Part shown: positions 1-64,000 of the stretch, piece by piece
Layout of the letters: every line of letters starts with the position of its first letter
How positions within the stretch are numbered: the first letter of the stretch is position 1
From: Rhodopseudomonas boonkerdii
GTDB taxonomy: Bacteria > Pseudomonadota > Alphaproteobacteria > Rhizobiales > Xanthobacteraceae
Length of the DNA stretch: 64,000 nt
Reading direction: 5' to 3'
NCBI RefSeq assembly: GCF_021184025.1
Contig: NZ_CP036537.1
Coordinates: forward strand, 5,106,001 to 5,170,000
Notes under the pieces: model-generated
The model's database searches: none
What the model was told of the DNA's origin: nothing
The model's input: only the letters and a program-made list of their open reading frames with translations
Made by a program: the position numbers and the translations under genes

Positions 1-1
1 G

Positions 2-322
2 CTCGGGCCGGGCTTCAGGTGGAGCAAGGTCAAGATTCCCGGCAGCCCGGGCGCCAAGGTCATGCTGCTCAAGGGCAAGGCAGGACTTCGCCTACCCGCC
101 CATGGGCATAGCGGTACGGAGTTCACCCAGATCCTGACCGGATCGCTGTCGGATGCGCGGGGGCGATATGTTCCGGGCGATCTCGACGAGGCCGGCGATG
201 ACGTCGACCACAGGCCCGTCGTGGGACAGGAAGCGGAATGCGTGTGTCTCGCGGCGCTAGAAGGCGATACGCGCCTCCATGGCATCCTAGGACGTCTCCT
301 GCGTCCGGTCGTAGGATTTTGA
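2..322 (+). CDS. chrR: ChrR-family anti-sigma factor, cupin domain (5' end outside window)
   Basis: This reading frame is open from the window edge, so the gene is partial and only its C-terminal cupin lobe is seen. In ChrR proteins the N-terminal zinc domain binds the ECF sigma factor RpoE and the C-terminal cupin lobe is needed to release it in response to singlet oxygen. The visible part has the cupin zinc signature HGHSGTE (about 101-121), followed by a glycine turn and the DVDHRP histidine, and it ends with the family's typical LLRPVV-like tail. The genes that follow (DUF1295, a CFA-synthase-like methyltransferase, DUF2177) are the usual partners of RpoE-ChrR regulons, which supports the call. 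The sigma factor itself should lie just upstream of the window. Confidence 0.8.
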   Translation, partial: LGPGFRWSKVKIPGSPGAKVMLLKGKAGLRLPAHGHSGTEFTQILTGSLSDARGRYVPGDLDEAGDDVDHRPVVGQEAECVCLAALEGDTRLHGILGRLLRPVVGF

Positions 323-354
323 GCCTGATCGTGAAGAAGTAGGCGTAGCCGACA

Positions 355-1218
355 ATGGTCGGCGCAACGTATGAAGATGAGTGCGTAGTGATGATCGGCG
401 CAATCGTTATTCTCGCGGCATGCCTTTCGGCGACGATGGCCGTTGCCTGGAGGGTTGCTATTCGGACCGGCCGATCGGGCTGGATCGACGCGATTTGGTC
501 TTTCGCGACCGGCGTGTTCGGCGCGGCCGGGGCCCTCCTTGTCCTCGACTGGCGCGAGATCTCAGCGCGGCAGGCGCTCGTGGCGCTGCTGGCACTGTCA
601 TGGTCGCTGCGCCTCGGCATCCACATCTCAGCGCGCACCGCGCGCGGCGGCGAGGATCCTCGCTATCAGCAATTGCGCCGACAGTGGGGAAGCGCCTTCG
701 AATCCCGCTTGTTCTGGTTCCTGCAAATCCAGGCCTTGGCCGCCGCGGTACTCGTCCTCTCAATCATGATAGCCGCCCACAATCCCGCGCCCGGCCTCGG
801 GGCGTTCGACTGGCTCGGAATTACCATCCTGATCGTGGCGGTCGCCGGAGAAACGATCGCCGATCGGCAGCTGTCTGCCTTTCGCACCGATCGCGGTAAC
901 GGCGGCAAGGTTTGCGACATCGGGCTTTGGAGTGTGTCCCGCCACCCGAACTATTTCTTCGAATGGCTCGGCTGGCTCGCTTATGCCGTTATCGCCATCG
1001 ATCCGGCGGGTTCATATCGGTGGGGCGCGCTGGCCTTCGCCGGGCCGTTGCTGATGTACTGGCTGCTGGCCCATGTCTCCGGTATTCCGCCGCTTGAGGC
1101 GCATATGCTGCGCTCGCGCGGCGCGGCGTTCCGGGACTATCAGCGGCGGGTCAGCGCATTCTGGCCGCGTCCGTGGGCCGCCGCCGTCGCATCCACCGAT
1201 GTTGAGGAGTCCCGATGA
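355..1218 (+). CDS. DUF1295 membrane protein (steroid 5-alpha-reductase-like fold)
   Basis: This is a 287-residue polytopic membrane protein with about seven hydrophobic segments. Its C-terminal half carries the DUF1295/ICMT-like signature: an RLG motif, a GLWSVSRHPNYFFEW segment in which the RHPNY core is conserved, and a final YQRRVSAFWPR stretch. The family is related to steroid reductases and isoprenylcysteine methyltransferases, but its substrate is unknown. In ChrR clusters it is normally paired with a CFA-synthase-like gene, so a role in modifying membrane lipids during oxidative stress is inferred. The stop overlaps the next start in ATGA (1215-1218), indicating translational coupling. 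An internal ATG at 391 begins directly at the first hydrophobic helix and is an equally plausible start, because neither site has a strong ribosome binding site. Confidence 0.8.
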   Translation: MVGATYEDECVVMIGAIVILAACLSATMAVAWRVAIRTGRSGWIDAIWSFATGVFGAAGALLVLDWREISARQALVALLALSWSLRLGIHISARTARGGEDPRYQQLRRQWGSAFESRLFWFLQIQALAAAVLVLSIMIAAHNPAPGLGAFDWLGITILIVAVAGETIADRQLSAFRTDRGNGGKVCDIGLWSVSRHPNYFFEWLGWLAYAVIAIDPAGSYRWGALAFAGPLLMYWLLAHVSGIPPLEAHMLRSRGAAFRDYQRRVSAFWPRPWAAAVASTDVEESR

Positions 1219-2240
1219 GCCTGATGTCCTCGGCAATCCGCGCTGTGGAACGCATTCCGCTCCCCGACCCAGTGACTCGGGCGGGCATTGGGTTGCTGGT
1301 CCAGCGCACGAGAAGAACACTTGCCGGTGCCTCCGAAAACGAGGAAGGCGATTTCGCGCAGGCGATGGCCGCGCGTCCGATCGCCGAACATGCCGATGCC
1401 GCCAATGCGCAGCATTATGAACTGCCTCTCGAGTTCTTCGCCCTGACGCTTGGTCCGCGGCGCAAATATTCCTGCTGCCTCTATCCAACCGGAGGGGAGA
1501 CCATCGAAGAGGCCGAGCGTCTGGCGTTGGAGGAGACGATTGCGCATGCCGGCCTTGCCGATGGCCAATCCATCCTGGAGCTAGGCTGCGGCTGGGGCTC
1601 CTTGACATTGTTCATGGCGGAGCGATTTCCCAGCGCCACCATCACCGCCGTCTCGAATTCAAAGCCGCAGCGGCTTTATATCGAGGCAGAGGCGGCCGTC
1701 CGCGGCCTCGGCAATGTTCGTGTCGTCACCGCCGACATGAACACCTTCAATCCCGACGGCACATACGACAGGATTGTCTCGGTCGAGATGTTCGAGCACA
1801 TGTCGAACTGGCGCACTCTGCTGGAACGGATCAGGACATGGCTCACACCGCGAGGGCGGCTGTTCGTACATGTCTTCAGCCACCGGCGCAGCCCCTATCG
1901 GTTCGACCACGGAAACGACGCGGACTGGATTGCGCGGCATTTCTTCACCGGCGGCATTATGCCGAGCCATGGCCTGATTCGGCGTTTTCCTGACTACTTC
2001 GTCGTTGAACACGACTGGCGGTGGAACGGTCTTCACTATCAGAAGACGGCCATAGATTGGCTCGCGCGTTTCGACCAGAATCGCGAGCGGATCGATCGCA
2101 TATTCGACGACGTTTACGGGGCCGATGCGGCGCTCTGGCGGCGGCGATGGCGTCTCTTTTACCAGGCGACCGCGGGACTATTCGGGTATTACGGCGGCGA
2201 GGAATGGGGTGTGAGCCACTATCTCCTCCGCCCGACATGA
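1215..2240 (+). CDS. Cyclopropane-fatty-acyl-phospholipid synthase-like methyltransferase
   Basis: This 341-residue soluble class I SAM-dependent methyltransferase belongs to the CFA synthase family. The SAM-binding motif I is clear (ELGCGWGS at 122-129). It is preceded by the family's HYELPLEFF and YSCCLY segments and followed by the SVEMFEHM motif. Classical CFA synthases methylenate double bonds of phospholipid acyl chains; members inside RpoE-ChrR clusters are thought to modify unsaturated fatty acids under singlet-oxygen stress, but the exact product cannot be read from sequence. It is coupled to the DUF1295 gene upstream (4-bp overlap). It also overlaps the start of the decayed gene downstream through another ATGA (2237-2240), so the three formed one operon. 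Confidence 0.88.
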   Translation: MSLMSSAIRAVERIPLPDPVTRAGIGLLVQRTRRTLAGASENEEGDFAQAMAARPIAEHADAANAQHYELPLEFFALTLGPRRKYSCCLYPTGGETIEEAERLALEETIAHAGLADGQSILELGCGWGSLTLFMAERFPSATITAVSNSKPQRLYIEAEAAVRGLGNVRVVTADMNTFNPDGTYDRIVSVEMFEHMSNWRTLLERIRTWLTPRGRLFVHVFSHRRSPYRFDHGNDADWIARHFFTGGIMPSHGLIRRFPDYFVVEHDWRWNGLHYQKTAIDWLARFDQNRERIDRIFDDVYGADAALWRRRWRLFYQATAGLFGYYGGEEWGVSHYLLRPT

Positions 2241-2797
2241 ACGCGCGATCTCCGTGACCCGGTTCAAAAAATCCAGGAACGAGTCGCGGCTTATGCTGCT
2301 CATGATGATCCGATGGCGGCCCGCAACCTGATCGCGCTTGTCGTTGCTTCCAAGCAGCCGTTCTATCCGCTCTATGTCTATTGAGCTGTCAGCGAACACA
2401 TCTGGCCGACTTTTCTTACCTTTCTATCGACGCAGTTTTCCTGGCGGTGCCCGCGCTATCGACGCGCTCGACGTGGGTCGGCCGTGTGCTCCTCCTCTTG
2501 CCGGGATCACCAATACAGTCCTGAGTGGAAAGGCATCGGGCGTCGACGTTTTTCTCATCGCCTGCGCGCTGATCGCCTCGACCTTCTTTCGGCCGCCGGA
2601 AAAACTCATTGCCTTACCCCCTGATTGGACTGGCGACATCGACCTACCTCGCACCGCACGGCCCATGCGGTGCTACGTTGCAGTCCTGCTCATCTTCCGA
2701 ACACAGCGCCTTCTTCAGATTGAACGCCCTCAGCGCCGAAACGCTCACCGTGTTCATCGGGCTCGTGGTCTCGGAAATGTTAAGCCGACGCGCCTAG
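2237..2797 (+). pseudogene. Decayed membrane-protein gene of the ChrR cluster
   Basis: A protein of roughly 185 residues can be reassembled only by changing frame several times. An ATG at 2237 overlaps the preceding stop (ATGA), but the frame is lost after four codons, consistent with a 2-nt loss in a GC run near 2246. The next frame reads well (AAYAAHDDPMAARN, then PFYPLYVY) until an in-frame TGA at 2382-2384 where a Trp is expected. Reading resumes as AVSEHIWPTFLTFL. A further 1-nt loss in the T-run at 2435-2438 leads to FLAVPALSTR. Two more shifts, near 2490 and 2613, lead to the C-terminal segment FFRLNALSAETLTVFIGLVV, which stops at 2795-2797. Hydrophobic segments are recognisable throughout. 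The precise family is not known to me; it looks like an unnamed integral membrane protein common in this gene cluster. Confidence 0.7.
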
Positions 2798-2798
2798 G

Positions 2799-3209
2799 TC
2801 AACTTGAGGACGTGACAGCGCGAGTAATCAGAAAACCAACGGTCGCCGCGCACGCCGTGATGAATGTGCCCCAGCACAGGTCGGCAACCGTGACGGCGAC
2901 CGGCCAGTTCCGCAACGTCGCCTGATTGGTGAGGTCGTAGGTCGCATACGCGAAAAGACCGAGAAACGCCCCATGAGTGGCGGCGGTGGTCCAGCGCCCG
3001 CTGGCCATCGCAGGGGCGACGGCGAAGACAACGATGCCCGCGATGTAGATCAGATAGAAGAGAGCTGCCGGCAAGAGCCGGAAGTTGTCCAGCAACATCT
3101 CACCCATCAAGGGCCGGTAAAGCCGTTGCGCCGCCAATGTCAGCCAGATCGCGTCAATGGCGAGAAACACCAGGCCGGTCGCGACATAAGCGATGCTATA
3201 GGTTTTCAA
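2799..3209 (-). CDS. DUF2177 family integral membrane protein
   Basis: This small polytopic membrane protein of 136 residues has four hydrophobic segments. Family features include FLAIDAIWLTLA in the first helix, the RLLPAALFYLIYIAG segment in the second, and the AYATYDLTNQATLRNWP motif in the third. DUF2177 proteins recur in ECF sigma factor/ChrR clusters; the function is unknown. I choose the TTG at 3209 as start because it has a strong GGAGGA ribosome binding site 8-9 nt upstream and begins directly at KTYSIAYV. The GTG/ATG options further upstream lie before that site. The gene is convergent with the decayed membrane gene and has its own RpoE-like promoter, listed separately. Confidence 0.85.
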   Translation of the reverse strand: MKTYSIAYVATGLVFLAIDAIWLTLAAQRLYRPLMGEMLLDNFRLLPAALFYLIYIAGIVVFAVAPAMASGRWTTAATHGAFLGLFAYATYDLTNQATLRNWPVAVTVADLCWGTFITACAATVGFLITRAVTSSS

Positions 3210-3240
3210 AAGGGCTTCCTCCCCGGGTCGATACACCAAG

Positions 3241-3270
3241 ATATTACGCGCCAGCGCGAAGGCCGGATCA
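3241..3270 (-). promoter_or_regulatory. RpoE (ChrR-controlled ECF sigma) type promoter
   Basis: On the minus strand the region reads TGATCC, then 18 nt, then TAATAT. The -35 element is at 3265-3270 and the -10 at 3241-3246. This matches the TGATCC plus TA-rich -10 arrangement known for Rhodobacter-type RpoE promoters. Transcription would start near 3234 and give a leader of about 25 nt before the TTG start of the DUF2177 gene. The match is by eye, and no genome-wide background count was possible. Confidence 0.6.
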
Positions 3271-3476
3271 CTCCATCAAAGATGCGGCAACTCCGGCATC
3301 CGGAGCGAAACACATAGTGCATGATCGAGCGCGACCTACTGCTGTGGCGCAGCCGCACTATGCCGCGATCGATCCAGCGCAACCATCACGCTGTCGAAGC
3401 GGCATAACGAAAAGGCGCCGGCAGCGACCTGATGGCTCCGCCTCCATCCTGAGAGTCTGGCTCAAAGTGGTCTGGG

Positions 3477-3653
3477 GCGCTTTTCGACTGCTTTTGCTCG
3501 GGACATCCCGCGTTCAACTCAGGATCTCGCTTCTCCGTCCCTCATCCCGAGGAGCAGCTGCCGGGCGCATCTCGAAGGATGGCGGAAAGTACCGTGTGTC
3601 ACGATCTCATGGTTCGAGACACGCGCAAGAGCGCGCTCCGCACCCTGAGGGGC
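3477..3653. repeat. Interspersed palindromic repeat, family A, with 75-bp leader
   Basis: This is one of several copies in the window of a repeat with the core CTCATCC(T/C)GAGGAGC, then (G)CGTCTCGAAGGATGG, then TCATGGTTCGAGAC, then CTCCTCACCATGAGG. This copy is degenerate in its last arm. A leader of about 75 bp at 3477-3548 (beginning GCGCTTTTCGACTGCTTTTG) is also present, nearly identical, in front of the copy at 55219. The rest of the 3271-3723 gap shows no convincing gene. Confidence 0.75.
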
Positions 3654-3723
3654 GGAGCAAAATCACTTTTAAGTTGCAATTACCCACCCCCGCGGCATGC
3701 TGCAATACGATCAGCGAGTTCGC

Positions 3724-4437
3724 ATGCCACCGTCTCCGAACGATCGCCTGCACGGCCCCTCCGAAACGCCGCATTATCACGGCCATCGCGAGCGCCTGCG
3801 TGACCGCTTCCGCGCCGTCGGCGCCGAGGCGCTGAGCGACTACGAACTGATGGAGCTGGTGCTGTTTCGCGCGCTGCCGCGACGGGACGTGAAACCGCTG
3901 GCGAAGTCGCTCATCCAAGCCTTCGGTTCGTTCGCGGAAACCGTCCACGCCCCCGACGCGCGGCTGCGTGAAATCGGCGGGCTCGGCGAAGCGGCCATCA
4001 CCGAGATCAAGCTGATCGCCGCCGCTGCCCATCGCGTGGCCAAGGGGCAGCTCAGGCAGCGCACCGTGCTGTCGTCATGGGGCACCGTAATCGACTATTG
4101 CCGCACGGCCATGGCCTTTGCCGACAAGGAGCAGTTCCGCATCCTCTTTCTCGACAAGCGCAACCAGTTGATCGCCGACGAAGTCCAGCAGGTCGGCACT
4201 GTCGATCACACGCCCGTCTATCCGCGCGAGGTTGTTAAAAGGGCGCTGGAATTGTCCGCCACGGCCATCATCATGGTCCACAACCACCCCTCCGGCGATC
4301 CAACGCCCTCGCAGGCGGATATCCAGATGACCAGGGCCGTGATCGACGTGAGCAGGCCGCTCGGCATCGCCGTGCATGACCACATCATTGTCGGCCGCAA
4401 CGGGCATGCCAGCCTCAAGGCACTGAAGCTGATGTGA
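3724..4437 (+). CDS. radC: RadC-family JAB1/MPN-domain protein
   Basis: This 237-residue protein has the RadC layout: an N-terminal helix-hairpin-helix-like region (about 25-110, with [21 protein letters not shown]) and a C-terminal MPN metalloprotease-like domain. The JAMM motif [14 protein letters not shown] is complete at 186-199. RadC was named for a DNA repair phenotype that is now disputed; the biochemical role is uncertain. I start at the ATG at 3724 because homologues begin with a short MP-S-rich leader; an upstream in-frame ATG at 3697 has no ribosome binding site. The last 160 bases are duplicated at 9787-9948 (see the remnant), which suggests rearrangement or integration at this 3' end. 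Confidence 0.9.
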
Positions 4438-5059
4438 AATCTTGGTACGAGTTTCTTCCGCTCATGAACCCGGACTGGACATTGCCTTGTTGGGATTCGC
4501 CAAGAGATCATGAAATATCCGCACCGCCGCATTCCGCCTACACTGCTCGCGAGCAGCGCTCGTATGGCTGGTAATGCATCCATCGCATTGCCGTGTAATG
4601 GCAACGCACGACGCGATCGTCCCACGTGCCACAGATGAAGTTAGATGCTGCCTCCAGCTAAGTGGACGGTGCTGTTTTAATGCGCGTCCAACCTTCCATC
4701 TGCTCGGCGCTTGAATCCCAGGCGACGGCAGATCCGGAGACCGATAAATCTAATGCCCCGATCTTATCGCGCGTTGACGCTCGACTGCTTTACGGCGTGC
4801 CCAAACTGCCTGTGAACAAAGATCTCCATCGCGCTGTGTGCTGGCGGCAAGCCGAAACAGTTCCTTCAAATTCATTTCCGCAATAGTTGACGACCGTCAA
4901 GGCGCGCAAAAAAAACTTCCGTATGCTGTTTCGAACCAATGCTTCCCGAAGCTCGGAGATTCACACGGGAACAACCCGCAAAGAATGATTACTCGCCTAG
5001 AGCAAGCAAAAGCGGCAGTCATGCTGCAAAGCTACCGTTCAACGGAAAGGACTCAAACC
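4438..5059. other. Long intergenic region before fdhA
   Basis: These 622 bases between radC and fdhA show no credible coding sequence. Short open frames here have no ribosome binding site and no family resemblance. The stretch is visibly richer in A and T than its surroundings around 4860-4990. Its only recognisable element is the FNR/FixK-type palindrome at 4887-4900. It may hold decayed DNA from the event that duplicated the radC end. Confidence 0.5.
4887..4900. promoter_or_regulatory. FNR/FixK-type operator upstream of fdhA
   Basis: The 14-mer TTGACGACCGTCAA is a perfect inverted repeat with the TTGA-N6-TCAA arrangement used by FNR, FixK and related Crp-family regulators. It lies 160 nt upstream of the fdhA start. 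A regulator with the matching recognition-helix residues (E..SR) is encoded in the same block at 8841-9557, so control by that protein under low oxygen is a reasonable inference. Confidence 0.6.
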
Positions 5060-6268
5060 ATGGCCGGCAATCGCGTTCTGACATTTCAGGGGCCCATGAA
5101 GCTCGAGGTCAAAACCATCGACTATCCCAAGCTTGAAGATCCACACGGCAGAAAGATCGAACACGGCGTGATCGTCAAGCTGGTGTCGACCAATATCTGC
5201 GGAAGCGACCAGCACATCTATCACGGTCGCTTTGAGGCCCCGAAAGGCATGGTCATGGGCCATGAGAATACCGGTGAAGTCGTCGAGGTCGGCCGCGACG
5301 TGGAAATCATCAAGAAAGGAGACCTGGTGTCGGTTCCCTTCAACGTTTCCTGCGGCCGCTGCCGCAATTGCAAGGAGCGCCATACTGATGTTTGTGAAAA
5401 TGCCTACGTCAACGACATCGTCGATTGCGGCGCCTATGGGTTCAATCTCGGCGGCTGGCAAGGCGGTCAGGCCGATTACATGCTGGTGCCCTATGCCGAC
5501 TGGAATTTGCTGAGATTTCCCGACAGAGACCAAGCGATGGCGAAGATCCTGGATCTCACTTTGCTCTCCGACATCTTGCCGACCGGATATCATGGCTGCA
5601 TTGAGGCCGGCGTTAGGACCGGCTCGACGGTCTACATCGCGGGTGCCGGGCCGGTCGGTCGCTGTGCCGCTGCAAGTGCCCGTCTTCTCGGAGCGTCGTG
5701 CATCATCGTAGCGGACAGGCACCGGCAACGGCTCGATCTCGTCAAGAAATGTGGCTACGAGACCGTCGACACCACCAGCGCCACGCCGGTTCCCGATCAG
5801 ATCGAGGCGATCCTCGGGAAGCGTGAAGTTGATGCGGGCGTCGATTGCGTCGGCCTGGAAGCTCACGGTTACGGCGAGGAAGACCGGGACGAGCACTCGG
5901 AAGCGATCATCAATGTCTTGTTCGACATCGTCCGCGCCGGCGGCGCGATGGGTATCCCGGGCATCTATACCAATTTGGATCCCGGCGCGCCGAAGACCGC
6001 TATGGCGAAGAAAGGTGAACTTCCGCTCGCCTTCAGCAAGGCCTGGATCAAGTCACCGAAACTGACCGGCGGGCAAGCGCCGGTGATGCACTACAATCGC
6101 GATCTCATGATGGCGATCCTGTGGGACCGCATGCCCTATCTGCGCGAAGTGGCAAACACCGAGATTATTTCGCTGGAAGACGCTCCGGCAGCCTACAAGA
6201 CCTTTAGCGACGGTTCGCCCAAGAAGTTCGTCATCGATCCGCACAACATGTTGAAAAAGGCTGCCTGA
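5060..6268 (+). CDS. fdhA: Zinc-dependent, glutathione-independent formaldehyde dehydrogenase
   Basis: This 402-residue medium-chain dehydrogenase oxidises formaldehyde to formate with tightly bound NAD in characterised relatives such as the Pseudomonas putida enzyme. Catalytic zinc ligands fit Cys47, His68 and Asp171. The structural zinc lobe is Cys98, Cys101, Cys104 and Cys112. The Rossmann glycine motif GAGPVG is at 195-200. The long insertion after residue 310 (DEHSEAIINVLFDIVRAGG, then GIYTNLDPGAP) is typical of this subfamily and absent from ordinary alcohol dehydrogenases. The start is the ATG at 5060, preceded by GGAAAGGA. The frame stays open 74 codons further upstream, but that part has no family similarity. 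It heads a five-gene plus-strand block of likely detoxification genes. Confidence 0.93.
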   Translation: MAGNRVLTFQGPMKLEVKTIDYPKLEDPHGRKIEHGVIVKLVSTNICGSDQHIYHGRFEAPKGMVMGHENTGEVVEVGRDVEIIKKGDLVSVPFNVSCGRCRNCKERHTDVCENAYVNDIVDCGAYGFNLGGWQGGQADYMLVPYADWNLLRFPDRDQAMAKILDLTLLSDILPTGYHGCIEAGVRTGSTVYIAGAGPVGRCAAASARLLGASCIIVADRHRQRLDLVKKCGYETVDTTSATPVPDQIEAILGKREVDAGVDCVGLEAHGYGEEDRDEHSEAIINVLFDIVRAGGAMGIPGIYTNLDPGAPKTAMAKKGELPLAFSKAWIKSPKLTGGQAPVMHYNRDLMMAILWDRMPYLREVANTEIISLEDAPAAYKTFSDGSPKKFVIDPHNMLKKAA

Positions 6269-6389
6269 ACGCGCGACGCGAAGCAACATCGACAAGTGCC
6301 CGGGATATTGGGCACCGCTTCAAAAGGTCGGCGAGCGTCGCGATAGCATACGCCCAGCGCTACGCCTCTTCGCAATAGGAGTTTGGATC

Positions 6390-6959
6390 ATGGCAAGTAT
6401 GACACTCGATGGCCTGAAGGTTGCGATCCTGATCGAGGATGGCTTCGAGCAGGTCGAAATGGTAGAGCCGCGTAAGGCGCTCGACCAAGCCGGCGCCAAA
6501 ACCAGCATCGTGTCCCCGAAAGACCGGCGCGTCCGTGCTTGGAGGTTCACGGAGTGGGGCGACGAATTCCCAGTGGATGTCTCCCTTAATCAAGCCCAGC
6601 CAGAGGACTTCGACGCGCTGTTGCTGCCGGGTGGCGTCATCAATCCCGACGCGCTTCGCATCGAGCCCAAGGCGGTTGCCTTCGCGAAAGCCTTCTTCGA
6701 TGCCGGCAAGCCGGTTGCCTCAATCTGCCACGGGCCATGGACCATCATCGAGACCGGCGCAGCACAGGGACGCCGCATGACATCGTGGCCTTCACTCAGG
6801 ACCGACCTGGAAAATGCCGGGGCGGATTGGGTGGATCAGGAAGCGGTTGTGGACCGAGACCTAGTTACGAGCCGCAAGCCCGATGATATCCCGACGGCAT
6901 TCAACAGAGAGATGATCAAGCTCTTTGCCGAAGCGAGAGGACGCCGTCATGCTGCGTGA
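6390..6959 (+). CDS. DJ-1/PfpI (type 1 glutamine amidotransferase-like) protein
   Basis: This 189-residue single-domain protein of the DJ-1/PfpI family is in the YhbO-like branch. The nucleophile elbow is SICHGPW with Cys113 and His114, and the supporting glutamate is Glu20 (LIEDGFEQ). Members act as carbonyl- or stress-protective enzymes, with glyoxalase, deglycase and protease activities reported and debated. The ribosome binding site AGGAG precedes the ATG at 6390. It sits between formaldehyde dehydrogenase and an aldo/keto reductase, so a role against reactive carbonyls is inferred. The next gene starts inside its 3' end. Confidence 0.88.
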   Translation: MASMTLDGLKVAILIEDGFEQVEMVEPRKALDQAGAKTSIVSPKDRRVRAWRFTEWGDEFPVDVSLNQAQPEDFDALLLPGGVINPDALRIEPKAVAFAKAFFDAGKPVASICHGPWTIIETGAAQGRRMTSWPSLRTDLENAGADWVDQEAVVDRDLVTSRKPDDIPTAFNREMIKLFAEARGRRHAA

Positions 6960-7830
6960 CACTACACGGAGCGAGCTGATGGGCCTTGCGCGCCGGCGTT
7001 TTGGGTCCGTCCGACGCGAGGTCGCGGTGATCGGCCAGGGAACCTGGTATATCGACGAGAGTGACCGGAATTCTTCGGTTACGGCCCTGCGCTGTGGCCT
7101 TGACCTCGGAATGAACCACATCGACACGGCGGAGATGTACGGCCAAGGTACATCCGAGGAAGTTGTCGGCGAGGCTATCGCGGGCCGCCGTGACGAAGTG
7201 TTCCTGGCCTCCAAGGTGCTTCCGCAGAATGCATCACGGTCGGGGACTCAGGCGGCCTGCGAACGATCGCTCACTCGCCTCAAAACCGACCGGCTCGATT
7301 GCTATCTGCTGCACTGGCGTGGCGTCCACCCGCTGGAGGAAACGATTGCAGCTTTCGAAACACTTCGCCGCGAGGGCAAGATCCTTTCCTATGGCGTAAG
7401 CAATTTCGCTGTGCCGGATCTCGAAGAGGCTTGGAAGATAGCGGGGCCCGGCCGCCTGGCCTGCGATCAAGTCCTCTATCATTTGCAGGAGCGCGCCGTC
7501 GAGAATGCCGTGTTGCCGTGGTGTGAACAGCACGGTATCGCTGTCACGGCGTACAGCCCGTTCGGCCATGGTGACTTTCCGGATCTGCATTCGGCCGGAG
7601 GTCGCGTACTTGCGGACGTCGCGCGTGCGCATGATGCGACGCCGCGCCAGATCGCGCTCGCATTTCTCGCCTTGCATCCGTCGATTTTCGCGATTCCCAA
7701 GGCGTCCACCTCCGACCATGTTGAAGAGAATGCCGAAGCAGCCGGTGTGCATCTGTCGGACGTCGAGATTGATCGGATCGATGCTGCGTTTCCCCGAGAC
7801 CCGCGTCAGCGTGGGTTGCCGATGCTCTAG
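6949..7830 (+). CDS. Aldo/keto reductase
   Basis: This NAD(P)H-dependent reductase of 293 residues has the TIM-barrel fold. The catalytic tetrad is complete: Asp59 (HIDTAEMYG), Tyr64, Lys89 (ASKVLP) and His122 (LLHWRG). The C-terminal cofactor region has IPKASTSDHVEENAEAA. The start at 6949 has GAGAGGA nine bases upstream and overlaps the DJ-1 gene by 11 bases; a longer frame from 6925 lacks such a site. Close relatives reduce aldehydes and related carbonyls, which fits the block's likely detoxification role. The specific substrate is not predictable. Confidence 0.9.
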   Translation: MLRDTTRSELMGLARRRFGSVRREVAVIGQGTWYIDESDRNSSVTALRCGLDLGMNHIDTAEMYGQGTSEEVVGEAIAGRRDEVFLASKVLPQNASRSGTQAACERSLTRLKTDRLDCYLLHWRGVHPLEETIAAFETLRREGKILSYGVSNFAVPDLEEAWKIAGPGRLACDQVLYHLQERAVENAVLPWCEQHGIAVTAYSPFGHGDFPDLHSAGGRVLADVARAHDATPRQIALAFLALHPSIFAIPKASTSDHVEENAEAAGVHLSDVEIDRIDAAFPRDPRQRGLPML

Positions 7831-7888
7831 TCGATTACCCACCGCGGATACTCTGCCGAAAACCGCACTGCACTGAAAGGGAGAAGCC

Positions 7889-8206
7889 ATGGTTACCGCA
7901 GCACTGTTTGTCCGTGTCGAGGCAAAGCCCGGCAGTGAAGCCGCCGTCGAGAAGTTCCTGAAGAGCGGGTTGCCGATTGTGGAAAGCGAGCCGGCAACGA
8001 TCGCCTGGTTCGGGCTACGGCTCGGACCATCAACCTTCGGCATCTTCGATGCCTTTCCGAACGACGCCGGACGCAATGCCCACCTTTCGGGGAAAGTGGC
8101 AGCGGCGCTGATGTCGGATGAGACTGCCGCGCTGCTGACAGGGCCACCGACACTCGAAAAGATCGACGTACTCGCCGCCAAGCTTCCCGGGAACGGAGGT
8201 GGTTGA
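7889..8206 (+). CDS. Antibiotic biosynthesis monooxygenase (ABM)-domain protein
   Basis: This 105-residue ferredoxin-like fold protein belongs to the ABM/quinol-monooxygenase-like group. It begins with ALFVRVEAKPGSEAAVEKFL, has the central WFGLRLGPSTFGIFDAF strand pair, and ends with a dimerisation-type helix. Relatives include YgiN-like quinol monooxygenases and heme-degrading proteins, but most have no assigned reaction. It has a strong ribosome binding site (AAAGGGAGAA) and follows the aldo/keto reductase by 58 bases in the same direction, so it is probably the last gene of the fdhA block. Confidence 0.8.
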   Translation: MVTAALFVRVEAKPGSEAAVEKFLKSGLPIVESEPATIAWFGLRLGPSTFGIFDAFPNDAGRNAHLSGKVAAALMSDETAALLTGPPTLEKIDVLAAKLPGNGGG

Positions 8207-8840
8207 TACTGGACCGGCGGACACCGAACACTCATCCGCTACGTTCTTCGGTCATCACGGGAGTTCGATCCACGGCGAAATCATCCATCATGGGCCTAGG
8301 GGGTCAGGCTTCGCATCAAAGGCCCCGAGCATCTGCTGCAGATCGAACCACGGTGCGTTGCGAGAATCCGCGTGGACTATGGAACCGTGCGTGTCCGTCG
8401 GATAGCCGGAGCCTTTGATTGCGGCGAGCTCTACAACCCTAAACTCGCCGAAAGTCAGTAGAGAATGCAATCGGCCAAACTGCATGGGACACCAATTGTG
8501 CTGTGTCCCGATAGAAGCCCCTCGTATAACCCCTTGAAACGCATTGGTCGTTGTCGAGAACATCAAGCAATGATGGCTCTTGCTTAGCGCCGCCGCGCAG
8601 ATGCGCAATCGCCACCCGCTGGTCTTCAGACCCCGAAGGGATCGCAAATTCGCCGAACAGCGAGGGATCGGTTGGCAGGTCAGCCACAAGATTGCCCTTG
8701 ATTAGACTTTTTCACAGCAGGAATGGAACCATGCGCTGCTCCTTGTCTTGAGAGTCGAAGTCGCGGTCAACACGATCAAGACGAGTTCCTATAAGAGGCC
8801 GGCCTCAATTTAGGAGTTAGTCATGTAGAGGAGCGAAGCC
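8207..8840. other. 634-base gap with possible decayed minus-strand gene
   Basis: No intact gene is visible. On the minus strand two overlapping frames (about 8439-8687 and 8288-8500) each carry stretches that look protein-like: one contains GFYRDTAQLVSHAVWPIAF and the other FGEFRVVELAAIKG and PWFDLQQMLGAFDA. They can be joined by one frame change near 8450, which would fit a broken gene, but I do not recognise the family. The 150 bases before the regulator gene at 8841 contain no clear FNR box. Confidence 0.3.
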
Positions 8841-9557
8841 ATGAAGGCGATAGCAAATTCGACCCAGACCAATGGCGCCGCCCGCTACCTCTCGACCCGC
8901 CCCCATCCTCTAGCGAAACTCGATTCCATCGCGACGATCATGTCTTGCCGGTGCGATCAGGAAATCTGCCGACAGTCTTTCCCTGCCGAGCAATTGTATT
9001 TCGTCGTTATCGGCGTTGCGCGATGCAGTGTGCTTCGCACCGACGACCGTCGCCAGATCGTCGATCTAATGCTTCCAGGCGACTTCTTCGGATTCACTGC
9101 TGGCGACGACTATGACTATACGGCAGAAGCAGTCGCGAAGGATACGATCCTCGCCTGCTATCCACGCCGACGCGCTGAGGCGCTCGCGGATTGCGATCCG
9201 CTACTCGCCCGCGAACTGCGTCGGATCACGCTCGATGCGATTTCCCGGTTACAGGCACAGTTGTTGATTCTAGGTCGCACCACCGCCTTGGAAAAGGTCG
9301 CCTCTTTTATCTTGGAAATGGAGACACGGTTGTCTCAGCGGCGCCCGGACGGCATCGCCCTCCCGGTTTCACGCTACGATATCGCCGATTACCTTGCGAT
9401 ATCCGTGGAGACCGTAAGCCGCGCGCTCACCACCCTCGCCCATAGCGGCATCATAAACCTGTCGGGTACGCGGATGGTCAAGATCGTTGACCACGATATG
9501 CTGGAAGACGGCGGACGTGAGTCGTCGGCACAACGCCCGCGTCCATGGAGCGGCTGA
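8841..9557 (+). CDS. Crp/Fnr-family transcriptional regulator (FixK/FNR-like DNA recognition)
   Basis: This 238-residue regulator has an N-terminal cyclic-nucleotide-binding-like beta roll (about 25-125, with PGDFFGFTAGD), a long dimer helix (about 130-160), and a C-terminal winged helix (about 175-225). The recognition helix reads SVETVSRALTTLA (188-200). Glu190, Ser193 and Arg194 are the residues that in FNR and FixK read TTGA half-sites, so it should bind TTGA-N6-TCAA boxes such as the one before fdhA. Cysteines at 36, 38, 43 and 62 do not have the FNR iron-sulfur spacing, so oxygen sensing by a cluster is not supported. A good ribosome binding site (GAGGAGCGAAGCC) precedes the ATG. Confidence 0.88.
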   Translation: MKAIANSTQTNGAARYLSTRPHPLAKLDSIATIMSCRCDQEICRQSFPAEQLYFVVIGVARCSVLRTDDRRQIVDLMLPGDFFGFTAGDDYDYTAEAVAKDTILACYPRRRAEALADCDPLLARELRRITLDAISRLQAQLLILGRTTALEKVASFILEMETRLSQRRPDGIALPVSRYDIADYLAISVETVSRALTTLAHSGIINLSGTRMVKIVDHDMLEDGGRESSAQRPRPWSG

Positions 9558-9597
9558 GCAGGATCGCGCCCATTTCCGGCCCGTCCGTCCGGGGCTA

Positions 9598-9735
9598 ACG
9601 GCGAGAGCCGCTCAGCGCGGCGGTTGCCTCGGCAAAATATCCGGAGACGTCAAACGCACCATCACCGCAAGGCGAATCGCTTCCGCGAGTTGCCGGACGC
9701 CGAGCCGCTCTATCATTCTGCGTCATCTGAAGCAC
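9598..9735 (-). pseudogene. Remnant of a LuxR/FixJ-type helix-turn-helix
   Basis: On the minus strand one frame reads MIERLGVRQLAEAIRLAVM. This strongly resembles the last recognition and dimer helices of FixJ-type response regulators, whose tails commonly read M-E-(K/R)-(L/M)-G-V-R-x-L-A-E-x-V-R-L-A. The frame ends at 9613-9615, and the upstream part (toward 9735) has stops and no further domain, so only the last 30 or so codons survive. Its position next to a FixK-like regulator is suggestive of a former two-component input. Confidence 0.5.
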
Positions 9736-9786
9736 ATTTGGATCAGCGACACTCACGATCAACATGATAGATCGCAGAGTGGGGTG

Positions 9787-9948
9787 ATGAACACCCATCC
9801 CTCCGGGGACCCGACGCCGTCGCAAGCCAATATCCAGATGACCAGAGCCGTGATCGAAGTGAGCAGGCCCCTCGGCATCGCCGTGCATGACAACATCATT
9901 GTGGGGAAGCACGGACATGCGAGTTTGAGGGGAATGAAAGTGATTTGA
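9787..9948 (+). pseudogene. Duplicated 3' end of radC
   Basis: The 53 codons from the ATG at 9787 to the TGA at 9946-9948 match the last part of the radC protein at 3724-4437, from its HNHPSGDPT motif to the end. The first JAMM histidine is changed (MNTHPSG instead of VHNHPSG). The core, about 9829-9903, differs from 4319-4393 at only a few bases, while the ends are more diverged (KHGHASLRGMKVI against [13 protein letters not shown]). It cannot make a working protein and is best read as one arm of a duplication that flanks the 4.4-9.8 kb block. Confidence 0.8.
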
Positions 9949-9958
9949 GGGGCGCGCT

Positions 9959-10660
9959 CTACTGCCGCAGCAGGATCAGCGGGTCCGCCATGTCCGGCAT
10001 CCGCCGCCATTGCGCATTGTCGTCGGCCTCGAAGTGCCAGGCCTCGCCGCTTGCGGAGAACATGAGGAGTTCACCGCGTTCCAGCCGCCATTCCTTCGGC
10101 TTGAAGTTCGCCACCAGCGGATCGCAGCGCGGCTTGAGAAAAAGCTGAAAATTATCCGGACCGGCCTCGTTGTTGGTCAGCGTTAGGCTGCAGATCGCGC
10201 GGCCGTTGCCGCGCACGACCGACCAGTCGCCGATCATCTGATCCATCGATTTTGCCAGCGAGCGCGCGGCCGCCAGATTTTGCAGGATATAAACCCCCTC
10301 TCCCGAGCGGATGCCCTCGAAGATACCGCTCTCGACCTCGGTGAAATCGATCACTGAGTCGCCACGAGCGGTCTGCAGCCGAACAATATCGAGGCCCTTG
10401 ATGTTCCAGGCAGCGATATCCTTGGTGAAGGGCAACGACTTGGCACAGTCGGGCTCGAGTTCGAGCTTGAGCCCTTGCGGCGTCGCGTCGGATCTGAGCG
10501 TCACCACGCATGTCTTGCTTCGTTCCGTGGTGGAGAGTTCCCACTGCCCGACCATGCTCTTTTTCAGTTGCGCAGCATCCTGCCCAAGCGCCGGTGCATT
10601 CGCGAGTATCGCGCCGGCAAAAGCCCACACGAACTGCATCATGCGGACCGGCGCGATCAT
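9959..10660 (-). CDS. Exported protein with two AprI/Inh-type domains
   Basis: This 233-residue protein has an N-terminal signal peptide (hydrophobic run FVWAFAGAILANAPALGQ, cleavage likely near residue 26). Two repeats of the AprI/Inh lipocalin-like fold follow, at about 35-130 and 135-230. Each repeat opens with a G(Q/D)W motif (MVGQWELS; MIGDWSVV), has a C-x-L/V-T-L strand, and later a second cysteine (CA; CD). Inh proteins inhibit serralysin-type metalloproteases in the periplasm; no such protease is seen nearby, so the target is unknown. Most alphaproteobacterial members have one domain, so the tandem form is noteworthy. In-frame ATGs at 10642 and 10639 are alternative starts. It follows the 2-hydroxyacid dehydrogenase by one base on the same strand. 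Confidence 0.8.
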   Translation of the reverse strand: MIAPVRMMQFVWAFAGAILANAPALGQDAAQLKKSMVGQWELSTTERSKTCVVTLRSDATPQGLKLELEPDCAKSLPFTKDIAAWNIKGLDIVRLQTARGDSVIDFTEVESGIFEGIRSGEGVYILQNLAAARSLAKSMDQMIGDWSVVRGNGRAICSLTLTNNEAGPDNFQLFLKPRCDPLVANFKPKEWRLERGELLMFSASGEAWHFEADDNAQWRRMPDMADPLILLRQ

Positions 10661-10661
10661 G

Positions 10662-11648
10662 TCAGCGGCCTTTCACCGGCGTCTCTGGAATCGGCGTCAA
10701 CACGGGCTTGCCACCAAACCAGAGCTTGAGGTTGTCGACCACCATCTGATCCATGGCATTGCGCGTCACCACCGAAGCGGAACCGACATGGGGCAACAGC
10801 ACGACATTCTGCATCGCCTTCAGTTCATCCGGTACCTTTGGCTCCTGCGCAAACACATCGAGGCCGGCAGCCAGGATGGTGCCCGACTTCAGCGCCTGAA
10901 TCAGAGCGGGCTCGTCGATGACCGAGCCGCGGGCGACATTGACGATGATGCCACGCGGACCAAGCGCCTGCATCACTTCGGTATTCACGATATTGGCCGT
11001 CGATGGCCCACCCGGCGTGATGACGATCAGCGTATCCACCGCCTTCGCCATCTCGACGAGATTCGGATAGTGCTCGTAGTTCACGCCTGCGGCGGGATTG
11101 CGCGAGTGATAGACCACCGGAACCAGCGAAGCATCAAGACGGCGCGCGATCGCCTGGCCGATGCGCCCCATGCCGACCATGCCGACTTTTCGATCGCGCA
11201 GAGAGCCGACGGTGAGCGGATAGCCCTGGGTCTGCCACAGGCCGGAACGGACATATTTGTCGGCCTTGATGAATTCGCGCGCAGTAGCGATGAACAGGCC
11301 GAGGGCGACGTCGGCGACCTCCTCGGTCAGCACGTCCGGCGTATTGGTGACGACAATATCATGCGCGGCCGCGTATTTCGCATCGATGTGATCGTAACCG
11401 ACGCCGAACGAGGAGACGATCTGGACATTCGGATATTTCGACAACATGGCGCTGTTGACGGGGACCTGGCCGGTGACGGCGATGCCGCGGATCTTCTCAG
11501 CGACGCCGGCCGGCACACGCTCGAGATCGGCCAGTGTTTCATATTTGTGCAAGATGAACTGATCCGAGAAACCATTCTCGATCAACGCCTTCGACGGCCC
11601 ATAGATCAACAGGTCGATCTTTTCCGAAGAGATTCCCGTCCCCATCAT
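10662..11648 (-). CDS. D-2-hydroxyacid dehydrogenase (glyoxylate/hydroxypyruvate reductase-like)
   Basis: This 328-residue NAD(P)-dependent dehydrogenase reduces 2-keto acids such as glyoxylate or hydroxypyruvate in characterised relatives. The Rossmann motif GMGRIG is at 159-164. Arg240 (NVARGSVID), Glu269 (VFAQEP) and His287 (LLPHVGSAS) form the catalytic set. The start overlaps the ABC permease stop by four bases, so it is the fourth gene of the binding protein-ATPase-permease operon. That placement suggests that the imported compound, or a breakdown product, is a hydroxy or keto acid. Confidence 0.92.
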   Translation of the reverse strand: MMGTGISSEKIDLLIYGPSKALIENGFSDQFILHKYETLADLERVPAGVAEKIRGIAVTGQVPVNSAMLSKYPNVQIVSSFGVGYDHIDAKYAAAHDIVVTNTPDVLTEEVADVALGLFIATAREFIKADKYVRSGLWQTQGYPLTVGSLRDRKVGMVGMGRIGQAIARRLDASLVPVVYHSRNPAAGVNYEHYPNLVEMAKAVDTLIVITPGGPSTANIVNTEVMQALGPRGIIVNVARGSVIDEPALIQALKSGTILAAGLDVFAQEPKVPDELKAMQNVVLLPHVGSASVVTRNAMDQMVVDNLKLWFGGKPVLTPIPETPVKGR

Positions 11649-12469
11649 TTTTCCTTTCGCAGTGCACTTTCATGCCAGCGCCGGAGCAGCAAATGCGACG
11701 CCAGCGCGAGCAGCATATAGATCACAATCCCGGCGACGGACAGTAACAATAGCGCCGCGAACATGCGGGGAATATTGAGGCGATAGCTGGACTCCGTGAT
11801 GCGATAGGCCAGCCCGGAACCGGAGCCCGCGGCACCGGCCGCGATCTCCGCGGCCACGGCGCCGATCAGGGAGAGGCCGCCGGCGATGCGGAGGCCGCCG
11901 AGAATATGAGGCAACGCCGAGGGCAATTGCAGATAGCGCAGGGTCTGCCAACGCGAGGCGCCGTTGAGCTGGAACAGACCAGCGAGATTACGGTCCACCG
12001 AATTCAGCCCGAGCGTCGTATTTGCCAACACGGGGAAGAAGGCGACGATCCAGGCGCAGGCAACCACCGCTGCCTCCTGTGGCAGATAGATCAGCATCAG
12101 CGGCGCAACCGCGATGACCGGGGTCACCTGCAGCACGATGGCGTAGGGCAAAAGGGAATATTCGAGCCATCTGGACTGGTTGAACAGCAGCGCCAGCGCG
12201 ACGCCGCCGATAGCTGCGGCGATAAAACCTTCCAGCGCCGTGAGCAATGTCACGCCGAGCGACGCCGACAGGATTGGCCAGTCGGTCATCAACGTCTGCC
12301 AAACGAGCAGCGGTCCCGGAAGGATGTAGGGCGGGATGTCGCCAAGGCGAACGACGAGATCCCATGCGATAAGGCCGGCCACACATACGGCGACAGGCCA
12401 GACGACGCGCGGCCAGCCGCCGTCGCCGGACACGCGCTCCACCACCGGCAGCGGCTCCAGCCCCTTCAT
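11645..12469 (-). CDS. ABC transporter permease (SsuC/TauC/ThiX type)
   Basis: This 274-residue inner-membrane permease of the BPD_transp_1 family has six hydrophobic helices. The EAA-type cytoplasmic loop reads YLQLPSALPHILGGLRIAGG, which contacts the ATPase. Sequence style places it in the taurine/sulfonate/pyrimidine-precursor group. It overlaps the ATPase gene upstream (ATGA at 12466-12469) and the dehydrogenase gene downstream, forming a tightly coupled operon. The substrate cannot be read from the permease. Confidence 0.88.
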   Translation of the reverse strand: MKGLEPLPVVERVSGDGGWPRVVWPVAVCVAGLIAWDLVVRLGDIPPYILPGPLLVWQTLMTDWPILSASLGVTLLTALEGFIAAAIGGVALALLFNQSRWLEYSLLPYAIVLQVTPVIAVAPLMLIYLPQEAAVVACAWIVAFFPVLANTTLGLNSVDRNLAGLFQLNGASRWQTLRYLQLPSALPHILGGLRIAGGLSLIGAVAAEIAAGAAGSGSGLAYRITESSYRLNIPRMFAALLLLSVAGIVIYMLLALASHLLLRRWHESALRKEK

Positions 12470-13251
12470 GCCGGGACCTCAGCTTCGGTTGCCTGCATCA
12501 AGGCCTGCGAGACATCGCGGCAATGGCGGGCGTAAGCCATCGATGTGCGGAACGCTTCGTCGCGCGGCTCGGGCGCATCGATCCGACATTCGCCATGAAC
12601 ACGACCGGGGCGCGAGGTCATGACGACCACACGCTGCGACAGATAAACGGACTCGTAGACCGAGTGAGTGACAAAGACGATGGTCTTGCCGAGCTTACGC
12701 CACAGCGCGAGCAGGTCATTATTGAGCCTGAGGCGCGTGATTTCGTCGAGGGCGGCAAAGGGTTCGTCCAGCAGCAGCACGTCCGGCGACGTCACCAGTG
12801 CGCGCGCCAGCGACACCCGCATCTTCATGCCGCCGGAGAGTTCGCGGGGATAGGCATCGGCGAAATCCGCGAGCCCGACTTGCGCCAGCGCTTCGGCAAC
12901 ACGCCGCGTCGACTCCGCATCCGCTAGACGTGCAAGTTTGAGCGGCAGCCGCACATTTTCTCCCACCGTCGTCCAGGGCATCAACGTCGGCTCCTGGAAC
13001 ACGAAGCCGATGCCTTGACGCGAGGCGCGGGCCGGCACCTTGATGGCTCCGGCCGTCGGCGCGGCCAATCCTGCAATCAGCCGCAACGCCGTGGACTTGC
13101 CGCAGCCCGAGGCACCGAGTAGCGAGACAAACTCACCTTGACGAATATCGAGATCGATTGGTCCGAGCGCGCGTGTCCCACTCTCATAAATCTTCGTAAC
13201 GCCACGTAGACGTATCGCAAACTCATCATGTGACGGCACGAGCAAAGCCAT
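12466..13251 (-). CDS. ABC transporter ATP-binding protein (SsuB/TauB type)
   Basis: This 261-residue ATPase subunit has Walker A GASGCGKST (46-54), Q-loop FVFQEP (near 84-89), signature LSGGMKMR (138-145), Walker B VLLLDEPF (158-165) and the switch histidine in VTHSVYES. The GGMKMR form of the signature and the MPWTTVGENV segment are typical of nitrate/sulfonate/taurine-type importers. It lies directly after the binding protein gene with a three-base gap and overlaps the permease gene. Confidence 0.92.
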   Translation of the reverse strand: MALLVPSHDEFAIRLRGVTKIYESGTRALGPIDLDIRQGEFVSLLGASGCGKSTALRLIAGLAAPTAGAIKVPARASRQGIGFVFQEPTLMPWTTVGENVRLPLKLARLADAESTRRVAEALAQVGLADFADAYPRELSGGMKMRVSLARALVTSPDVLLLDEPFAALDEITRLRLNNDLLALWRKLGKTIVFVTHSVYESVYLSQRVVVMTSRPGRVHGECRIDAPEPRDEAFRTSMAYARHCRDVSQALMQATEAEVPA

Positions 13252-13254
13252 CGT

Positions 13255-14274
13255 CTACTTCTTCGGCCGCAGGTCCAGCCCGACGCCCTTGTTGACGAAT
13301 TGCAGCGTATAGGCACGGCGATAGTCGATATCGCGTTTCACCACACCGGCACGGGACATCTTGTCGAAGAAGCTCGCGGCGCGTTCGTCGGTCATGGCGC
13401 CGATGCCGTTTTTCAGTGTATCGCCGGAATCGACGATACCCCGATCTCGCATCGTAGCTATGGAATAGGCCAGCAGATCGTCCGTCATCTCCGGATTGAT
13501 TTTCTTGATTATCTCGTTGGCGGCTTTGTTGTCGCCATAGAGATAGTTGTACCAGCCAATGATCGACGCATCGACGAAACGCTGGACCAAATCCGGCGAC
13601 TTCTCCACCGTCTCGCGGCGAGCCTCGATCAGAGTCGAATAGCCGTTAAGGCCATAGTCCGCGAGCAGCATCACATTGGGCTTGAAGCCGGCCTGCTTCT
13701 CAATCAGGAACGGTTCCGACGTGACATACCCCTGCATGGCGCTGTTCTTGTCCACGATGAAGGGCTGGGCATTGTAATTGTAAGGTTTCACCTTTGACTC
13801 GCTGAAGCCGTATTCCAGCTTCATCCACTGGAAGTAACCGACGATTCCTTCCCGCGAAATGAACAGCGTTTTCGATTTGAGATCTTCCAGCCGGGTCACC
13901 TTCGGATCGGGATGCGACACGAAGACCTGAGGGTCTTTCTGGAAAATCGCCGCGATGGCGACGACCGGTACATTGTTGGCCACCGCGTCGAAGGACTGCA
14001 GGGTATTGGCGCTCATGAAGAAGTCGAGCTTGCCGGCGATCAGGAGGATACGGTTGTTCACATTGGGCCCGCCCGGCACGATGGTAACGTCGAGGCCGTA
14101 GCTTTTGTATGTGCCATCGACCACTGCCTGGAAGAAGCCGCCATGCTCCGCCTCGGCGACCCAGTTGGTGCCGAACGACACCTTGTCGAGCTTGCCTTGG
14201 GCCAGCACAGGTGACAGCGACGCCAGCATCGCCGCTCCCATGGTTAACGCACGCGCAAGGGAAAACCGACCCAT
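13255..14274 (-). CDS. ABC transporter substrate-binding protein (NMT1/THI5-like)
   Basis: This 339-residue periplasmic binding protein has a signal peptide cleaved after about residue 25 (SPVLA-QGK). The mature part has the NMT1/THI5-like pattern: NWVAEAEHGGFFQAVVDG near the N-terminus, PGGPNVNNR, and a late SEPFLIEKQAG strand. Relatives bind pyrimidine precursors, sulfonates or riboflavin-like compounds. I start at the ATG at 14274, which has GGAG eight bases upstream; the ATG at 14292 is possible, but its AGGA sits too close. It heads the minus-strand operon, and a creatininase-family hydrolase is divergent from it. Confidence 0.88.
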   Translation of the reverse strand: MGRFSLARALTMGAAMLASLSPVLAQGKLDKVSFGTNWVAEAEHGGFFQAVVDGTYKSYGLDVTIVPGGPNVNNRILLIAGKLDFFMSANTLQSFDAVANNVPVVAIAAIFQKDPQVFVSHPDPKVTRLEDLKSKTLFISREGIVGYFQWMKLEYGFSESKVKPYNYNAQPFIVDKNSAMQGYVTSEPFLIEKQAGFKPNVMLLADYGLNGYSTLIEARRETVEKSPDLVQRFVDASIIGWYNYLYGDNKAANEIIKKINPEMTDDLLAYSIATMRDRGIVDSGDTLKNGIGAMTDERAASFFDKMSRAGVVKRDIDYRRAYTLQFVNKGVGLDLRPKK

Positions 14275-14376
14275 ATTGGACTCCAGTGACATTCCTGGCT
14301 CATGATAGAAAGCAATCGCGGGACTGACTACCCCGCCCCCTCATGCAACGATCTGCATTCTTAGAAGCACTCGCCG

Positions 14377-15198
14377 ATGACACCGCACATGCCGCCCCGA
14401 GACTGGACTGCCATCCATTGGCCCGACATCGCCAAGGGCGACCCGTCATCGTGGATCGCGGTGCTCCCGCTGGCAGCCACCGAACAGCACGGGCCGCATC
14501 TGCCGCTCGCGACGGATGTGATGATCGCCGAGGCCTATCTCGCCGAGGTGCAGCGTTTGTTGCCGGTGGACATTCCGGTGACCTTCCTGCCGGTGCAGCC
14601 GATCGGCATTTCCACCGAGCACCTCGCCTTCCCCGGCACGCTGACGCTGCCGACCGAGATCGCCCTGCAGACCTGGACGGCGATCGGCGAAAGCATCGCA
14701 CGGGCCGGCGTGCAGAAGCTCGTGATGGTGACCAGCCACGGCGGCAACAGCGCGGCGATGACTCTGGCCGCGCAAGATTTACGCGCCGAATACGGCATGC
14801 TGGTTGCGACCACAAGCTGGTCGCGCTTCGGCGTACCGGATGGTTTGTTCACGGATGAGGAAATCCGCCACGGCATCCATGGCGGCGCCGTCGAGACCTC
14901 GATCATGCTGGCGCGCTATCCGGAGCATGTCCGCAAGGACAAGATCGCCAATTTCACGCCATCGACCATCGCGATGGAGCAACGATATCGCTGGCTCTCC
15001 GCGAGCCGTCCCGCGCCATTCGCATGGCAGGCGGAAGACCTCCACGCATCCGGCGCAATCGGCGATGCCGCGCAGGCGACCGCCGAGAAGGGCGAGCAAT
15101 TGCTTACCCACGGCGCGAAAGCGTTCTGCGAGTTGCTAAATGACATGCACCGGTTCGATGTGACTGTGTTCGATTGCGAGCCGGATGCAGGGGCATAA
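14377..15198 (+). CDS. Creatininase-family amidohydrolase
   Basis: This 273-residue zinc hydrolase of the creatininase fold has metal ligands consistent with Glu36 and His38 (ATEQHGPHL), Asp47, His121 (TSHGGN) and Glu173 (HGGAVETS). Family members open cyclic or linear amides, for example creatinine, mycofactocin precursor and formylated pyrimidine intermediates. It is divergently transcribed from the THI5-like importer with about 100 bases between, so it may act on the imported nitrogen compound; this is inference. A second ATG at 14389 is an alternative start. Confidence 0.88.
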   Translation: MTPHMPPRDWTAIHWPDIAKGDPSSWIAVLPLAATEQHGPHLPLATDVMIAEAYLAEVQRLLPVDIPVTFLPVQPIGISTEHLAFPGTLTLPTEIALQTWTAIGESIARAGVQKLVMVTSHGGNSAAMTLAAQDLRAEYGMLVATTSWSRFGVPDGLFTDEEIRHGIHGGAVETSIMLARYPEHVRKDKIANFTPSTIAMEQRYRWLSASRPAPFAWQAEDLHASGAIGDAAQATAEKGEQLLTHGAKAFCELLNDMHRFDVTVFDCEPDAGA

Positions 15199-15237
15199 GC
15201 TTCTCCGCCGTCACGACCAGGACAGCGACGCGCGAAC

Positions 15238-15282
15238 ACCTCTACCCTCCAGTGAAGCTTCGCGTCGCGCAGGGGGAGAGGT
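15238..15282. repeat. Degenerate palindromic repeat, family C
   Basis: The stretch opens with CACCTCTACCCTCC and closes with GGGGGAGAGGT, so the ends can pair. The same CACCTCTCCC...GGGAGAGGTG outline occurs at 31433, 44892 and, weakly, at 29751. This copy follows the creatininase gene. Confidence 0.55.
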
Positions 15283-15436
15283 AAGAAGAGCCCGCAGATC
15301 GCGAAATTTGTGTTTCACCGACGACACAGTCCCGAAACCAAATAGTTCGAACGGGTCTCGAACCCGATCCTTTCAGGCTCCGACTGATGGGCATGCAGGC
15401 CAATACGGACTGCACCTCAACAGGATGGAGTTTCTC

Positions 15437-15706
15437 ATGTCGATCAAGTCCAGGATTGCTGCCATTGCTCTCGTTGCCATGACCGCCGCCGGCGCCATGG
15501 CGTCCTCGACCCAGCAGGCTCAGGCCAAAGGCCCGGGTATCGGCTTCGGTATCGCCGCCGGTCTCGCGGGCGCCGCCATCGTCGGATCGGCTGTCGCCGC
15601 CAGCAATGGCTACTACGGTTATGACTACGGCTACCGCTGTGGTTGGGTCCGCCAGTATGACGTCTACGGCAATTACATGGGCCGTGTCCGCACTTGTAAC
15701 TACTGA
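15437..15706 (+). CDS. Small exported Gly/Ala/Tyr-rich protein
   Basis: This 89-residue protein has a signal peptide (KSRIAAIALVAMTAAGAMA) that is probably cleaved near residue 30 in SSTQQAQAKG. The mature part is short, with a glycine/alanine-rich hydrophobic stretch (GIGFGIAAGLAGAAIVGSAV), then a tyrosine-rich segment (YYGYDYGYRCGWVRQYD) and two cysteines. Such small Gly-Tyr envelope proteins are common in Bradyrhizobium and relatives and have no assigned function. The ATG at 15437 has GGATGGAG upstream; the open frame before it is not protein-like. A strong terminator follows. Confidence 0.75.
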   Translation: MSIKSRIAAIALVAMTAAGAMASSTQQAQAKGPGIGFGIAAGLAGAAIVGSAVAASNGYYGYDYGYRCGWVRQYDVYGNYMGRVRTCNY

Positions 15707-15777
15707 TCGAGCTTGATCGGCTGATGTGGAGTTGCGTCCGGCACGGGCGCCTCATCCACCCCGTGTCGGACCACTCG

Positions 15778-15813
15778 ACCCGCCCGGTTACCCCCGGGCG
15801 GGTCTTCTCTTTG
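15778..15813 (+). terminator. Rho-independent terminator
   Basis: A 10-bp perfect stem (ACCCGCCCGG at 15778-15787 and CCGGGCGGGT at 15794-15803) with a 6-base loop is followed by TCTTCTCTTT. It lies 72 bases after the small exported protein gene and should end its transcript. Confidence 0.85.
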
Positions 15814-15982
15814 TGTAATGGAGACGTCATAAAGCGATGTCAGATAGCGGGTGTGCCGGGATGGAGATCCGCCTCCCGTTTTAAACATGACATGACGACT
15901 GTGGCCGCCTCACCCGGACGAATCGGCTGCTTTCGTGGAATATCGAGTGGCCGTTATCGGCGACAGTTAAGGGTGGCGCTGC

Positions 15983-17992
15983 GTGACGAGCCTCTGTTTC
16001 TTGCGAGATTCCGCTGCAAGGCGCGTACCGATCGGTGCTGCGATTGGCGTGCTCACTTTTGGCGGTATCGCTGTAGCCGCCGACCTGCCCGTGAAGACCC
16101 GGCCGCAGCCTGCATACAACTGGAGCGGCTTCTATATCGGCACCCATATGGGCTATGGCGGCGCAGAGCTCGGCGCGAATACTAATCCACAGGCGTTGCA
16201 GGGCGTCTTTTTCCCATCTACATCGACCGGCCTGATCGGCGGCTTTCAGGGCGGCTATAACAGGCAATTCGACAACAATATCGTGCTCGGCGCCGAAATC
16301 GATGCGAGCTTCATCAGCCCCGCGGATACCGCGCGCCTCGGCACTGATCCGTACCATACCACCTTCGACTATTTCGCCACCGCGCGCGGGCGCGTCGGCT
16401 ACGCTGTCGGAACGTGGCTGCCTTATGCGACAGCCGGTTTTGCCTGGGGCAAGACCAAGATCAATCTTCTCGATGCCGACGGCAATATCTTCGCAACCGA
16501 GCAGAAGGACCATATCGGCTGGACCGTCGGCGCCGGCGTCGAGGCCGCGGTCGGCGGCAATTGGACCGCCAAGCTCGAATACAACTACATCGACCTTGCG
16601 CGGCAAACCTATGGGCTCGCCAGCTTTGGCCTGCCTGCGGTCGATGTCGAACCGAAGATCCATGCGGTGAAGCTCGGCCTGAACTACCGCTTCAACGACA
16701 TGCCGTCCTGGTTGCCGACGACGCCGATCAAGGGCCGATCCACGCTGCCCGAGCCGACCGACTGGAACATCCATTACCAGACGACCTTCATCGGCTCTGG
16801 CTATCCCAGCTTCCGTTCGCCCTACGAGGGCACCAACAGCCTGTCCGGCAGCCGCCAGTTCAAAGAGACTTTCACCACCACCGCCTTCCTCGGCTGGCGC
16901 CTGTGGGACGGCGGCGAGTTCTATTTCAATCCCGAGATCGCGCAGGGTTTCGGCTTCAACGGAACCCTCGGCGTTGCCGGCTTCCCCAATGGCGAAGCGC
17001 AGAAGGCTGGCGGCGCCTATCCGAAAATCCGCCCGCAGCGCTACATGTTCCGCCAGACCTTCGGCCTTGGCGGCGAGCAGGAAGATGTAGCTGACGGCCC
17101 CAACCAACTCGCCGGCAAGCGCGACATCGACCGCATCACGCTGACCATTGGCCGATTCGCGATTGGTGATTTCTTCGACGGCAACGCCTATGCGAAGGAC
17201 CCCCGCGCCGATTTCATGAACTGGGCCATGTGGGCCTCCGCCGCCTATGACTTCCCGGCGGACCTGCCCGGTTACACCCGCGGCGGCGTGATCGAGCTGA
17301 ATCGCAGGGACTGGGCGGTACGCGCCGGCCTGTTCCAGGTGCCGTCGCAACCGAACAGCGACACCCTCAACTTCAAGTCCGGCGGCGCCGTGGTGGAATT
17401 CGAGGAGCGGCATCAGATTTTCGATCGCCCCGGCAAGGTGCGCGTCGGCGCCTTCCTTAATCGCGGCAGCACCGGCAGCTATCGCGGCGCGCTCGCGATC
17501 GCGGCCACCGACCCGCTGCTCGACATCAACGACGTGATGGCCTCCATCCGCAAACCGCGCGACAAATACGGCTTCTATCTCAATGGCGAGCAGGAAATTG
17601 CCGACGAGATCGGCCTGTTCGGCCGCGCCAGTTGGAATGACGGCCAGAACGAAATCCTGTCATTTACGGACATCGACCGCAGCATCTCCGGCGGTCTGTC
17701 GATCAAGGGAGGACGCTGGGGCCGCGCCGCGGACACCATCGGCATCGGCGGCGCCATCAACGGCCTGTCCGCCGCGCATCGGGATTTTCTGGCGGCCGGC
17801 GGCAACGGATTGCTGATCGGCGACGGACGGCTGAATTACAGCAACGAGCGCATCTTCGAAACGTTTTACGCCTATGCGATCGACAAGAACCTGACCTTCA
17901 CGGCGGACTATCAGTTGATCGTCAACCCCGCCTACAACGCGGATCGCGGCCCGGTGTCGATCTTCTCCGGGCGTTTGCACGGGGATTTCTGA
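15983..17992 (+). CDS. Fusion outer-membrane protein: OmpA-like barrel plus OprB-type carbohydrate porin
   Basis: This is a 669-residue outer-membrane protein. A signal peptide ends around residue 33 (GGIAVAA-DLP). Residues about 40-245 form an Omp25/Omp31-like small barrel with YNWSGFYIGTHMGYG at the front, the GFQGGYNRQFDNNIVLGAE pattern, and a terminal strand HAVKLGLNYRF. Residues about 258-669 match carbohydrate-selective porins of the OprB type, with DWNIHYQTTFIGSGYPSFRS, the GWRLWDGGEFYFNPEIAQG strand, LTIGRFAIGDFFD and a terminal phenylalanine. OprB porins take up glucose and other sugars. The start is GTG with an AAGGG-like site; no in-frame ATG is available. The presence of two complete barrels in one chain is unusual. 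Confidence 0.85.
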   Translation: MTSLCFLRDSAARRVPIGAAIGVLTFGGIAVAADLPVKTRPQPAYNWSGFYIGTHMGYGGAELGANTNPQALQGVFFPSTSTGLIGGFQGGYNRQFDNNIVLGAEIDASFISPADTARLGTDPYHTTFDYFATARGRVGYAVGTWLPYATAGFAWGKTKINLLDADGNIFATEQKDHIGWTVGAGVEAAVGGNWTAKLEYNYIDLARQTYGLASFGLPAVDVEPKIHAVKLGLNYRFNDMPSWLPTTPIKGRSTLPEPTDWNIHYQTTFIGSGYPSFRSPYEGTNSLSGSRQFKETFTTTAFLGWRLWDGGEFYFNPEIAQGFGFNGTLGVAGFPNGEAQKAGGAYPKIRPQRYMFRQTFGLGGEQEDVADGPNQLAGKRDIDRITLTIGRFAIGDFFDGNAYAKDPRADFMNWAMWASAAYDFPADLPGYTRGGVIELNRRDWAVRAGLFQVPSQPNSDTLNFKSGGAVVEFEERHQIFDRPGKVRVGAFLNRGSTGSYRGALAIAATDPLLDINDVMASIRKPRDKYGFYLNGEQEIADEIGLFGRASWNDGQNEILSFTDIDRSISGGLSIKGGRWGRAADTIGIGGAINGLSAAHRDFLAAGGNGLLIGDGRLNYSNERIFETFYAYAIDKNLTFTADYQLIVNPAYNADRGPVSIFSGRLHGDF

Positions 17993-18000
17993 CGCGCCCC

Positions 18001-18110
18001 CCTCATCCTGAGGAGCATGCCGACGGCATGCGTCTCGAAGGATGGCCACAAGCTTTGAGCCAGGCCATCTCATGGTTCGAGACAGCGCTTCGCGCCTCCT
18101 CACCATGAGG
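18001..18110. repeat. Interspersed palindromic repeat, family A
   Basis: This is a well-preserved copy: CTCATCCTGAGGAGC, then GCGTCTCGAAGGATGG, a spacer, TCATGGTTCGAGAC and CTCCTCACCATGAGG. It separates the convergent porin and glutamate-synthase-like genes. The two halves can fold into two hairpins. Confidence 0.85.
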
Positions 18111-18130
18111 CGGGGGGATTACCCCGCCCC

Positions 18131-19759
18131 TCATACATCCAATGGCTGGAATGAAGCCGCCTGCGCCATCGCCCAGGCATCGCGGAAGCGTCGATCATCG
18201 GTGCCGTGAATCAGCTCGTTCGGTCTCAGCTCCGGATAAAGCTGCGTGAACGACATCACATCATTGTCCGATGAACGATGCGAGAAATGCATCGCCCGGA
18301 TCTGCTGCGGATGTTCGAGACCTGCCGCCGCGATCAGCTCGGCCAGTGCATGCAGCGTCGCCTCATGAAAATTCAGCACACGATCCGTCTTCTGCGGGAT
18401 CGCGAGCGCGCGCGCACGCGTGGGGTCCTGCGTGGCGACGCCGGTCGGGCAGCGATCGGTGTGGCAGCTCAGCGACTGAATGCAGCCGAGCGCGAACATG
18501 AAGCCTCGTGCCGAATTGCACCAGTCGGCGCCGAGCGCCATCGCGCGGGCGATGTCGAAAGCAGTCGCGATCTTGCCGGATGCGCCGATCTTGATGCGAT
18601 CGCGCGCACCGATGCCGATCAGCGCATTGTGCACGAAGTTCACGCCCTCGCGCATCGGCATGCCGAGATGATCCATGAATTCCAGCGGCGCCGCACCGGT
18701 GCCGCCTTCCTTGCCGTCGACGACGATGAAGTCCGGATAGATGCCGGTCTGCAGCATCGCCTTGCAGATGGCGAGGAATTCCCAGGGATGGCCGATGCAC
18801 AGTTTGAAGCCGGCAGGCTTGCCGCCGGACAGACGACGCATCGTGTCGATGAACTGCATCATCTCGACCGGCGTCGAGAACGCCTTGTGATAGGGCGGCG
18901 AGATGCAGTCCTCTCCCATCGCCACGCCGCGGATGCGCGAGATTTCCTCCGACACTTTCGCCGCCGGCAACACCCCGCCATGGCCGGGCTTGGCGCCCTG
19001 ACTGACCTTGAGCTCGACCATCTTGATCTGGTCGAGTGCGGCTCGCGCGGCAAATTTGTCCGGATCGAAGTTTCCGTCCCCGGTGCGACAACCGAAATAG
19101 CCGGAGCCGATTTCCCAGATCAGGTCGCCGCCTTCCTGTTCGTGATAGGGGCTGACGCCGCCCTCACCGGTATCGTGGGCGAAGTTGCCTTTCTTCGCCC
19201 CGGCATTCAGCGCACGTATGGCGTTCGGGCTGAGCGCACCGAAACTCATGGCGGAAATGTTAAGCACCGAAGCCGAATAGGGTCGCAGGCAATCCGGCCC
19301 GCCGATGGTGATGCGAAACTGCTCGGCGGCATGCGGCTTCGGGGCGACCGAGTGGTTCATCCACTCATAACCCTCTTCATAGACGTTTTTCTGTGTACCG
19401 AACGGACGCTTGTCGAGCACCATCTTGGCGCGCTGATAGACGACCGCCCGCGTATCGCGGCTGAACGGCATGCCGTCTTTCTCGCTCTCGAAGAAATACT
19501 GCCGCATCTCGGGGCGGATTTCCTCGAGCAGGAAGCGGATATGCGCCGAGATCGGATAGTTGCGCAGGACCGCGTGGTCTTTCTGCAGCAGATCGTGAAA
19601 TCCGAGCGCGGCGAGACAGCCGAACACGGTGGCGGGAATGACAATGAGATGGATCAGCCGGTGATCCCAGATGCCCATGCCGACCAGGAAAAGCGTGGCC
19701 ACGCTGCAGATCGTCAAGACGATAAAGCGCGGCGTGAACGGTAGCATCACGGTTTGCAT
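18131..19759 (-). CDS. FMN-binding glutamate synthase-family protein
   Basis: This 542-residue protein corresponds to the FMN/iron-sulfur synthase domain of the large glutamate synthase subunit, without the amidotransferase part. Two N-terminal membrane helices (about 10-30 and 35-55) are followed by the (beta/alpha)8 FMN domain with SAMSFGALSPNAIRALN, the KPGHGG loop, VVDGKEGGTGAAP and three cysteines for a 3Fe-4S cluster (Cys426, Cys432, Cys437 in SLSCHTDRCPTGVATQ). Such stand-alone proteins are widespread, but their reaction is not established; they are not the main glutamate synthase. The ATG at 19759 is chosen because the longer frame to 19819 is not conserved-looking. Confidence 0.88.
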   Translation of the reverse strand: MQTVMLPFTPRFIVLTICSVATLFLVGMGIWDHRLIHLIVIPATVFGCLAALGFHDLLQKDHAVLRNYPISAHIRFLLEEIRPEMRQYFFESEKDGMPFSRDTRAVVYQRAKMVLDKRPFGTQKNVYEEGYEWMNHSVAPKPHAAEQFRITIGGPDCLRPYSASVLNISAMSFGALSPNAIRALNAGAKKGNFAHDTGEGGVSPYHEQEGGDLIWEIGSGYFGCRTGDGNFDPDKFAARAALDQIKMVELKVSQGAKPGHGGVLPAAKVSEEISRIRGVAMGEDCISPPYHKAFSTPVEMMQFIDTMRRLSGGKPAGFKLCIGHPWEFLAICKAMLQTGIYPDFIVVDGKEGGTGAAPLEFMDHLGMPMREGVNFVHNALIGIGARDRIKIGASGKIATAFDIARAMALGADWCNSARGFMFALGCIQSLSCHTDRCPTGVATQDPTRARALAIPQKTDRVLNFHEATLHALAELIAAAGLEHPQQIRAMHFSHRSSDNDVMSFTQLYPELRPNELIHGTDDRRFRDAWAMAQAASFQPLDV

Positions 19760-19876
19760 GGACCTGCTCGCAAGTGGTGGGCCTTCAGCCTTACGAAGTT
19801 CGGATGACGGACAAATCACAGACTGGGCGCCAGCCTAGCGCATCAAGCTCATCCAAGTCTTGTGATGCCATGAAAC

Positions 19877-19904
19877 GACAAAACCCACGCCGGAGCGCGG
19901 GTTT
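19877..19904 (-). terminator. Hairpin terminator downstream of fpr
   Basis: On the minus strand CAAAACCCGCGC, a short loop and GCGTGGGTTTTG pair with one mismatch, followed by TCGTTT. It lies between the fpr stop and the upstream end of the glutamate-synthase-like gene, so it would end the fpr transcript. Confidence 0.6.
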
Positions 19905-19930
19905 TGCAATGCGGTAGGTATCCGCTCCGC

Positions 19931-20040
19931 CCTCATGGTGAGGAGCGCGCCCTTGCGCGCGTCTCGAACCGTGAATGGCCCGGCTTGGAGCTTGCGGCCA
20001 TCCTTCGAGACGCCACTGGGCGGCTCCTCAGGATGAGGGG
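19931..20040. repeat. Interspersed palindromic repeat, family A (inverted copy)
   Basis: The arms appear in the opposite order to the 18001 copy: CCTCATGGTGAGGAGCG, CGTCTCGAACC, then CCATCCTTCGAGACG and CTCCTCAGGATGAGG. It ends 12 bases before the fpr stop codon. Confidence 0.85.
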
Positions 20041-20052
20041 ACTGAGCGCGCG

Positions 20053-20826
20053 TCAGCGCTCCACGAAAGCCTTCTCGATCACGAAATGGCCGGGCTTGTT
20101 GCCGCTGCCTTCGGTAAAATTGCGCTTCTCGAACATGGCCTTCAGGTCTTCGAGCATTGCCGGGCTGCCGCACAGCATGACGCGGTCGGTCGCGATGTCG
20201 AGCGGACCCTGGCCCATGTCCTTGAAGATCTGGCCGGACTCGATCAGGTCGGTGATGCGGCCGCGATTGCGGAACGGCTCGCGGGTGACCGTCGGGTAGT
20301 AGGTGAACTTGTCCTTCATCAAGTCGCCGAACAGTTCGTCCTTCTGCAGCCGTTCGACCAGGCGCTCGCCATAGGCCAGCTCGGAGACCTGACGGCAGCC
20401 ATGCACCAGCACGACCTGCTCGTACTGCTCATAGACTTCGGGATCCTTGATCAGGCTGGCAAAGGGCGCGAGGCCGGTGCCCGTGGACAGCATCAGCAGG
20501 CGCTTGCCCGGCAGCAGACTGTCGGTGACCAGCGTGCCCACCGCCTTGCGCGCGACCAGGATGGTGTCGCCTTCCTTGATCTTCTGCAGGCGCGAGGTCA
20601 GCGGGCCATCCGGTACCTTGATGCTGAAGAATTCGAGTTCTTCCTCGTGATTGGCGCTGGCCATCGAATAGGCCCGCAGCAGCGGCTTGCCATCGACTTC
20701 GAGGCCGATCATGGCGAACTGGCCGTTCTGGAAACGGAACGAGGTGTCGCGGGTGGCGCGGAAGGAGAACAGCGTGTCGGTCCAGTGCTGGACGGAGGTT
20801 ACGGTTTCGCGGTGAAAGGCGCTCAT
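20053..20826 (-). CDS. fpr: Ferredoxin--NADP reductase
   Basis: This 257-residue flavoprotein of the bacterial Fpr type transfers electrons between NADPH and ferredoxin or flavodoxin. The FAD motif RAYSMAS is at 51-57, the NADP glycine motif GTGLAPFAS is at 116-124, and MLCGSPAML is near 217-225. The C-terminus extends past the usual aromatic residue and ends in FVIEKAFVER, as in alphaproteobacterial FPRs. It is a single-gene transcript with a terminator downstream. The 364 bases upstream separate it from the ATP-grasp gene. Confidence 0.93.
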   Translation of the reverse strand: MSAFHRETVTSVQHWTDTLFSFRATRDTSFRFQNGQFAMIGLEVDGKPLLRAYSMASANHEEELEFFSIKVPDGPLTSRLQKIKEGDTILVARKAVGTLVTDSLLPGKRLLMLSTGTGLAPFASLIKDPEVYEQYEQVVLVHGCRQVSELAYGERLVERLQKDELFGDLMKDKFTYYPTVTREPFRNRGRITDLIESGQIFKDMGQGPLDIATDRVMLCGSPAMLEDLKAMFEKRNFTEGSGNKPGHFVIEKAFVER

Positions 20827-21190
20827 GGGATATGATTTTCCGGTGCGGACTTAGCTTAGAACGATTACATTCCGAGCCGCGTCAGATGCTGAGAAGCCCT
20901 TGCGGCACTTGGCTAATTCGGTTTCTCGCAGATGCGAGTGACATGTATTCAAAGACACCTGGAAGTGCAATTGCGGATTGAGTGAGGCGGGTCACAAATT
21001 TGCAAACCAGGTTACCGGCCGGCAAGAGCCAAATTTGATCCGGGACATTTAATTTCTCCAGGCTTCCGTTTCCGGATCGATCCTTATCAGCAGCCCCCTG
21101 CTGGATTGGTTGCACCGGTTCCGGTAATTTCCGCTCCTTCGGGAGTCGCGCCGAGCCGCTCCCGCGTTCAATCCTCGGCGCAAGGCCTTG
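20827..21190. other. Divergent intergenic region, fpr / ATP-grasp pair
   Basis: These 364 bases hold no gene that I can support. They must contain the promoters of fpr (leftward) and the ATP-grasp/ligase pair (rightward). I see no clear operator; a TGATCC at 21030 lacks a matching -10 at the right distance. Confidence 0.45.
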
Positions 21191-22198
21191 ATGACCCAGT
21201 TTCGCGCCATTCGCGCCGGCAAGCCGGCCCATTACCCCGACCAGACGATCTATGCGGAATATGCCGCGGACGCGCTGGGGCTGACCTTTGCCGAACGCGA
21301 TGGCGGCAACGGACTGATCTTCGAAGTGTCCGGCGCCGGCCAACGCGCCGTCTTCGGCGCCGGGCGCGGTTCGTTCTTCCCGCAGAATACGGCGACCGCA
21401 GCGACGCTGGCCAATGACAAGCACATGGCCAATGTGCTGATGGCCCGCGCCGGCCTCGCGACGCTGGGCGGCGATTATTTCTTCCTGCACGACCGGCACC
21501 GGAAACATCGCCCACCAGGTCATGAACGCCTCGATGCCTATGGCTATTTCAACGATCTCGGCAATCGCGCCTTCATCAAACCGCTCAATGGCTCTCGCGG
21601 CGACTTTGCTCAGATCGTCGATGGCCTCGATGCGCTGACGACGTATCTGGACAGCGTCGAACGACACTATGACGCGGTGCTCATTCAGCCGGTCTGCACC
21701 GGGCGTGAATTCCGCGCGCTCCTGCTGGACGATGAGATCGTCTATTCGGTGGTGAAAGCCGAGCCCTCGGTGATCGGTGACGGCGAGACGTCTCTTCGCG
21801 ATCTCGTCGCCGCCGAGCAGCCGATGCTGGAATGGCAGGGCATCTCCGCAGCGCCGCTCGACCCGCGCCCGGGCAAACCCGATTTCGTGCCTGCAAAAGG
21901 CGAATATGTCTGGCTGGACGGCCGACACAATCTCAGCGCCGGCGGCGGCATGGCATTCGACGAACCCGACAATGCGGAAGCTGCATTCGCCGCTGCACGA
22001 ACGGCGTTGAAGGCGCTTGGGCTCCGTGCCGGCGCTGTCGATTTCTTCACGAACATTGAAGGCGATTCCGAGCCGTTGCGCGTCATCGAGGTCAACGCCA
22101 ATCCCTCGATCCGCTTCCTCGAAGACGCCGGCCGCGCGGACCTGATCCTGCGCATCTGGCGCCACACCTTCGCATCGCTGGGCCTGACCGATGTTTAA
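21191..22198 (+). CDS. ATP-grasp ligase, cyanophycin-synthetase/RimK-like
   Basis: This 335-residue protein has an ATP-grasp fold. Visible elements in order are the ATP lysine in FIKPLNGSRGD (128-138), the hinge VLIQPVCTGREFRALL (163-178), the KAEPSVIGDGETSLRDL segment (189-205) that matches the P-x-V-x-GDG-T loop of cyanophycin synthetase and RimK, and the metal-binding VIEVNANPS (298-306). ATP-grasp enzymes of this type join a carboxylate to an amine through an acyl phosphate. The next gene overlaps by eight bases and encodes a FolC-like Mur ligase. Both activities occur fused in cyanophycin synthetase, so a split amide-ligase system is inferred. The start is the ATG at 21191; a TTG just before it is possible. 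Confidence 0.82.
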   Translation: MTQFRAIRAGKPAHYPDQTIYAEYAADALGLTFAERDGGNGLIFEVSGAGQRAVFGAGRGSFFPQNTATAATLANDKHMANVLMARAGLATLGGDYFFLHDRHRKHRPPGHERLDAYGYFNDLGNRAFIKPLNGSRGDFAQIVDGLDALTTYLDSVERHYDAVLIQPVCTGREFRALLLDDEIVYSVVKAEPSVIGDGETSLRDLVAAEQPMLEWQGISAAPLDPRPGKPDFVPAKGEYVWLDGRHNLSAGGGMAFDEPDNAEAAFAAARTALKALGLRAGAVDFFTNIEGDSEPLRVIEVNANPSIRFLEDAGRADLILRIWRHTFASLGLTDV

Positions 22199-23513
22199 CC
22201 TGCCCAAATACGGCACCGGTGGTATCGGCCTCGCACGCCTTGCGCTGCTGCTCGATGCGCTATCCATCGATCGTGCGCGTCTGCAACGGCATTCGCTCGT
22301 CATCACCGGCTCCAACGGCAAGGGCTCGACTGCCGCCTTCTGCGCCTCCATCGGCCGCGCCTTCGGCCTGCGCACCGGGCTGTTCACGTCACCGCATCTC
22401 TATCGCTTCAACGAGCGCTTCCGGATCGACGGCGAGCCTGTGGACGACGAATTGCTCGACGCACTCGTGCTGCGCGTCGCCACGGCGATCGCCGATCTCG
22501 AACATCACGGCGTCCACGAGACCTTCGGTGCTTTCGAGGCGCAGTTCGCGCTGGCCTGCCTGTATTTCCAGGAAACCGGCTGCGACCTCGCCGTGTTCGA
22601 AGCCGGCATTGGCGGACGCTACGACCCCGTGCGGCTGATCGGCGCCGCGCTCACTTGCGTCACCTCCGTCGATCTCGAACACACCGCGCTGCTCGGCAAT
22701 TCGCTGGCGTTGATCGCCTCCGACAAGAGCGACGCCTGCGCCAGCCATGGCACCGTGATCTATGGCGAGAACTGCCTGCCGCTCCGCTTGCATCTGGCGG
22801 AGTATAATCGGAGCCGCCATGTCAGCGGCCTGCATGTGGGCGAAGACATCGTCATCAATAACGTGGTGACCTCGGCCAAGGCGCAAAATTTCAACTGCCG
22901 CGTTGGCGCAACCATTTTGCGCGGCCTCGAGATAGGCCTACACGGCGAATTCCAGCTCAACAATGCCTCCATTGCCGCGGCGCTGTTCCTGCTGTGGATG
23001 CAGCGCATGCATCCGGATGCCGACGCCACGCAGATCGATCATGCGATCCGCACCGGCCTGCGCGAGACCGCATGGCCAGGTCGCCTTGAAGTGATCCAGC
23101 GCGAACCGCTCACGGTGATCGATGTCGGCCACACACCGGACGGCGTGATGCAGGCGCTGCGCGGGCTGCACGCCGTGCATGGCAAGGACGACTGGCTGCT
23201 GGTGCTTGGCGTGTCCGCCGACAAGAATGTGGACGAGATCGCGCGGCATCTGGCACCGCATTTCGGCGCCATCGTCTGTACCCGTGCCTATCACAAGGGC
23301 GCCGATGCGCGTGTGGTCGGTGCCGCCGCGCGCAAGGCGCACGGGACGGCGCGCATCCATGTAGCCAATGCGATGGAGGATGCGGTGAGGCTCAGCCAGC
23401 AACTGGCGCGCACCGTGCCACGGAAAATCTATGTCGCCGGCGGGCTTTTCGTGGCGATCGAATATGCGACCGTGCTGCGCGGGGGCAAGGCCGACGAGCT
23501 GCAGTTTTTCTGA
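22191..23513 (+). CDS. Mur ligase/FolC-like ATP-dependent amide ligase
   Basis: This 440-residue enzyme is built like folylpolyglutamate synthase. It has P-loop GSNGKGST (40-47), FTSPHLYRFNERFRIDG (65-81), EAGIGGRYDP (137-146) followed by a lysine at 179 in the position of the modified Mur lysine, GEFQLNNASIA (252-262), PGRLEV (296-301) and DVGHTPDG (311-318). The GGR-YD-P variation and the unusual DVGHT in place of DGAHN separate it from housekeeping FolC. It overlaps the ATP-grasp gene by eight bases, so the two are made together. It probably adds an amino acid to the product of the first enzyme, but the substrate is unknown. Confidence 0.82.
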   Translation: MFNLPKYGTGGIGLARLALLLDALSIDRARLQRHSLVITGSNGKGSTAAFCASIGRAFGLRTGLFTSPHLYRFNERFRIDGEPVDDELLDALVLRVATAIADLEHHGVHETFGAFEAQFALACLYFQETGCDLAVFEAGIGGRYDPVRLIGAALTCVTSVDLEHTALLGNSLALIASDKSDACASHGTVIYGENCLPLRLHLAEYNRSRHVSGLHVGEDIVINNVVTSAKAQNFNCRVGATILRGLEIGLHGEFQLNNASIAAALFLLWMQRMHPDADATQIDHAIRTGLRETAWPGRLEVIQREPLTVIDVGHTPDGVMQALRGLHAVHGKDDWLLVLGVSADKNVDEIARHLAPHFGAIVCTRAYHKGADARVVGAAARKAHGTARIHVANAMEDAVRLSQQLARTVPRKIYVAGGLFVAIEYATVLRGGKADELQFF

Positions 23514-23518
23514 AACAC

Positions 23519-24451
23519 CTAGTTCGTCCCGCCGGCACTGTCATCCAGCGCCTTGAAACTCTCCTCCAGTTGCGGCGAGATCGAGATGCCCATGCGCTCG
23601 CCGGTCGGCAGGCGGGCGACGAACCATTTGTTGTAGAGCGGGATCAGATCGCGATTCGAGCCGAGGCGGCGAAACGCGCGCTCGACCACGGCCGCGAGTT
23701 GCGGATCGCCCTTGCGGAACATGATGCCATAGGGATCGTAGGACAGATAATCGCCGACCACGCGAAAGCGATCCTGCGACTTGTGGCGTGCGATCAGGCC
23801 GGACAGCAGCACGTCATCAGTGGCAAAGGCATCGGCCTTGCCGCCGGCGAGGATCTGATAGCTCGCCTCGTGATCCGGCGAGACTACAAAATTCAGGCCG
23901 AGGCCGAATTTCGCATCAACCGCATGCATCGCCTGTTCATTGGTGGTGCCTTTGGTAACGACGACCGTCTTGCCCTTGAAATCCGCGGGCGCCGTGCCTG
24001 TGGTGGTCTTGGGCACCATCAGCTTGGTGCCGGCGACAAAGATCATCGGCGAGAACGCGACCCGCTTGCGGCGTTCGAGATTGGCCGTGGTCGATCCACA
24101 TTCGAGATCGACCTTGCCGTCGACGACGGCCTGGATGCGGTCGTCGGCGGTCACTTTCACGTAGTCGATGCGCAGCGCGGGATCATCGACCTCGACGGCG
24201 ATATCCTCGACGACCGCCTTGCACAGTTCGAGACTGTAGCCGATCGGCCGGCCGGTCTGATCGAGGAATGAGAATGGCGGCGAACTCTCGCGATAGCCGA
24301 TCTTCACCACTTTGGCCTGCTTGATGCCGGCAAGCGCGGGGCTTAGCCCCTCGTTTGCCGTCTGGGCGACGGCGGTGTGGGTGAGGAGCCAGACGACTCC
24401 CCATCCAATGCCGGTCAGGAGGAATGTGACGCGCAGCATGGCGCGCCTCAT
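23519..24451 (-). CDS. Amino-acid-type solute-binding protein (SBP_bac_3, GltI-like)
   Basis: This 310-residue periplasmic protein has a signal peptide (VTFLLTGIGWGVVWLLTHTAVAQ). The mature protein starts the fold with VVKIGYRESSPPFSFLDQTG and GYSLELCKAV, and has the ligand-binding CGSTTANLERRK segment. This resembles glutamate/aspartate-binding GltI. No ABC permease or ATPase is near. Instead its start overlaps the stop of a DctA-type symporter (ATGA at 24448-24451), which is an unusual pairing. Confidence 0.88.
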   Translation of the reverse strand: MRRAMLRVTFLLTGIGWGVVWLLTHTAVAQTANEGLSPALAGIKQAKVVKIGYRESSPPFSFLDQTGRPIGYSLELCKAVVEDIAVEVDDPALRIDYVKVTADDRIQAVVDGKVDLECGSTTANLERRKRVAFSPMIFVAGTKLMVPKTTTGTAPADFKGKTVVVTKGTTNEQAMHAVDAKFGLGLNFVVSPDHEASYQILAGGKADAFATDDVLLSGLIARHKSQDRFRVVGDYLSYDPYGIMFRKGDPQLAAVVERAFRRLGSNRDLIPLYNKWFVARLPTGERMGISISPQLEESFKALDDSAGGTN

Positions 24452-25731
24452 CCATGTCCGAGAGCGGGGATATTCCCCGGCACCAGTTCCTCGTCAGGCC
24501 CCGTAGCATCCATCTGCGCGAGTTCGCCCTCCCACTTTGCGACCACCGCCGTGGCCAGCGAATTGCCGATCACATTGGTCGCGCTGCGGCCCATGTCGAG
24601 GAAGGTGTCGATACCCATGATCATCAGCAGTCCGGCTTCGGGAATGTTAAACTGGCTGAGCGTCGAGGCGATCACCACCAGCGAAGCGCGCGGCACACCG
24701 GCGACGCCCTTCGAGGTGATCATCAGCGTTGCCAGCATCGCCAACTGAGTGCCGAGCGACATTTCAATGTGGTAGCTTTGCGCGATGAAGATGGCCGCGA
24801 AGGTGCAATACATCATCGTGCCATCGAGATTGAAAGAATAGCCGAGCGGCAGCACGAAGCTCGATGTACGCGAGGACGCTCCGAAGCGATTGAGCCCTTC
24901 CAGCGTTTTCGGATAGGCCGCCTCCGACGAGGCGGTGGAAAAGGCGATCATCAGCGGCTCGCGGATCAGTCGCAGCAGGTGGCTGTAACGCGGCCCGATG
25001 ACGATGAAGCCGACCGCGACGAGAATGCCCCACAGGATCGCCAGCGACAGATAGAACCCGCCCATGAAGACGATCAGCTTCCAGAGCACGCCGAGGCCGT
25101 TCTTCGCCACCGTGGCCATGATCGCCGCCCACACCGCGAGTGGTGCAAACAGCATCACATAGCCGGTCACTTTCAGCATGATGTGGCCGAGATCATCGAT
25201 CAGCGCCAGCATCGGCTTGGAGCGCTCGGGCATCGCGCCCATCGCCACCGCAAAGAAGATTGCGAAGATCACGATCTGCAGGATCTCGTTCTGTGCCATC
25301 GCATCCGCGATCGAGGTCGGGATCAGATGGGTCAGGAATTTCTCGATCGAGAAGGCCGAGGTCTGCAGGCCCGTCGATTGTCCGGCCGCCGGGAGCGTGC
25401 CGGGGAAGTTCGCGCCAGGCTGCAGCAGGTTGACCATGATCAGGCCGAGCAGCAGCGAGACGAAAGACGCGGTAACGAACCAGCCCATGGTCTTGGCGAA
25501 GATGCGACCGAGTTTGGAGCCGGAGCCCATATGGGCGATTCCGCCGACCAGCGTGGCGAAGACGAGCGGCGCGATGATCATCTTGATCAGGCGCAGGAAC
25601 AGCATGGCGATCAGGTTGACGTCGGCAGCGATCTCGCCGCGACTGTCGGGCAGGTAATTGAAAACCAGTGACCCCATCACGATGCCCAAGGCCATCGCGA
25701 TCAGAATGTATTGCGTAAACCTGTTCGACAT
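24448..25731 (-). CDS. Dicarboxylate/amino acid:cation symporter (DAACS family)
   Basis: This 427-residue secondary transporter of the DctA/GltP family moves C4-dicarboxylates or glutamate/aspartate with protons or sodium. It has the family's serine-rich hairpin FSTASSEAAYPKTLEGL, the FVLPLGYSFNLDGTMMY helix and the GVAGVPRASLVVIAS segment. Asn and Asp residues in the VIGNSLATAVVAKWEG region form the substrate site. The start is the ATG at 25731, preceded by a GGGGGG run; a longer open frame to 25929 is spurious. It is cotranscribed with the binding protein gene downstream. Confidence 0.9.
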   Translation of the reverse strand: MSNRFTQYILIAMALGIVMGSLVFNYLPDSRGEIAADVNLIAMLFLRLIKMIIAPLVFATLVGGIAHMGSGSKLGRIFAKTMGWFVTASFVSLLLGLIMVNLLQPGANFPGTLPAAGQSTGLQTSAFSIEKFLTHLIPTSIADAMAQNEILQIVIFAIFFAVAMGAMPERSKPMLALIDDLGHIMLKVTGYVMLFAPLAVWAAIMATVAKNGLGVLWKLIVFMGGFYLSLAILWGILVAVGFIVIGPRYSHLLRLIREPLMIAFSTASSEAAYPKTLEGLNRFGASSRTSSFVLPLGYSFNLDGTMMYCTFAAIFIAQSYHIEMSLGTQLAMLATLMITSKGVAGVPRASLVVIASTLSQFNIPEAGLLMIMGIDTFLDMGRSATNVIGNSLATAVVAKWEGELAQMDATGPDEELVPGNIPALGHG

Positions 25732-25952
25732 TCCGAACCCCCCGTTACACACATCCCGGCTGCGACAGTCTGTCATATTGATCGCGATGCGCAACAGCTT
25801 GTTGCCGCGGAACCGATTTGGCATCAGCGAAAGGTATTGGCCATTGTGCGATGCCGCGTCACCGCTTAGCGTCGAACTACAAAATCTGTGCAGGTTGATT
25901 GCGCGTTGCGCAACAACTGCAACAAACAAAGATAATCGCGGGAGAGACGATC

Positions 25953-26954
25953 ATGACCGACAGCACGAACAAGCAGGTTCTTCTGGTGGAGAAGCCCACC
26001 GGCAAGCTCGGCCTTGAGCATTTCAAGCTCACCGATGGCCGCATGCCTGAACCGAAAGACGGTGAGGCGTTGCTGCGCGTGCGCTATATCTCGCTCGATG
26101 CCGCCAATCGCGCCTGGATGCATGGTGCGACCTATCGTGCGGCGGTGGAGACCAATACGGTGATGGCCGGCGGCGGCATCGCTGAAGTGGTGTCGTCGAA
26201 ATCCGACGCGCTAAAGCCCGGCGACATCGTGTTCGGCGACACCGGCTGGCAGAATTATGCCGCCGTACCAGCGAAACATCTGACCAAGCTGCCGCGCATG
26301 GAGCCGCTCACGCATCTGCTGTCGATCTACGGCATCGCCGGCCTCACTGCCTATTTCGGTCTGCTGCATGTGGGCAAGCCGAAGGCAGGCGAAACAGTCG
26401 TCGTTTCCGCGGCGGCGGGCTCGGTCGGCTCCATCGTCGGCCAGATCGCGAAGCTCAAAGGCTGCCGCGTGATCGGCATCGCCGGCGGCGCGGACAAATG
26501 CCGGTGGCTGACATCTGAACTCGGCTTCGATGCCGCCGTCGACTACAAGGACGGCGCGGTGTTCAAGGCGCTGAAGGCGGTGGCCCCTGACGGCATCGAC
26601 GTCTATTTCGACAATGTCGGCGGCGACATTCTCGAGGCCTGCCTGCCGCAGATGAATCTCAACGGCCGCATCGCCTGCTGCGGCGCCATCTCGCAATATG
26701 ACGGTGCGCCGTCCGCCACTGGCCCGCGCGGCGTGCCGGGCCTGATCGTGGTGAAACGTCTCACCATGCAGGGCTTCATCGTGATGGACTACATGAAGCA
26801 GCGCGACCAGGCGCTGGCCGATCTGCAGGATTGGGTATCGTCCGGCAAGATCAAGGTGCTGGAGGACGTGATCGGCGGGCTGGAAAACACGCCGCAGGCG
26901 CTGATCGGACTCTTGGCGGGAGAGAATAGAGGCAAGCGGATGGTGAGGGTGTAA
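25953..26954 (+). CDS. NADP-dependent MDR oxidoreductase (CurA/prostaglandin-reductase-like)
   Basis: This 333-residue zinc-free medium-chain reductase reduces the double bond of alpha,beta-unsaturated carbonyls in characterised relatives such as CurA. The glycine-rich cofactor motif VSAAAGSVGSIVGQIAK is at 151-167. YGIAGLTAYFGLLHVG (126-141) precedes it, and YFDNVGGDILEACLP and CGAISQYD follow. No zinc-binding residues are present. The ATG at 25953 has GGGAGAGA upstream. It is divergent from the symporter operon. Confidence 0.9.
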   Translation: MTDSTNKQVLLVEKPTGKLGLEHFKLTDGRMPEPKDGEALLRVRYISLDAANRAWMHGATYRAAVETNTVMAGGGIAEVVSSKSDALKPGDIVFGDTGWQNYAAVPAKHLTKLPRMEPLTHLLSIYGIAGLTAYFGLLHVGKPKAGETVVVSAAAGSVGSIVGQIAKLKGCRVIGIAGGADKCRWLTSELGFDAAVDYKDGAVFKALKAVAPDGIDVYFDNVGGDILEACLPQMNLNGRIACCGAISQYDGAPSATGPRGVPGLIVVKRLTMQGFIVMDYMKQRDQALADLQDWVSSGKIKVLEDVIGGLENTPQALIGLLAGENRGKRMVRV

Positions 26955-26962
26955 CTACACTC

Positions 26963-27013
26963 GTCATTCCGGGGCGGATCGACGCCGAAGGCGGCAGGAC
27001 CGGCCCCGGAATA
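26963..27013. repeat. Palindromic repeat, family D-like
   Basis: The element has outer arms CATTCCGGGGC and GCCCCGGAATA that pair around a GC-rich centre. It lies between the CurA-like gene and the convergent TIGR02302 gene, where it could also act as a bidirectional transcription end. Confidence 0.6.
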
Positions 27014-27023
27014 ACGTACTGGT

Positions 27024-29597
27024 TCAATAATCCTTCAGCAGCCGCTCGATATAATCCAGCTCGAGCTGCGGGCGCGTGGTATCGCCGAGGCGGCGACGCA
27101 GTTCTTCGAGAATCCGGCGCACGCGCTGCACGTCGATCTCGCCGGGAATTTTCACTGACAGATCGTCACCGAGATCGCGGCCACGCAGCGGGCGGCCAAG
27201 CGGATCGCTGTTGCGCGCCGCGCCCTGCTGGCGGCCGGGATTGTTGCCCGGGCCGTCCTGCCCACCTTCGCCCTCGCCCTGCTGCATCTGCTGGGCGAGA
27301 CTCTGCGCGCCCTTGCGGAGCGCTTCGAGCGCGCGACCCTGCGAGCCGACGGCGCCATCAGCATCGCCTTCGCCGAGCTGGCCCCCGGCATCGCCCATGG
27401 CTCCATCGGCATCACCGAGCCCGTCACCGTCGTCGCCATCCTGATCGCCGGACTGGCCCTGCTGTCCCTGACCTTGCTGGCCCTGTTGCCCCTGCTGGCC
27501 CTTCTGTCCCTTTTGCCCTTGGCCCATGCCCTGGCGTGCGAGCTGCTCCTGCAGCTTCTTGAGTCGATCGCGCAGGCTCTGCTGATCCTGCTGCAGATCG
27601 CCCATGCTCTTGTCGCCGCGCTGCCCGCGGCGGCGCTCGCCGCGCTGGTCCTGGCCTTCCTTGAAGGTCTTGTCGCGAAGCTGCTGCTGCTTGCGGATCA
27701 TGTCGTTGAGTTCGTTCATCGACTGCTGCATCTCGTCGTCGCCGCCCTGGCCGGGCTGCGCCATCTGCAGGTTTTCCAGCATCTGCTGCATCTGTTCGAG
27801 CAACTGCCGGGCAGCATCCTTGTCGCCGGAGCGCGACAGCCGCTCCATGCGCTCGATCATGTTGTTCAGATCCTGCTGCCGCATCACCCGCGTGTTCTTG
27901 TCGAGCGGGCGCGCGAGCTGCTGCGGATTCTGCTTCATCTGCTCGGCGAGCTGCTTGAGGAACTTGTCCAGCGCCGCCCTCAGATTCTCGGTGAGCTTCT
28001 TGATCTCCTCGTCGCTGGCGCCGCGCTCAAGCGCCTGCTTGAGGGCGTCCTGCGCCGCACGCAGCGCCTTGTCGACATCGGTAATGTCGCCGTCCTCGAT
28101 GGTGACGGCGAGCGACCACAGGCTGGCGACAAGCTCCTTCAGAGCGGCATCGGTGCGGGCGCGCTGGGCCTGGACGAGAACGCTGCGCAGGCCGAGATAG
28201 TGACCGGCCTCCGGCGTGAAGGCTTCCGGCGCGATCAGCAGCGCTTCCAGCGCGAAGACGATCTGATCCTTGTAATTGGCATCGAGCGCAAGATTGCGCC
28301 GCTGCTCGATCAGCGCGCGCGGCACCGGCTTGGTGAACAGACGCTCCGGCAGGCGCGTTGCGACAGCCTCGCTCCGGCCTTCATTGCCGGACTCGTCCTT
28401 GGCCGTAAGCGTCAGCATCACCTCGGCGCCGGCATAGGGATCTTCGGACAGATCCTTCACCGTCTGGCCGATGCCGTTGCGGGTGCGCGCATTGGGCAGC
28501 ACCAGCGAGAAGGACGGCGGATCGAACAGCGGACGCGGCTTGGCGCCCTTGCCGTCGCCCGGCTTCGCAGCGAATTGCGCGTGGGCTTCGGTGACGCCGT
28601 AATCGTCCTCGAGCTTGTAGGCGAGCAGCAGCGAGCCGCGCGCCTGACGCTCGGGGTCCTTTGCAAGGGAGATGGTCGGCGGACGGTCGGCGGTAGCGGT
28701 GAATTTCCACACCGGCTGCCCCGCAGGCGCGCGGACCTGCGCGGTGCCGTCGCCAGTAATGGTGTAGTGCTTCTCGCTGGTGCCGGCCGGCGCATCGGCG
28801 GCGGGCGCGGCTTCTGCAACTCCCCCGGTGAGCACGACATCCGGTGCGCCGCCGCTGGAACGCACGATCAGCGTCGAGCCCGATGGCACCGCCATCGCCG
28901 CCGCATCCGTATGCGCCGCGTCCTTGTTCGCGGCCGAAAGGATGATCGGCGGCTTCGCCGTATAAGGCGGCGGATTGACCCAGGCATCGACGCGGACATT
29001 GGATGGCGCGATGACGCCGTTCCAGTCGAACGCGGCCATGATGCGCGCGCCGCGTTCCCCCGACGCGGCGAACCAGGTAGCTACCAGCAACACGAGCACC
29101 AGCGCCCGCAGCGCCCACGGATCATGCAGCGGCAATCGCGGCGACGGCATCCCGGCACGGATGCGCTTCAGCGAGGCCAGCGTGCGTTCGCGCTGCACCT
29201 GCCAGAGCGCGCGCGCGAGCGGATCCTGCGAGGCCAGCGTGTCGGTGAGCGCGGTGGCCGGGCGATGGCGGATGCCCGAGCCGCGGTCGAGCCTGGCGAG
29301 GCCTTCCTCGCGGGTCGGCCACCGGAAACGGATGAGCGGATACGAGGCGGCGATCAACGCGACGACGAACAGCACAAGCACAACAGTGCGCGAAATCGGC
29401 GACAGCGCCAGCCAGAGGCCAGCCCAGGAAACCACGAGAAACAGGCCGACAACGGAGAGCAAGCGCGCCAGCGACGGCCATGCCCGCTCCCAGCCGATCG
29501 ACCACCGCGCCCGCTGCAACGCCTGGGCAAGCTGAAGCTGCGCCATGCTCTGCGCGTCGAGTGGGGTCTCTGGGCGGACGGGTGGCGTGGCGCTCAA
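27024..29597 (-). CDS. TIGR02302 family large membrane-anchored protein
   Basis: This 857-residue protein is typical of Bradyrhizobium and relatives. Two membrane helices lie near residues 48-67 and 70-90, and a third hydrophobic segment is near 165-180. A large domain follows (about 190-430), then a long helical, charged region (about 480-640) with likely coiled coil. A low-complexity Gln/Gly/Asp stretch is at about 680-770 (short GQ and QKG repeats), and there is a conserved C-terminal tail with RRLGDTTRPQLELDYIERLL. The function is not known. It is the last gene of the minus-strand run argH-lptM-lysA. Confidence 0.88.
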   Translation of the reverse strand: MSATPPVRPETPLDAQSMAQLQLAQALQRARWSIGWERAWPSLARLLSVVGLFLVVSWAGLWLALSPISRTVVLVLFVVALIAASYPLIRFRWPTREEGLARLDRGSGIRHRPATALTDTLASQDPLARALWQVQRERTLASLKRIRAGMPSPRLPLHDPWALRALVLVLLVATWFAASGERGARIMAAFDWNGVIAPSNVRVDAWVNPPPYTAKPPIILSAANKDAAHTDAAAMAVPSGSTLIVRSSGGAPDVVLTGGVAEAAPAADAPAGTSEKHYTITGDGTAQVRAPAGQPVWKFTATADRPPTISLAKDPERQARGSLLLAYKLEDDYGVTEAHAQFAAKPGDGKGAKPRPLFDPPSFSLVLPNARTRNGIGQTVKDLSEDPYAGAEVMLTLTAKDESGNEGRSEAVATRLPERLFTKPVPRALIEQRRNLALDANYKDQIVFALEALLIAPEAFTPEAGHYLGLRSVLVQAQRARTDAALKELVASLWSLAVTIEDGDITDVDKALRAAQDALKQALERGASDEEIKKLTENLRAALDKFLKQLAEQMKQNPQQLARPLDKNTRVMRQQDLNNMIERMERLSRSGDKDAARQLLEQMQQMLENLQMAQPGQGGDDEMQQSMNELNDMIRKQQQLRDKTFKEGQDQRGERRRGQRGDKSMGDLQQDQQSLRDRLKKLQEQLARQGMGQGQKGQKGQQGQQGQQGQGQQGQSGDQDGDDGDGLGDADGAMGDAGGQLGEGDADGAVGSQGRALEALRKGAQSLAQQMQQGEGEGGQDGPGNNPGRQQGAARNSDPLGRPLRGRDLGDDLSVKIPGEIDVQRVRRILEELRRRLGDTTRPQLELDYIERLLKDY

Positions 29598-29750
29598 CGA
29601 CGATCTCCGCGGTTACCGAAGCTCACCCTAGCACGACGGCGGTAATGAGGCATGTGCGACAGGGCAGGAAATCACATGCAAGGGTGGGGCCGGCGAAGCG
29701 GGGAACCATGGGCGGGTCACGATGGCGTGAGACGCACCGCGTCGGGTGGT

Positions 29751-29790
29751 TTCCCTCCCCCAAGCAGCGCAGCTGCGCAGCGGGGAGGGA
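29751..29790. repeat. Degenerate family C-like repeat
   Basis: TTCCCTCCCCC and GGGGAGGGAA arms flank the self-complementary centre GCGCAGCTGCGC. It sits in the 218-base gap between lysA and the TIGR02302 gene. Nothing else is recognisable in that gap. Confidence 0.55.
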
Positions 29791-29815
29791 AAAGCGGAGC
29801 GCCTCCGCTAGACGC

Positions 29816-31081
29816 TCACAGCCAGGGCGCGGGCTTGTCCATCGCGATCAGGTCCTCGACCTCAATCCGCGGCCGCACCACCGCATATCGATCGTCCTTC
29901 ACCAGCACTTCCGGCACCAGCGCGCGGGTGTTGTAGGTGCAGGCCTGCACGGCACCATAAGCGCCGGCGGTCATGATGGCGATGAGATCGCCGGATTTCA
30001 GCTCCGGCAGCTTGCGATCCAGCGCGAGATAATCGCCGGTTTCGCAGACCGGACCGACCACATCAACGGCCGTCAGCTTCGCACCGGGCACCGCTTCCGC
30101 CACCGGCAAAATCTCGTGATAGGCCTCGTATAGCGTCGGCCGGATCAGATCGTTCATCGCGGCATCGATGATCACAAACGTCTTGCCGTCGCCATGCTTC
30201 ACATGAATGACGCGCGCGACCAGAATGCCGGCATTGCCAACGATCATGCGACCCGGCTCAAACATCAGCGTGCAGCCGAGATTGTGCGTGACGCGCTTGA
30301 CCATCGCCGCATAGGCCAACGGCTCCGGCGGCGCGGCACGGTCTTCATAATAGGGAATGCCGAGACCACCGCCGAAATCGACGTGGTCGATCGTGTGGCC
30401 GTCATTGCGCAGCACGGTGACGAAATCGGCGAGAATGCGGAATGCCTGCTCCATCGGCGCGAGATCGATGATCTGGCTGCCGATATGCATGTCGACGCCG
30501 GTGACCTTGATGCCCGGCAGTTTTGCGGCGCGCGCATAGACTTCGCGGGCCTTGCTGATCGGAATGCCGAACTTGTTCTCCGACTTGCCCGTGGAAATCT
30601 TGGCATGGGTGCCTGAATCGACGTCCGGATTCACCCGGATCGAGATGCGCGCGGTGCGCCCCATCGCCGCGGCAAGCTTCGACAGCAATTCGAGCTCGGG
30701 CTCGGATTCGATGTTGAGGCAGAGAATATCTTCGCCCAGCGCAAGACGCAGCTCAGCCTCGGTCTTGCCGACGCCGGAAAACACGATCTTGCTGGCGGGA
30801 ATGCCGGCCGCGCGGGCACGCTTCAATTCACCGCCGGAGACGACATCGGCACCGGCGCCGAGCTTGGCGAGTGTACGCAGCACCGACTGGTTGGAATTCG
30901 CCTTCATGGCATAGCAGACCAGCGCCTTGGTATCGGCAAAGGCGTCGGCGAAAACGCGATAGTGCCGCTCCAGCGTGGCAGTGGAGTAGCAATAGAACGG
31001 GGTGCCGACGGTATCTGCCATCTCGGCAATATCGACGCCTTCGGCGTGCAGCACGCCGTTCTGATAGTCAAAATGGCGCAT
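29816..31081 (-). CDS. lysA: Diaminopimelate decarboxylase
   Basis: This 421-residue PLP enzyme catalyses the last step of lysine biosynthesis, meso-diaminopimelate to lysine. The PLP lysine is Lys60 in CYAMKANSN. HIGSQI follows in the barrel, the phosphate-binding DFGGGLGIPY is near 250-262, and the dimer-partner active site residues are in PVCETGDYLA. The length matches the family norm. Six bases separate it from the lipoprotein gene, a conserved arrangement in which lptM-like genes sit near lysine/DAP genes. Confidence 0.95.
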   Translation of the reverse strand: MRHFDYQNGVLHAEGVDIAEMADTVGTPFYCYSTATLERHYRVFADAFADTKALVCYAMKANSNQSVLRTLAKLGAGADVVSGGELKRARAAGIPASKIVFSGVGKTEAELRLALGEDILCLNIESEPELELLSKLAAAMGRTARISIRVNPDVDSGTHAKISTGKSENKFGIPISKAREVYARAAKLPGIKVTGVDMHIGSQIIDLAPMEQAFRILADFVTVLRNDGHTIDHVDFGGGLGIPYYEDRAAPPEPLAYAAMVKRVTHNLGCTLMFEPGRMIVGNAGILVARVIHVKHGDGKTFVIIDAAMNDLIRPTLYEAYHEILPVAEAVPGAKLTAVDVVGPVCETGDYLALDRKLPELKSGDLIAIMTAGAYGAVQACTYNTRALVPEVLVKDDRYAVVRPRIEVEDLIAMDKPAPWL

Positions 31082-31087
31082 GGCGTT

Positions 31088-31366
31088 CTAGTCCAGCAGC
31101 GGATCGAGGAAGAACGACCGTTTGCGGCCGCGCGCAGCCTGCACGTCGTCCGGCTGGTTGGACGAGGTGAGCGCGTTGCCCTTGTTCGCGGCCGAGTTAT
31201 CGGCATTGACCGCAGGAGTGCCCATCGGCGTCGCCGCCGCCTGCGGCGGCAGATCGAGACCGCCCTTGCGGCCACAGGCGCCGAGCGCGAGAGCGGAAAC
31301 GGTCAGAACGATAAGGGCCCAAGGAGTGCGCGAAGGTGCGCGTGCCGGGCGGGTCGAACGAGTCAC
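31088..31366 (-). CDS. Small LptM-like lipoprotein
   Basis: This is a short lipoprotein of 92 residues when started at the GTG at 31366, which has GGGGA nine bases upstream. The signal sequence ALIVLTVSALALGAC ends in a lipobox (LGAC), followed by GRKGGLDLPPQ. The G-x-KG-(P/L)-L-x-(L/P)-P motif just after the lipidated cysteine is characteristic of LptM/YifL proteins, which assist LptD maturation in enterobacteria. The rest is low in sequence information. A longer frame reaches 31435. Its place beside lysA matches the DAP-gene neighbourhood of lptM elsewhere. Confidence 0.75.
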   Translation of the reverse strand: MTRSTRPARAPSRTPWALIVLTVSALALGACGRKGGLDLPPQAAATPMGTPAVNADNSAANKGNALTSSNQPDDVQAARGRKRSFFLDPLLD

Positions 31367-31432
31367 AGCGAAATCCCCAAATGCTGACACACCATACAAA
31401 GTATGCCGGGCCGTGGCGAGAGGTTGACTTTT

Positions 31433-31457
31433 CACCTCTCCCCACCGGGGAGAGGTG
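31433..31457. repeat. Short family C hairpin between argH and lptM-like gene
   Basis: CACCTCTCCCC and GGGGAGAGGTG pair perfectly around a three-base loop. The same hairpin arms bound the larger copy at 44892-45020. It lies in the 99-base gap downstream of argH and could act as a processing or termination hairpin. Confidence 0.65.
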
Positions 31458-31465
31458 CAGAAGCA

Positions 31466-32905
31466 TCAGCGCGATTTCTTGTCTTTTTCCAGACGCTTGA
31501 GCCAGGCCTTGGCCTGCGCGGCGACATTTTTCGGCGCCGTGCCGCCATAGCTGACGCGGCTCTTCACCGAGGACTCCACCGACAGGACCTTCATCACCTC
31601 CGCGGTGATTTTCGGCTCCACGGCCTGCATTTCGGCGAGATCGAGCTCATGCAGCGCCACGCCCTTCTTCGTCGCAATGCCGACGATACGGCCGGTGACA
31701 TGATGCGCCTCGCGGAACGGCATCTTCAGCGTCCGCACCAGCCAGTCGGCCAGATCGGTGGCGGTGGCATAGCCCTCGCCGGCCGCTGCCTTCATGGCGG
31801 CCTCGTTCGGCACGAGATCGCGGACCATGCCGGCAATGGCGCGGATCGACAGCGACAGCGCCGTATAGGCTTCCATGGCACCGGCTTTGTCCTCCTGCAT
31901 GTCCTTCTGATAGGCCAGCGGCAGACCCTTCATGACGATCAGCAGGCCATTGAGCGAACCGATCACGCGGCCGGTCTTGGCACGCACCAGTTCGGCGGCA
32001 TCCGGATTGCGCTTCTGCGGCATGATCGAGGAGCCGGTGGTGAACTTGTCCGAGAGACGGACGAGGCCGACCAGCGGCGAGGTCCAGATCACGATTTCCT
32101 CGGCGAAGCGCGACAGATGCACGGCGGCGATGGACGCAGCCGACAGCGTTTCCAGCACGAAATCGCGGTCAGAGACCGCATCCAGCGAATTGTTCATCGG
32201 GCGGTCGAAGCCGAGCGCCTTGGCGGTGGCGTGGCGATCGATCGGGAACGAAGTGCCGGCCAGCGCAGCCGAGCCGAGCGGGCTTTCGTTCAGACGCTTG
32301 CGTGCGTCGGCAAAACGGCTGCGGTCGCGGGCGACCATTTCAACATAGGCCAGCAGATGGTGACCGAAGGTGACCGGCTGCGCGGTCTGCAGATGCGTGA
32401 AGCCGGGCATCACCGTGTCGGCATGTTCCAGCGCGCGGTCGACCAGCGCCCGCTGCAGCGACGCGAAGGCCTCGTCCAGTTCGTCGACGGTGTCGCGGAC
32501 AAACAGGCGGAAATCAGTGGCAACCTGGTCGTTGCGCGAACGCGCGGTGTGCAGACGGCCGGAGGCGGGGCCGATCAGTTCGCCCAGGCGGCTCTCGACA
32601 TTCATGTGAATGTCCTCGAGGGCGCGTTTGAAGGTGAATTTGCCGCTCTCGATCTCTGACAGGATCGTGTCTAGACCGCTTGCGATATCTTTCGCATCTT
32701 TCGCGGTGATGATGCCCTGTTTGGCCAGCATCGCCGCATGGGCCTTGGAAGCGGTAATATCCTGGGCATACAAGGCGCGATCGACGTCGATGGAGACGTT
32801 GATTTCCTCCATGATCGCGTCGGGGCTGTCGGAGAACAGGCCGCCCCACATCTTGTTGCTGTTGGACGTTTTGCTGCCGGACTTGCCGCCCTTGCCTGAA
32901 GCCAT
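31466..32905 (-). CDS. argH: Argininosuccinate lyase
   Basis: This 479-residue enzyme of the fumarase/aspartase superfamily splits argininosuccinate into arginine and fumarate. The signature [11 protein letters not shown] is at 291-301, and its first Ser-Ser is the catalytic loop. HTARSRNDQ (119-127) and [10 protein letters not shown] (168-177) are the two other conserved regions. The N-terminus has an extra Gly/Ser/Lys-rich stretch of about 17 residues before the conserved MWGG. It is divergent from tlpA and heads the argH-lptM-lysA run. Confidence 0.96.
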
Positions 32906-33021
32906 GAATTGTCACTCATCTTTAAGCGGAGCCGACGGATCATCCATCGATATCCGTTGTATCCGTCGCTGTGACGGATACATCCATCGTTTGTCCGTTG
33001 CATAGCCATAACCGAGACCGA

Positions 33022-33729
33022 ATGACAGACCCCAAGGCCCCCCAGGCGCCCGATCAGACGCCTGCCTCTCCCGCCCCTCGCCCCAGCAAACGCCGCGTGA
33101 TCGTGCTCGGCTCGGTGCTGGTCGGCGTGCTGATCGGCTATGTCGTGGTGGCACGGATCGATGACCTCTGGCGCGGCAAGCCGGGCGATCCGACTTGCTT
33201 CCCGGCGGTGGAGACCGCCAAGCGGCTGGAGCCGCTGGCACGCGGCGAGGTGGCCGGGCTGACCATGGCGAAAACGCCGCTGAAGCTACCGGACCTGGAG
33301 TTCAAGGATGCCGAGGGCCAGCCGACCAAGCTTTCCAACTGGCGCGGCCGCACGGTGCTGCTGAACCTGTGGGCCACCTGGTGTGTGCCGTGCCGGAAGG
33401 AGATGCCGGCACTCAATGAGCTCGAGCAGAAGCTTGGCGGCTCGGACTTCCAGGTGGTGGCGATCAATATCGACACCCGCGACGCCGAGAAGCCGAAGAC
33501 CTTCTTGAAGGACGGCAACCTCACCCGGCTCGATTACTTCACCGATGCCAGCGCCAAGGTGTTCCAGGAGCTGAAAGGCGTCGGCCGGGCATTGGGCATG
33601 CCGACCTCGGTGCTGATCGATGGCAAGGGCTGCGAGATCGCCACCATCGCCGGCCCCGCTGAATGGGCCAGCGAGGACGCGGTAAAACTGATCAAGGCCG
33701 CGGTGAAGCCGAAGGCAGCGGGATATTGA
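33022..33729 (+). CDS. tlpA: Thioredoxin-like thiol:disulfide interchange protein TlpA
   Basis: This 235-residue membrane-anchored periplasmic thioredoxin has one helix at about 25-43 and the active site WCVPC at 120-124. Bradyrhizobium TlpA reduces the copper chaperones and CoxB needed for building cytochrome aa3 oxidase. The additional cysteines Cys59 and the one in GKGCEIA form the second disulfide known in TlpA. The ATG at 33022 is used, since the frame upstream has no similarity. It is divergent from argH, as in Bradyrhizobium japonicum. Confidence 0.92.
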   Translation: MTDPKAPQAPDQTPASPAPRPSKRRVIVLGSVLVGVLIGYVVVARIDDLWRGKPGDPTCFPAVETAKRLEPLARGEVAGLTMAKTPLKLPDLEFKDAEGQPTKLSNWRGRTVLLNLWATWCVPCRKEMPALNELEQKLGGSDFQVVAINIDTRDAEKPKTFLKDGNLTRLDYFTDASAKVFQELKGVGRALGMPTSVLIDGKGCEIATIAGPAEWASEDAVKLIKAAVKPKAAGY

Positions 33730-33733
33730 AGCG

Positions 33734-33818
33734 TAGGGCGGATTAGCGGAGCGTAATCCGCCGTTCTTCGTCACACTCGGTCGGCGGCGGATTACGCCTT
33801 CGGCTAATCCGCCCTACG
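33734..33818. repeat. Palindromic repeat, family B
   Basis: The element begins TAGGGCGGATTAGCG and ends CGGCTAATCCGCCCTACG, so the outer arms pair over about 15 bases. Inner arms (GTAATCCGCC and GGCGGATTAC) also pair. Other copies are at 41024-41112 and, degenerate, at 61564-61685. Confidence 0.85.
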
Positions 33819-33950
33819 GCCCTGCGACACACCGCCGCCGTATCCGACCGCAAATTCTCCCCGCATCGTGTCGGACCAAGGCCAACGCATTCGTCTTGCA
33901 AGAGCCGGCGCATCAGCCGGCCGACAATGCTTGTCAGGAGAGGAGAGCCG

Positions 33951-34310
33951 ATGCCCTATATCGACGGATTTATCATTGCGGTGCCGAGGAAGAATGTCGA
34001 CGCCTATCGCAAGCTCGCGCGCAAGTGCGGCAAGATTTGGCGCGAATTCGGGGCGCTCGACTATCGCGAGGCGGTTGCCGACGATGTCCAGGTTGGCAAG
34101 TTGACGTCGTTTCCCCGCGCCGTGAAGATGAAGCCCGACGAGACGGTGATCTTCTCTTATATTCTCTACAAGTCGCGCAAAGACCGCGACCGCATCAACA
34201 AGAAGGTGATGGCAGATCCGCGGATGGCGAAAATGATGGATCCGAAATCGCCGCCGTTCGACAGCAAGCGCATGATCTTCGGCGGCTTCAAGACGATCGT
34301 GGACCTGTGA
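33951..34310 (+). CDS. DUF1428 domain-containing protein
   Basis: This 119-residue protein of the DUF1428/YbaA family has a dimeric alpha/beta-barrel-like fold of unknown role. It opens with MPYIDGFIIAVPRKNVDAYR and has the EFGALDYREAVADDV strand, FPRAVKMKPDETVIFSYI and a C-terminal MIFGGFKTIVDL. These are the conserved blocks of the family, which often occurs beside glyoxalase-like proteins. The start at 33951 has a strong GGAGAGGAGA site; the frame extends eight codons upstream without one. It is transcribed alone. Confidence 0.88.
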   Translation: MPYIDGFIIAVPRKNVDAYRKLARKCGKIWREFGALDYREAVADDVQVGKLTSFPRAVKMKPDETVIFSYILYKSRKDRDRINKKVMADPRMAKMMDPKSPPFDSKRMIFGGFKTIVDL

Positions 34311-34366
34311 TCGCACCGATCCGGCTTTCCCCGGATCGGCAGCGCCATGTCACGCATGGAAGGTCA

Positions 34367-35578
34367 TCACGCCTTGACCGCGCCATCACGCGACAGCGAC
34401 ACCAGCAATGCACCTGCCAGTGTCGCTGCGGCGAGATAGCCCACGGCGCCGAACGGTCCAAAACCGTCCACCAGAATGCCGCCGATCACCGCGCCAAGCG
34501 TGATCGCGATCTGGAATGCCGAGACCAGGAGGCCGCCGGCAGATTCGGCTTCGTCAGACGCCACCCGCACCATCCATGTCTGGAAGCCCACGGGCAGCGC
34601 ACCGAAGGCAAAGCCCCACAGACCGACGGCGATACCCGCAACAACGCCCGAACTGCCGGCCACGAACAACACCAGCGCCAGCACGGCGATGGCGGCAGAC
34701 GCCATGACGATCGCGCCTTTCACACTGCGTGCGACCAGCGCCCCACCGACGAAATTGCCGATGAAGCCGCCGACGCCAAAGGCCAGCAGGACCAGCGAGA
34801 TCGCGGTGACGGGCAGCAAAGGCACCTGCTCGAGAAAATGCCGGATATAAGTGAAGCCGGCAAAATGGCCGGAAATGCTGAGCCCGACGGCAATCATCAC
34901 GAGCCGCACGCTCGGCCGGCGCAGCAACACGAACAACGTGCGCACATCCGGCGATGTGAGTGGCGGCAGGCGCGGCAAGGTCAGCATCTGGAACACGAGC
35001 ACGACGCCACTGACGACAGCCGCCAGCATGAACACGTTGCGCCAGCCCCAGAGATCGCCGAGATAGGCGCCGATCGGCGCCGCGCTAACGGTGGCAATGG
35101 ACACGCCGCTGAAGATCAGCGAGATCGCACGCGGCAGCGCTTCCGCCGGCACCAGCCGCATGGCGGTGGCGGTGGCCATCGCCCAGAAACCGCTGAGACT
35201 GATGCCGAGCAGCACGCGGGCAAACAGCAGGACTGGCAGGCTGCCCGCCGTGGCCGACAACACGTTGGATACGATCAGCAGCGCCGTCAGCATCCACAAC
35301 ACGAGGCGGCGATCCATGGCGCGGGTCACGATGGTCATGGCCACCCCCGCCACGATGCCGACCAGCGACGTCGCCGTGACCACCTGGCCGGCGGCGCCGA
35401 CCGACACGCCGAGATCGGTGGCAATGGGCGTGAGCAGGCTGGCCGGCAGGAATTCCGCGGTGACCTGACTGAAAGCGCCGAGCATCAGGGAAAAGACGGG
35501 CGCCCAGGCCGGAACCGCCCGCTCGGTCGTTACGGGGGAAATATCGGCATCGAGTGCGGTGGTTGCAGAATCGGTCAT
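34367..35578 (-). CDS. MFS transporter, DHA1-type efflux protein
   Basis: This 403-residue major facilitator has twelve predicted helices. Its opening segment FSLMLGAFSQVTAEFLPASLL and motif-A-like MDRRLVLWM resemble the AraJ/YdhP/NepI branch of drug and nucleoside efflux transporters. The ligand cannot be predicted. An AraC-type regulator is divergent with a 68-base gap, the usual layout for a regulator-controlled efflux pump. Confidence 0.88.
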   Translation of the reverse strand: MTDSATTALDADISPVTTERAVPAWAPVFSLMLGAFSQVTAEFLPASLLTPIATDLGVSVGAAGQVVTATSLVGIVAGVAMTIVTRAMDRRLVLWMLTALLIVSNVLSATAGSLPVLLFARVLLGISLSGFWAMATATAMRLVPAEALPRAISLIFSGVSIATVSAAPIGAYLGDLWGWRNVFMLAAVVSGVVLVFQMLTLPRLPPLTSPDVRTLFVLLRRPSVRLVMIAVGLSISGHFAGFTYIRHFLEQVPLLPVTAISLVLLAFGVGGFIGNFVGGALVARSVKGAIVMASAAIAVLALVLFVAGSSGVVAGIAVGLWGFAFGALPVGFQTWMVRVASDEAESAGGLLVSAFQIAITLGAVIGGILVDGFGPFGAVGYLAAATLAGALLVSLSRDGAVKA

Positions 35579-35646
35579 GGCGGTCTCCGGATTGGAACTC
35601 GGAGATGGCGGTGACCCCGTGGAGTTTCCATGTTAGAAACACCGCG

Positions 35647-36633
35647 ATGCTTGATCATTCGTCCAGATATGCTGCAACGCACCCCCTGACAGAAATGCTG
35701 CGGGGCCTGAAGCTCGAGGGCGTCGAGTACAAGCGCTGCCGGATGACAGCTCCATGGGGCCTGTCCTTTCCCGCGCGGCCAAAGGCGCAATTCCACTTCA
35801 TTGCAGGGCGCGGCTGCTGGCTTCGGACGGCGGATAAGCCCTGGGTCCGCCTTGAGGAAGGCGACGCGGTGCTGCTGCCCCGCGGCGCCGAACACGCGCT
35901 GGCGAGTTCGCCCGACGCCTTTCCCGCGCCGGTCGGAAATTGCCAGTTCGAGCCGGTCTGCTGCGGCATTCTCGATACCTGTGTCGGCGGCAACCGCGAC
36001 GGCGAGGAGACCGTGCTGTTCGGTGCCGGCATGAGCTTCAATCTCGACAGCCAGCATCCGCTGCTTCTGATGATGCCCGAACTGATGCAGATGCACGAAC
36101 TCGCCACCGACGAGCCCGCCATCCCGCATTTGCTCGAAGCCATGACGGCCGAACTCGCACTGGATCGCGTCGGCGCCGGCGGCATGCTGACCCGGCTCGC
36201 CGATGTGATCGCCGCGGCCCTGATCCGCAACTGGGTGGAGAAGGGCTGCGGCTCCGCAGGCTGGGTCGCCGCAGCGCGCGATCCCGGCATCGGGCGCGTT
36301 CTCGCCGCGATCCATCGCGAGCCCACCAGAGACTGGACTGTCGAGGCGCTGGCCGAGGTGATGCATGCGTCGCGCTCGGCCTTTGCGCTCCGCTTCGCGA
36401 ATGTGGTGGGCCAGACACCTGCACGCTATGTCGCACAATTGCGGATGCAGGAAGCCAAGCAATGGCTGGTCCGCGACCGCCTGAAAATTGCGATCGTGGC
36501 GCGCCGGCTGGGCTATGAATCGGAAGCAGCGTTCAGCCGCGCTTTCAAGCGCATCATCGGTGCGCCGCCGAGCCATTTTCGCACGACGGGGGCTGCGGCT
36601 GGCGACGAAAGGCCGGATGGACCGACGCCTTAA
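35647..36633 (+). CDS. AraC-family regulator with N-terminal cupin
   Basis: This 328-residue regulator has a cupin_6-type sensor domain (about 25-190, with HFIAGRGCWLR and EEGDAVLLPRGAEHAL) and two helix-turn-helix units at about 220-320 (VEALAEVMHASRSAFALRF and IAIVARRLGYESEAAFSRAF). It is divergent from the MFS gene and probably controls it in response to a small ligand. The ATG at 35647 is chosen; an in-frame ATG at 35605 would extend it into the promoter gap. Its stop overlaps the stop of the convergent YjfB-like gene by four bases. Confidence 0.88.
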   Translation: MLDHSSRYAATHPLTEMLRGLKLEGVEYKRCRMTAPWGLSFPARPKAQFHFIAGRGCWLRTADKPWVRLEEGDAVLLPRGAEHALASSPDAFPAPVGNCQFEPVCCGILDTCVGGNRDGEETVLFGAGMSFNLDSQHPLLLMMPELMQMHELATDEPAIPHLLEAMTAELALDRVGAGGMLTRLADVIAAALIRNWVEKGCGSAGWVAAARDPGIGRVLAAIHREPTRDWTVEALAEVMHASRSAFALRFANVVGQTPARYVAQLRMQEAKQWLVRDRLKIAIVARRLGYESEAAFSRAFKRIIGAPPSHFRTTGAAAGDERPDGPTP

Positions 36634-36821
36634 GCGGCGATATCGACCTTGCCGCCGATGCCGGCGCCGAGATTGGCCTGCGACGGCTGTGCGCCTTCGA
36701 GCAAGGTCATCACCGTCGAACGCTCCATGTCGGCATTCGACTTGATGAGCGAGGTTGCGATCTGCTGCTGCGTTCCCGCTGCCTTCATAGCCATCGCACT
36801 GGCGACCAGAGCCATATCCAT
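36630..36821 (-). CDS. YjfB-family small protein (putative motility-associated)
   Basis: This 63-residue protein has the YjfB family pattern: an N-terminal MDMALVASAMAMKAAGTQQQ helix, a central MERSTVMTLLEG helix and a glycine-rich tail. Family members are often annotated as putative motility proteins, because the Bacillus member is sigma-D-linked, but no activity is known. A CGGAGTG ribosome binding site precedes the ATG at 36821. It is tail to tail with the AraC gene. Confidence 0.78.
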   Translation of the reverse strand: MDMALVASAMAMKAAGTQQQIATSLIKSNADMERSTVMTLLEGAQPSQANLGAGIGGKVDIAA

Positions 36822-36879
36822 CGAAACACTCCGAAACACGTGGAGACGGTATAGCGATGCGGGGTTAACGAAATTTGAG

Positions 36880-37731
36880 CTAGCTGGCGCCCGCCCGGAA
36901 CGCCGCCCCCAGCGTCCGCAGCGCATGGCGGGCACGGGGATCGGTCAGGCTCGAATGCAGCATGGTCTCGGCATCCTGCAATTTCGGCAGACCGAGCCGC
37001 GGACCGAGATCGATGCTGCCGGCGGGAGCGACACGGCGGACAAGGGCACCGACAGCGAGACCCGCGGAGATCGCCGCACCGATGGTCGCGACACCGCCGC
37101 CGACAAAGGCCTCGGTCCAGGGAATGCCGGCGCCATCGAGCGCCGCCACCGCCGCGGCGCGCACCGTGCAAGGCGCCGCCTGCGCCGCGAGGCGCAGCGG
37201 CTCCCCGGGCGTGTACCGGAAATCCGGCGCGCCCATCCAGCCGAACGGTTCTTCCATCAAGACCTCGCCATCGCCACGGCGCTTGTCGATGCGCAGCACG
37301 ATGGCCGCATCGAGATCGCCGGCGTCATAGGCGGACAGGACGACCCGCGACGATTCGATCCGCAATTCGATCACCAGCGACGGATCGGTCTCGCCCATGC
37401 GCTTCAGCACATCGGCGAGATCGGCGCCCACCAGGTGATGGCTGATCCCGACCACCAGTCGTCGCCGTTCGGTGGCGAATGAGCCAATGGCCGACTGATG
37501 CGCGGCCACGAGGTTGCGCGCCGAACCGAGAAAAGCCGCCCCTTCGGTGGACAACCGCACCAGCCGCGGCGTGCGTTCCAGCAGCCGCTTGCCGAGGCCG
37601 CTCTCCAACCGCTTGATCTTCAGACTGACGGCCGACTGGGTGCTGCCCATCGCCTCGGCGGCGCGCGTGAAACTGGTGAGATCGGCCACCAGGACGAAGG
37701 CCTGCACAGCCTCGATATCGAGCGCTTTCAT
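36880..37731 (-). CDS. LysR-family transcriptional regulator
   Basis: This 283-residue LysR regulator has an N-terminal winged helix at 1-60 (FTRAAEAMGSTQSAVSLKIKRLE) and an effector-binding domain from about 90. It lies divergent from a tautomerase and an aminotransferase gene. The A/T-rich gap between them contains a perfect TGAAATA-T-TATTTCA palindrome, listed separately, that is a likely binding site. Confidence 0.9.
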   Translation of the reverse strand: MKALDIEAVQAFVLVADLTSFTRAAEAMGSTQSAVSLKIKRLESGLGKRLLERTPRLVRLSTEGAAFLGSARNLVAAHQSAIGSFATERRRLVVGISHHLVGADLADVLKRMGETDPSLVIELRIESSRVVLSAYDAGDLDAAIVLRIDKRRGDGEVLMEEPFGWMGAPDFRYTPGEPLRLAAQAAPCTVRAAAVAALDGAGIPWTEAFVGGGVATIGAAISAGLAVGALVRRVAPAGSIDLGPRLGLPKLQDAETMLHSSLTDPRARHALRTLGAAFRAGAS

Positions 37732-37758
37732 GGGCGGTCCATTTCAAATCCTCATCAT

Positions 37759-37773
37759 TGAAATATTATTTCA
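37759..37773. promoter_or_regulatory. Candidate LysR operator between lysR and tautomerase
   Basis: A perfect 15-bp palindrome (TGAAATATTATTTCA) lies 28 bases upstream of the LysR start. It is nested in a wider inverted pair, TCATTG at 37755-37760 and CAATGA at 37783-37788. The spacing and A/T-richness fit LysR binding sites (T-N11-A), and it is the most A/T-rich spot in the neighbourhood. Confidence 0.55.
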
Positions 37774-37840
37774 TATCATTTTCCAATGATCAATGCGGCG
37801 CTACGTTTGCTCGATCGGAATTGATCGACAGGAGACCACG

Positions 37841-38224
37841 ATGCCGCTGATCCGCATTTCGCTGAAGAAGGGCACCTCGCAGACCCACCGCGCCGCCATT
37901 GCCGATGGCGTCTATCAGGCGCTGCGGGAGACTTTCAACGTCCCGGAGAACGACCGCTTCGTCACCATCCACGAGCATGGCGACGGCGATTTCATCTACG
38001 ATCCCACCTATTTCGGCATCCAGCGCAGCGATGCCCTGGTGATCATCCAGGCCACCGTCAGCAACACGCGGTCGCGTGAGCAGAAGCAGGCGCTCTACAG
38101 GCGCATCGTCGAGAAACTGACCGACAGACCGGGCCTGCGGCCGGAGGACATCTTCATCAATCTCGTCGAGGTGCCGCCGGAGAACTGGTCGTTCGGTCAC
38201 GGCGTCGCGCAATATGTGCAGTAA
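37841..38224 (+). CDS. Tautomerase-family protein
   Basis: This 127-residue tautomerase-superfamily member begins with the catalytic proline after the initiator Met (MPLIRISLKKGTS). The segment ENDRFVTIHEHGDGDFIYDP and the RIVEKL and RPEDIFINLVEVPPENWSFG blocks fit the tautomerase_2 family. Members act on small keto-enol or halogenated acids. A strong ribosome binding site (CAGGAGACC) precedes 37841. It is followed after five bases by the aminotransferase, so the two form an operon under the divergent LysR. Confidence 0.88.
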   Translation: MPLIRISLKKGTSQTHRAAIADGVYQALRETFNVPENDRFVTIHEHGDGDFIYDPTYFGIQRSDALVIIQATVSNTRSREQKQALYRRIVEKLTDRPGLRPEDIFINLVEVPPENWSFGHGVAQYVQ

Positions 38225-38229
38225 ACGCC

Positions 38230-39426
38230 ATGATCGCTTTATCACCGCGCCTTCGCGAGATTGCCGCCTCCCCCGCAGCACGGTTGCGACAGCGGGCCCG
38301 TGAACTGCGCGAAGCCGGTCGCGACATCATCGAATTGTCGTCGGGCAATGTGGACTTTCCGACCCCGGACCACGTAATTGCCGCGGCCCATGCGGCGGCC
38401 TTGCGCGGCGAGACGCGCTATACCGACGCAGACGGCACGCCGGCGCTCAAGGCGGCGATCAGCACGGCGCTGCGGCGCGATCACGGGCTGGACTATGACC
38501 ATGACGAGATCGTCGCCACCAGCGGCTCGACCGTGGCCATCTTCCTCACCTTCTTCGCCACGCTGTCGCCCGGCGACGAGGTGATCGTGCCCTCGCCCTA
38601 TTGGGCGCCCTATCTCGACCAGGTGCGGCTGGCCGGCGGCACGCCCGTCATCGTCCCGTGCCCGCAAAACAACGGCTACCGGCTGCGCCCCGCGGATCTG
38701 GCCGCCGCCATTTCCGAACGCACGCGCTGGCTGATCATCAACAATCCCGTCAATCCATCCGGCGCCGTCTATTCCCGCGACGATCTCGCTGCACTGGCCG
38801 ATGTGCTGCTGCACTATCCGAATATCGGCATCATCGCTGATGGACTCTACGAACACTTCGCGTTCGAGGCGGCGGCGACATTGGCGCAGGTCCAGCCGCG
38901 GCTGAAGCCGCGCATCGTCACCGTCAGCGGCGTCGCCAAGACCTACGGCATGATGGGATGGCGGCTCGGCTATGCTGCAGGTCCAAAAGCGCTGATGAGC
39001 GAAATCCGCAAACTGCTCTCGCAAACGACATCCTGCCCGTCGTCGATCAGCCAGGCAGCGGCCATCGCTGCCTTGACTGGACCGCAGGACTTGCGTCGCG
39101 AACGGCTCGCCATTCTCGTCCAGCGACGCGACCGGTTTGTCGCGCGCCTCAACCGATGTGGGGGACTTTCCTGCACTGCGCCGGAAGGGACATTCTTTCT
39201 GGTGGTGTCCTGCAGCGGCCTGATCGGCAAACACACGCCTGCCGGCCAGCAGATCGTTACCGACCGCGATGTCGCCGCCTATCTGCTCGACGCCGCCGGC
39301 GTGTCGGTGGTGGCCGGAGAGGACTACGGTGCCTCGCCGAGTTTCCGCGTCAATTTTTCCAATCCCGACGACCTGCTCGACGGCGCAGCTGACCTTATCG
39401 AACAGGCATGCGAGGCCTTGCAATGA
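38230..39426 (+). CDS. Class I/II PLP-dependent aminotransferase
   Basis: This 398-residue aminotransferase of the aspartate-aminotransferase fold has its PLP lysine at Lys237 in SGVAKTYGMMGWRLGY. NNPVNPSG (171-178), Asp204 and Tyr207 form the cofactor pocket, and YTDADGTPALKAA (64-76) is the usual N-terminal block. The substrate is unknown. A 43-residue small membrane protein gene overlaps its stop codon. Confidence 0.92.
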   Translation: MIALSPRLREIAASPAARLRQRARELREAGRDIIELSSGNVDFPTPDHVIAAAHAAALRGETRYTDADGTPALKAAISTALRRDHGLDYDHDEIVATSGSTVAIFLTFFATLSPGDEVIVPSPYWAPYLDQVRLAGGTPVIVPCPQNNGYRLRPADLAAAISERTRWLIINNPVNPSGAVYSRDDLAALADVLLHYPNIGIIADGLYEHFAFEAAATLAQVQPRLKPRIVTVSGVAKTYGMMGWRLGYAAGPKALMSEIRKLLSQTTSCPSSISQAAAIAALTGPQDLRRERLAILVQRRDRFVARLNRCGGLSCTAPEGTFFLVVSCSGLIGKHTPAGQQIVTDRDVAAYLLDAAGVSVVAGEDYGASPSFRVNFSNPDDLLDGAADLIEQACEALQ

Positions 39427-39554
39427 TCGTTTCTCGAACGGAGAGCGCGCGATTGTCGGCGATCGCGCATGTCGGCGGTGTCATCATGGGCATGGCAACG
39501 ATCGTGGCCATGGTGCCGGGCATGGTGCAGGTGATGCGAATGCTGAATCCGTAG
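39423..39554 (+). CDS. Small membrane protein overlapping the aminotransferase stop
   Basis: This 43-codon open frame starts in ATGA at the aminotransferase stop (39423-39426) and ends with TAG at 39552-39554. The product has one hydrophobic helix (GGVIMGMATIVAMVPGMVQV) after a short charged leader, and a methionine-rich tail. The ATGA overlap indicates translational coupling in the tautomerase-aminotransferase operon. I do not recognise a family, so expression is inferred from position only. Confidence 0.5.
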   Translation: MIVSRTESARLSAIAHVGGVIMGMATIVAMVPGMVQVMRMLNP

Positions 39555-39566
39555 GGCGACCAGGCT

Positions 39567-40559
39567 CTACGGCTGCGCCTCACTCATGAAGCGCGCACGG
39601 TAGTCGCCGGGACTGAGGCCGACCTTGCTGCGGAAGTGATGGCGCAGCGTATGCGCACTGCCGAAGCCCACCGCCATCGCGATGGTCTCCATGCTCGCCT
39701 GTCCCTGACACAGCAAGCGTTTCGCTTCAGTGACGCGCTCGGCGGCAAGCCAGTCGCCGGGCGTCTGCCCTGTTGCTTCGGAAAATCGGCGCAGGAAGGT
39801 GCGCGGGCTCATGCGCGCCAGCTTTGCCATACGCGCCACGCTCCAAGTGCTAGCGAGATCGGCGCGGACGCGGTCGAGCAACGGCGCGATTTCCAGCCCT
39901 TCACGAATGGCCACTGGACGTTCGAGAAACTGCGCCTGCCCGCCAGTGCGGTGCGCCGGCATCACGAGACGACGCGCCACCGAATTTGCAGCTGCCGGCC
40001 CAAAATCCTGACGGACGATCTCGATCAGGAGATCGATGCCGGCGGCGCTTCCCGCAGCAGTATAGACGCGGTCATACACGCGATAGAGCGAAGCGTCATC
40101 GACCGCGATATCGGGATGACGCTGGCGGAGCTTGTCGGCGTAGCGCCAATGCGTTGTCGCAGTCCCACCTGACAGCAGGCCGGTCGCTGCCAGAACGAAG
40201 GCGCCGGAACAGAGCGAGGCGAGCCGCGCTCCGCGGGCATGCGCGGCACGGAGATGCCCACAGAGGTCTTCGGGGACAGGATGATCGACACCGCGCCAGC
40301 CCGGCACCACGATGATGTCGGCCTGCTCGATCATTTTCGGCCCGCAATCCGGGGTAATGGAAAAGCCGCCATGGGCACGCAGCGGCCCGTCCTCGATGGC
40401 GCAACTGGCGAAGCGGTACCAGCCATCGCCCAGTTCAGGCCGTGACAGCCCAAAGATTTCGGCGACGATGCCGAATTCGAAGGTGCAGAGGCCGTCATAG
40501 AGCAGCGCGGCCACCAGAGGTCCGGTGCGATTTGGCATGATCTTTACGTACATTGTCAT
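39567..40559 (-). CDS. ftrA: GlxA/FtrA-type AraC regulator with DJ-1-like domain
   Basis: This 330-residue regulator has an N-terminal DJ-1/PfpI-like sensor domain (about 12-180), with the cysteine in ASLCSGAFVLA (Cys117), and a C-terminal AraC domain (about 225-325, with LARMSPRTFLRRF and IAMAVGFGSAHTLRHHF). FtrA-type regulators occur next to rhodanese genes, as here, where a rhodanese gene is divergent with a 60-base gap. Control of that gene is therefore likely. Confidence 0.88.
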   Translation of the reverse strand: MTMYVKIMPNRTGPLVAALLYDGLCTFEFGIVAEIFGLSRPELGDGWYRFASCAIEDGPLRAHGGFSITPDCGPKMIEQADIIVVPGWRGVDHPVPEDLCGHLRAAHARGARLASLCSGAFVLAATGLLSGGTATTHWRYADKLRQRHPDIAVDDASLYRVYDRVYTAAGSAAGIDLLIEIVRQDFGPAAANSVARRLVMPAHRTGGQAQFLERPVAIREGLEIAPLLDRVRADLASTWSVARMAKLARMSPRTFLRRFSEATGQTPGDWLAAERVTEAKRLLCQGQASMETIAMAVGFGSAHTLRHHFRSKVGLSPGDYRARFMSEAQP

Positions 40560-40619
40560 TCACGCCAATTGCAAGACGGACGCGGAATGGCTGACGTTTC
40601 ATGGCGAAAGGAGACCGCC

Positions 40620-41012
40620 ATGAACACTACCGTGACTGCCGTACCGCCTGCCCCGAGCGCCCTCGCTGCCGAGCATTTCGCCGCCGAATTCGCCTTCGAA
40701 ACCGATTGCTGGGATGTCCATGACGCCCTCGCCAAGGGCGCCGATTTCGTGCTGCTCGACGTCCGCGGCCCCGCGCTATTTGCCCGTGGGCATGTGCCCG
40801 GCGCGATCAACCTGCCCCATGGCAAGATCGTGCGCTCGAAGATGAGCGAATGGCCGGAAGGGACGATCTTCGTGACCTACTGCGCCGGCCCGCATTGCAA
40901 CGGCGCCGCCCGCGGCGCCTTGCGGCTCGCGGAGCTGAACCTGCCGGTGAAGATCATGGCCGGCGGAATCACCGGATGGATGGATGAGGGATTTGAGCTG
41001 GCGACGGGATGA
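40620..41012 (+). CDS. Rhodanese-like sulfurtransferase
   Basis: This 130-residue single rhodanese domain has the catalytic cysteine at Cys88 in TYCAGPHCNGA, a six-residue active loop typical of rhodaneses. LLDVRGPALFARGHVPGAINLP (45-66) is the conserved CH2A block. It transfers sulfane sulfur from thiosulfate-type donors in family members. The start at 40620 has CGAAAGGAGACC upstream, and the frame above it is unrelated. It is divergent from the FtrA-type regulator, its usual partner. Confidence 0.9.
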   Translation: MNTTVTAVPPAPSALAAEHFAAEFAFETDCWDVHDALAKGADFVLLDVRGPALFARGHVPGAINLPHGKIVRSKMSEWPEGTIFVTYCAGPHCNGAARGALRLAELNLPVKIMAGGITGWMDEGFELATG

Positions 41013-41023
41013 TCGCCGCGGCT

Positions 41024-41112
41024 GTAGGGCGGATTAGCGAAGCGCAATCCGCCGTGGCGTTTCCACAATGACATCGGCCGGCGGACTACGGCTTCGCCTA
41101 ATCCGCCCTACG
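41024..41112. repeat. Palindromic repeat, family B
   Basis: TAGGGCGGATTAGCGA at the left and TAATCCGCCCTACGG at the right pair, with inner CAATCCGCCG and GGCGGACTAC arms. It closely resembles the copy at 33734-33818 and separates the convergent rhodanese and hydroxybutyryl-CoA dehydrogenase genes. Confidence 0.85.
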
Positions 41113-41122
41113 GCACAGCGCG

Positions 41123-42004
41123 TTACCGCGTCGGCACCGGCTTTTCGCCGCGATAGTCGTAGAAGCCGCGCTGGGTTTTGCGGCCGAGCCAACCGGCTTC
41201 GACATATTTCACCAGCAGCGGGCACGGACGATACTTGGAGTCCGCGAGCCCTTCATGCAGCACCTGCATGATCGACAGACAGGTATCGAGGCCGATGAAA
41301 TCGGCGAGTTCGAGCGGGCCCATCGGATGATGCGCGCCGAGCTTCATCGCCATATCGATGGCTTCCACATTGCCGACGCCTTCATACAGCGTGTAGATCG
41401 CCTCGTTGATCATCGGCAGAAGAATACGATTGACGATGAAGGCCGGGAAATCCTCCGAAACGGCGATCTGCTTGCCGAGCTTGGTGACGAATTCCTTCGA
41501 GGCATCGAACGTAGCGTCGTCGGTCGCGATGCCGCGGATCAGCTCGACCAGCTCCATGACCGGCACCGGATTCATGAAATGAATGCCGATGAATTTTTCC
41601 GGACGGTCGGTGGAGGCCGCGAGGCGCGTGATCGAGATCGACGAGGTGTTGGAGGCGACGATCGTTTCCGGCTTCAGCACCGCGCAGAGGTCATGAAAAA
41701 TCTTGCGCTTGGTCTCTTCCTTCTCGACCGCGGATTCGATCACCAGATCGCAGCTGGCGAGTTCGTCCAGCGTATCCACCAAGGCGATGCGATCGAGCGC
41801 GCCCTTCTTGGCGTCTTCGGTGATGACCTTCTTCGACACCTGACGGGTCAGGTTGCCGGTGATGGTGGCCATCGCGGATTTCAGGCGATCGGCGGAGACG
41901 TCGTTCAGCACCACGTCGAAACCGCCCAGCGCCGCCACATGCGCGATACCGTTGCCCATCTGGCCCGAGCCGATCACGCCGACTTTCTTGATCATAACCG
42001 CCAT
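41123..42004 (-). CDS. hbd: 3-hydroxybutyryl-CoA dehydrogenase
   Basis: This 293-residue short 3-hydroxyacyl-CoA dehydrogenase interconverts (S)-3-hydroxybutyryl-CoA and acetoacetyl-CoA with NAD(P). The Rossmann motif GSGQMG is at 12-17. The catalytic block NTSSISITRLA and GIHFMNPVPVMELVEL with its histidine is near 137-147, and the C-terminal substrate domain starts with MINEAIYTLYEGV. The start is placed at 42004 (MAVMIKK); 41995 is also possible. It follows etfBA on the same strand, separated by a strong terminator. Confidence 0.93.
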   Translation of the reverse strand: MAVMIKKVGVIGSGQMGNGIAHVAALGGFDVVLNDVSADRLKSAMATITGNLTRQVSKKVITEDAKKGALDRIALVDTLDELASCDLVIESAVEKEETKRKIFHDLCAVLKPETIVASNTSSISITRLAASTDRPEKFIGIHFMNPVPVMELVELIRGIATDDATFDASKEFVTKLGKQIAVSEDFPAFIVNRILLPMINEAIYTLYEGVGNVEAIDMAMKLGAHHPMGPLELADFIGLDTCLSIMQVLHEGLADSKYRPCPLLVKYVEAGWLGRKTQRGFYDYRGEKPVPTR

Positions 42005-42067
42005 CTTGTCTGTGTCTGTGGAACCCAGGACCGCGCATATCACGGCCCGAAGCGCGCATCATGCCAT

Positions 42068-42101
42068 AAAAAACCGGCCGGAGTCAGGTACTCCGGCCGG
42101 T
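42068..42101 (-). terminator. Rho-independent terminator after etfA
   Basis: ACCGGCCGGAGT and ACTCCGGCCGGT form a perfect 12-bp stem around a five-base loop. On the minus strand the hairpin is followed by TTTTTT (42068-42073), so it ends the etfBA transcript before hbd. Confidence 0.92.
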
Positions 42102-42128
42102 GTCGTTAATTCCAGCGTTTGACGTGCC

Positions 42129-43064
42129 TTATTTGCCGATCGCGTCGGTCAGTTCCGGCACCGCCTGGTAGAGGTCGGCGACCAGGCCGTAATCGGCAAC
42201 CTGGAAGATCGGGGCGTCCTCGTCCTTGTTGATGGCGACGATGACCTTGGAGTCCTTCATGCCGGCCAAGTGCTGGATGGCGCCGGAAATGCCGATGGCG
42301 ACATACAGTTCCGGAGCGACCACCTTGCCAGTCTGCCCAACCTGCCAGTCGTTCGGCGCGTAGCCAGCGTCAACCGCGGCACGCGAAGCGCCAACGCCGG
42401 CACCGAGCTTATCGGCCAGCGGCTCGATATATTTGGTGAAGTTCTCGCGGCTCTGCATGGCACGACCACCGGAAACGATGATCTTCGCCGAGGTCAGTTC
42501 CGGACGATCGCTCTTCGCCATATCCTCGCCGACGAAGGTCGACAGGCCGGGATTCTCCGCCGCCGCCGTATCCTCGACCGACGCGCTGCCGCCGTCGCCG
42601 GCTGCTGCGAAGGTGGAGGTGCGGACGGTGATGACTTTCTTGGCGTCCTTCGACTTCACGGTCTGGATCGCGTTGCCGGCATAGATCGGGCGCTCGAACG
42701 TGTCGGGCGCGACCACCTTGGTGATCTCCGATACCTGCATCACGTCGAGCAAGGCAGCGACGCGCGGCATGGTGTTCTTCGAGCGCGTGGTGGCGGCGGC
42801 GATGATCACGTCATAGGCCGGGGCCAGCTTGACGATCAGCGCAGCCAGCGGCTCGGCGAGATCGTGGGCATAGGCTTCGTTGTCGGCCAAGAGCACCTTG
42901 GCGACGCCGTTCAGCTTGGCGGCTGCTTCGGCGGCAGGCTTGGCATTCTGGCCGGCCACCAGCACATGCACATCGCCGCCGATCTGGGTGGCGGCGGTGA
43001 GCACCTTGTTGGTCGAATCCTTCAGCGAGGCGTTGTCGTGATCTGCGAGAAGAAGAATAGCCAT
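42129..43064 (-). CDS. etfA: Electron transfer flavoprotein alpha subunit
   Basis: This 311-residue alpha subunit of ETF (FixB family) carries FAD and passes electrons from acyl-CoA dehydrogenases to ETF-ubiquinone oxidoreductase. The FAD domain (about 185-305) has [42 protein letters not shown] and the terminal [20 protein letters not shown] and [10 protein letters not shown] blocks. Its ATG overlaps the etfB stop by one base (TAATG). An acyl-CoA dehydrogenase gene lies further along at 53596. Confidence 0.96.
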
Positions 43065-43813
43065 TAGAGCACCCCGGCTTCGGTCTTGAGCTTCGACACC
43101 AGTTCGGCGACGTCCTTGACTTTGACGCCGGCCTTGCGGCCTGCCGGTTCGGAGGTCTTGAGGACTTCAAGGCGCGGCGCAACGTCGACGCCGTAACCGT
43201 CGGCGGTCTTCTCGTCGATCGGCTTCTTCTTTGCCTTCATAATGTTCGGCAGCGAGGCGTAGCGCGGCTCGTTGAGACGAAGATCGGTGGTGACGATCGC
43301 CGGCGCCTTGACCTTCACGGTCTGCAGGCCGCCGTCGACTTCACGGGTCACGGTGATGTCGGAGCCCTCGACCACGAGCTTGTTGGCGAAGGTCGCCTGC
43401 GCCCAACCGAGCAACGCGGCCAGCATCTGGCCGGTCTGGTTCGAGTCGTCGTCGATCGCCTGCTTGCCGAGGATGATCAGGCCGGGCTGCTCTTCGTCCG
43501 CGACCTTCTTGAGAATCTTGGCGACGGCGAGCGGCTCGACGGTGCCTTCGACCTTCACGAGGATGCCGCGATCGGCGCCCATGGCGAGGCCGGTGCGCAG
43601 CGTTTCGGTGGCCTGCTGCGGCCCGATGGACACGACAACGACTTCGGTCGCCTTGCCGGCTTCCTTGAGACGGAGGGCTTCCTCGACGGCGATTTCGTCG
43701 AACGGATTCATCGACATCTTGACGTTGGCGAGTTCGACGCCCGATCCGTCGCCCTTGACGCGAACCTTGACGTTGTAATCGACCACCCGCTTGACCGGTA
43801 CCAGAACCTTCAT
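43064..43813 (-). CDS. etfB: Electron transfer flavoprotein beta subunit
   Basis: This 249-residue beta subunit of ETF binds AMP and partners with EtfA. It starts [19 protein letters not shown] and has [34 protein letters not shown] and the recognition-loop region with [12 protein letters not shown]. The ATG at 43813 has GAAAGAGGATCG upstream; the frame extends 29 codons further without similarity. It is the first gene of the etfBA unit. Confidence 0.96.
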
Positions 43814-43941
43814 CGATCCTCTTTCGGTTGAATTTTGAATAAGTGCAGCTTTTGAAGCCGGCTTGGCGCGGAACCTAGAGCGCCCGCCAACCGGGGTCAA
43901 CGCGCGTGAACCGAAAATCGAACGGCTCTAGGCGCGGTATT

Positions 43942-44514
43942 TTAACGGTTGGCGCCGGGGATCCAAAGCACGTCCCGGGCGCCATTATCGTTCTCTGCCC
44001 GACTGGCAACAAACAGGAAATCGGACAGCCGGTTCATATACTGGATGCCGGCATCGGAAACCGGTTCATCGGGATTGGCGGCGAGTTCCACCATGATCCG
44101 TTCCGCCCGGCGGCAAACGGTCCGGGCGACGTGGAGATGCGCGGCAGCCGGGCTTCCTCCAGGCAGGATGAACGAGGTGAGCGGCGCCAGGGACTCGTTG
44201 AGCGAGTCGATGTCGCGCTCGAGCCGTTCGACCTGGCTGGCCAGCACCCGCAAGCGTTCGGCCTTGCCCTCGCGCTGGGGAACCGCGAGGTCGGCCCCGA
44301 GATCGAACAGATCGTTCTGGATCAGTCCGAGCATCCGATCGAGCTCCGGCGCGTGGGCGAGATGCAGACGGACGACACCGATGGCGGCGTTGGTCTCGTC
44401 CACCGTGCCATAAGCACTGACGCGCAAATCGTATTTCGGCCGCCGCTCTCCGGTGCCGAGCGCCGTGGTGCCGTCATCGCCGGTGCGGGTGTAGATCTTG
44501 TTGAGAACGACCAT
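43942..44514 (-). CDS. ATP:cob(I)alamin adenosyltransferase, PduO type
   Basis: This 190-residue enzyme makes adenosylcobalamin from cob(I)alamin and ATP. The N-terminal YTRTGDDGTTALGTGERRP (8-26) is the ATP-binding motif of PduO-type transferases, and the helical part has VDETNAAIG, RRAERIMVELA and YMNRLSDFLFVASR. The ATG at 44514 (MVVLNKIY) has an AGGGAAA site upstream. It lies upstream of etfBA on the same strand, a conserved order in these bacteria, perhaps because B12-dependent methylmalonyl-CoA mutase feeds the same acyl-CoA pathways. Confidence 0.92.
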   Translation of the reverse strand: MVVLNKIYTRTGDDGTTALGTGERRPKYDLRVSAYGTVDETNAAIGVVRLHLAHAPELDRMLGLIQNDLFDLGADLAVPQREGKAERLRVLASQVERLERDIDSLNESLAPLTSFILPGGSPAAAHLHVARTVCRRAERIMVELAANPDEPVSDAGIQYMNRLSDFLFVASRAENDNGARDVLWIPGANR

Positions 44515-44524
44515 GGACGTTTCC

Positions 44525-44607
44525 CTATAGGATGGATTGAGCGCAGCGACATCCATCGAAACCGGCACGTCTGGCGATGGGTATCGCTGCGCCCAACCCA
44601 TCCTGCA
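44525..44607. repeat. Palindromic repeat, family E
   Basis: The left part, TAGGATGGATTGAGCGCAGCGA, pairs with the right part, TCGCTGCGCCCAACCCATCCTG. It fills the 103-base gap between the adenosyltransferase and the twin-helix membrane protein genes. Confidence 0.75.
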
Positions 44608-44617
44608 AATTCTACGA

Positions 44618-44812
44618 TCACCGGCCCAATACGAACAGCGTCGCCATCGTGAGCACGATGGCAACGAACTGCAGCAGTACACGCCATCGCATCAGTTGCT
44701 GGGAACGATTCGGCGAGCCCCCACGCATCATGTTGGCGAGGCCAAGCAGCAACACCAGCGCCACGGCGCCGAGCGCGATCGGAAGGATGAATGTCTGAAG
44801 GAACGATCCCAT
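44618..44812 (-). CDS. Twin transmembrane (HIG1-like) small protein
   Basis: This 64-residue membrane protein has two helices (about 8-27 and 42-62) joined by a polar loop with NMMRGGSPNRSQQLMRWRV. The loop motif SQ-x-LMRWR is the hallmark of bacterial HIG1/twin-TM proteins. Mitochondrial relatives stabilise respiratory supercomplexes; the bacterial role is not proven. It stands directly upstream of the adenosyltransferase gene on the same strand, an arrangement seen repeatedly beside etfBA. Confidence 0.85.
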   Translation of the reverse strand: MGSFLQTFILPIALGAVALVLLLGLANMMRGGSPNRSQQLMRWRVLLQFVAIVLTMATLFVLGR

Positions 44813-44891
44813 GGGTTGCTAGATAGCATCGTGGATGGGGTGATGCCATAGGTGCACCCACACCACGCATGCGCAGCGACGCGCGGTCTTT

Positions 44892-45020
44892 CACCTCTCC
44901 CTTAGGGAGAGGTCGATCCGGCGCAGCCGGAGCGGGTGAGGGGTTAGGGACGGCAATTTCGGAGCACAGCCCCTCACCCGCGCGCAAGAGCGCGCGACCT
45001 CTCCCCGGCGGGGAGAGGTG
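44892..45020. repeat. Palindromic repeat, family C, long copy
   Basis: This repeat of about 130 bases starts CACCTCTCCCTTAGGGAGAGGT and ends CCTCTCCCCGGCGGGGAGAGGTG. Between these two hairpins are GGGTGAGGGG and CCCCTCACCC, which also pair, so the whole can fold into one long cruciform. It separates the twin-TM gene from the LysR gene. Confidence 0.85.
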
Positions 45021-45027
45021 AAGAAAC

Positions 45028-45933
45028 TCATGCCTCTTTCCGGTAACGCTCCAGGTTGCTTTGCAGCATTGCCAGCACATCGTCCCGCATCGGATCGCGC
45101 GCGCCGCGAAGCCATGCTGCAGCGAGCGGCAACCGATTCATCGCGGACACTTTGAGCGGCACATAGCAGACGTTCCGCGCCGCCATGCGCTGCGTCCAGC
45201 GCGGTACGATCGCGACGCCGATCTCGGCGGCGACGAGATTGACGATGGTCTGCTTCTCGTCGGCGATCTGGACGACATTTGCATCCAGTCCGGCTTCGGC
45301 GAACAACTTCATTGTCAGATCATGACTGTGCGGCCGCGACCGCCGTTCCGGCACGATCAGAGGTTCATCGGCGATATCGGCAATGGTCAGTCGCTTGCGT
45401 TGACCGAGCGGATGCCGCTCCGACATCGCCACCACGGCGGTCTCGTGAAATAGCGGCATGAAGTCGATGCGCTTGTCCGCGCTGACCGGCGGCCGCACAA
45501 AGGCAAGATCGAGCCGGCCGGAAAGCAATCGCGGCAGCAGGCGGATGGTCTTGTCCTCCACCAACTTGACCGTAACATCGGGATGACGGGCGCGCAGATC
45601 GTGGAGCAGCGCCGGCAACAGTCCCGCAGCGGCGCTGTCGATCGCGCCGACACGAATGGTCGCGGCTCGCTCCCGCACACGCTCGCGGAACGAAACTGCG
45701 AGCAGATCGGCACGATCGAGTAGATCGCGCGCCTGTTTGAGAAAAGCCGTGCCGTCCTCGGTCAGCGCGACGCTGCGCGTGGTTCGCGTCAGAAGCCGCG
45801 TGCCGAGATCGTCCTCGAGCAGGCGGATGTGGCGTCCGAGCGCCGAGGGCATCATCTCGAGACGCTGCGCGGCGCGACCGAAATGCAGCTCGTCGGCCGC
45901 AGTGATGAAGCAGCGGAGCTGATGCAGATCCAT
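45028..45933 (-). CDS. LysR-family transcriptional regulator
   Basis: This 301-residue LysR regulator has a winged helix at 1-60 ([20 protein letters not shown] and [14 protein letters not shown]) and an effector domain from about 92 ([18 protein letters not shown]). The ATG at 45933 has GGGAG upstream; a longer frame to 46023 runs into the promoter. It is divergent from the tartrate dehydrogenase gene and likely controls it; an A/T-rich inverted repeat lies in the gap. Confidence 0.9.
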
Positions 45934-45955
45934 AGTAATGTGCTCCCTGCGCTCT

Positions 45956-45978
45956 ATTATATCATATATTTGTATAAT
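45956..45978. promoter_or_regulatory. Candidate LysR operator upstream of tartrate dehydrogenase
   Basis: ATTATA at 45956-45961 and TATAAT at 45973-45978 form a perfect inverted repeat with an 11-base spacer, the classic LysR T-N11-A geometry. The sequence is strikingly A/T-rich for this genome and sits 22 bases upstream of the LysR start and about 75 bases before the dehydrogenase start. Confidence 0.5.
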
Positions 45979-46052
45979 CAAATGTGATTGAGCCGCATCC
46001 GGACGGATTGCAGGGTGGCGCACTTTAATCGTCCACCAGCAGAGACCCCACC

Positions 46053-47126
46053 ATGCGTGAATATTCCATCGCGGCCATTCCGGCCGACGGGATCGGCCCC
46101 GAAGTCATCGCCTCCGGCATCCGCGTGCTGGAAGCCTTGCAGAAGCGCGTGGGCGACGTCGCCTTCAACGTCACCACCTTCGACTGGGGCTCGGACTATT
46201 ACCGCAAGCACGGCGTGATGATGCCGGCCGACGGGCCCGCGCAGCTGAAGAAATTCGACGCGATCTATTTCGGCGCCGTCGGTGCGCCCGATGTGCCCGA
46301 CCACATCACGCTGTGGGGCCTGCGTCTGCCGATCTGCCAGGGTTTCGACCAGTACGCCAATGTGCGCCCGACCAAGATCCTGCCCGGCATCACCTCGCCG
46401 TTGCGGAATGTCGAAGCCGGCGATCTCGACTGGGTGATCGTGCGTGAGAATTCGGAAGGCGAATATGCCGGCTGCGGCGGCCGCGTGCATCGCGGACTGC
46501 CGGAGGAAGTCGGCACCGAGGTCTCGGTGTTCACCCGTGTCGGCGTCCAGCGCATCATGCGCTACGCCTTCAAACTGGCGCAGTCGCGTCCGCGCAAACT
46601 ACTGACCGTCGTCACCAAATCGAATGCCCAGCGCCACGGCATGGTGATGTGGGACGAGATCGCCGATGAAGTCTCCAAGGACTTCCCGGATGTCACCTGG
46701 GACAAGATGCTGGTCGACGCCATGACGGTGCGCATGACGCTGAAGCCGCAAAGCCTCGACACCATCGTCGCGACCAACCTGCACGCGGACATTCTGTCCG
46801 ATCTCGCCGGTGCGCTGGCCGGCAGCCTCGGCGTCGCGCCCACCGCCAATATCGATCCGGAACGCCGCTTCCCTTCGATGTTCGAACCGATCCATGGCTC
46901 GGCCTTCGACATCACCGGCAAGGGCATCGCCAATCCCGTCGCCAGCTTCTGGACCGCCGCACAAATGCTGGATCATCTCGGCGAGAGCGACGCGGCGACG
47001 CGCCTCATGCGTGCCGTGGAGAAAGTCTGCGAAGCCGGCATCATCACGCCGGATGTCGGCGGCAAGGCCACGACCAAGGAAGTCACCGACGCCGTGGTGG
47101 ATGCGATCCACAGTTCAAACGTCTGA
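46053..47126 (+). CDS. Tartrate dehydrogenase/decarboxylase (D-malate dehydrogenase family)
   Basis: This 357-residue NAD-dependent dehydrogenase of the isocitrate/isopropylmalate family is in the tartrate dehydrogenase (TtuC/DmlA) branch. It opens [21 protein letters not shown], has [19 protein letters not shown], the [14 protein letters not shown] motif that marks tartrate dehydrogenases, and the metal/NAD site block [21 protein letters not shown]. These enzymes oxidise D-malate, tartrate or isopropylmalate with decarboxylation. It is divergent from a LysR regulator and followed by a carboxylate-binding protein. Confidence 0.92.
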
Positions 47127-47201
47127 CGTCATGTCCGATCGCCCCGGCTGGCCGGGGCGATCCTCTTCAATCAAACAAAACCAATATTCCGGGAGGACAT
47201 C

Positions 47202-48170
47202 ATGAAAGCCATCGCCACACTTGCAATCGGCCTCACCTTTGCGAGCACCGCGGCCTTCGCACAGGCCTATCCCAACAAGCCGATCACCATGCTGGTGCCG
47301 TTCGCAGCCGGCGGTGCCACCGACACCGTGGCGCGTGTCACCGCGGCGACCATGTCGAAAATTCTCGGCCAGACCATCATCATCGAAAACGCCACAGGCG
47401 CTGGCGGCACCATCGCCGCGGCGCGCGCCGCGCGCGCCGAGCCCGATGGCTACACGATCCTGATCCATCACATCGGCATTTCCACAGCGGCCACGCTGTA
47501 TCGCAAACTGCCTTACGACACCAAGACCGCCTTCGCGCCGATCGGCCTCGTCACCAATGCGCCGATGACCATCATCGCCCGCCCGAACCTGCCGCCGAAC
47601 ACGCTGGCGGAGCTGATCACCTATATCAAGGCCAACGGCGACAAGATGACGTTCGGCAATGCCGGCCTCGGCGCCGCGTCGCAGCTGTGCGGGCTGATGT
47701 TCATGAACGCCATCGACAAGCAGGTGCTGACGGTGCCGTACAAGGGCAATGGCCCGGTCATGAACGATCTGATCGCCGGCCAGATCGACCTCACCTGCGA
47801 TCAGACCACCAACACTACCGGGCCGATCGGGTCCAAGCTCGTGAAGGCCTATGCCATCACCACCAGGACGCGCCTGTCGTCGATGCCGGATCTGCCGACC
47901 GCAGATGAGGCCGGGCTCAAGGGCTTCGAGGCCGGCGCCTGGCACGGCATCTATGCGCCGAAGGGCACGCCGGACGATGTCGTGCAGAAGCTGGCCAAAA
48001 CGCTGCAGGAGGCGCTGCGCGACCCCGATCTGATCAAACGCTTCAACGACATCAACACCGATCCCGTGCCGCAGGACCAGGCGACGCCGGCGGCGCTGAA
48101 GAAGCAGCTCGACAGCGAGGTGGATCGCTGGGCCCCGATCATCAAGGCGAGCGGGCAATTCGCGGATTGA
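47202..48170 (+). CDS. Bug/TctC-family extracytoplasmic solute-binding protein
   Basis: This 322-residue periplasmic protein has a signal peptide cleaved near residue 20 (TAAFA-QAYP). It has the TctC hallmark opening YPNKPITMLVPFAAGGATD and GGTIAAARAARAEPDGYT. Bug proteins bind carboxylates such as citrate, tartrate, glutarate or nicotinate; many are orphans without membrane partners, as here. A GGGAGG site precedes the ATG. Its place after tartrate dehydrogenase and 75 bases apart suggests uptake or sensing of a hydroxy-dicarboxylate. Confidence 0.9.
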   Translation: MKAIATLAIGLTFASTAAFAQAYPNKPITMLVPFAAGGATDTVARVTAATMSKILGQTIIIENATGAGGTIAAARAARAEPDGYTILIHHIGISTAATLYRKLPYDTKTAFAPIGLVTNAPMTIIARPNLPPNTLAELITYIKANGDKMTFGNAGLGAASQLCGLMFMNAIDKQVLTVPYKGNGPVMNDLIAGQIDLTCDQTTNTTGPIGSKLVKAYAITTRTRLSSMPDLPTADEAGLKGFEAGAWHGIYAPKGTPDDVVQKLAKTLQEALRDPDLIKRFNDINTDPVPQDQATPAALKKQLDSEVDRWAPIIKASGQFAD

Positions 48171-48180
48171 TGCCCAACAG

Positions 48181-48300
48181 CTCATGGTTCGAGATGCGCG
48201 CTGAAGGGCGCGCTCCTCACCATGAGGGACTGAGTACTGCTTCCACATATTCTCCCTCACCCTGAGGAGCTCGCCGCAGGCGAGCATCTCGAAGGGTGGG
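48181..48300. repeat. Interspersed palindromic repeat, family A (rearranged order)
   Basis: The two halves are in swapped order compared with the 18001 copy. CTCATGGTTCGAGATG with CTCCTCACCATGAGG comes first, then CTCACCCTGAGGAGC with CGAGCATCTCGAAGGGTGGG. Each half folds alone, which supports the idea that the element is made of two mobile hairpin units. Confidence 0.8.
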
Positions 48301-48396
48301 CAGCAATGCACGGGTGTCATGACATCCCCGCATCGACAAATTGCTCTATAACCTCCCCCATCTTCGGCCGCTGCGGCCAATCTCCGGGGGACTTCT

Positions 48397-49698
48397 ATGT
48401 CGATAACGACGACTTTCGCGCGCGTGGTCGCGCTGATTGGCGCAGGCGCCGTGTTGTGGCGCCGCGCCCAGGGCGAAACGCCGGCGCCGGCCTGGGGCAA
48501 TGCCCCCGTGGTACCGGAAGCGAAGCCGCAAGGTGCCATCCCCACCCTCAAGATGCCAACTGCCCGCGGCTGGGACCCCGGCCAGAAGCCAACCGTCGCC
48601 CCCGGCCTCAAGGTCAACGCCTTCGCCACCGGCCTCGAGCATCCGCGCTGGATCAGCGTGCTGCCCAACGGCGACGTGCTGATCGCCGAAGCTTCGCAGG
48701 TGTCGACCCGCATCCGCAGCCTGTTCAGCTATGCCATGCAGGCCACCATGCGCCGCGCCAAGGCGCTCGGCGAGAGCGCCAACCGCATCACATTGCTGCG
48801 CGACCAGGACGGCGACGGCGTCGCCGAGGTGCAGCAGCTCTTCATGGAGAATCTCAATCAGCCCTTCGGCATGGCGCTGGTCGGCGACACCTTCTATGTC
48901 GGCAATGTCGATGGCGTCGTGGCCTTTCCGTACACGACGAACGCCGACAGGATCACCGCGCCGGGCAAGAAGCTGACGACCTTCGGCACCGGCGGCCACT
49001 GGACACGCAGCATCCTGCCGAGCCCCGACGGCACCAAGCTCTATATCGGCGTCGGCTCGCTCAGCAACATCGCCGAGAGCGGCATGGAGGTCGAGAACGG
49101 CCGCGCCGCCGTCTATGAACTGGATATCGCAACCGGCGATCACCGCATCTTCGGTGCCGGCCTGCGCAATCCCGTCGGCCTCGCTTTCGAGCCAACCACC
49201 GGTGCACTATGGACCGTGGTGAACGAGCGCGACGGCATCGGCGACGAGACGCCGCCGGATTATCTCACCTCGGTGAAGGATGGCGGCTTCTATGGCTGGC
49301 CCTATTGCTACTGGGGCCAGATCATAGATGACCGCGTACCGCAGGATCCGGCTCTGGTCGCCACCGCGATCAAGCCGGACTACGCGCTGGGCGGCCACAC
49401 CGCCTCGCTCGGCCTCTGCTGGATGCCGGCCGGCACCCTGCCCGGTTTCCCCGACGGCATGGTGATCGGCCAGCACGGCTCGTGGAATCGCAGCAAGCTT
49501 TCCGGCTACAAAGTCGTGTTCGTTCCGTTCGAGAACGGTCGGCCGTCCGGCCCGCCGCGCGACATCCTCTCGGGCTTCCTCGCGCCGGATGAAAAGGTCT
49601 CCTACGGCCGCCCGGTCGGCGTGACACTCGGGCCGGATGGCTCGCTGCTGGTGGCGGATGACGTCGGTGACGTGATCTGGCGGGTAACGGGGGCGTAG
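48397..49698 (+). CDS. Sorbosone dehydrogenase-family beta-propeller protein
   Basis: This 433-residue periplasmic protein is of the PQQ-dependent sugar dehydrogenase/L-sorbosone dehydrogenase family. A short hydrophobic N-terminus (VVALIGAGAVLW) acts as signal or anchor. The propeller shows GLEHPRWISVLPNGDVLIAE, NQPFGMALVGDTFYVGNVDG, GAGLRNPVGLAFEP, FYGWPYCYWG and GMVIGQHGSWNRSKLSGYKV. Most such genes are annotated from fold only, and the substrate sugar or aldehyde is unknown. It is flanked by a repeat on each side and stands alone. Confidence 0.88.
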   Translation: MSITTTFARVVALIGAGAVLWRRAQGETPAPAWGNAPVVPEAKPQGAIPTLKMPTARGWDPGQKPTVAPGLKVNAFATGLEHPRWISVLPNGDVLIAEASQVSTRIRSLFSYAMQATMRRAKALGESANRITLLRDQDGDGVAEVQQLFMENLNQPFGMALVGDTFYVGNVDGVVAFPYTTNADRITAPGKKLTTFGTGGHWTRSILPSPDGTKLYIGVGSLSNIAESGMEVENGRAAVYELDIATGDHRIFGAGLRNPVGLAFEPTTGALWTVVNERDGIGDETPPDYLTSVKDGGFYGWPYCYWGQIIDDRVPQDPALVATAIKPDYALGGHTASLGLCWMPAGTLPGFPDGMVIGQHGSWNRSKLSGYKVVFVPFENGRPSGPPRDILSGFLAPDEKVSYGRPVGVTLGPDGSLLVADDVGDVIWRVTGA

Positions 49699-49718
49699 TG
49701 GCGCCACCTCTTTCTCAC

Positions 49719-49825
49719 TGTCATCGCCCGCGAAAGCGGGCGATCCAGTACACGGCGACATTCGCGATTATCACCGATTTCAGTATCTACTGGATCGCCC
49801 GGTCAAGCCGGGCGACGACAGCGAG
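49719..49825. repeat. Palindromic repeat, family D
   Basis: Outer arms TGTCATCGCCCG and CGGGCGACGACA pair imperfectly. Inner arms are GGGCGATCCAGTA and TACTGGATCGCCCGG, and the centre is A/T-rich. It separates the convergent sorbosone-type and chemoreceptor genes. Confidence 0.8.
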
Positions 49826-49831
49826 TTTGGT

Positions 49832-51847
49832 TTACGCCGCGCGCACCCGCTGCAGGAACTCACCGACCTCGCTCTTCAGCCGTGTGCTGTCTCCCGACAG
49901 CGACTGTGCGGCGAGGAGCACGTGGCCGGACGCCGAGCCCGTCTCGCTGGCGCTGCGCTCGACCTGCGCGATATTGGCGCTGACGTCGACCACCGCCTGT
50001 GCCGCATGCTGGACATTGCGCGAGATTTCCTGCGTCGAAGCGCTCTGCTGTTCTACCGCAGACGCGATGGACGACGCGATCTCCGACATCCGGTTGATGG
50101 TGCCGCCGATCGCCGCGATGGCGCCCACCGAATCCTGCGTCGCCGACTGAATGTCGAAAATCTGCCTGGAGATTTCGTCGGTGGCCTTCGAGGTCTGTGC
50201 CGCCAGAGCCTTCACTTCCGACGCCACCACCGCGAAACCGCGGCCGGCATCGCCCGCGCGGGCCGCCTCGATGGTCGCATTGAGCGCCAGCAGGTTGGTC
50301 TGCGAGGCAATGCCGGAAATGAACTGCACGACATCGCCGATCTTCGAGGCCGCCGCCGCAAGCAGTGCCACGCGATCGTTCATCATCCGCGCCTGGCCGA
50401 CCGCCTCGTCGGCGATCTGCGAGGACTGTTGAACCTGGCGGCCGATCTCGACCACCGAGGCGGCCATCTGCTCGCTCGCCGACGCCACCGATTGCACGCT
50501 GGACGATGTTTCTTCCGATGCCTGCGCGACTTTCAGCGACAAACCCTGCGCATTGCTCGCCGTCTGCGACATCGAGCCTGCCTCGGCCTCGAGCGCCTGG
50601 GACGCCGCCGCCACGAGTTCGATGATGCGGCCAACTTCGCGCTCGAACTGATCCGCCACTTGCTCCATGTCCGCGCGGCGCGTCTCCGCAGCCTCGGCCA
50701 CCTCACGCATCTTGGTGCGCGTATCCTCTTCGGCTTTTTCCCGCGCGACGAGCTTGAAGTTCTCGACCGCCCGCGCCATCCCGCCCATCTCGTCACCGCG
50801 ATTGAGGCCCGGCAACACCACGGTGAAATCGCCTTTCGCCAGCTCCTGCATGGCGCGCGTCATGCCGGTCACCGCATTGGCGATACGCTGACCGAAGATC
50901 GCCGCCAGCAAGCCAATCAGCACCGTTGCACCGGCGATTCCCCAGGTCATGATCCGACGCACCTCGGCGGCACGCAATTCCGCCGCGGTGTAGCGCTCAT
51001 CGGCGGTCTTGATCAGCTCGTCGAGGCCCGGCCGGTTGCGCTGGAATACGGTGGCGAAATCAGCGATCTCGTCATTGAGCAGACTCTGCGTCACCTGATA
51101 GCCGGCAAAACTCTGGCTATAGGCCTTCATCGCCGCTTCGATCTCGCTCTGCACGGTTTCGGGCAATCCGGATTCCGGCAGTGCCTTGGCGAACTGTTCC
51201 TGCCGCTTGTCGAAGTCTTCGCCGAATTTGTCGCCACCGCGCAGCATGAAGTCCTTCTCGTGCCGGCGCATCATCAGCAGCAGATAGGTGAGGCGCGGCA
51301 CCTCCAGGGTGGCAAGCTTCGTCTCGACATCATGCACGGCGGCGCGCAACCGGCCTTGCAGACCGTCGCTCTCCGTCAAACCGAGCTGACGCTGCATCGA
51401 GACGATGTTGTTGAAGCGCGTGCGGTAGATACTCAGTCCTGAGCGCAACGCGCTGTCGCTCTTGGTGTCGTCGACATCCGCCGACTGCTTCATCACGCTT
51501 TCGATGTTGGCAAGACCAGCCAGCAGCGTGTTGACGATCTCCTCGTGCCGCACGACGTTCCTGTCGTCACGCGTGCGCATGAATGCGTTTGCCACCTGAC
51601 CGGCTTCGAGATAACCGGTGGCGAGGCTCGCAACTTCATGGCGCAATTTCAGCGCATGGTCGGACTGCGCCTGCGCCTGCGCATCGAGATAGAGACCTGC
51701 AAGGCAGACCGCCCCGATGGCAACGACGCTGAGCAACCCCAGCAACGCAATCTGCACGCGCAATCCGATCTGCAGCGCGAATTTGCGCGATGACTTGCGA
51801 ATAGGTTGAGAGATATCTGGCATGCGATCCGGTGCGTCGATGGACAT
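49832..51847 (-). CDS. Methyl-accepting chemotaxis protein with HBM-type sensor
   Basis: This chemoreceptor of about 671 residues has a membrane helix near residues 25-50 ([20 protein letters not shown]) and a helical periplasmic sensor of about 250 residues, in the helical-bimodular style. A second helix ([20 protein letters not shown]) is followed by a HAMP domain and the signalling hairpin with [22 protein letters not shown] at its tip. No C-terminal pentapeptide for CheR docking is seen. The start is uncertain: ATGs at 51847 and 51823 and a TTG at 51880 are all open. Confidence 0.88.
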
Positions 51848-51981
51848 TTCACGCACCGGATAGTCGGAGCTGTCTAACAAGAACTAAACACCGCCGGCGC
51901 AATGCCATCGATGTGCCGGGTTTATTTTGCGCGGAAGCGCGCACATGACATCGCGACGTCACAAGCCCGTAACATACGACC

Positions 51982-53409
51982 TCACCTATCCAGCAACGAC
52001 GCTGCCGCCAGCGGCGGCACGCGCTTATGCCAGTCGGTCGCCGCTTCATGTGCACGGCCGATGCGCAAAGCGAGCGCTTCCTGATACGGACGGCAGACGA
52101 TCTGCAGCGAGGTCGGCAAGGCCTTCGAGGTGAAGCCGATGGGAATGGCGAGACCGCAAAAGCCGATCTGATTGACGAAGCGCGTCAGCGTTGCCGGTGT
52201 CGTCGACTCGTCCACGTCGGCCAGCGGCATCGGCGGCACCTGCGATGTCGGGACCAGAAGCGCATCCGCCGCGCCAAAAGCCTGCAGCATCTCCTGGCGG
52301 TCCGCCTGCGCACGCCAGCGCGCCTCGATATAGGCCTTGGCGTCGATCTTGCCGCTCAGCACACGCGTGCGCACGCCATCGTCCATTTCTGACGCCGGAT
52401 CGTCCGCCACCGCGCCGTGGATCGCGTAGGCTTCGCCCATCATGATCTCTGCCGCCCGCGAAAATTCCGGCAGCGACTTCGGCAGATCGATGGTGACGAT
52501 GGTGGCGCCGAGATTCCGATAGACCTCGATCGCCGCGTCATAGGCGTTGAGAATATCGGGATCCACCGCCTTGCGCTCGCGCGCGTCGATCACCGCCAAT
52601 GTCAGGCCTTTCACGCCCTGTTCGAGCTCGGCGAACGGATCGATCGGCGTGACGTCGAGCGTCGTGGGATCGCGCACGTCCGGCCCCTGCATCGCCTGGA
52701 ACAGCAGCGCCGCGTCGTGCACCGAGCGCGCCAGCGGCCCCACCGTGTCGAGCGACGGCGACAACGGCACGATGCCATGCAGGCTGATGCGGCCCGATGT
52801 CGTCTTCAGGCCGAACAGATTGTTGAAGCCCGCAGGCCCGCGTACGGAGCCGCCGGTATCGGTACCGATGGCGATGGTGGCAAGCCGCGCGGCCACCGCG
52901 ACCGCCGAGCCGTTGCTGGAGCCGCCCGCCGTATGCGGCACCTCGGCATTCCACGGATTACGGGGGGCGCCGAGATGTTGATTGGTGCCCCAGCCACCGA
53001 GCGCGAACTCCACCGTGTGCAGCTTGCCGAGCACGATGGCGCCTCGCGCCTCGAGTTTCTTGACGATGGTCGCCGTCTGCGTCGCCACGCGATCCCTGCG
53101 CGTGGCCGAGCCTGCGGTGCAGACCTTGCCCTCGATCTCGATCAGATCCTTGACGCCGACGGGCACGCCGTCGAGCGCGCCCAGCGGCCTGCCGTCGGCA
53201 TAGCGCTGCGTCGACGCCCGCGCAGCGGCACGCGCCTCATCGGCATAGACATCGATGAACGCATGAACCTTGCCGTTCAGTGCGGCAATGCGCGCAAGAT
53301 AGGCGTCGACCACATCGCCAGGCGTGAAGTTGCCCGCCCTGTATCCGGCGACAAGCTCGCTGGCGGTAAGAAAGCTCAGTTGATCGCGCGCTGCGGCCGA
53401 TTGATCCAT
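51982..53409 (-). CDS. Amidase (amidase-signature family)
   Basis: This 475-residue hydrolase has the Ser-Ser-Lys triad of the amidase signature family: Lys87 (GVKDLIEIEG), Ser164/Ser165 (AGGSSNGSA) and Ser188 (GTDTGGSVRGPA). Relatives hydrolyse amides from indoleacetamide to urea derivatives and also include GatA; the absence of gatB and gatC neighbours and the divergent C-terminus argue against GatA. The ATG at 53409 (MDQSAAARD) has GGGGAA upstream; the frame above it is spurious. It is divergent from the acyl-CoA dehydrogenase gene. Confidence 0.9.
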   Translation of the reverse strand: MDQSAAARDQLSFLTASELVAGYRAGNFTPGDVVDAYLARIAALNGKVHAFIDVYADEARAAARASTQRYADGRPLGALDGVPVGVKDLIEIEGKVCTAGSATRRDRVATQTATIVKKLEARGAIVLGKLHTVEFALGGWGTNQHLGAPRNPWNAEVPHTAGGSSNGSAVAVAARLATIAIGTDTGGSVRGPAGFNNLFGLKTTSGRISLHGIVPLSPSLDTVGPLARSVHDAALLFQAMQGPDVRDPTTLDVTPIDPFAELEQGVKGLTLAVIDARERKAVDPDILNAYDAAIEVYRNLGATIVTIDLPKSLPEFSRAAEIMMGEAYAIHGAVADDPASEMDDGVRTRVLSGKIDAKAYIEARWRAQADRQEMLQAFGAADALLVPTSQVPPMPLADVDESTTPATLTRFVNQIGFCGLAIPIGFTSKALPTSLQIVCRPYQEALALRIGRAHEAATDWHKRVPPLAAASLLDR

Positions 53410-53595
53410 GTCGTGTCGTTCCCCAAATATCCGGCGCTGCATGCTGCCGCGATATGTCGCCGGGTCAAGCGCCTGCAGAACAAAGCTCGCATGACGGAAT
53501 GCAGCCCGTACGGTTGACGCCGCCCATCGTCCCCGACACAACCTCCTTCATGAAGAAGCCGGCCTGACCGGCTCGCAACGACCGAGGACCGCCAC

Positions 53596-54759
53596 ATGAC
53601 CGAGCGTGCAAATGCCGTCGCAGCCAAGATCGAGACCTTCATCCGCAATGAGGTGATCCCTTTTGAAAAAGACCCGCGCTGTGGCAGCCACGGCCCGAGC
53701 GACGAACTGGTACAGGAGCTGCGCGACAAGGCGCGCGCCGCCGGTGTGCTGACGCCGCATATCCTGCCCGACGGTTCACATTTCACCCAGCGCGAGACCG
53801 CGATTGCGCTGATCAAGACCGGCCTGTCGCCGCTCGGCCCGCTCGCCTGCAACACCATGGCGCCGGACGAAGGCAACATGTATCTGCTCGGCAAGGTCGG
53901 CACCAAGGAGCAGAAGAACCGCTTCCTCGACCAGCTGGTGTCCGGCGCCTCACGCTCGGCCTTCTTCATGACCGAACCCGCCGATGAAGGCGGCGCCGGC
54001 TCCGACCCGTCGATGATGCAGACCACATGCAAGCTCGACGGCAATCACTGGGTCATCAATGGCCGCAAGAAATTCATCACCGGCGCGGAGGGCGCCAAGG
54101 TGGGCATCATCATGGCGAAGTCCGATGACGGCGCCTGCATGTTCCTGGTCGATTTGCCCGATCCTGCCATCCGTACCGTCCGCGTGCTCGACACCATCGA
54201 CAGTTCGATGCCCGGCGGCCATGCCGATATCGAGATCGACAATCTCCGCGTCCCTGCCGACCAGATGCTCGGCGCCTCCGGCGAAGGTTTCAAATATGCG
54301 CAGATTCGCCTGTCGCCGGCGCGGCTGTCGCATTGCATGCGCTGGCTCGGCCTGTGCATCCGCGCCAACGAGATCGCCACCGACTATGCCTGCCGCCGTC
54401 ATGCCTTCGGCAAGCCGCTGGTGGATCACGAAGGCGTCGGCTTCATGCTGGCCGAGAACCTGATCGACATCAAGCAATGCGAGCTGATGATCGACTGGTG
54501 CGCCGGTGTGCTGGATTCCGGCTCGCTCGGCACCAATGAGAGTTCGATGGCCAAGGTCGCGGTTTCCGAGGCCCTGATGCGTATCGCCGATCGCTGCGTG
54601 CAGGTGATGGGCGGCACCGGCGTCTCCGGCGAGACCATCGTCGAGCAGGCCTTCCGCGAAGTCCGCGCATTCCGCATCTATGACGGCCCGACCGAAGTGC
54701 ACAAATGGTCGCTCGCCAAGAAGATCAAGCGCGACTGGAAGGCGGCGCAGCACGGGTAG
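53596..54759 (+). CDS. Acyl-CoA dehydrogenase
   Basis: This 387-residue FAD enzyme oxidises acyl-CoA to enoyl-CoA and reduces ETF. It has FFMTEPADEGGAGSDPS and WVINGRKKFITGAEGA in the middle domain, the RRHAFGKPLVDHEGV block and the terminal YDGPTEVHKWSLAKKI with the ETF-coupled active region. The pattern is closest to the ACAD10/ACAD11-like group. The encoded EtfAB at 42-44 kb is the expected acceptor. A short GGGAAC/GTTCCC inverted repeat follows at 54769-54788. Confidence 0.93.
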   Translation: MTERANAVAAKIETFIRNEVIPFEKDPRCGSHGPSDELVQELRDKARAAGVLTPHILPDGSHFTQRETAIALIKTGLSPLGPLACNTMAPDEGNMYLLGKVGTKEQKNRFLDQLVSGASRSAFFMTEPADEGGAGSDPSMMQTTCKLDGNHWVINGRKKFITGAEGAKVGIIMAKSDDGACMFLVDLPDPAIRTVRVLDTIDSSMPGGHADIEIDNLRVPADQMLGASGEGFKYAQIRLSPARLSHCMRWLGLCIRANEIATDYACRRHAFGKPLVDHEGVGFMLAENLIDIKQCELMIDWCAGVLDSGSLGTNESSMAKVAVSEALMRIADRCVQVMGGTGVSGETIVEQAFREVRAFRIYDGPTEVHKWSLAKKIKRDWKAAQHG

Positions 54760-54866
54760 CAGCTATCGGGGAACGCATCGCGGTTCCCGGGATTGCCCGC
54801 ATGTCGTGACAGCGACGCACTACGCGTCGTTGCTGTCCGTTGACGCGCGGGAACCGGCAGGGTCGC

Positions 54867-54995
54867 ATGCTTCCTGAAGAACAATCCGAAGGCCGCACAC
54901 CGGCCGAGGCGAAGACGCTATCGCTCGGCCTGCTGGTTTGGATCTTTTTCGCGGCTCTCGTCGTGCTGGCGCTGTTCGCCTACTTCAGGACGTGA
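54867..54995 (+). CDS. Small single-helix membrane protein
   Basis: This 42-residue open frame starts at the ATG at 54867 and stops with TGA at 54993-54995. It has a charged leader (LPEEQSEGRTPAEAKT) and then one membrane helix (LLVWIFFAALVVLALFAYF). A GGCAGGG stretch precedes the start. It is too short to assign to a family, but the clean leader-plus-helix build and the site suggest that it is translated. Confidence 0.5.
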   Translation: MLPEEQSEGRTPAEAKTLSLGLLVWIFFAALVVLALFAYFRT

Positions 54996-55039
54996 TCCGC
55001 ACCGGCAGACACGCGCCATACCCCATGACGGAGGGACGG

Positions 55040-55219
55040 ATGCCTTACGCCCTGTTCGAGGACAAACAGAAACTAAGCAGTGATTATCCGACCTATGAAG
55101 ACGCGTGGCGGCACGCGGAGGAGGCCGGCCTCACCGATACGGTCGATGGCAAGCTGATCCTTGCCGATGGCTATGTGATAGAGCCCTGCCCCGAGAGTCT
55201 GACTCATGAAGCGGTCTAG
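55040..55219 (+). CDS. Small hypothetical protein
   Basis: This 59-residue acidic soluble protein begins MPYALFEDKQKLSSDYPTYE, continues with an EDAWRHAEEAGL helix and ends in a GYVIEPCPESL tail. A strong GACGGAGGGACGG site precedes the ATG at 55040. Similar short proteins are scattered in Bradyrhizobium relatives without known function. The stop codon coincides with the beginning of a palindromic repeat, so the 3' end may have been altered by repeat insertion. Confidence 0.65.
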   Translation: MPYALFEDKQKLSSDYPTYEDAWRHAEEAGLTDTVDGKLILADGYVIEPCPESLTHEAV

Positions 55220-55386
55220 CGCTTTTCGACTGCTTTTGCTCGGGACAATGCCGCGTTCAACTCAGTATCTCGCTTCTCCACCCCTCATCCTGAGGAGCCG
55301 CGTAGCGGCGTCTCGAAGAATGGCCAAAGAGCGCCGAGCCAAGCCATCTCATGGTTCGAGACGGCGCTACGCGCCTCCTCACCTCA
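55219..55386. repeat. Interspersed palindromic repeat, family A, with 75-bp leader
   Basis: The leader GCGCTTTTCGACTGCTTTTG at 55219 and the following bases to about 55285 are nearly identical to 3477-3548. The family A arms follow: CTCATCCTGAGGAGC, GCGTCTCGAAGAATGG, TCATGGTTCGAGAC and GCGCCTCCTCACC. The rest of the gap to 55598 has no clear gene. Confidence 0.8.
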
Positions 55387-55387
55387 G

Positions 55388-55409
55388 CCTGAACGCAATT
55401 GCGTTCAGG
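55388..55409. repeat. Perfect 22-bp palindrome
   Basis: The 11-base arm CCTGAACGCAA is followed directly by its exact reverse complement. It is placed at the right border of the family A repeat and is not part of the usual repeat consensus. It could form a hairpin in RNA or be a dimeric protein site. Confidence 0.6.
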
Positions 55410-55598
55410 CGGGAGGGACAGAGTGGGCTCCATGTGGGCGACCAGCAGCGCCAGACCGCGGACCGCATTTCCCGCCAGACTCTGAGAAAAGCGCCGACAC
55501 GCAAACCGCGGCGCAATGGACGCTGCCCTCACGCATTAACTAGCGTCGCAACCTTTCCGGTCCTTGCTTGTTGCAACCACCCCAATCACAGCGAGGAC

Positions 55599-55832
55599 AT
55601 GGCGATGGATACGTCAAAGATCAAGGAACATATGGACGTGATCTCGGCCGACCGGAAGACCATCGGCAAGGTCGATCATCTCGAAGGCTCCGATCAGATC
55701 AAGCTGACCAAATCGAGTTCACCGGACGGCGCGCATCACCACTTCATTCCGGTCGATTGGGTCGATCACGTCGATACCCACGTCCATCTCAACAAGCCCG
55801 CGGCGGAAGTCACCGCACACTGGGCCGGTTGA
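55599..55832 (+). CDS. DUF2171 domain-containing protein
   Basis: This 77-residue protein is of the PRC-barrel-like DUF2171 family. It has KIKEHMDVISADRKTIGKVDHLEGSD, KLTKSSSPDGAHHHFIPVDW and VDTHVHLNKPAAEVTAHW, the three conserved blocks. Such proteins are often general-stress induced in alphaproteobacteria; no function is known. The ATG at 55599 with GCGAGG upstream is chosen over the much longer open frame, which runs through the repeat. A strong hairpin at 55842-55866 follows. Confidence 0.88.
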   Translation: MAMDTSKIKEHMDVISADRKTIGKVDHLEGSDQIKLTKSSSPDGAHHHFIPVDWVDHVDTHVHLNKPAAEVTAHWAG

Positions 55833-55841
55833 TATGATATC

Positions 55842-55866
55842 TGCCGCCCGGCGCCACCGGGCGGCA
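55842..55866. terminator. Strong hairpin after the DUF2171 gene
   Basis: TGCCGCCCGG and CCGGGCGGCA pair perfectly around a five-base loop. There is no T-run, so it is either a weak terminator or an RNA-stabilising hairpin between the two small genes. Confidence 0.45.
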
Positions 55867-55885
55867 TGCTGTTAAAGGAGCGCGC

Positions 55886-56077
55886 ATGCCCGACGATTAC
55901 ACGGACAAACGCAACGGCGCCTATGACGCGGTGACACCGGTCGGCAAGGAGCCCTATTTCCGCATTGACGACGAAGGCAACGTTCAGCAGGTCTGGAAGA
56001 ATCCGGTTCCGCTCCGGCTCGAACGCAAGGCGACGCCGCCGCTCAATCCGCGGACGGGGCGCAACCCCACGAACTGA
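55886..56077 (+). CDS. Small hypothetical protein
   Basis: This 63-residue hydrophilic protein begins MPDDYTDKRNGAYDAVTPVG and contains EPYFRIDDEGNVQQVWKNPVP and a basic, proline-rich tail. An AAAGGAGCGCGC site precedes the ATG. I do not recognise a named family. The company of DUF2171 and PPC-domain genes suggests a stress or accessory context only. Confidence 0.65.
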   Translation: MPDDYTDKRNGAYDAVTPVGKEPYFRIDDEGNVQQVWKNPVPLRLERKATPPLNPRTGRNPTN

Positions 56078-56109
56078 TCACCGCAACGAGTCGTGGCCCG
56101 CGGCCGCGG

Positions 56110-56562
56110 TCAGGAACGGCTCTTCTCGAGATCGATCAGCGCGATACCCAGGTCGTCGCGTTTCCTGCGCCGCAGGCATGCCGGCGTCTCGGTGACGACG
56201 ACTTCGAGCGTCGGCCGCACGACGCCCTTGACGAAATGTCCGCCGCGCACCGATCCGTCAACAAGCCCGAGCACCGCATGAATATGCAAACTCGCTTTGC
56301 CGTCGTCGCCCACGGCGACGTCACCGAGCAGGCTGAGGACCTCGCTCGGCTCAGCGACCGAAATGTGCTTGTAGGACTTCGTTTCATATTCATAGAACGC
56401 CACCGTCGCGTCTTTGAAGGCGCCGATCGCGGTGAGCGCTGCGGCGGCGACACCGGCGTCGTTGACATATTTGGTCAGCGCTTCGAACGCTTCTTCGCCG
56501 GTCTCCAGCACCACCACATGGGTCTTCACGCCATCGTCCTGCGAAACAAGCTTGCCCTTCAT
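56110..56562 (-). CDS. PPC/DUF296-domain protein
   Basis: This 150-residue single-domain protein of the PPC (DUF296) family is known from plant AHL DNA-binding proteins and many bacterial stand-alone forms. It has the conserved [20 protein letters not shown] start, the [20 protein letters not shown] strand pair, [20 protein letters not shown] with three histidines that can bind metal, and the [12 protein letters not shown] strand. Bacterial members form trimers, and their role is unclear. It is convergent with the small gene upstream and followed by a decayed gene on the same strand. Confidence 0.85.
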
Positions 56563-56701
56563 CCATCCATCTCCCTTGCGATGTCGGGAGATGAACGAGA
56601 CGGATCGGGCGTCGTTCCCGGCGCGGACATTGTGCCGCCCCGATGGAACGCGCTCGATACCAGTCTTCGCACGGCTTCGGGGGATGACGGGTCCGGGACG
56701 A

Positions 56702-57011
56702 TTATGCGGCCGACCGGGACGCGACGAGATCCAGCGCGACGGCCACGATCATGTCTTCCTGTCCGGCCAGTGAGGCATCGACCCTGTATGCGCCTTCTTC
56801 GACGGCGACGACCGCATTCGCGACGCCGCAACGCCTTCACGCGCTCGCGCGTCGTATCCATGGTCAGCGCGCCAGCCGAGTCGGTCACATAAACGCAATG
56901 CGCCCCGAAGCTCTCCATGAGTTTGGCCTGAGCGGCGAGCGTGTCCGGGTCCGCCAGATGCGCCATCATGAGAAAGCCCGACACATCGAGATCGAGCTTG
57001 CGCGCAGCGGC
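56702..57011 (-). pseudogene. Remnant of 4-hydroxy-2-oxovalerate aldolase (MhpE/DmpG-like)
   Basis: Two frames of the minus strand each match parts of the aldolase family. One reads [20 protein letters not shown], then [18 protein letters not shown] and ERVKAL; the other, after a frame change near 56850, reads [20 protein letters not shown] and AGQ, ending at 56702-56704. About 25 residues that should lie between them, including the HxH metal motif, are missing, and the N-terminal third is absent. It is therefore a dead fragment. Complete aldolases act in aromatic meta-cleavage pathways, none of which is in the window. Confidence 0.75.
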
Positions 57012-57034
57012 CTACAGGCAGTTGCGAGTCCCGT

Positions 57035-57109
57035 ATGTTGGGCATTGAGGTCGATCCGACCTACTGCGAGATCGGCTGCGGGCGGCTTGAAGAGGCGACT
57101 TTCAGGCCT
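57035..57109 (+). pseudogene. Possible fragment of a DNA methyltransferase
   Basis: The segment MLGIEVDPTYCEIGCGRLEE resembles the last SAM-binding strand and helix of N4/N6-type DNA methyltransferases, where G-I-E-x-D-P-x-Y-x-x-I-A-x-x-R is usual. Nothing recognisable precedes or follows it, and the frame runs on into the tRNA. It is only about 25 codons, so this is a weak call. Confidence 0.35.
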
Positions 57110-57156
57110 CAACTGTTGCCACTTGATCTTACGCGCGACACCTTGCGATATCGCCC

Positions 57157-57185
57157 AAAAGCAAAGGCCCGCCAGAGGGCGGGCC
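57157..57185 (-). terminator. Terminator of the tRNA-fMet gene
   Basis: GGCCCGCC and GGCGGGCC pair around AGAG, and on the minus strand TTTGCTTTT follows. It lies 16 bases after the CCA end of the tRNA. Confidence 0.85.
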
Positions 57186-57200
57186 GTTCGCAATTCGAAT

Positions 57201-57277
<77 letters not shown>

Positions 57278-57608
57278 CCAATACCTGGGAACATGAACCA
57301 GGTGCCAACGCCGGCGGCGTCGGACAATCCCAGATCTGAAGTTCCTGAGAAGACAGCCGGGCCATCGCCGCGGCGTGAGGGGTATCTATCAATGCCTGCC
57401 GCCTTTGGAAAGAGGCCTCAGCCATCTTTTTGCGTTTTTATGACGGGTTGGGGAGAAAAGCCGGATTCCGGCAGCGATGCCCGTCAGCTCATGGTTCGGG
57501 ACGGCACTGACGCGCCTCCTCACCGAAGGGGCTGACACGCTGCCCTCGCCGTCCTTTGCCTTCCAAGGGCCCCCACAGCGACGCCTCGAAGGATGGCCCA
57601 ATTCCCCT
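57278..57608. other. Gap upstream of tRNA-fMet with degenerate repeat
   Basis: This 331-base stretch has no supported gene. Its second half (57485-57600) carries a decayed family A repeat: CTCATGGTTCGGGACGGC, CGCCTCCTCACCG and GACGCCTCGAAGGATGGCC are recognisable, with unrelated bases between. The tRNA promoter should lie just above 57277. The segment CCATCTTTTTGCGTTTTT near 57420 is T-rich. Confidence 0.5.
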
Positions 57609-58370
57609 TCAGCTCAGCAGAAACCCGCCATCCACCGTGACAGTGCTGCCGGTCATATAGCGCGATGCGCCCGACGCCAGCAGCAGAATGGCGCCGTCGA
57701 GATCGCTTTCATGCCCCACCCGGCGCTGCGCGATGCGCTTGACCAGTTTTTCGCCCACTGGCGTATCCCAGGCGGCATGGTTGATGTCGGTGTCGATATA
57801 GCCTGGCGCCAGCGCATTGACGCGGATGCGGTGCGCGGCAAGTTCCAGCGCCAGCGCTTTGGTCGTCTGCACGATACCGGCTTTCGAAATCGCATAAGGT
57901 GACACTGCCTTGGTCAGGCCGAAGCCGAGCACCGAGGCGATATTGACGATATTGCCTTCCACCTTATGCGCGATCATGCGGCGTGCTGCTTCCGTGGCCG
58001 CGAAATAGGCGCCCTTGAGATTGGCTGACATCACCGAATCCCAATCGGCTTCGGTCTGTTCGATGGCCATCTTCTCCACCGCAATGCCGGCATTGTTGAT
58101 CAGCACGGTGACCGGCCCGAGTGCCTTCTCGGCGGCATCGAAAGCCTTCGCGATCGACGCGTTATCGGTGACATCCATCGAGACGGCAAAAGCACGGCCG
58201 CCCTTGTCGGTGATCTCCTTCTGCAAGGCTTCGAGCTTGCCGATCTGCCGCGCCGCCAGCACCACGGCAGCGCCTTGCGCGGACAGCACCCGCGCGAACT
58301 GCCGACCCAGCCCTTGAGACGCGCCGGTGATGAGGATGACTTCCTTGCTGACGTCGAATATAGCGGACAT
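57609..58370 (-). CDS. SDR-family oxidoreductase
   Basis: This 253-residue classical short-chain dehydrogenase has cofactor motif TGASQGLG (15-22), NNAG (92-95) and the catalytic Ser146, Tyr159 and Lys163 (SPYAISK). PGYIDTDIN and TGSTVTVDGGFLLS are the typical late blocks. It resembles FabG-like reductases for 3-ketoacyl or 3-hydroxyacyl substrates; specificity is unknown. The ATG at 58370 has AGGGAACG upstream. It is divergent from cvpA. Confidence 0.9.
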   Translation of the reverse strand: MSAIFDVSKEVILITGASQGLGRQFARVLSAQGAAVVLAARQIGKLEALQKEITDKGGRAFAVSMDVTDNASIAKAFDAAEKALGPVTVLINNAGIAVEKMAIEQTEADWDSVMSANLKGAYFAATEAARRMIAHKVEGNIVNIASVLGFGLTKAVSPYAISKAGIVQTTKALALELAAHRIRVNALAPGYIDTDINHAAWDTPVGEKLVKRIAQRRVGHESDLDGAILLLASGASRYMTGSTVTVDGGFLLS

Positions 58371-58494
58371 GGTCGTTCCCTGATGCATGCTGTTGTGTTG
58401 GCCTAGTGATAGCCGGCCTTGCAACGATCGTAAAACCGCAAGGGAATGGGGAGAATTTCTTTCGCGCGGAATTGCCGCGTGATGTGAGGGCGCG

Positions 58495-59007
58495 ATGAAC
58501 AGTTTCGACATCGTCGTCTATATCGCCCTCCTCATCGCCATTGCGCTCGGCTTTTGTTCTGGCCTGCTGCGCAGTGCCGTCACCATTCTCGGCTACCTCT
58601 TGGCCGCACCGATCGCCGTCTGGATCACCGGCCTGATCCTGCCGCCGGCTTCTGCGTCTCAGGTGCAGAATTCACTGATCTTCTTTGCCATCTTTCTGAT
58701 CGCCGGCATGGTGCTGGGCTCGCTGCTGCGCCTCGCCATCAACGATCTGATCGGCACGCATATCGGTATCGGCGACCGGCTCGGCGGTGCCGCGCTTGGC
58801 GCGATCCGCGTGGGCCTCATCGCAGTGACATTGGTGCTTATCTTCGACCAGCTGGTGCCGGCGAATATGCAACCGTCCTATCTCGCCGGCTCGCATCTGC
58901 GCCCGTTGCTGTCGCGACTGGGTCAGGCCGGCATCCGCACGCTGCCGGCGGACCTTGCTGCACGCTTCGATCAACTCAAACGCTCACGAAACCCTAGGGC
59001 GGGTTGA
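58495..59007 (+). CDS. cvpA: CvpA family membrane protein
   Basis: This 170-residue protein has four membrane helices (about 5-22, 28-50, 62-82 and 100-122) and the family's SFDIVVYIALLIAIALGFCSG opening, with IGIGDRLGGAALGAIRVGLI before the last helix. CvpA was named for colicin V production in E. coli; in many bacteria it supports envelope integrity. A GAGGGCG site precedes the ATG. It is followed by an SDR gene on the same strand. Confidence 0.85.
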   Translation: MNSFDIVVYIALLIAIALGFCSGLLRSAVTILGYLLAAPIAVWITGLILPPASASQVQNSLIFFAIFLIAGMVLGSLLRLAINDLIGTHIGIGDRLGGAALGAIRVGLIAVTLVLIFDQLVPANMQPSYLAGSHLRPLLSRLGQAGIRTLPADLAARFDQLKRSRNPRAG

Positions 59008-59070
59008 GCGCAGAGCGGGAACCGGTAGAGTGCGCCCCATCCGCAAGCTAACGTTCAAGGGAGTGACATC

Positions 59071-59853
59071 GTGGATTTGGGAATTAAAGGCCGCCGCGCA
59101 TTGGTATGCGCATCGAGCAAGGGCCTCGGCCTTGGCTGTGCCGCGGCGCTCGCCGCCGAAGGGGTGCATGTCACCATGACGGCACGCGGCGCTGAAGTTC
59201 TGGCCGCTGCCGCAGCGGCAGTCCGCAAGGCCAATCCGGGCGTCGAAGTCGTCGAAGTGGTCGGCGACATCACCACGCCGGAAGGCCGCGAAGCTGCGCT
59301 GAAAGCGGCGGGCCAGATCGATATTCTCGTCAACAATGCCGGTGGCCCGCCGCCCGGCGATTTCCGCAACTGGACTCGCGACGACTGGATCAAGGCTATC
59401 GACGCCAATATGCTGACACCGATCGAACTGATCAAGGCGACGGTGGACGGCATGATGGCGCGCAAGTTCGGCCGCATCGTCAACATCACCTCGGCCGCCG
59501 TAAAGGCCCCGATCGATGTGCTCGGCCTGTCGAACGGCGCGCGCTCGGGTCTTACCGGCTTCGTAGCCGGTCTATCGCGCAAGACCGTGCGCAACAACGT
59601 GACGATCAACGGCCTTTTGCCCGGCCCGTTCAACACCGACCGCATCCGCGGCGTGGCGGCTGGTCAGGCCAAGAACAGCGGCAAGTCAGTGGAGGACATC
59701 CTCGCCCAGCGCGCCAGCGAAAATCCGGCGGGGCGCTTCGGTGAAGCGGACGAATTCGGTCAGGCCTGCGCCTGGCTGTGCAGCGCCAAGGCGGGCTTCA
59801 TCACCGGCCAGAACATTTTGCTGGATGGCGGCGCGTTCCCGGGCACGATGTAA
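59071..59853 (+). CDS. SDR-family protein lacking the usual Tyr-Lys pair
   Basis: This 260-residue Rossmann protein has CASSKGLG (13-20), NNAGG (88-92) and Ser141 in NITSAA. Where classical enzymes have Y-x3-K, this one reads S-N-G-A-R (154-158) in LGLSNGARSGL. That variation is known for a branch of FabG-like SDRs, and it makes the reaction uncertain. The start is GTG at 59071 with AAGGGAG upstream. The C-terminus ends with ITGQNILLDGGAFPGTM, which is normal. Confidence 0.85.
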   Translation: MDLGIKGRRALVCASSKGLGLGCAAALAAEGVHVTMTARGAEVLAAAAAAVRKANPGVEVVEVVGDITTPEGREAALKAAGQIDILVNNAGGPPPGDFRNWTRDDWIKAIDANMLTPIELIKATVDGMMARKFGRIVNITSAAVKAPIDVLGLSNGARSGLTGFVAGLSRKTVRNNVTINGLLPGPFNTDRIRGVAAGQAKNSGKSVEDILAQRASENPAGRFGEADEFGQACAWLCSAKAGFITGQNILLDGGAFPGTM

Positions 59854-59902
59854 CTCGTCCCCGTGGTGGAAGAGCCTGCGGCAACTACGCCGCAGGCTGC
59901 GC

Positions 59903-60179
59903 CATCTCGAACCATGAGATCGGAGAACTCGAAGTTTCTCTGCCATCCTTCGAGACGCGGCCTCTGGCCGCTCCTCAGGATGAGGGCGTGGTGCAGGGTC
60001 CGCATTCATCATCCGCGTCACGCCGATCACAGCCTCGATTCCTCATGGTGAGGAGCGCGCCAAAGGCGCGCGTCTCGAACCATGAGCGGCAGGCACTCCG
60101 AGCTTGAAGCCACTCCCAGCGAATAACTTTGCCATTCGCTGGGAGACGCGGCCCGCGGCCACGCCTCAGGCTGAGGGAG
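59903..60179. repeat. Cluster of family A repeat pieces
   Basis: Three pieces stand in a row. 59903-59990 has ATCTCGAACCATGAGAT and CCATCCTTCGAGACGCGG with CTCCTCAGGATGAGG. 60041-60086 has CCTCATGGTGAGGAGCG and CGTCTCGAACCATGAGC. 60118-60179 is more degenerate (AGACGCGGCC, CTCAGGCTGAGGG). They fill the 329-base gap between the SDR and DUF3775 genes, and nothing else is seen there. Confidence 0.8.
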
Positions 60180-60182
60180 GAG

Positions 60183-60596
60183 CTAGTTCACCGGTGTTGT
60201 GCGTTCGCCTGACCAATCGATCCCGAACTCCTCGAGTCCCTCCGCCAGCAGATCGCCCAGCAGCGGCTCGCCGAGCAGGTAGCGGGCCGTGCGACCGCGA
60301 TTGCCTTCCGCCGCCTCGCGGCGCAGATCGGTCCAGTCGTCGATGGTGCCATCGCCACGGCCGAGCCGCATCAAGGCGACGAGATCGATTTTCTCATCGT
60401 CGCTGAGCGCAGCGATGAAGCCGGAGATCTCCCGTACCACGGGGTCTTCACCGTCATCTTCCAGCACGTCGATCATTCTGTCATCGGAGCCGTTCGAGCC
60501 CTCGTCGGTGTCGACCTCGATATCCTTGGCGTCGAACTGCCGGGCTTTCTCGATCAGGAAGCCAACTTTATCGGACGAAATTGCAAGTTCTGGCAT
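60183..60596 (-). CDS. DUF3775 domain-containing protein
   Basis: This 137-residue acidic protein of the DUF3775 family is found in alphaproteobacteria. Conserved blocks are KVGFLIEKARQFDAKD, ISGFIAALSDDEKIDLVALMRLGRGD and TARYLLGEPLLGDLLAEGLEEFG. The central part is rich in Asp and Glu. No function is known. It is divergent from the MBL hydrolase gene. Confidence 0.85.
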   Translation of the reverse strand: MPELAISSDKVGFLIEKARQFDAKDIEVDTDEGSNGSDDRMIDVLEDDGEDPVVREISGFIAALSDDEKIDLVALMRLGRGDGTIDDWTDLRREAAEGNRGRTARYLLGEPLLGDLLAEGLEEFGIDWSGERTTPVN

Positions 60597-60717
60597 GATG
60601 CGCTCCTCGAAACCGTTGTGCCGGCGTCAACGCGCAGCATTGCGAGATGATCCATTGCGTCCGCAGCGCAAAATCCGCATCCTCCTTCCCCAATAAGAAC
60701 ACGGGAGTGAACGCGGC

Positions 60718-61566
60718 ATGCAATGGACGGTAGGCAAGGTCAGGATCACGCAGATCCTCGAAAGCCGGATGACGGGCAGTACACGCTTCATCCTTCCGCA
60801 AGCCGGCCCTGACGAGGTGAAGGCCCTGCCCTGGCTGATCCCGAACTTTGCCAATGAAGAAGGGCGGCTGAAGATGTCGATCCATGCGCTGGTGGTGGAG
60901 ACGCCGACACGGCGTATCGTTGTCGATACCTGCCTCGGCAATGACAAGGAAGGCCGCTCGGTGCCGACCTGGAATCACCTCAATACACCGTTCCTGCGCC
61001 ACCTCACCGAAGCCGGCTTCGCGCCTGACAGTATCGACACCGTGTTGTGCACGCATCTCCATGTGGACCATGTCGGCTGGAACACGCGGCTGGTGAATGG
61101 GACATGGGTGCCGACCTTCCCGAATGCGCGTTATCTGTTCGGACGCGACGAATACAATTACTGGAAGGATCATAGCGAGCGGCCGGATCACATCGCTGTG
61201 TTCAACGACTCCATCAAGCCGGTCGTCGATGCCGGCCTCGTCGATCTGGTCGCAAGCGATGACGATGTCGCCGATGAGATCACACTGATCCCGACGCCGG
61301 GCCATAGCCCCGGCCACATGAGCGTACATATCAAATCCGGTGGTAAGGAAGCCTTGCTCACCGGCGACGCGGCTCATCATCCCGTGCAGATGGCGCATCC
61401 CGACTGGGCCTCAACCGCGGATTCCGATCCCGCTCAATCGACGCGCTCGCGGCGTGACCTGTTCGCGCGCTTTGCGGACACGTCGACACTGGTGATCGGC
61501 GGCCACTACGGCGCTGGGCACCTGAAGCGCGACGGCGACACCTGGCGTTTTGATGCCCTGCCGTAG
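60718..61566 (+). CDS. MBL-fold metallo-hydrolase
   Basis: This 282-residue metallo-beta-lactamase-fold hydrolase has the zinc motif CTHLHVDHVGWN with His113, His115, Asp117 and His118. TPGHSPGHMS, LLTGDAAHHP and VIGGHYGAGH supply the remaining ligands. It resembles quorum-quenching lactonase/AttM-like and related proteins, but the subfamily is broad. The stop codon TAG at 61564-61566 is also the first three bases of a family B repeat, so the repeat may have set the 3' end. Confidence 0.88.
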   Translation: MQWTVGKVRITQILESRMTGSTRFILPQAGPDEVKALPWLIPNFANEEGRLKMSIHALVVETPTRRIVVDTCLGNDKEGRSVPTWNHLNTPFLRHLTEAGFAPDSIDTVLCTHLHVDHVGWNTRLVNGTWVPTFPNARYLFGRDEYNYWKDHSERPDHIAVFNDSIKPVVDAGLVDLVASDDDVADEITLIPTPGHSPGHMSVHIKSGGKEALLTGDAAHHPVQMAHPDWASTADSDPAQSTRSRRDLFARFADTSTLVIGGHYGAGHLKRDGDTWRFDALP

Positions 61567-61685
61567 GGCAGATGAGCGGAAGGCATAATCCGCTGGCCGA
61601 ATTCAAGGCCGAAACGCCGCGGCGGATGACGCGGAAATCATCATGATGCGCGCTTCACGCGGCCCGTTGGCTCATTCGCCCTGCG
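61564..61685. repeat. Palindromic repeat, family B (degenerate, expanded)
   Basis: It starts TAGGGCAGATGAGCGGA and ends TTGGCTCATTCGCCCTGCGG, matching the family B ends with changes. The inner part (CATAATCCGCTGGCCGA, GCGGCGGATGACGCGG) is longer and more diverged than in the copies at 33734 and 41024. Confidence 0.65.
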
Positions 61686-61768
61686 GTCCGGTGCTCAAGC
61701 CCAGTTGAATTTCGTCCCGCGGTGTTCCACAACTTCAGCCGCCAAATAAAGGCTCCAGGGAGACGACA

Positions 61769-62611
61769 ATGAAACTCGTAAGATACGGCGCGTTCGGCAG
61801 CGAGAAGCCGGGACTGATCGACAACAACGGCAAGCTGCGCGACCTCTCCGGCAAGATCAAGGACCTCGCCGATGACGCCTTCTCGCCGGACAATCTCGCC
61901 AAGCTGGCCGCCATTGATCCCGCCTCGCTCCCCGAAGTCTCCGGCAATCAGCGCTACGGCTCGCCCGTCGGCGGCAAGCCGAAATTCATCGCCATCGGCC
62001 TGAATTATGCGGACCATGCCGCAGAATCCAACATGCCGATCCCGTCCGAACCGATCGTCTTCATGAAGGCGCTGAACTCGCTGTGCGGGCCCAATGACGA
62101 TGTCGAGAAGCCGCGTGGATCCACCAAACTCGACTGGGAAGTCGAACTCGCGATCATCATCGGCACCAAGGCGAAGTATGTGTCGGAGGCCGACGCGCTG
62201 AAGCATGTCGCCGGCTACGCGGTCTGCAACGACGTCTCCGAGCGCTTCTTCCAGATCGAGCGCGGCGGCCAGTGGACCAAAGGGAAGTCGCACGACACCT
62301 TCGGCCCGCTCGGCCCCTGGATCGCCACCAAGGACGAGATCGCCGACGTGCACAAACTGAGCATGTGGCTCGACGTCAACGGCAAGCGCTGCCAGACCGG
62401 CTCAACCGCGACGATGATCTTCAACGTGCCGCAGATTGTGTCCTATCTCTCAGGCATGATGACCCTGATGCCCGGCGACATCATCACCACGGGGACCCCG
62501 CCCGGTGTCGGCCTCGGCATGAAGCCGCCGAAATTCCTCGAAGTCGGCGACATCATGACCCTCGGTATCGAAGGCCTTGGCGAACAGAAGCAGAAGGTCG
62601 TCGCGGCCTGA
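61769..62611 (+). CDS. Fumarylacetoacetate hydrolase-family protein
   Basis: This 280-residue FAH-fold enzyme begins MKLVRYGAFGSEKPGLIDN. The metal-binding block has IGLNYADHAAESN and LDWEVELAIIIG with the acidic ligands, and GYAVCNDVSER and MMTLMPGDIITTGTPPGVG are the other signature parts. Relatives hydrolyse or hydrate 2-keto acids, including ureidoglycolate lyase-like and 2-keto-3-deoxy sugar enzymes. An AGGGAGACGAC site precedes the ATG. A GST gene follows on the same strand. Confidence 0.9.
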   Translation: MKLVRYGAFGSEKPGLIDNNGKLRDLSGKIKDLADDAFSPDNLAKLAAIDPASLPEVSGNQRYGSPVGGKPKFIAIGLNYADHAAESNMPIPSEPIVFMKALNSLCGPNDDVEKPRGSTKLDWEVELAIIIGTKAKYVSEADALKHVAGYAVCNDVSERFFQIERGGQWTKGKSHDTFGPLGPWIATKDEIADVHKLSMWLDVNGKRCQTGSTATMIFNVPQIVSYLSGMMTLMPGDIITTGTPPGVGLGMKPPKFLEVGDIMTLGIEGLGEQKQKVVAA

Positions 62612-62676
62612 GGCACGCCAAATACAGTGCGGGAGCAATCGCGCCCGCACCCCTCTCTCGCAGAAAAGATCGAACA

Positions 62677-63291
62677 ATGAAGCTAGCCTTCTCTCCGGGC
62701 TCCCCCTATGTCCGCAAGGTCCGCATCGCCGCGATCGAACTCGGATTGATCGACAAGATCGAACTGGTGCCGACGACCGTTGCGCCGACGCAGCGGAACG
62801 AGGCCTACGCGCATGACGTCAACCCGCTGCGCAAGGTCCCGGCGCTCACCCTCGACAACGGCCAGGTTATCGTCGACTCCTTCAACATCGTTGAGTATTT
62901 CGACGACCTCGCTGGCGGCGGCAAGCTGATCCCCTCATCCGGCGCCGCGCGCTGGAAGGTGAAGACCGAGCATTCGATCATCCAGGGCATAACCGACGCC
63001 ATGTTGCTCTGCCGCTATGAAAGTGGCGTGCGGCCAAAGGAGCTGTTCTGGCGGGACTGGTATGACGATCAGTGGGATCGTGCATGGCAGGGCCTCACCC
63101 GCTTCGAGAACTCGGACATCACCACCCGTCCGATGGACGCAGCGCAGATCGCTCTGGTCTGCACCTTGGGCTATGCTGACTTCCGCTTCCCGGATTGCGG
63201 ATGGCACAAGGCGTTCCCGAAGCTCGACGCCTTCAACAAACGCATGCTGCAGCGGGAGTCGGTGAAGATCTCATCGCCGCCACAAGCCTGA
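62677..63291 (+). CDS. Glutathione S-transferase family protein
   Basis: This 204-residue protein has an N-terminal thioredoxin-like domain (1-80: KLAFSPGSPYVRKVRIAAIE, NPLRKVPALTLDNGQVIVDS) and a C-terminal helical domain with LGYADFRFPDCGWHKAFPKL. SPGSPYVRKV carries the usual Ser/Tyr region for glutathione activation. The start at 62677 is chosen because the long open frame above it is antisense-like to the FAH gene end. It probably forms a unit with the FAH-family gene upstream, an arrangement typical of maleylacetoacetate/fumarylacetoacetate-like catabolism; this is inferred. Confidence 0.88.
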   Translation: MKLAFSPGSPYVRKVRIAAIELGLIDKIELVPTTVAPTQRNEAYAHDVNPLRKVPALTLDNGQVIVDSFNIVEYFDDLAGGGKLIPSSGAARWKVKTEHSIIQGITDAMLLCRYESGVRPKELFWRDWYDDQWDRAWQGLTRFENSDITTRPMDAAQIALVCTLGYADFRFPDCGWHKAFPKLDAFNKRMLQRESVKISSPPQA

Positions 63292-63365
63292 GCGCGTTTT
63301 CGCGCAAAAATCGCTGGTTTCAGCGCAAATTTCTTGCGGCAAACCAGCGGCAGCACAGCGGCAGA

Positions 63366-63908
63366 TCAATCGAACAGCGAGGGCGTATAGTTCACATATG
63401 CGCCTTCGATGGCCAGCATCCGGAGCTTGGTTTCCACCCCACCATTGGCAGAGAAACCGCCGGGCTTGCCGCCCGCTGCCAGCACGCGATGGCAGGGCAC
63501 GATGATCGGACAGGGGTTCTGCCCCATCGCCTGCCCCACATTGCGCGACAGCTCGACGCCGCCGAGGCGTTTGGCGATGTCGCCGTAAGTCAGTGTTTTC
63601 CCGGGCGGAATCTCCCGCGCGATGGCGTAGACCTCGCGGTTGAAGTCGGAGCTGTCGGCAAGATCGAGATCGATGCCGGTCAGATCGATGGGCTTGCCCT
63701 CCATCAGTTCGGTCATCCGATCGATCGCAGCCTGCACATGCGTCGGCGGGATGGCTTCCGTAAGCGCCTGATAACGCTGCTTCAATCGCCCACGCGTCTG
63801 CGCCTCGCTGGGCAGCGGCAACTGTATGGCCACGATCCCGCGCGCGGCCCACGCAATGCCGCAGCGGCCGATCGCGGTGTCGAACAGCGCAAACTGGATA
63901 TCGGCCAT
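63366..63908 (-). CDS. ogt: Methylated-DNA--protein-cysteine methyltransferase
   Basis: This 180-residue suicide repair protein removes alkyl groups from O6-alkylguanine. The acceptor cysteine is Cys139 in PCHRV (138-142). The helix-turn-helix and arginine finger are in TYGDIAKRLGGVELSRNVGQA, and NGGVETKLRMLAIEGA is the usual tail. The ATG at 63908 (MADIQFAL) has GAGGAGGC upstream; a frame start at 63938 is longer and unlikely. No Ada domain is attached, so it is the Ogt type. Confidence 0.93.
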   Translation of the reverse strand: MADIQFALFDTAIGRCGIAWAARGIVAIQLPLPSEAQTRGRLKQRYQALTEAIPPTHVQAAIDRMTELMEGKPIDLTGIDLDLADSSDFNREVYAIAREIPPGKTLTYGDIAKRLGGVELSRNVGQAMGQNPCPIIVPCHRVLAAGGKPGGFSANGGVETKLRMLAIEGAYVNYTPSLFD

Positions 63909-64000
63909 GACAGCCTCCTCACATCGATCGAAGATCAATGTGTGCCTTAAGCCGAGGATTCGCCACCCGTTTCGGGATCTGGCCTCTTGAGAATCAGGCT

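Follow-up and report, generated by a model that had tools for sequence, protein, structure and literature searches.

A conserved pair of ATP-grasp and FolC-like ligase genes from Rhodopseudomonas boonkerdii, proposed to build a small amino-acid conjugate

Results

Layout of the locus

The DNA analysed here (the window) is a stretch of 64,000 nucleotides from Rhodopseudomonas boonkerdii, whose genome is a single contig of 5,632,343 bases. Two overlapping ligase genes lie in it, with the following features:

21191..22198, plus strand: ATP-grasp ligase gene, 335 aa counted from the ATG (a TTG lies one codon upstream, at 21188)
21532..22009, plus strand: stretch within the ATP-grasp gene that recombination has exchanged, containing the lid and the amino-acid loop
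21776..21793, plus strand: GDGETS motif of the ATP-grasp protein
22088..22105, plus strand: EVNANP motif of the ATP-grasp protein; E300 and N302 are metal ligands
22191..22198, plus strand: eight-base overlap of the two genes
22191..23513, plus strand: FolC-like Mur-ligase gene, 440 aa, a distinct subfamily of TIGR01499
22611..22628, plus strand: GGRYDP motif of the FolC-like protein; V147 and R148 come next, mostly T and N in canonical FolC
23121..23141, plus strand: DVGHTPD motif of the FolC-like protein; its T315 is N in canonical FolC
23442..23444, plus strand: codon of G418 in the FolC-like protein, Ser in canonical FolC

The original prediction, made from the letters of the sequence, had described an ATP-grasp enzyme overlapping by eight bases with a Mur ligase of the FolC fold and had named four motifs, and all of these are present. 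Structures were predicted for each of the two proteins as a single chain. Long antisense ORFs hide the pair from greedy ORF calling in the window and at seven loci, and the pair genes were located by tblastn. No RNA family reached its gathering score in 17900-27100 of the window, and the search for promoter and terminator patterns in 20700-23700 returned 0. All 20 of the larger pair loci have the same flanks, with a glutamate-synthase-like gene on the upstream side and a reductase gene on the downstream side. On the minus strand of the window, 23519-25929 holds genes for a glutamate/aspartate-type binding protein and a dicarboxylate symporter; glutamate/aspartate-type transporter genes occur at this place in 3 of 20 pair loci and are therefore no fixed part of the system.

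Distribution of the pair

Among the matches listed, the ATP-grasp protein (E<1e-100) and the FolC-like protein (E<1e-200) were found in an identical set of 26 of the 198 family genomes, including the window's genome and 10 others of its genus group. The FolC-like gene stands directly after the ATP-grasp gene at 43 of 43 loci (the two genes overlap by 8, 1 or 0 nt or lie 8 nt apart), a count in which some genomes appear twice; one pair genome, G159, rests on search coordinates alone. The proposal that these are separate and tightly coupled ligases is borne out, and the outcome that would have refuted it, a pair not conserved together in relatives, was not seen. With the ATP-grasp profile no strong match was found among those listed for 397 genomes of the order (best 1.2e-38) and 398 genomes of the phylum (best 3.2e-24). 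The FolC-like profile, run on 385 genomes of the class, gave among the matches listed three more members, in families f165 and f237 (E 1e-92 to 1e-101; four weaker matches with E 1e-39 to 1e-40 were left out of the three), and all three have an ATP-grasp gene directly upstream (4-nt overlap, 1-nt overlap and 3-nt gap). The pair is a conserved yet patchy system. No title or abstract found in literature searches, limited to open-licence papers, describes it.

Neither protein was matched at 60% identity or more in 72,556 plasmid records, which speaks against plasmid spread of the pair; the matches listed in wider plasmid searches were all distant FolCs, CphAs, GshABs or solitary ATP-grasps. A Rhizobium plasmid with an incomplete gene table carries a solitary ATP-grasp that has no annotated adjoining ligase.

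At 49 further ATP-grasp loci (L053-L101) a close FolC-like gene is absent within about 1.5 kb on each side, and weak Mur matches of about 25% identity lie near two of them. Loci L053-L071, mostly from family f41, represent a further subfamily of single ATP-grasps without a FolC-like neighbour; those at L053, L057 and L064 adjoin lolA, and that at L057 also folE (neighbour names accD, trp genes, trxA, lolA and folE were assigned by eye throughout). Four genomes of one genus group (G024, G064, G086 and G138; loci L102, L103, L104 and L106) carry an ATP-grasp of another subfamily behind the same reductase, again without a FolC-like partner; the downstream flanking gene is seen in three of them, and the sequence of the fourth ends earlier. 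At L105 (3926-5140, reverse strand) neither ATP-grasp lies between the same flanks, which enclose a 1.2-kb gap with no remnant visible by eye.

The statement that no folate gene stands beside the pair applies to the window and fails in f237, where the pair directly follows the canonical folC. One f237 genome has the order accD-folC-ATP-grasp-FolC-like, and in the other the ATP-grasp gene starts right after folC before the contig ends. At L187 (8882-12579) the pair comes immediately after a canonical folC and closes a trp-accD-folC row. In the window's family the pair sits away from canonical folC.

A distinct FolC subfamily

The FolC-like protein passes the TIGR01499 cut-off (245.8 vs 162.65 bits), and the FolC fold spans its whole length. 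Its K44, S67, E137, H164, K179, R298, D311 and H314 are the same as in canonical FolC, and each of the catalytic residues (P-loop Lys, Glu, His, Lys, Asp and His) is found in 70/70 FolC-like proteins as well as in 35/35 canonical rows (34 distinct genes, since L002 and L158 are the same gene; L147 is partial). Around this core four positions differ. All 37 pair proteins have R148, E163, T315 and G418, where the canonical rows have N (33/35), D (35/35), N (35/35) and S (34/35), respectively. The three distant f165/f237 pair proteins likewise have R148, E163, T/S315 and G418, and among 120 listed relatives of one of them, with source names that include Azospirillum, Blastocatellia, Symploca and Cyanothece, R148, E163 and T/S315 occur in 120 and G418 in 117. 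The second protein belongs, by these sequence comparisons, to a distinct FolC subfamily with an intact core and fixed changes (N148R, N315T/S, S418G) near what would be its substrate sites. Positions 315 and 418 presumably match residues that hold the incoming amino acid, as known from work on MurD and FPGS, and a changed amino acid is therefore likely for this enzyme. D145, which we take to be the equivalent of the pterin-site Asp154 of E. coli FolC, is kept in 70/70.

The genome of the window has a canonical FolC elsewhere (G000:C1:392952-394166), beside a gene read by eye as accD, and all 26 pair genomes have a canonical FolC besides the pair (two of canonical type in G189). The second protein is accordingly not the genome's only FolC, and folate synthesis should be able to do without the pair. 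In the multiple alignment the FolC-like protein is 24.0% identical to the FolC of the same genome (29% in a local match) and 21.7-28.8% identical to the 35 canonical rows, and the canonical FolC of the window's genome shares 28-68% with other canonical FolCs. A recent duplication of the local folC is made unlikely by the 24.0% identity, which is no nearer than that to other canonical rows. A FolC above the cut-off is present in 60 of 60 sampled proteobacterial genomes; among the matches listed, a further separate gene above it occurs in the window's genome only.

A metagenomic protein of 753 aa (P0247) consists of two fused FolC-type modules, the second of which bears the subfamily signature. 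It was considered as an ATP-grasp fusion and rejected, both modules being FolC-type.

The ATP-grasp protein and its predicted pocket

Against family models the ATP-grasp protein scores 64.2 bits with CphA and 26.3 bits with RimK; it fails the RimK family model TIGR00768 (cut-off 143.4 bits) as well as TIGR03103 for N-acetylglutaminylglutamine synthetase (40.4 vs a cut-off of 569 bits). A second match to it in the window's genome was found at no E<=10. As described in PMC9427784, the aspartate site of TeCphA1 comprises Asn394, Arg323 and Arg458, beside Ser396, the chain is contacted by Arg309 and Glu215, and the acyl phosphate by His267. The equivalents on the aspartate side are N247 (93/93 pair ATP-grasps), S249 (91/93) and R308 (91/93, for Arg458), with Lys for Arg323 in 93/93. 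Arg309 corresponds to R in 93/93, Glu215 to T/S/A in 93/93 (position inferred by spacing to a conserved Lys) and His267 to Arg in 91/93, with His in 2. By these counts most of the aspartate side of the enzyme has been preserved, unlike the chain side. Arg308 is absent in 25/25 single ATP-grasps of two other groups, and it is Ala in all three distant f165/f237 pairs, which restricts the argument for an acidic amino acid to the window's family. Judged from these residues, the ATP-grasp enzyme of that family would take an acidic amino acid.

Exchange of the middle segment

At the DNA level the window and its relatives L025 and L028 are about 90% identical or more over the reductase gene, both ends of the ATP-grasp gene and most of the FolC-like gene, and drop to 55-59% identity at 21501-21950. 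Synonymous divergence (dS) reaches 0.74-0.80 in the ATP-grasp gene; the values are 0.33 in the FolC-like gene, 0.19-0.25 in the reductase gene and 0.33-0.58 in other flanking genes, and dN of the ATP-grasp gene is about 10 times that of the FolC-like gene. A recombination scan with L025 and L023 as parents delimited the segment 21532-22009: informative sites match L025 at 29/164 inside it and 66/96 outside, and 0/200 permutations scored as high in a test that shuffles sites singly and so ignores linkage. In the fourth triple, which included L024, the signal was weaker (LLR 10.5) and the segment wider. The ATP-grasp proteins show three middle types (I, II and III, named after the data were seen) on near-identical ends, one pair having 92, 54 and 88% identity in the N-terminal, middle and C-terminal parts. 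Trees of the ends and of the middle disagree, and a likelihood test of I+II+III as one clade on the middle segment was marginal with quick trees (p 0.056). The pattern of exchange in these sequences suggests a selected change of substrate. Because of the segment swaps and of the other ATP-grasp subfamily found at the same site, we regard the ATP-grasp as the variable and the FolC-like enzyme as the conserved element of the system.

Discussion

Our analysis favours, with a probability of roughly 55%, a dedicated two-step, ATP-driven and non-ribosomal amino-acid ligation leading to a small conjugate rather than to folate polyglutamate or cyanophycin. This reading starts from what is seen at the loci, namely the coupling and co-occurrence of the genes, the two folds, the intact catalytic residues and the changed pocket residues. 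Each enzyme would activate a carboxylate as an acyl phosphate, to which an amino acid would then be joined through its amino group. In the ATP-grasp step a small acidic (aspartate-like) amino acid would most likely be added, and in the FolC-like step an amino acid would be added to a carboxylate of the same compound. That both enzymes act on one compound, that the ATP-grasp uses an acidic amino acid and that the product is small are steps that we infer. The original prediction had allowed for a short polymer; no support was found for a polymer product, and two steps to a small product seem the better guess. We tentatively put forward a more elaborate version: in a so far unrecognised system, a repurposed FolC subfamily would work jointly with an ATP-grasp resembling cyanophycin synthetase to make an amino-acid conjugate, and a recombining substrate cassette in the ATP-grasp would change the amino acid or the acceptor from strain to strain.

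The main rival holds that the pair modifies the tail of folate or of another pterin cofactor by extending or capping it, as the RimK-like enzymes MptN and CofF act on archaeal cofactors. The FolC fold and model score of the second protein, the invariant D145 and the fusion of two FolC-type modules in P0247 are in line with it, and the position of the pair right behind canonical folC in 2/2 f237 genomes is the best evidence pointing to a folate link. Yet fixed changes are found next to the acceptor site and in the amino-acid site, folate genes are absent near the pair in the window's family, and swaps of ATP-grasp segments would be unusual in a housekeeping cofactor step. We consider a folate-tail function unlikely, though the strongest of the alternatives.

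A system that modifies protein tails or carrier proteins in the manner of RimK or LysX/ArgX, the FolC-like ligase attaching a second residue, appears improbable: the ATP-grasp is closer in sequence to CphA than to RimK, a carrier gene was not recognised among the neighbours by eye, and FolC enzymes act on small molecules. Nor does a split cyanophycin-like polymer synthetase, which we rate as very improbable, fit the locus well. Both superfamilies are those of CphA and the aspartate contacts are largely kept, but the Mur partner is of FolC lineage by sequence and fold, the equivalents of Glu215 and His267 are replaced, and the window's genome has neither a cyanophycinase match (E<=1) nor a second ATP-grasp match (E<=10). 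The FolC lineage of the Mur partner and the failure to detect CphA or cyanophycinase in the genome thus speak against a split CphA. The least probable reading takes the second gene for a redundant FolC and its ATP-grasp neighbour for unrelated; it has in its favour that public names of close relatives are mostly dihydrofolate synthase/folylpolyglutamate synthase, and it is at odds with the low identity to canonical FolCs, the fixed pocket changes and the exact co-occurrence with the ATP-grasp.

To return to the small conjugate, some soil bacteria have a tightly linked enzyme pair that probably builds such a compound. Wrong labels may conceal a separate pathway, as the members go by database names such as dihydrofolate/folylpolyglutamate synthase or cyanophycin synthetase. 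R148, E163, T/S315, S342 and G418 provide a simple signature that separates the subfamily, which can thereby be tested with purified proteins. Because of the segment swap, natural enzymes can be paired whose differences are mostly confined to the substrate site, which gives a direct route to the residues that choose the amino acid.

Comparison with known systems

One of the closest parallels is cyanophycin synthetase CphA1 (TIGR02068; 7wae, 7txv), whose ATP-grasp (G) and Mur-type (M) ligase parts work towards a single product, multi-L-arginyl-poly-aspartate, much as proposed for the pair. CphA1 is one polypeptide with N, G and M domains, whereas the pair consists of two genes (335 and 440 aa) and has no N domain; the Mur part of CphA1 is a MurE-like M domain and that of the pair is of FolC lineage. 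Equivalents of Asn394, Ser396 and Arg458 are kept in the pair (that of Arg458 not in the three distant pairs), Arg323 has become Lys, and Glu215 and His267 are replaced. Equivalence to cyanophycin synthetase, as the original prediction might have suggested, is not supported by the FolC lineage of the Mur partner and the changed chain-contacting residues. No CphA was detected in the window's genome, and cyanophycinase had no match there at E<=1.

With FolC (TIGR01499; 1jbw, 1w78) the second protein has in common the whole-length fold, the catalytic Lys, Glu and His, the P-loop and a score above the cut-off. It differs by N148R, D163E, N315T/S and S418G, by accompanying a canonical FolC and by being tied to an ATP-grasp. 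Among single ATP-grasp ligases, RimK, LysX and ArgX stand apart in that the ATP-grasp of the pair falls far below the RimK model cut-off, and N-acetylglutaminylglutamine synthetase (TIGR03103) shows weak similarity in the ATP-grasp domain, also far below cut-off, and works without a FolC-like partner. The archaeal pseudomurein pathway (PMC11915815) likewise employs ATP-grasp and Mur-type ligases in one pathway, in that case with several Mur ligases of other lineages and a cell-wall product. Set against these systems, the pair is real and conserved, and it is a new combination of two known kinds of ligase rather than new chemistry.
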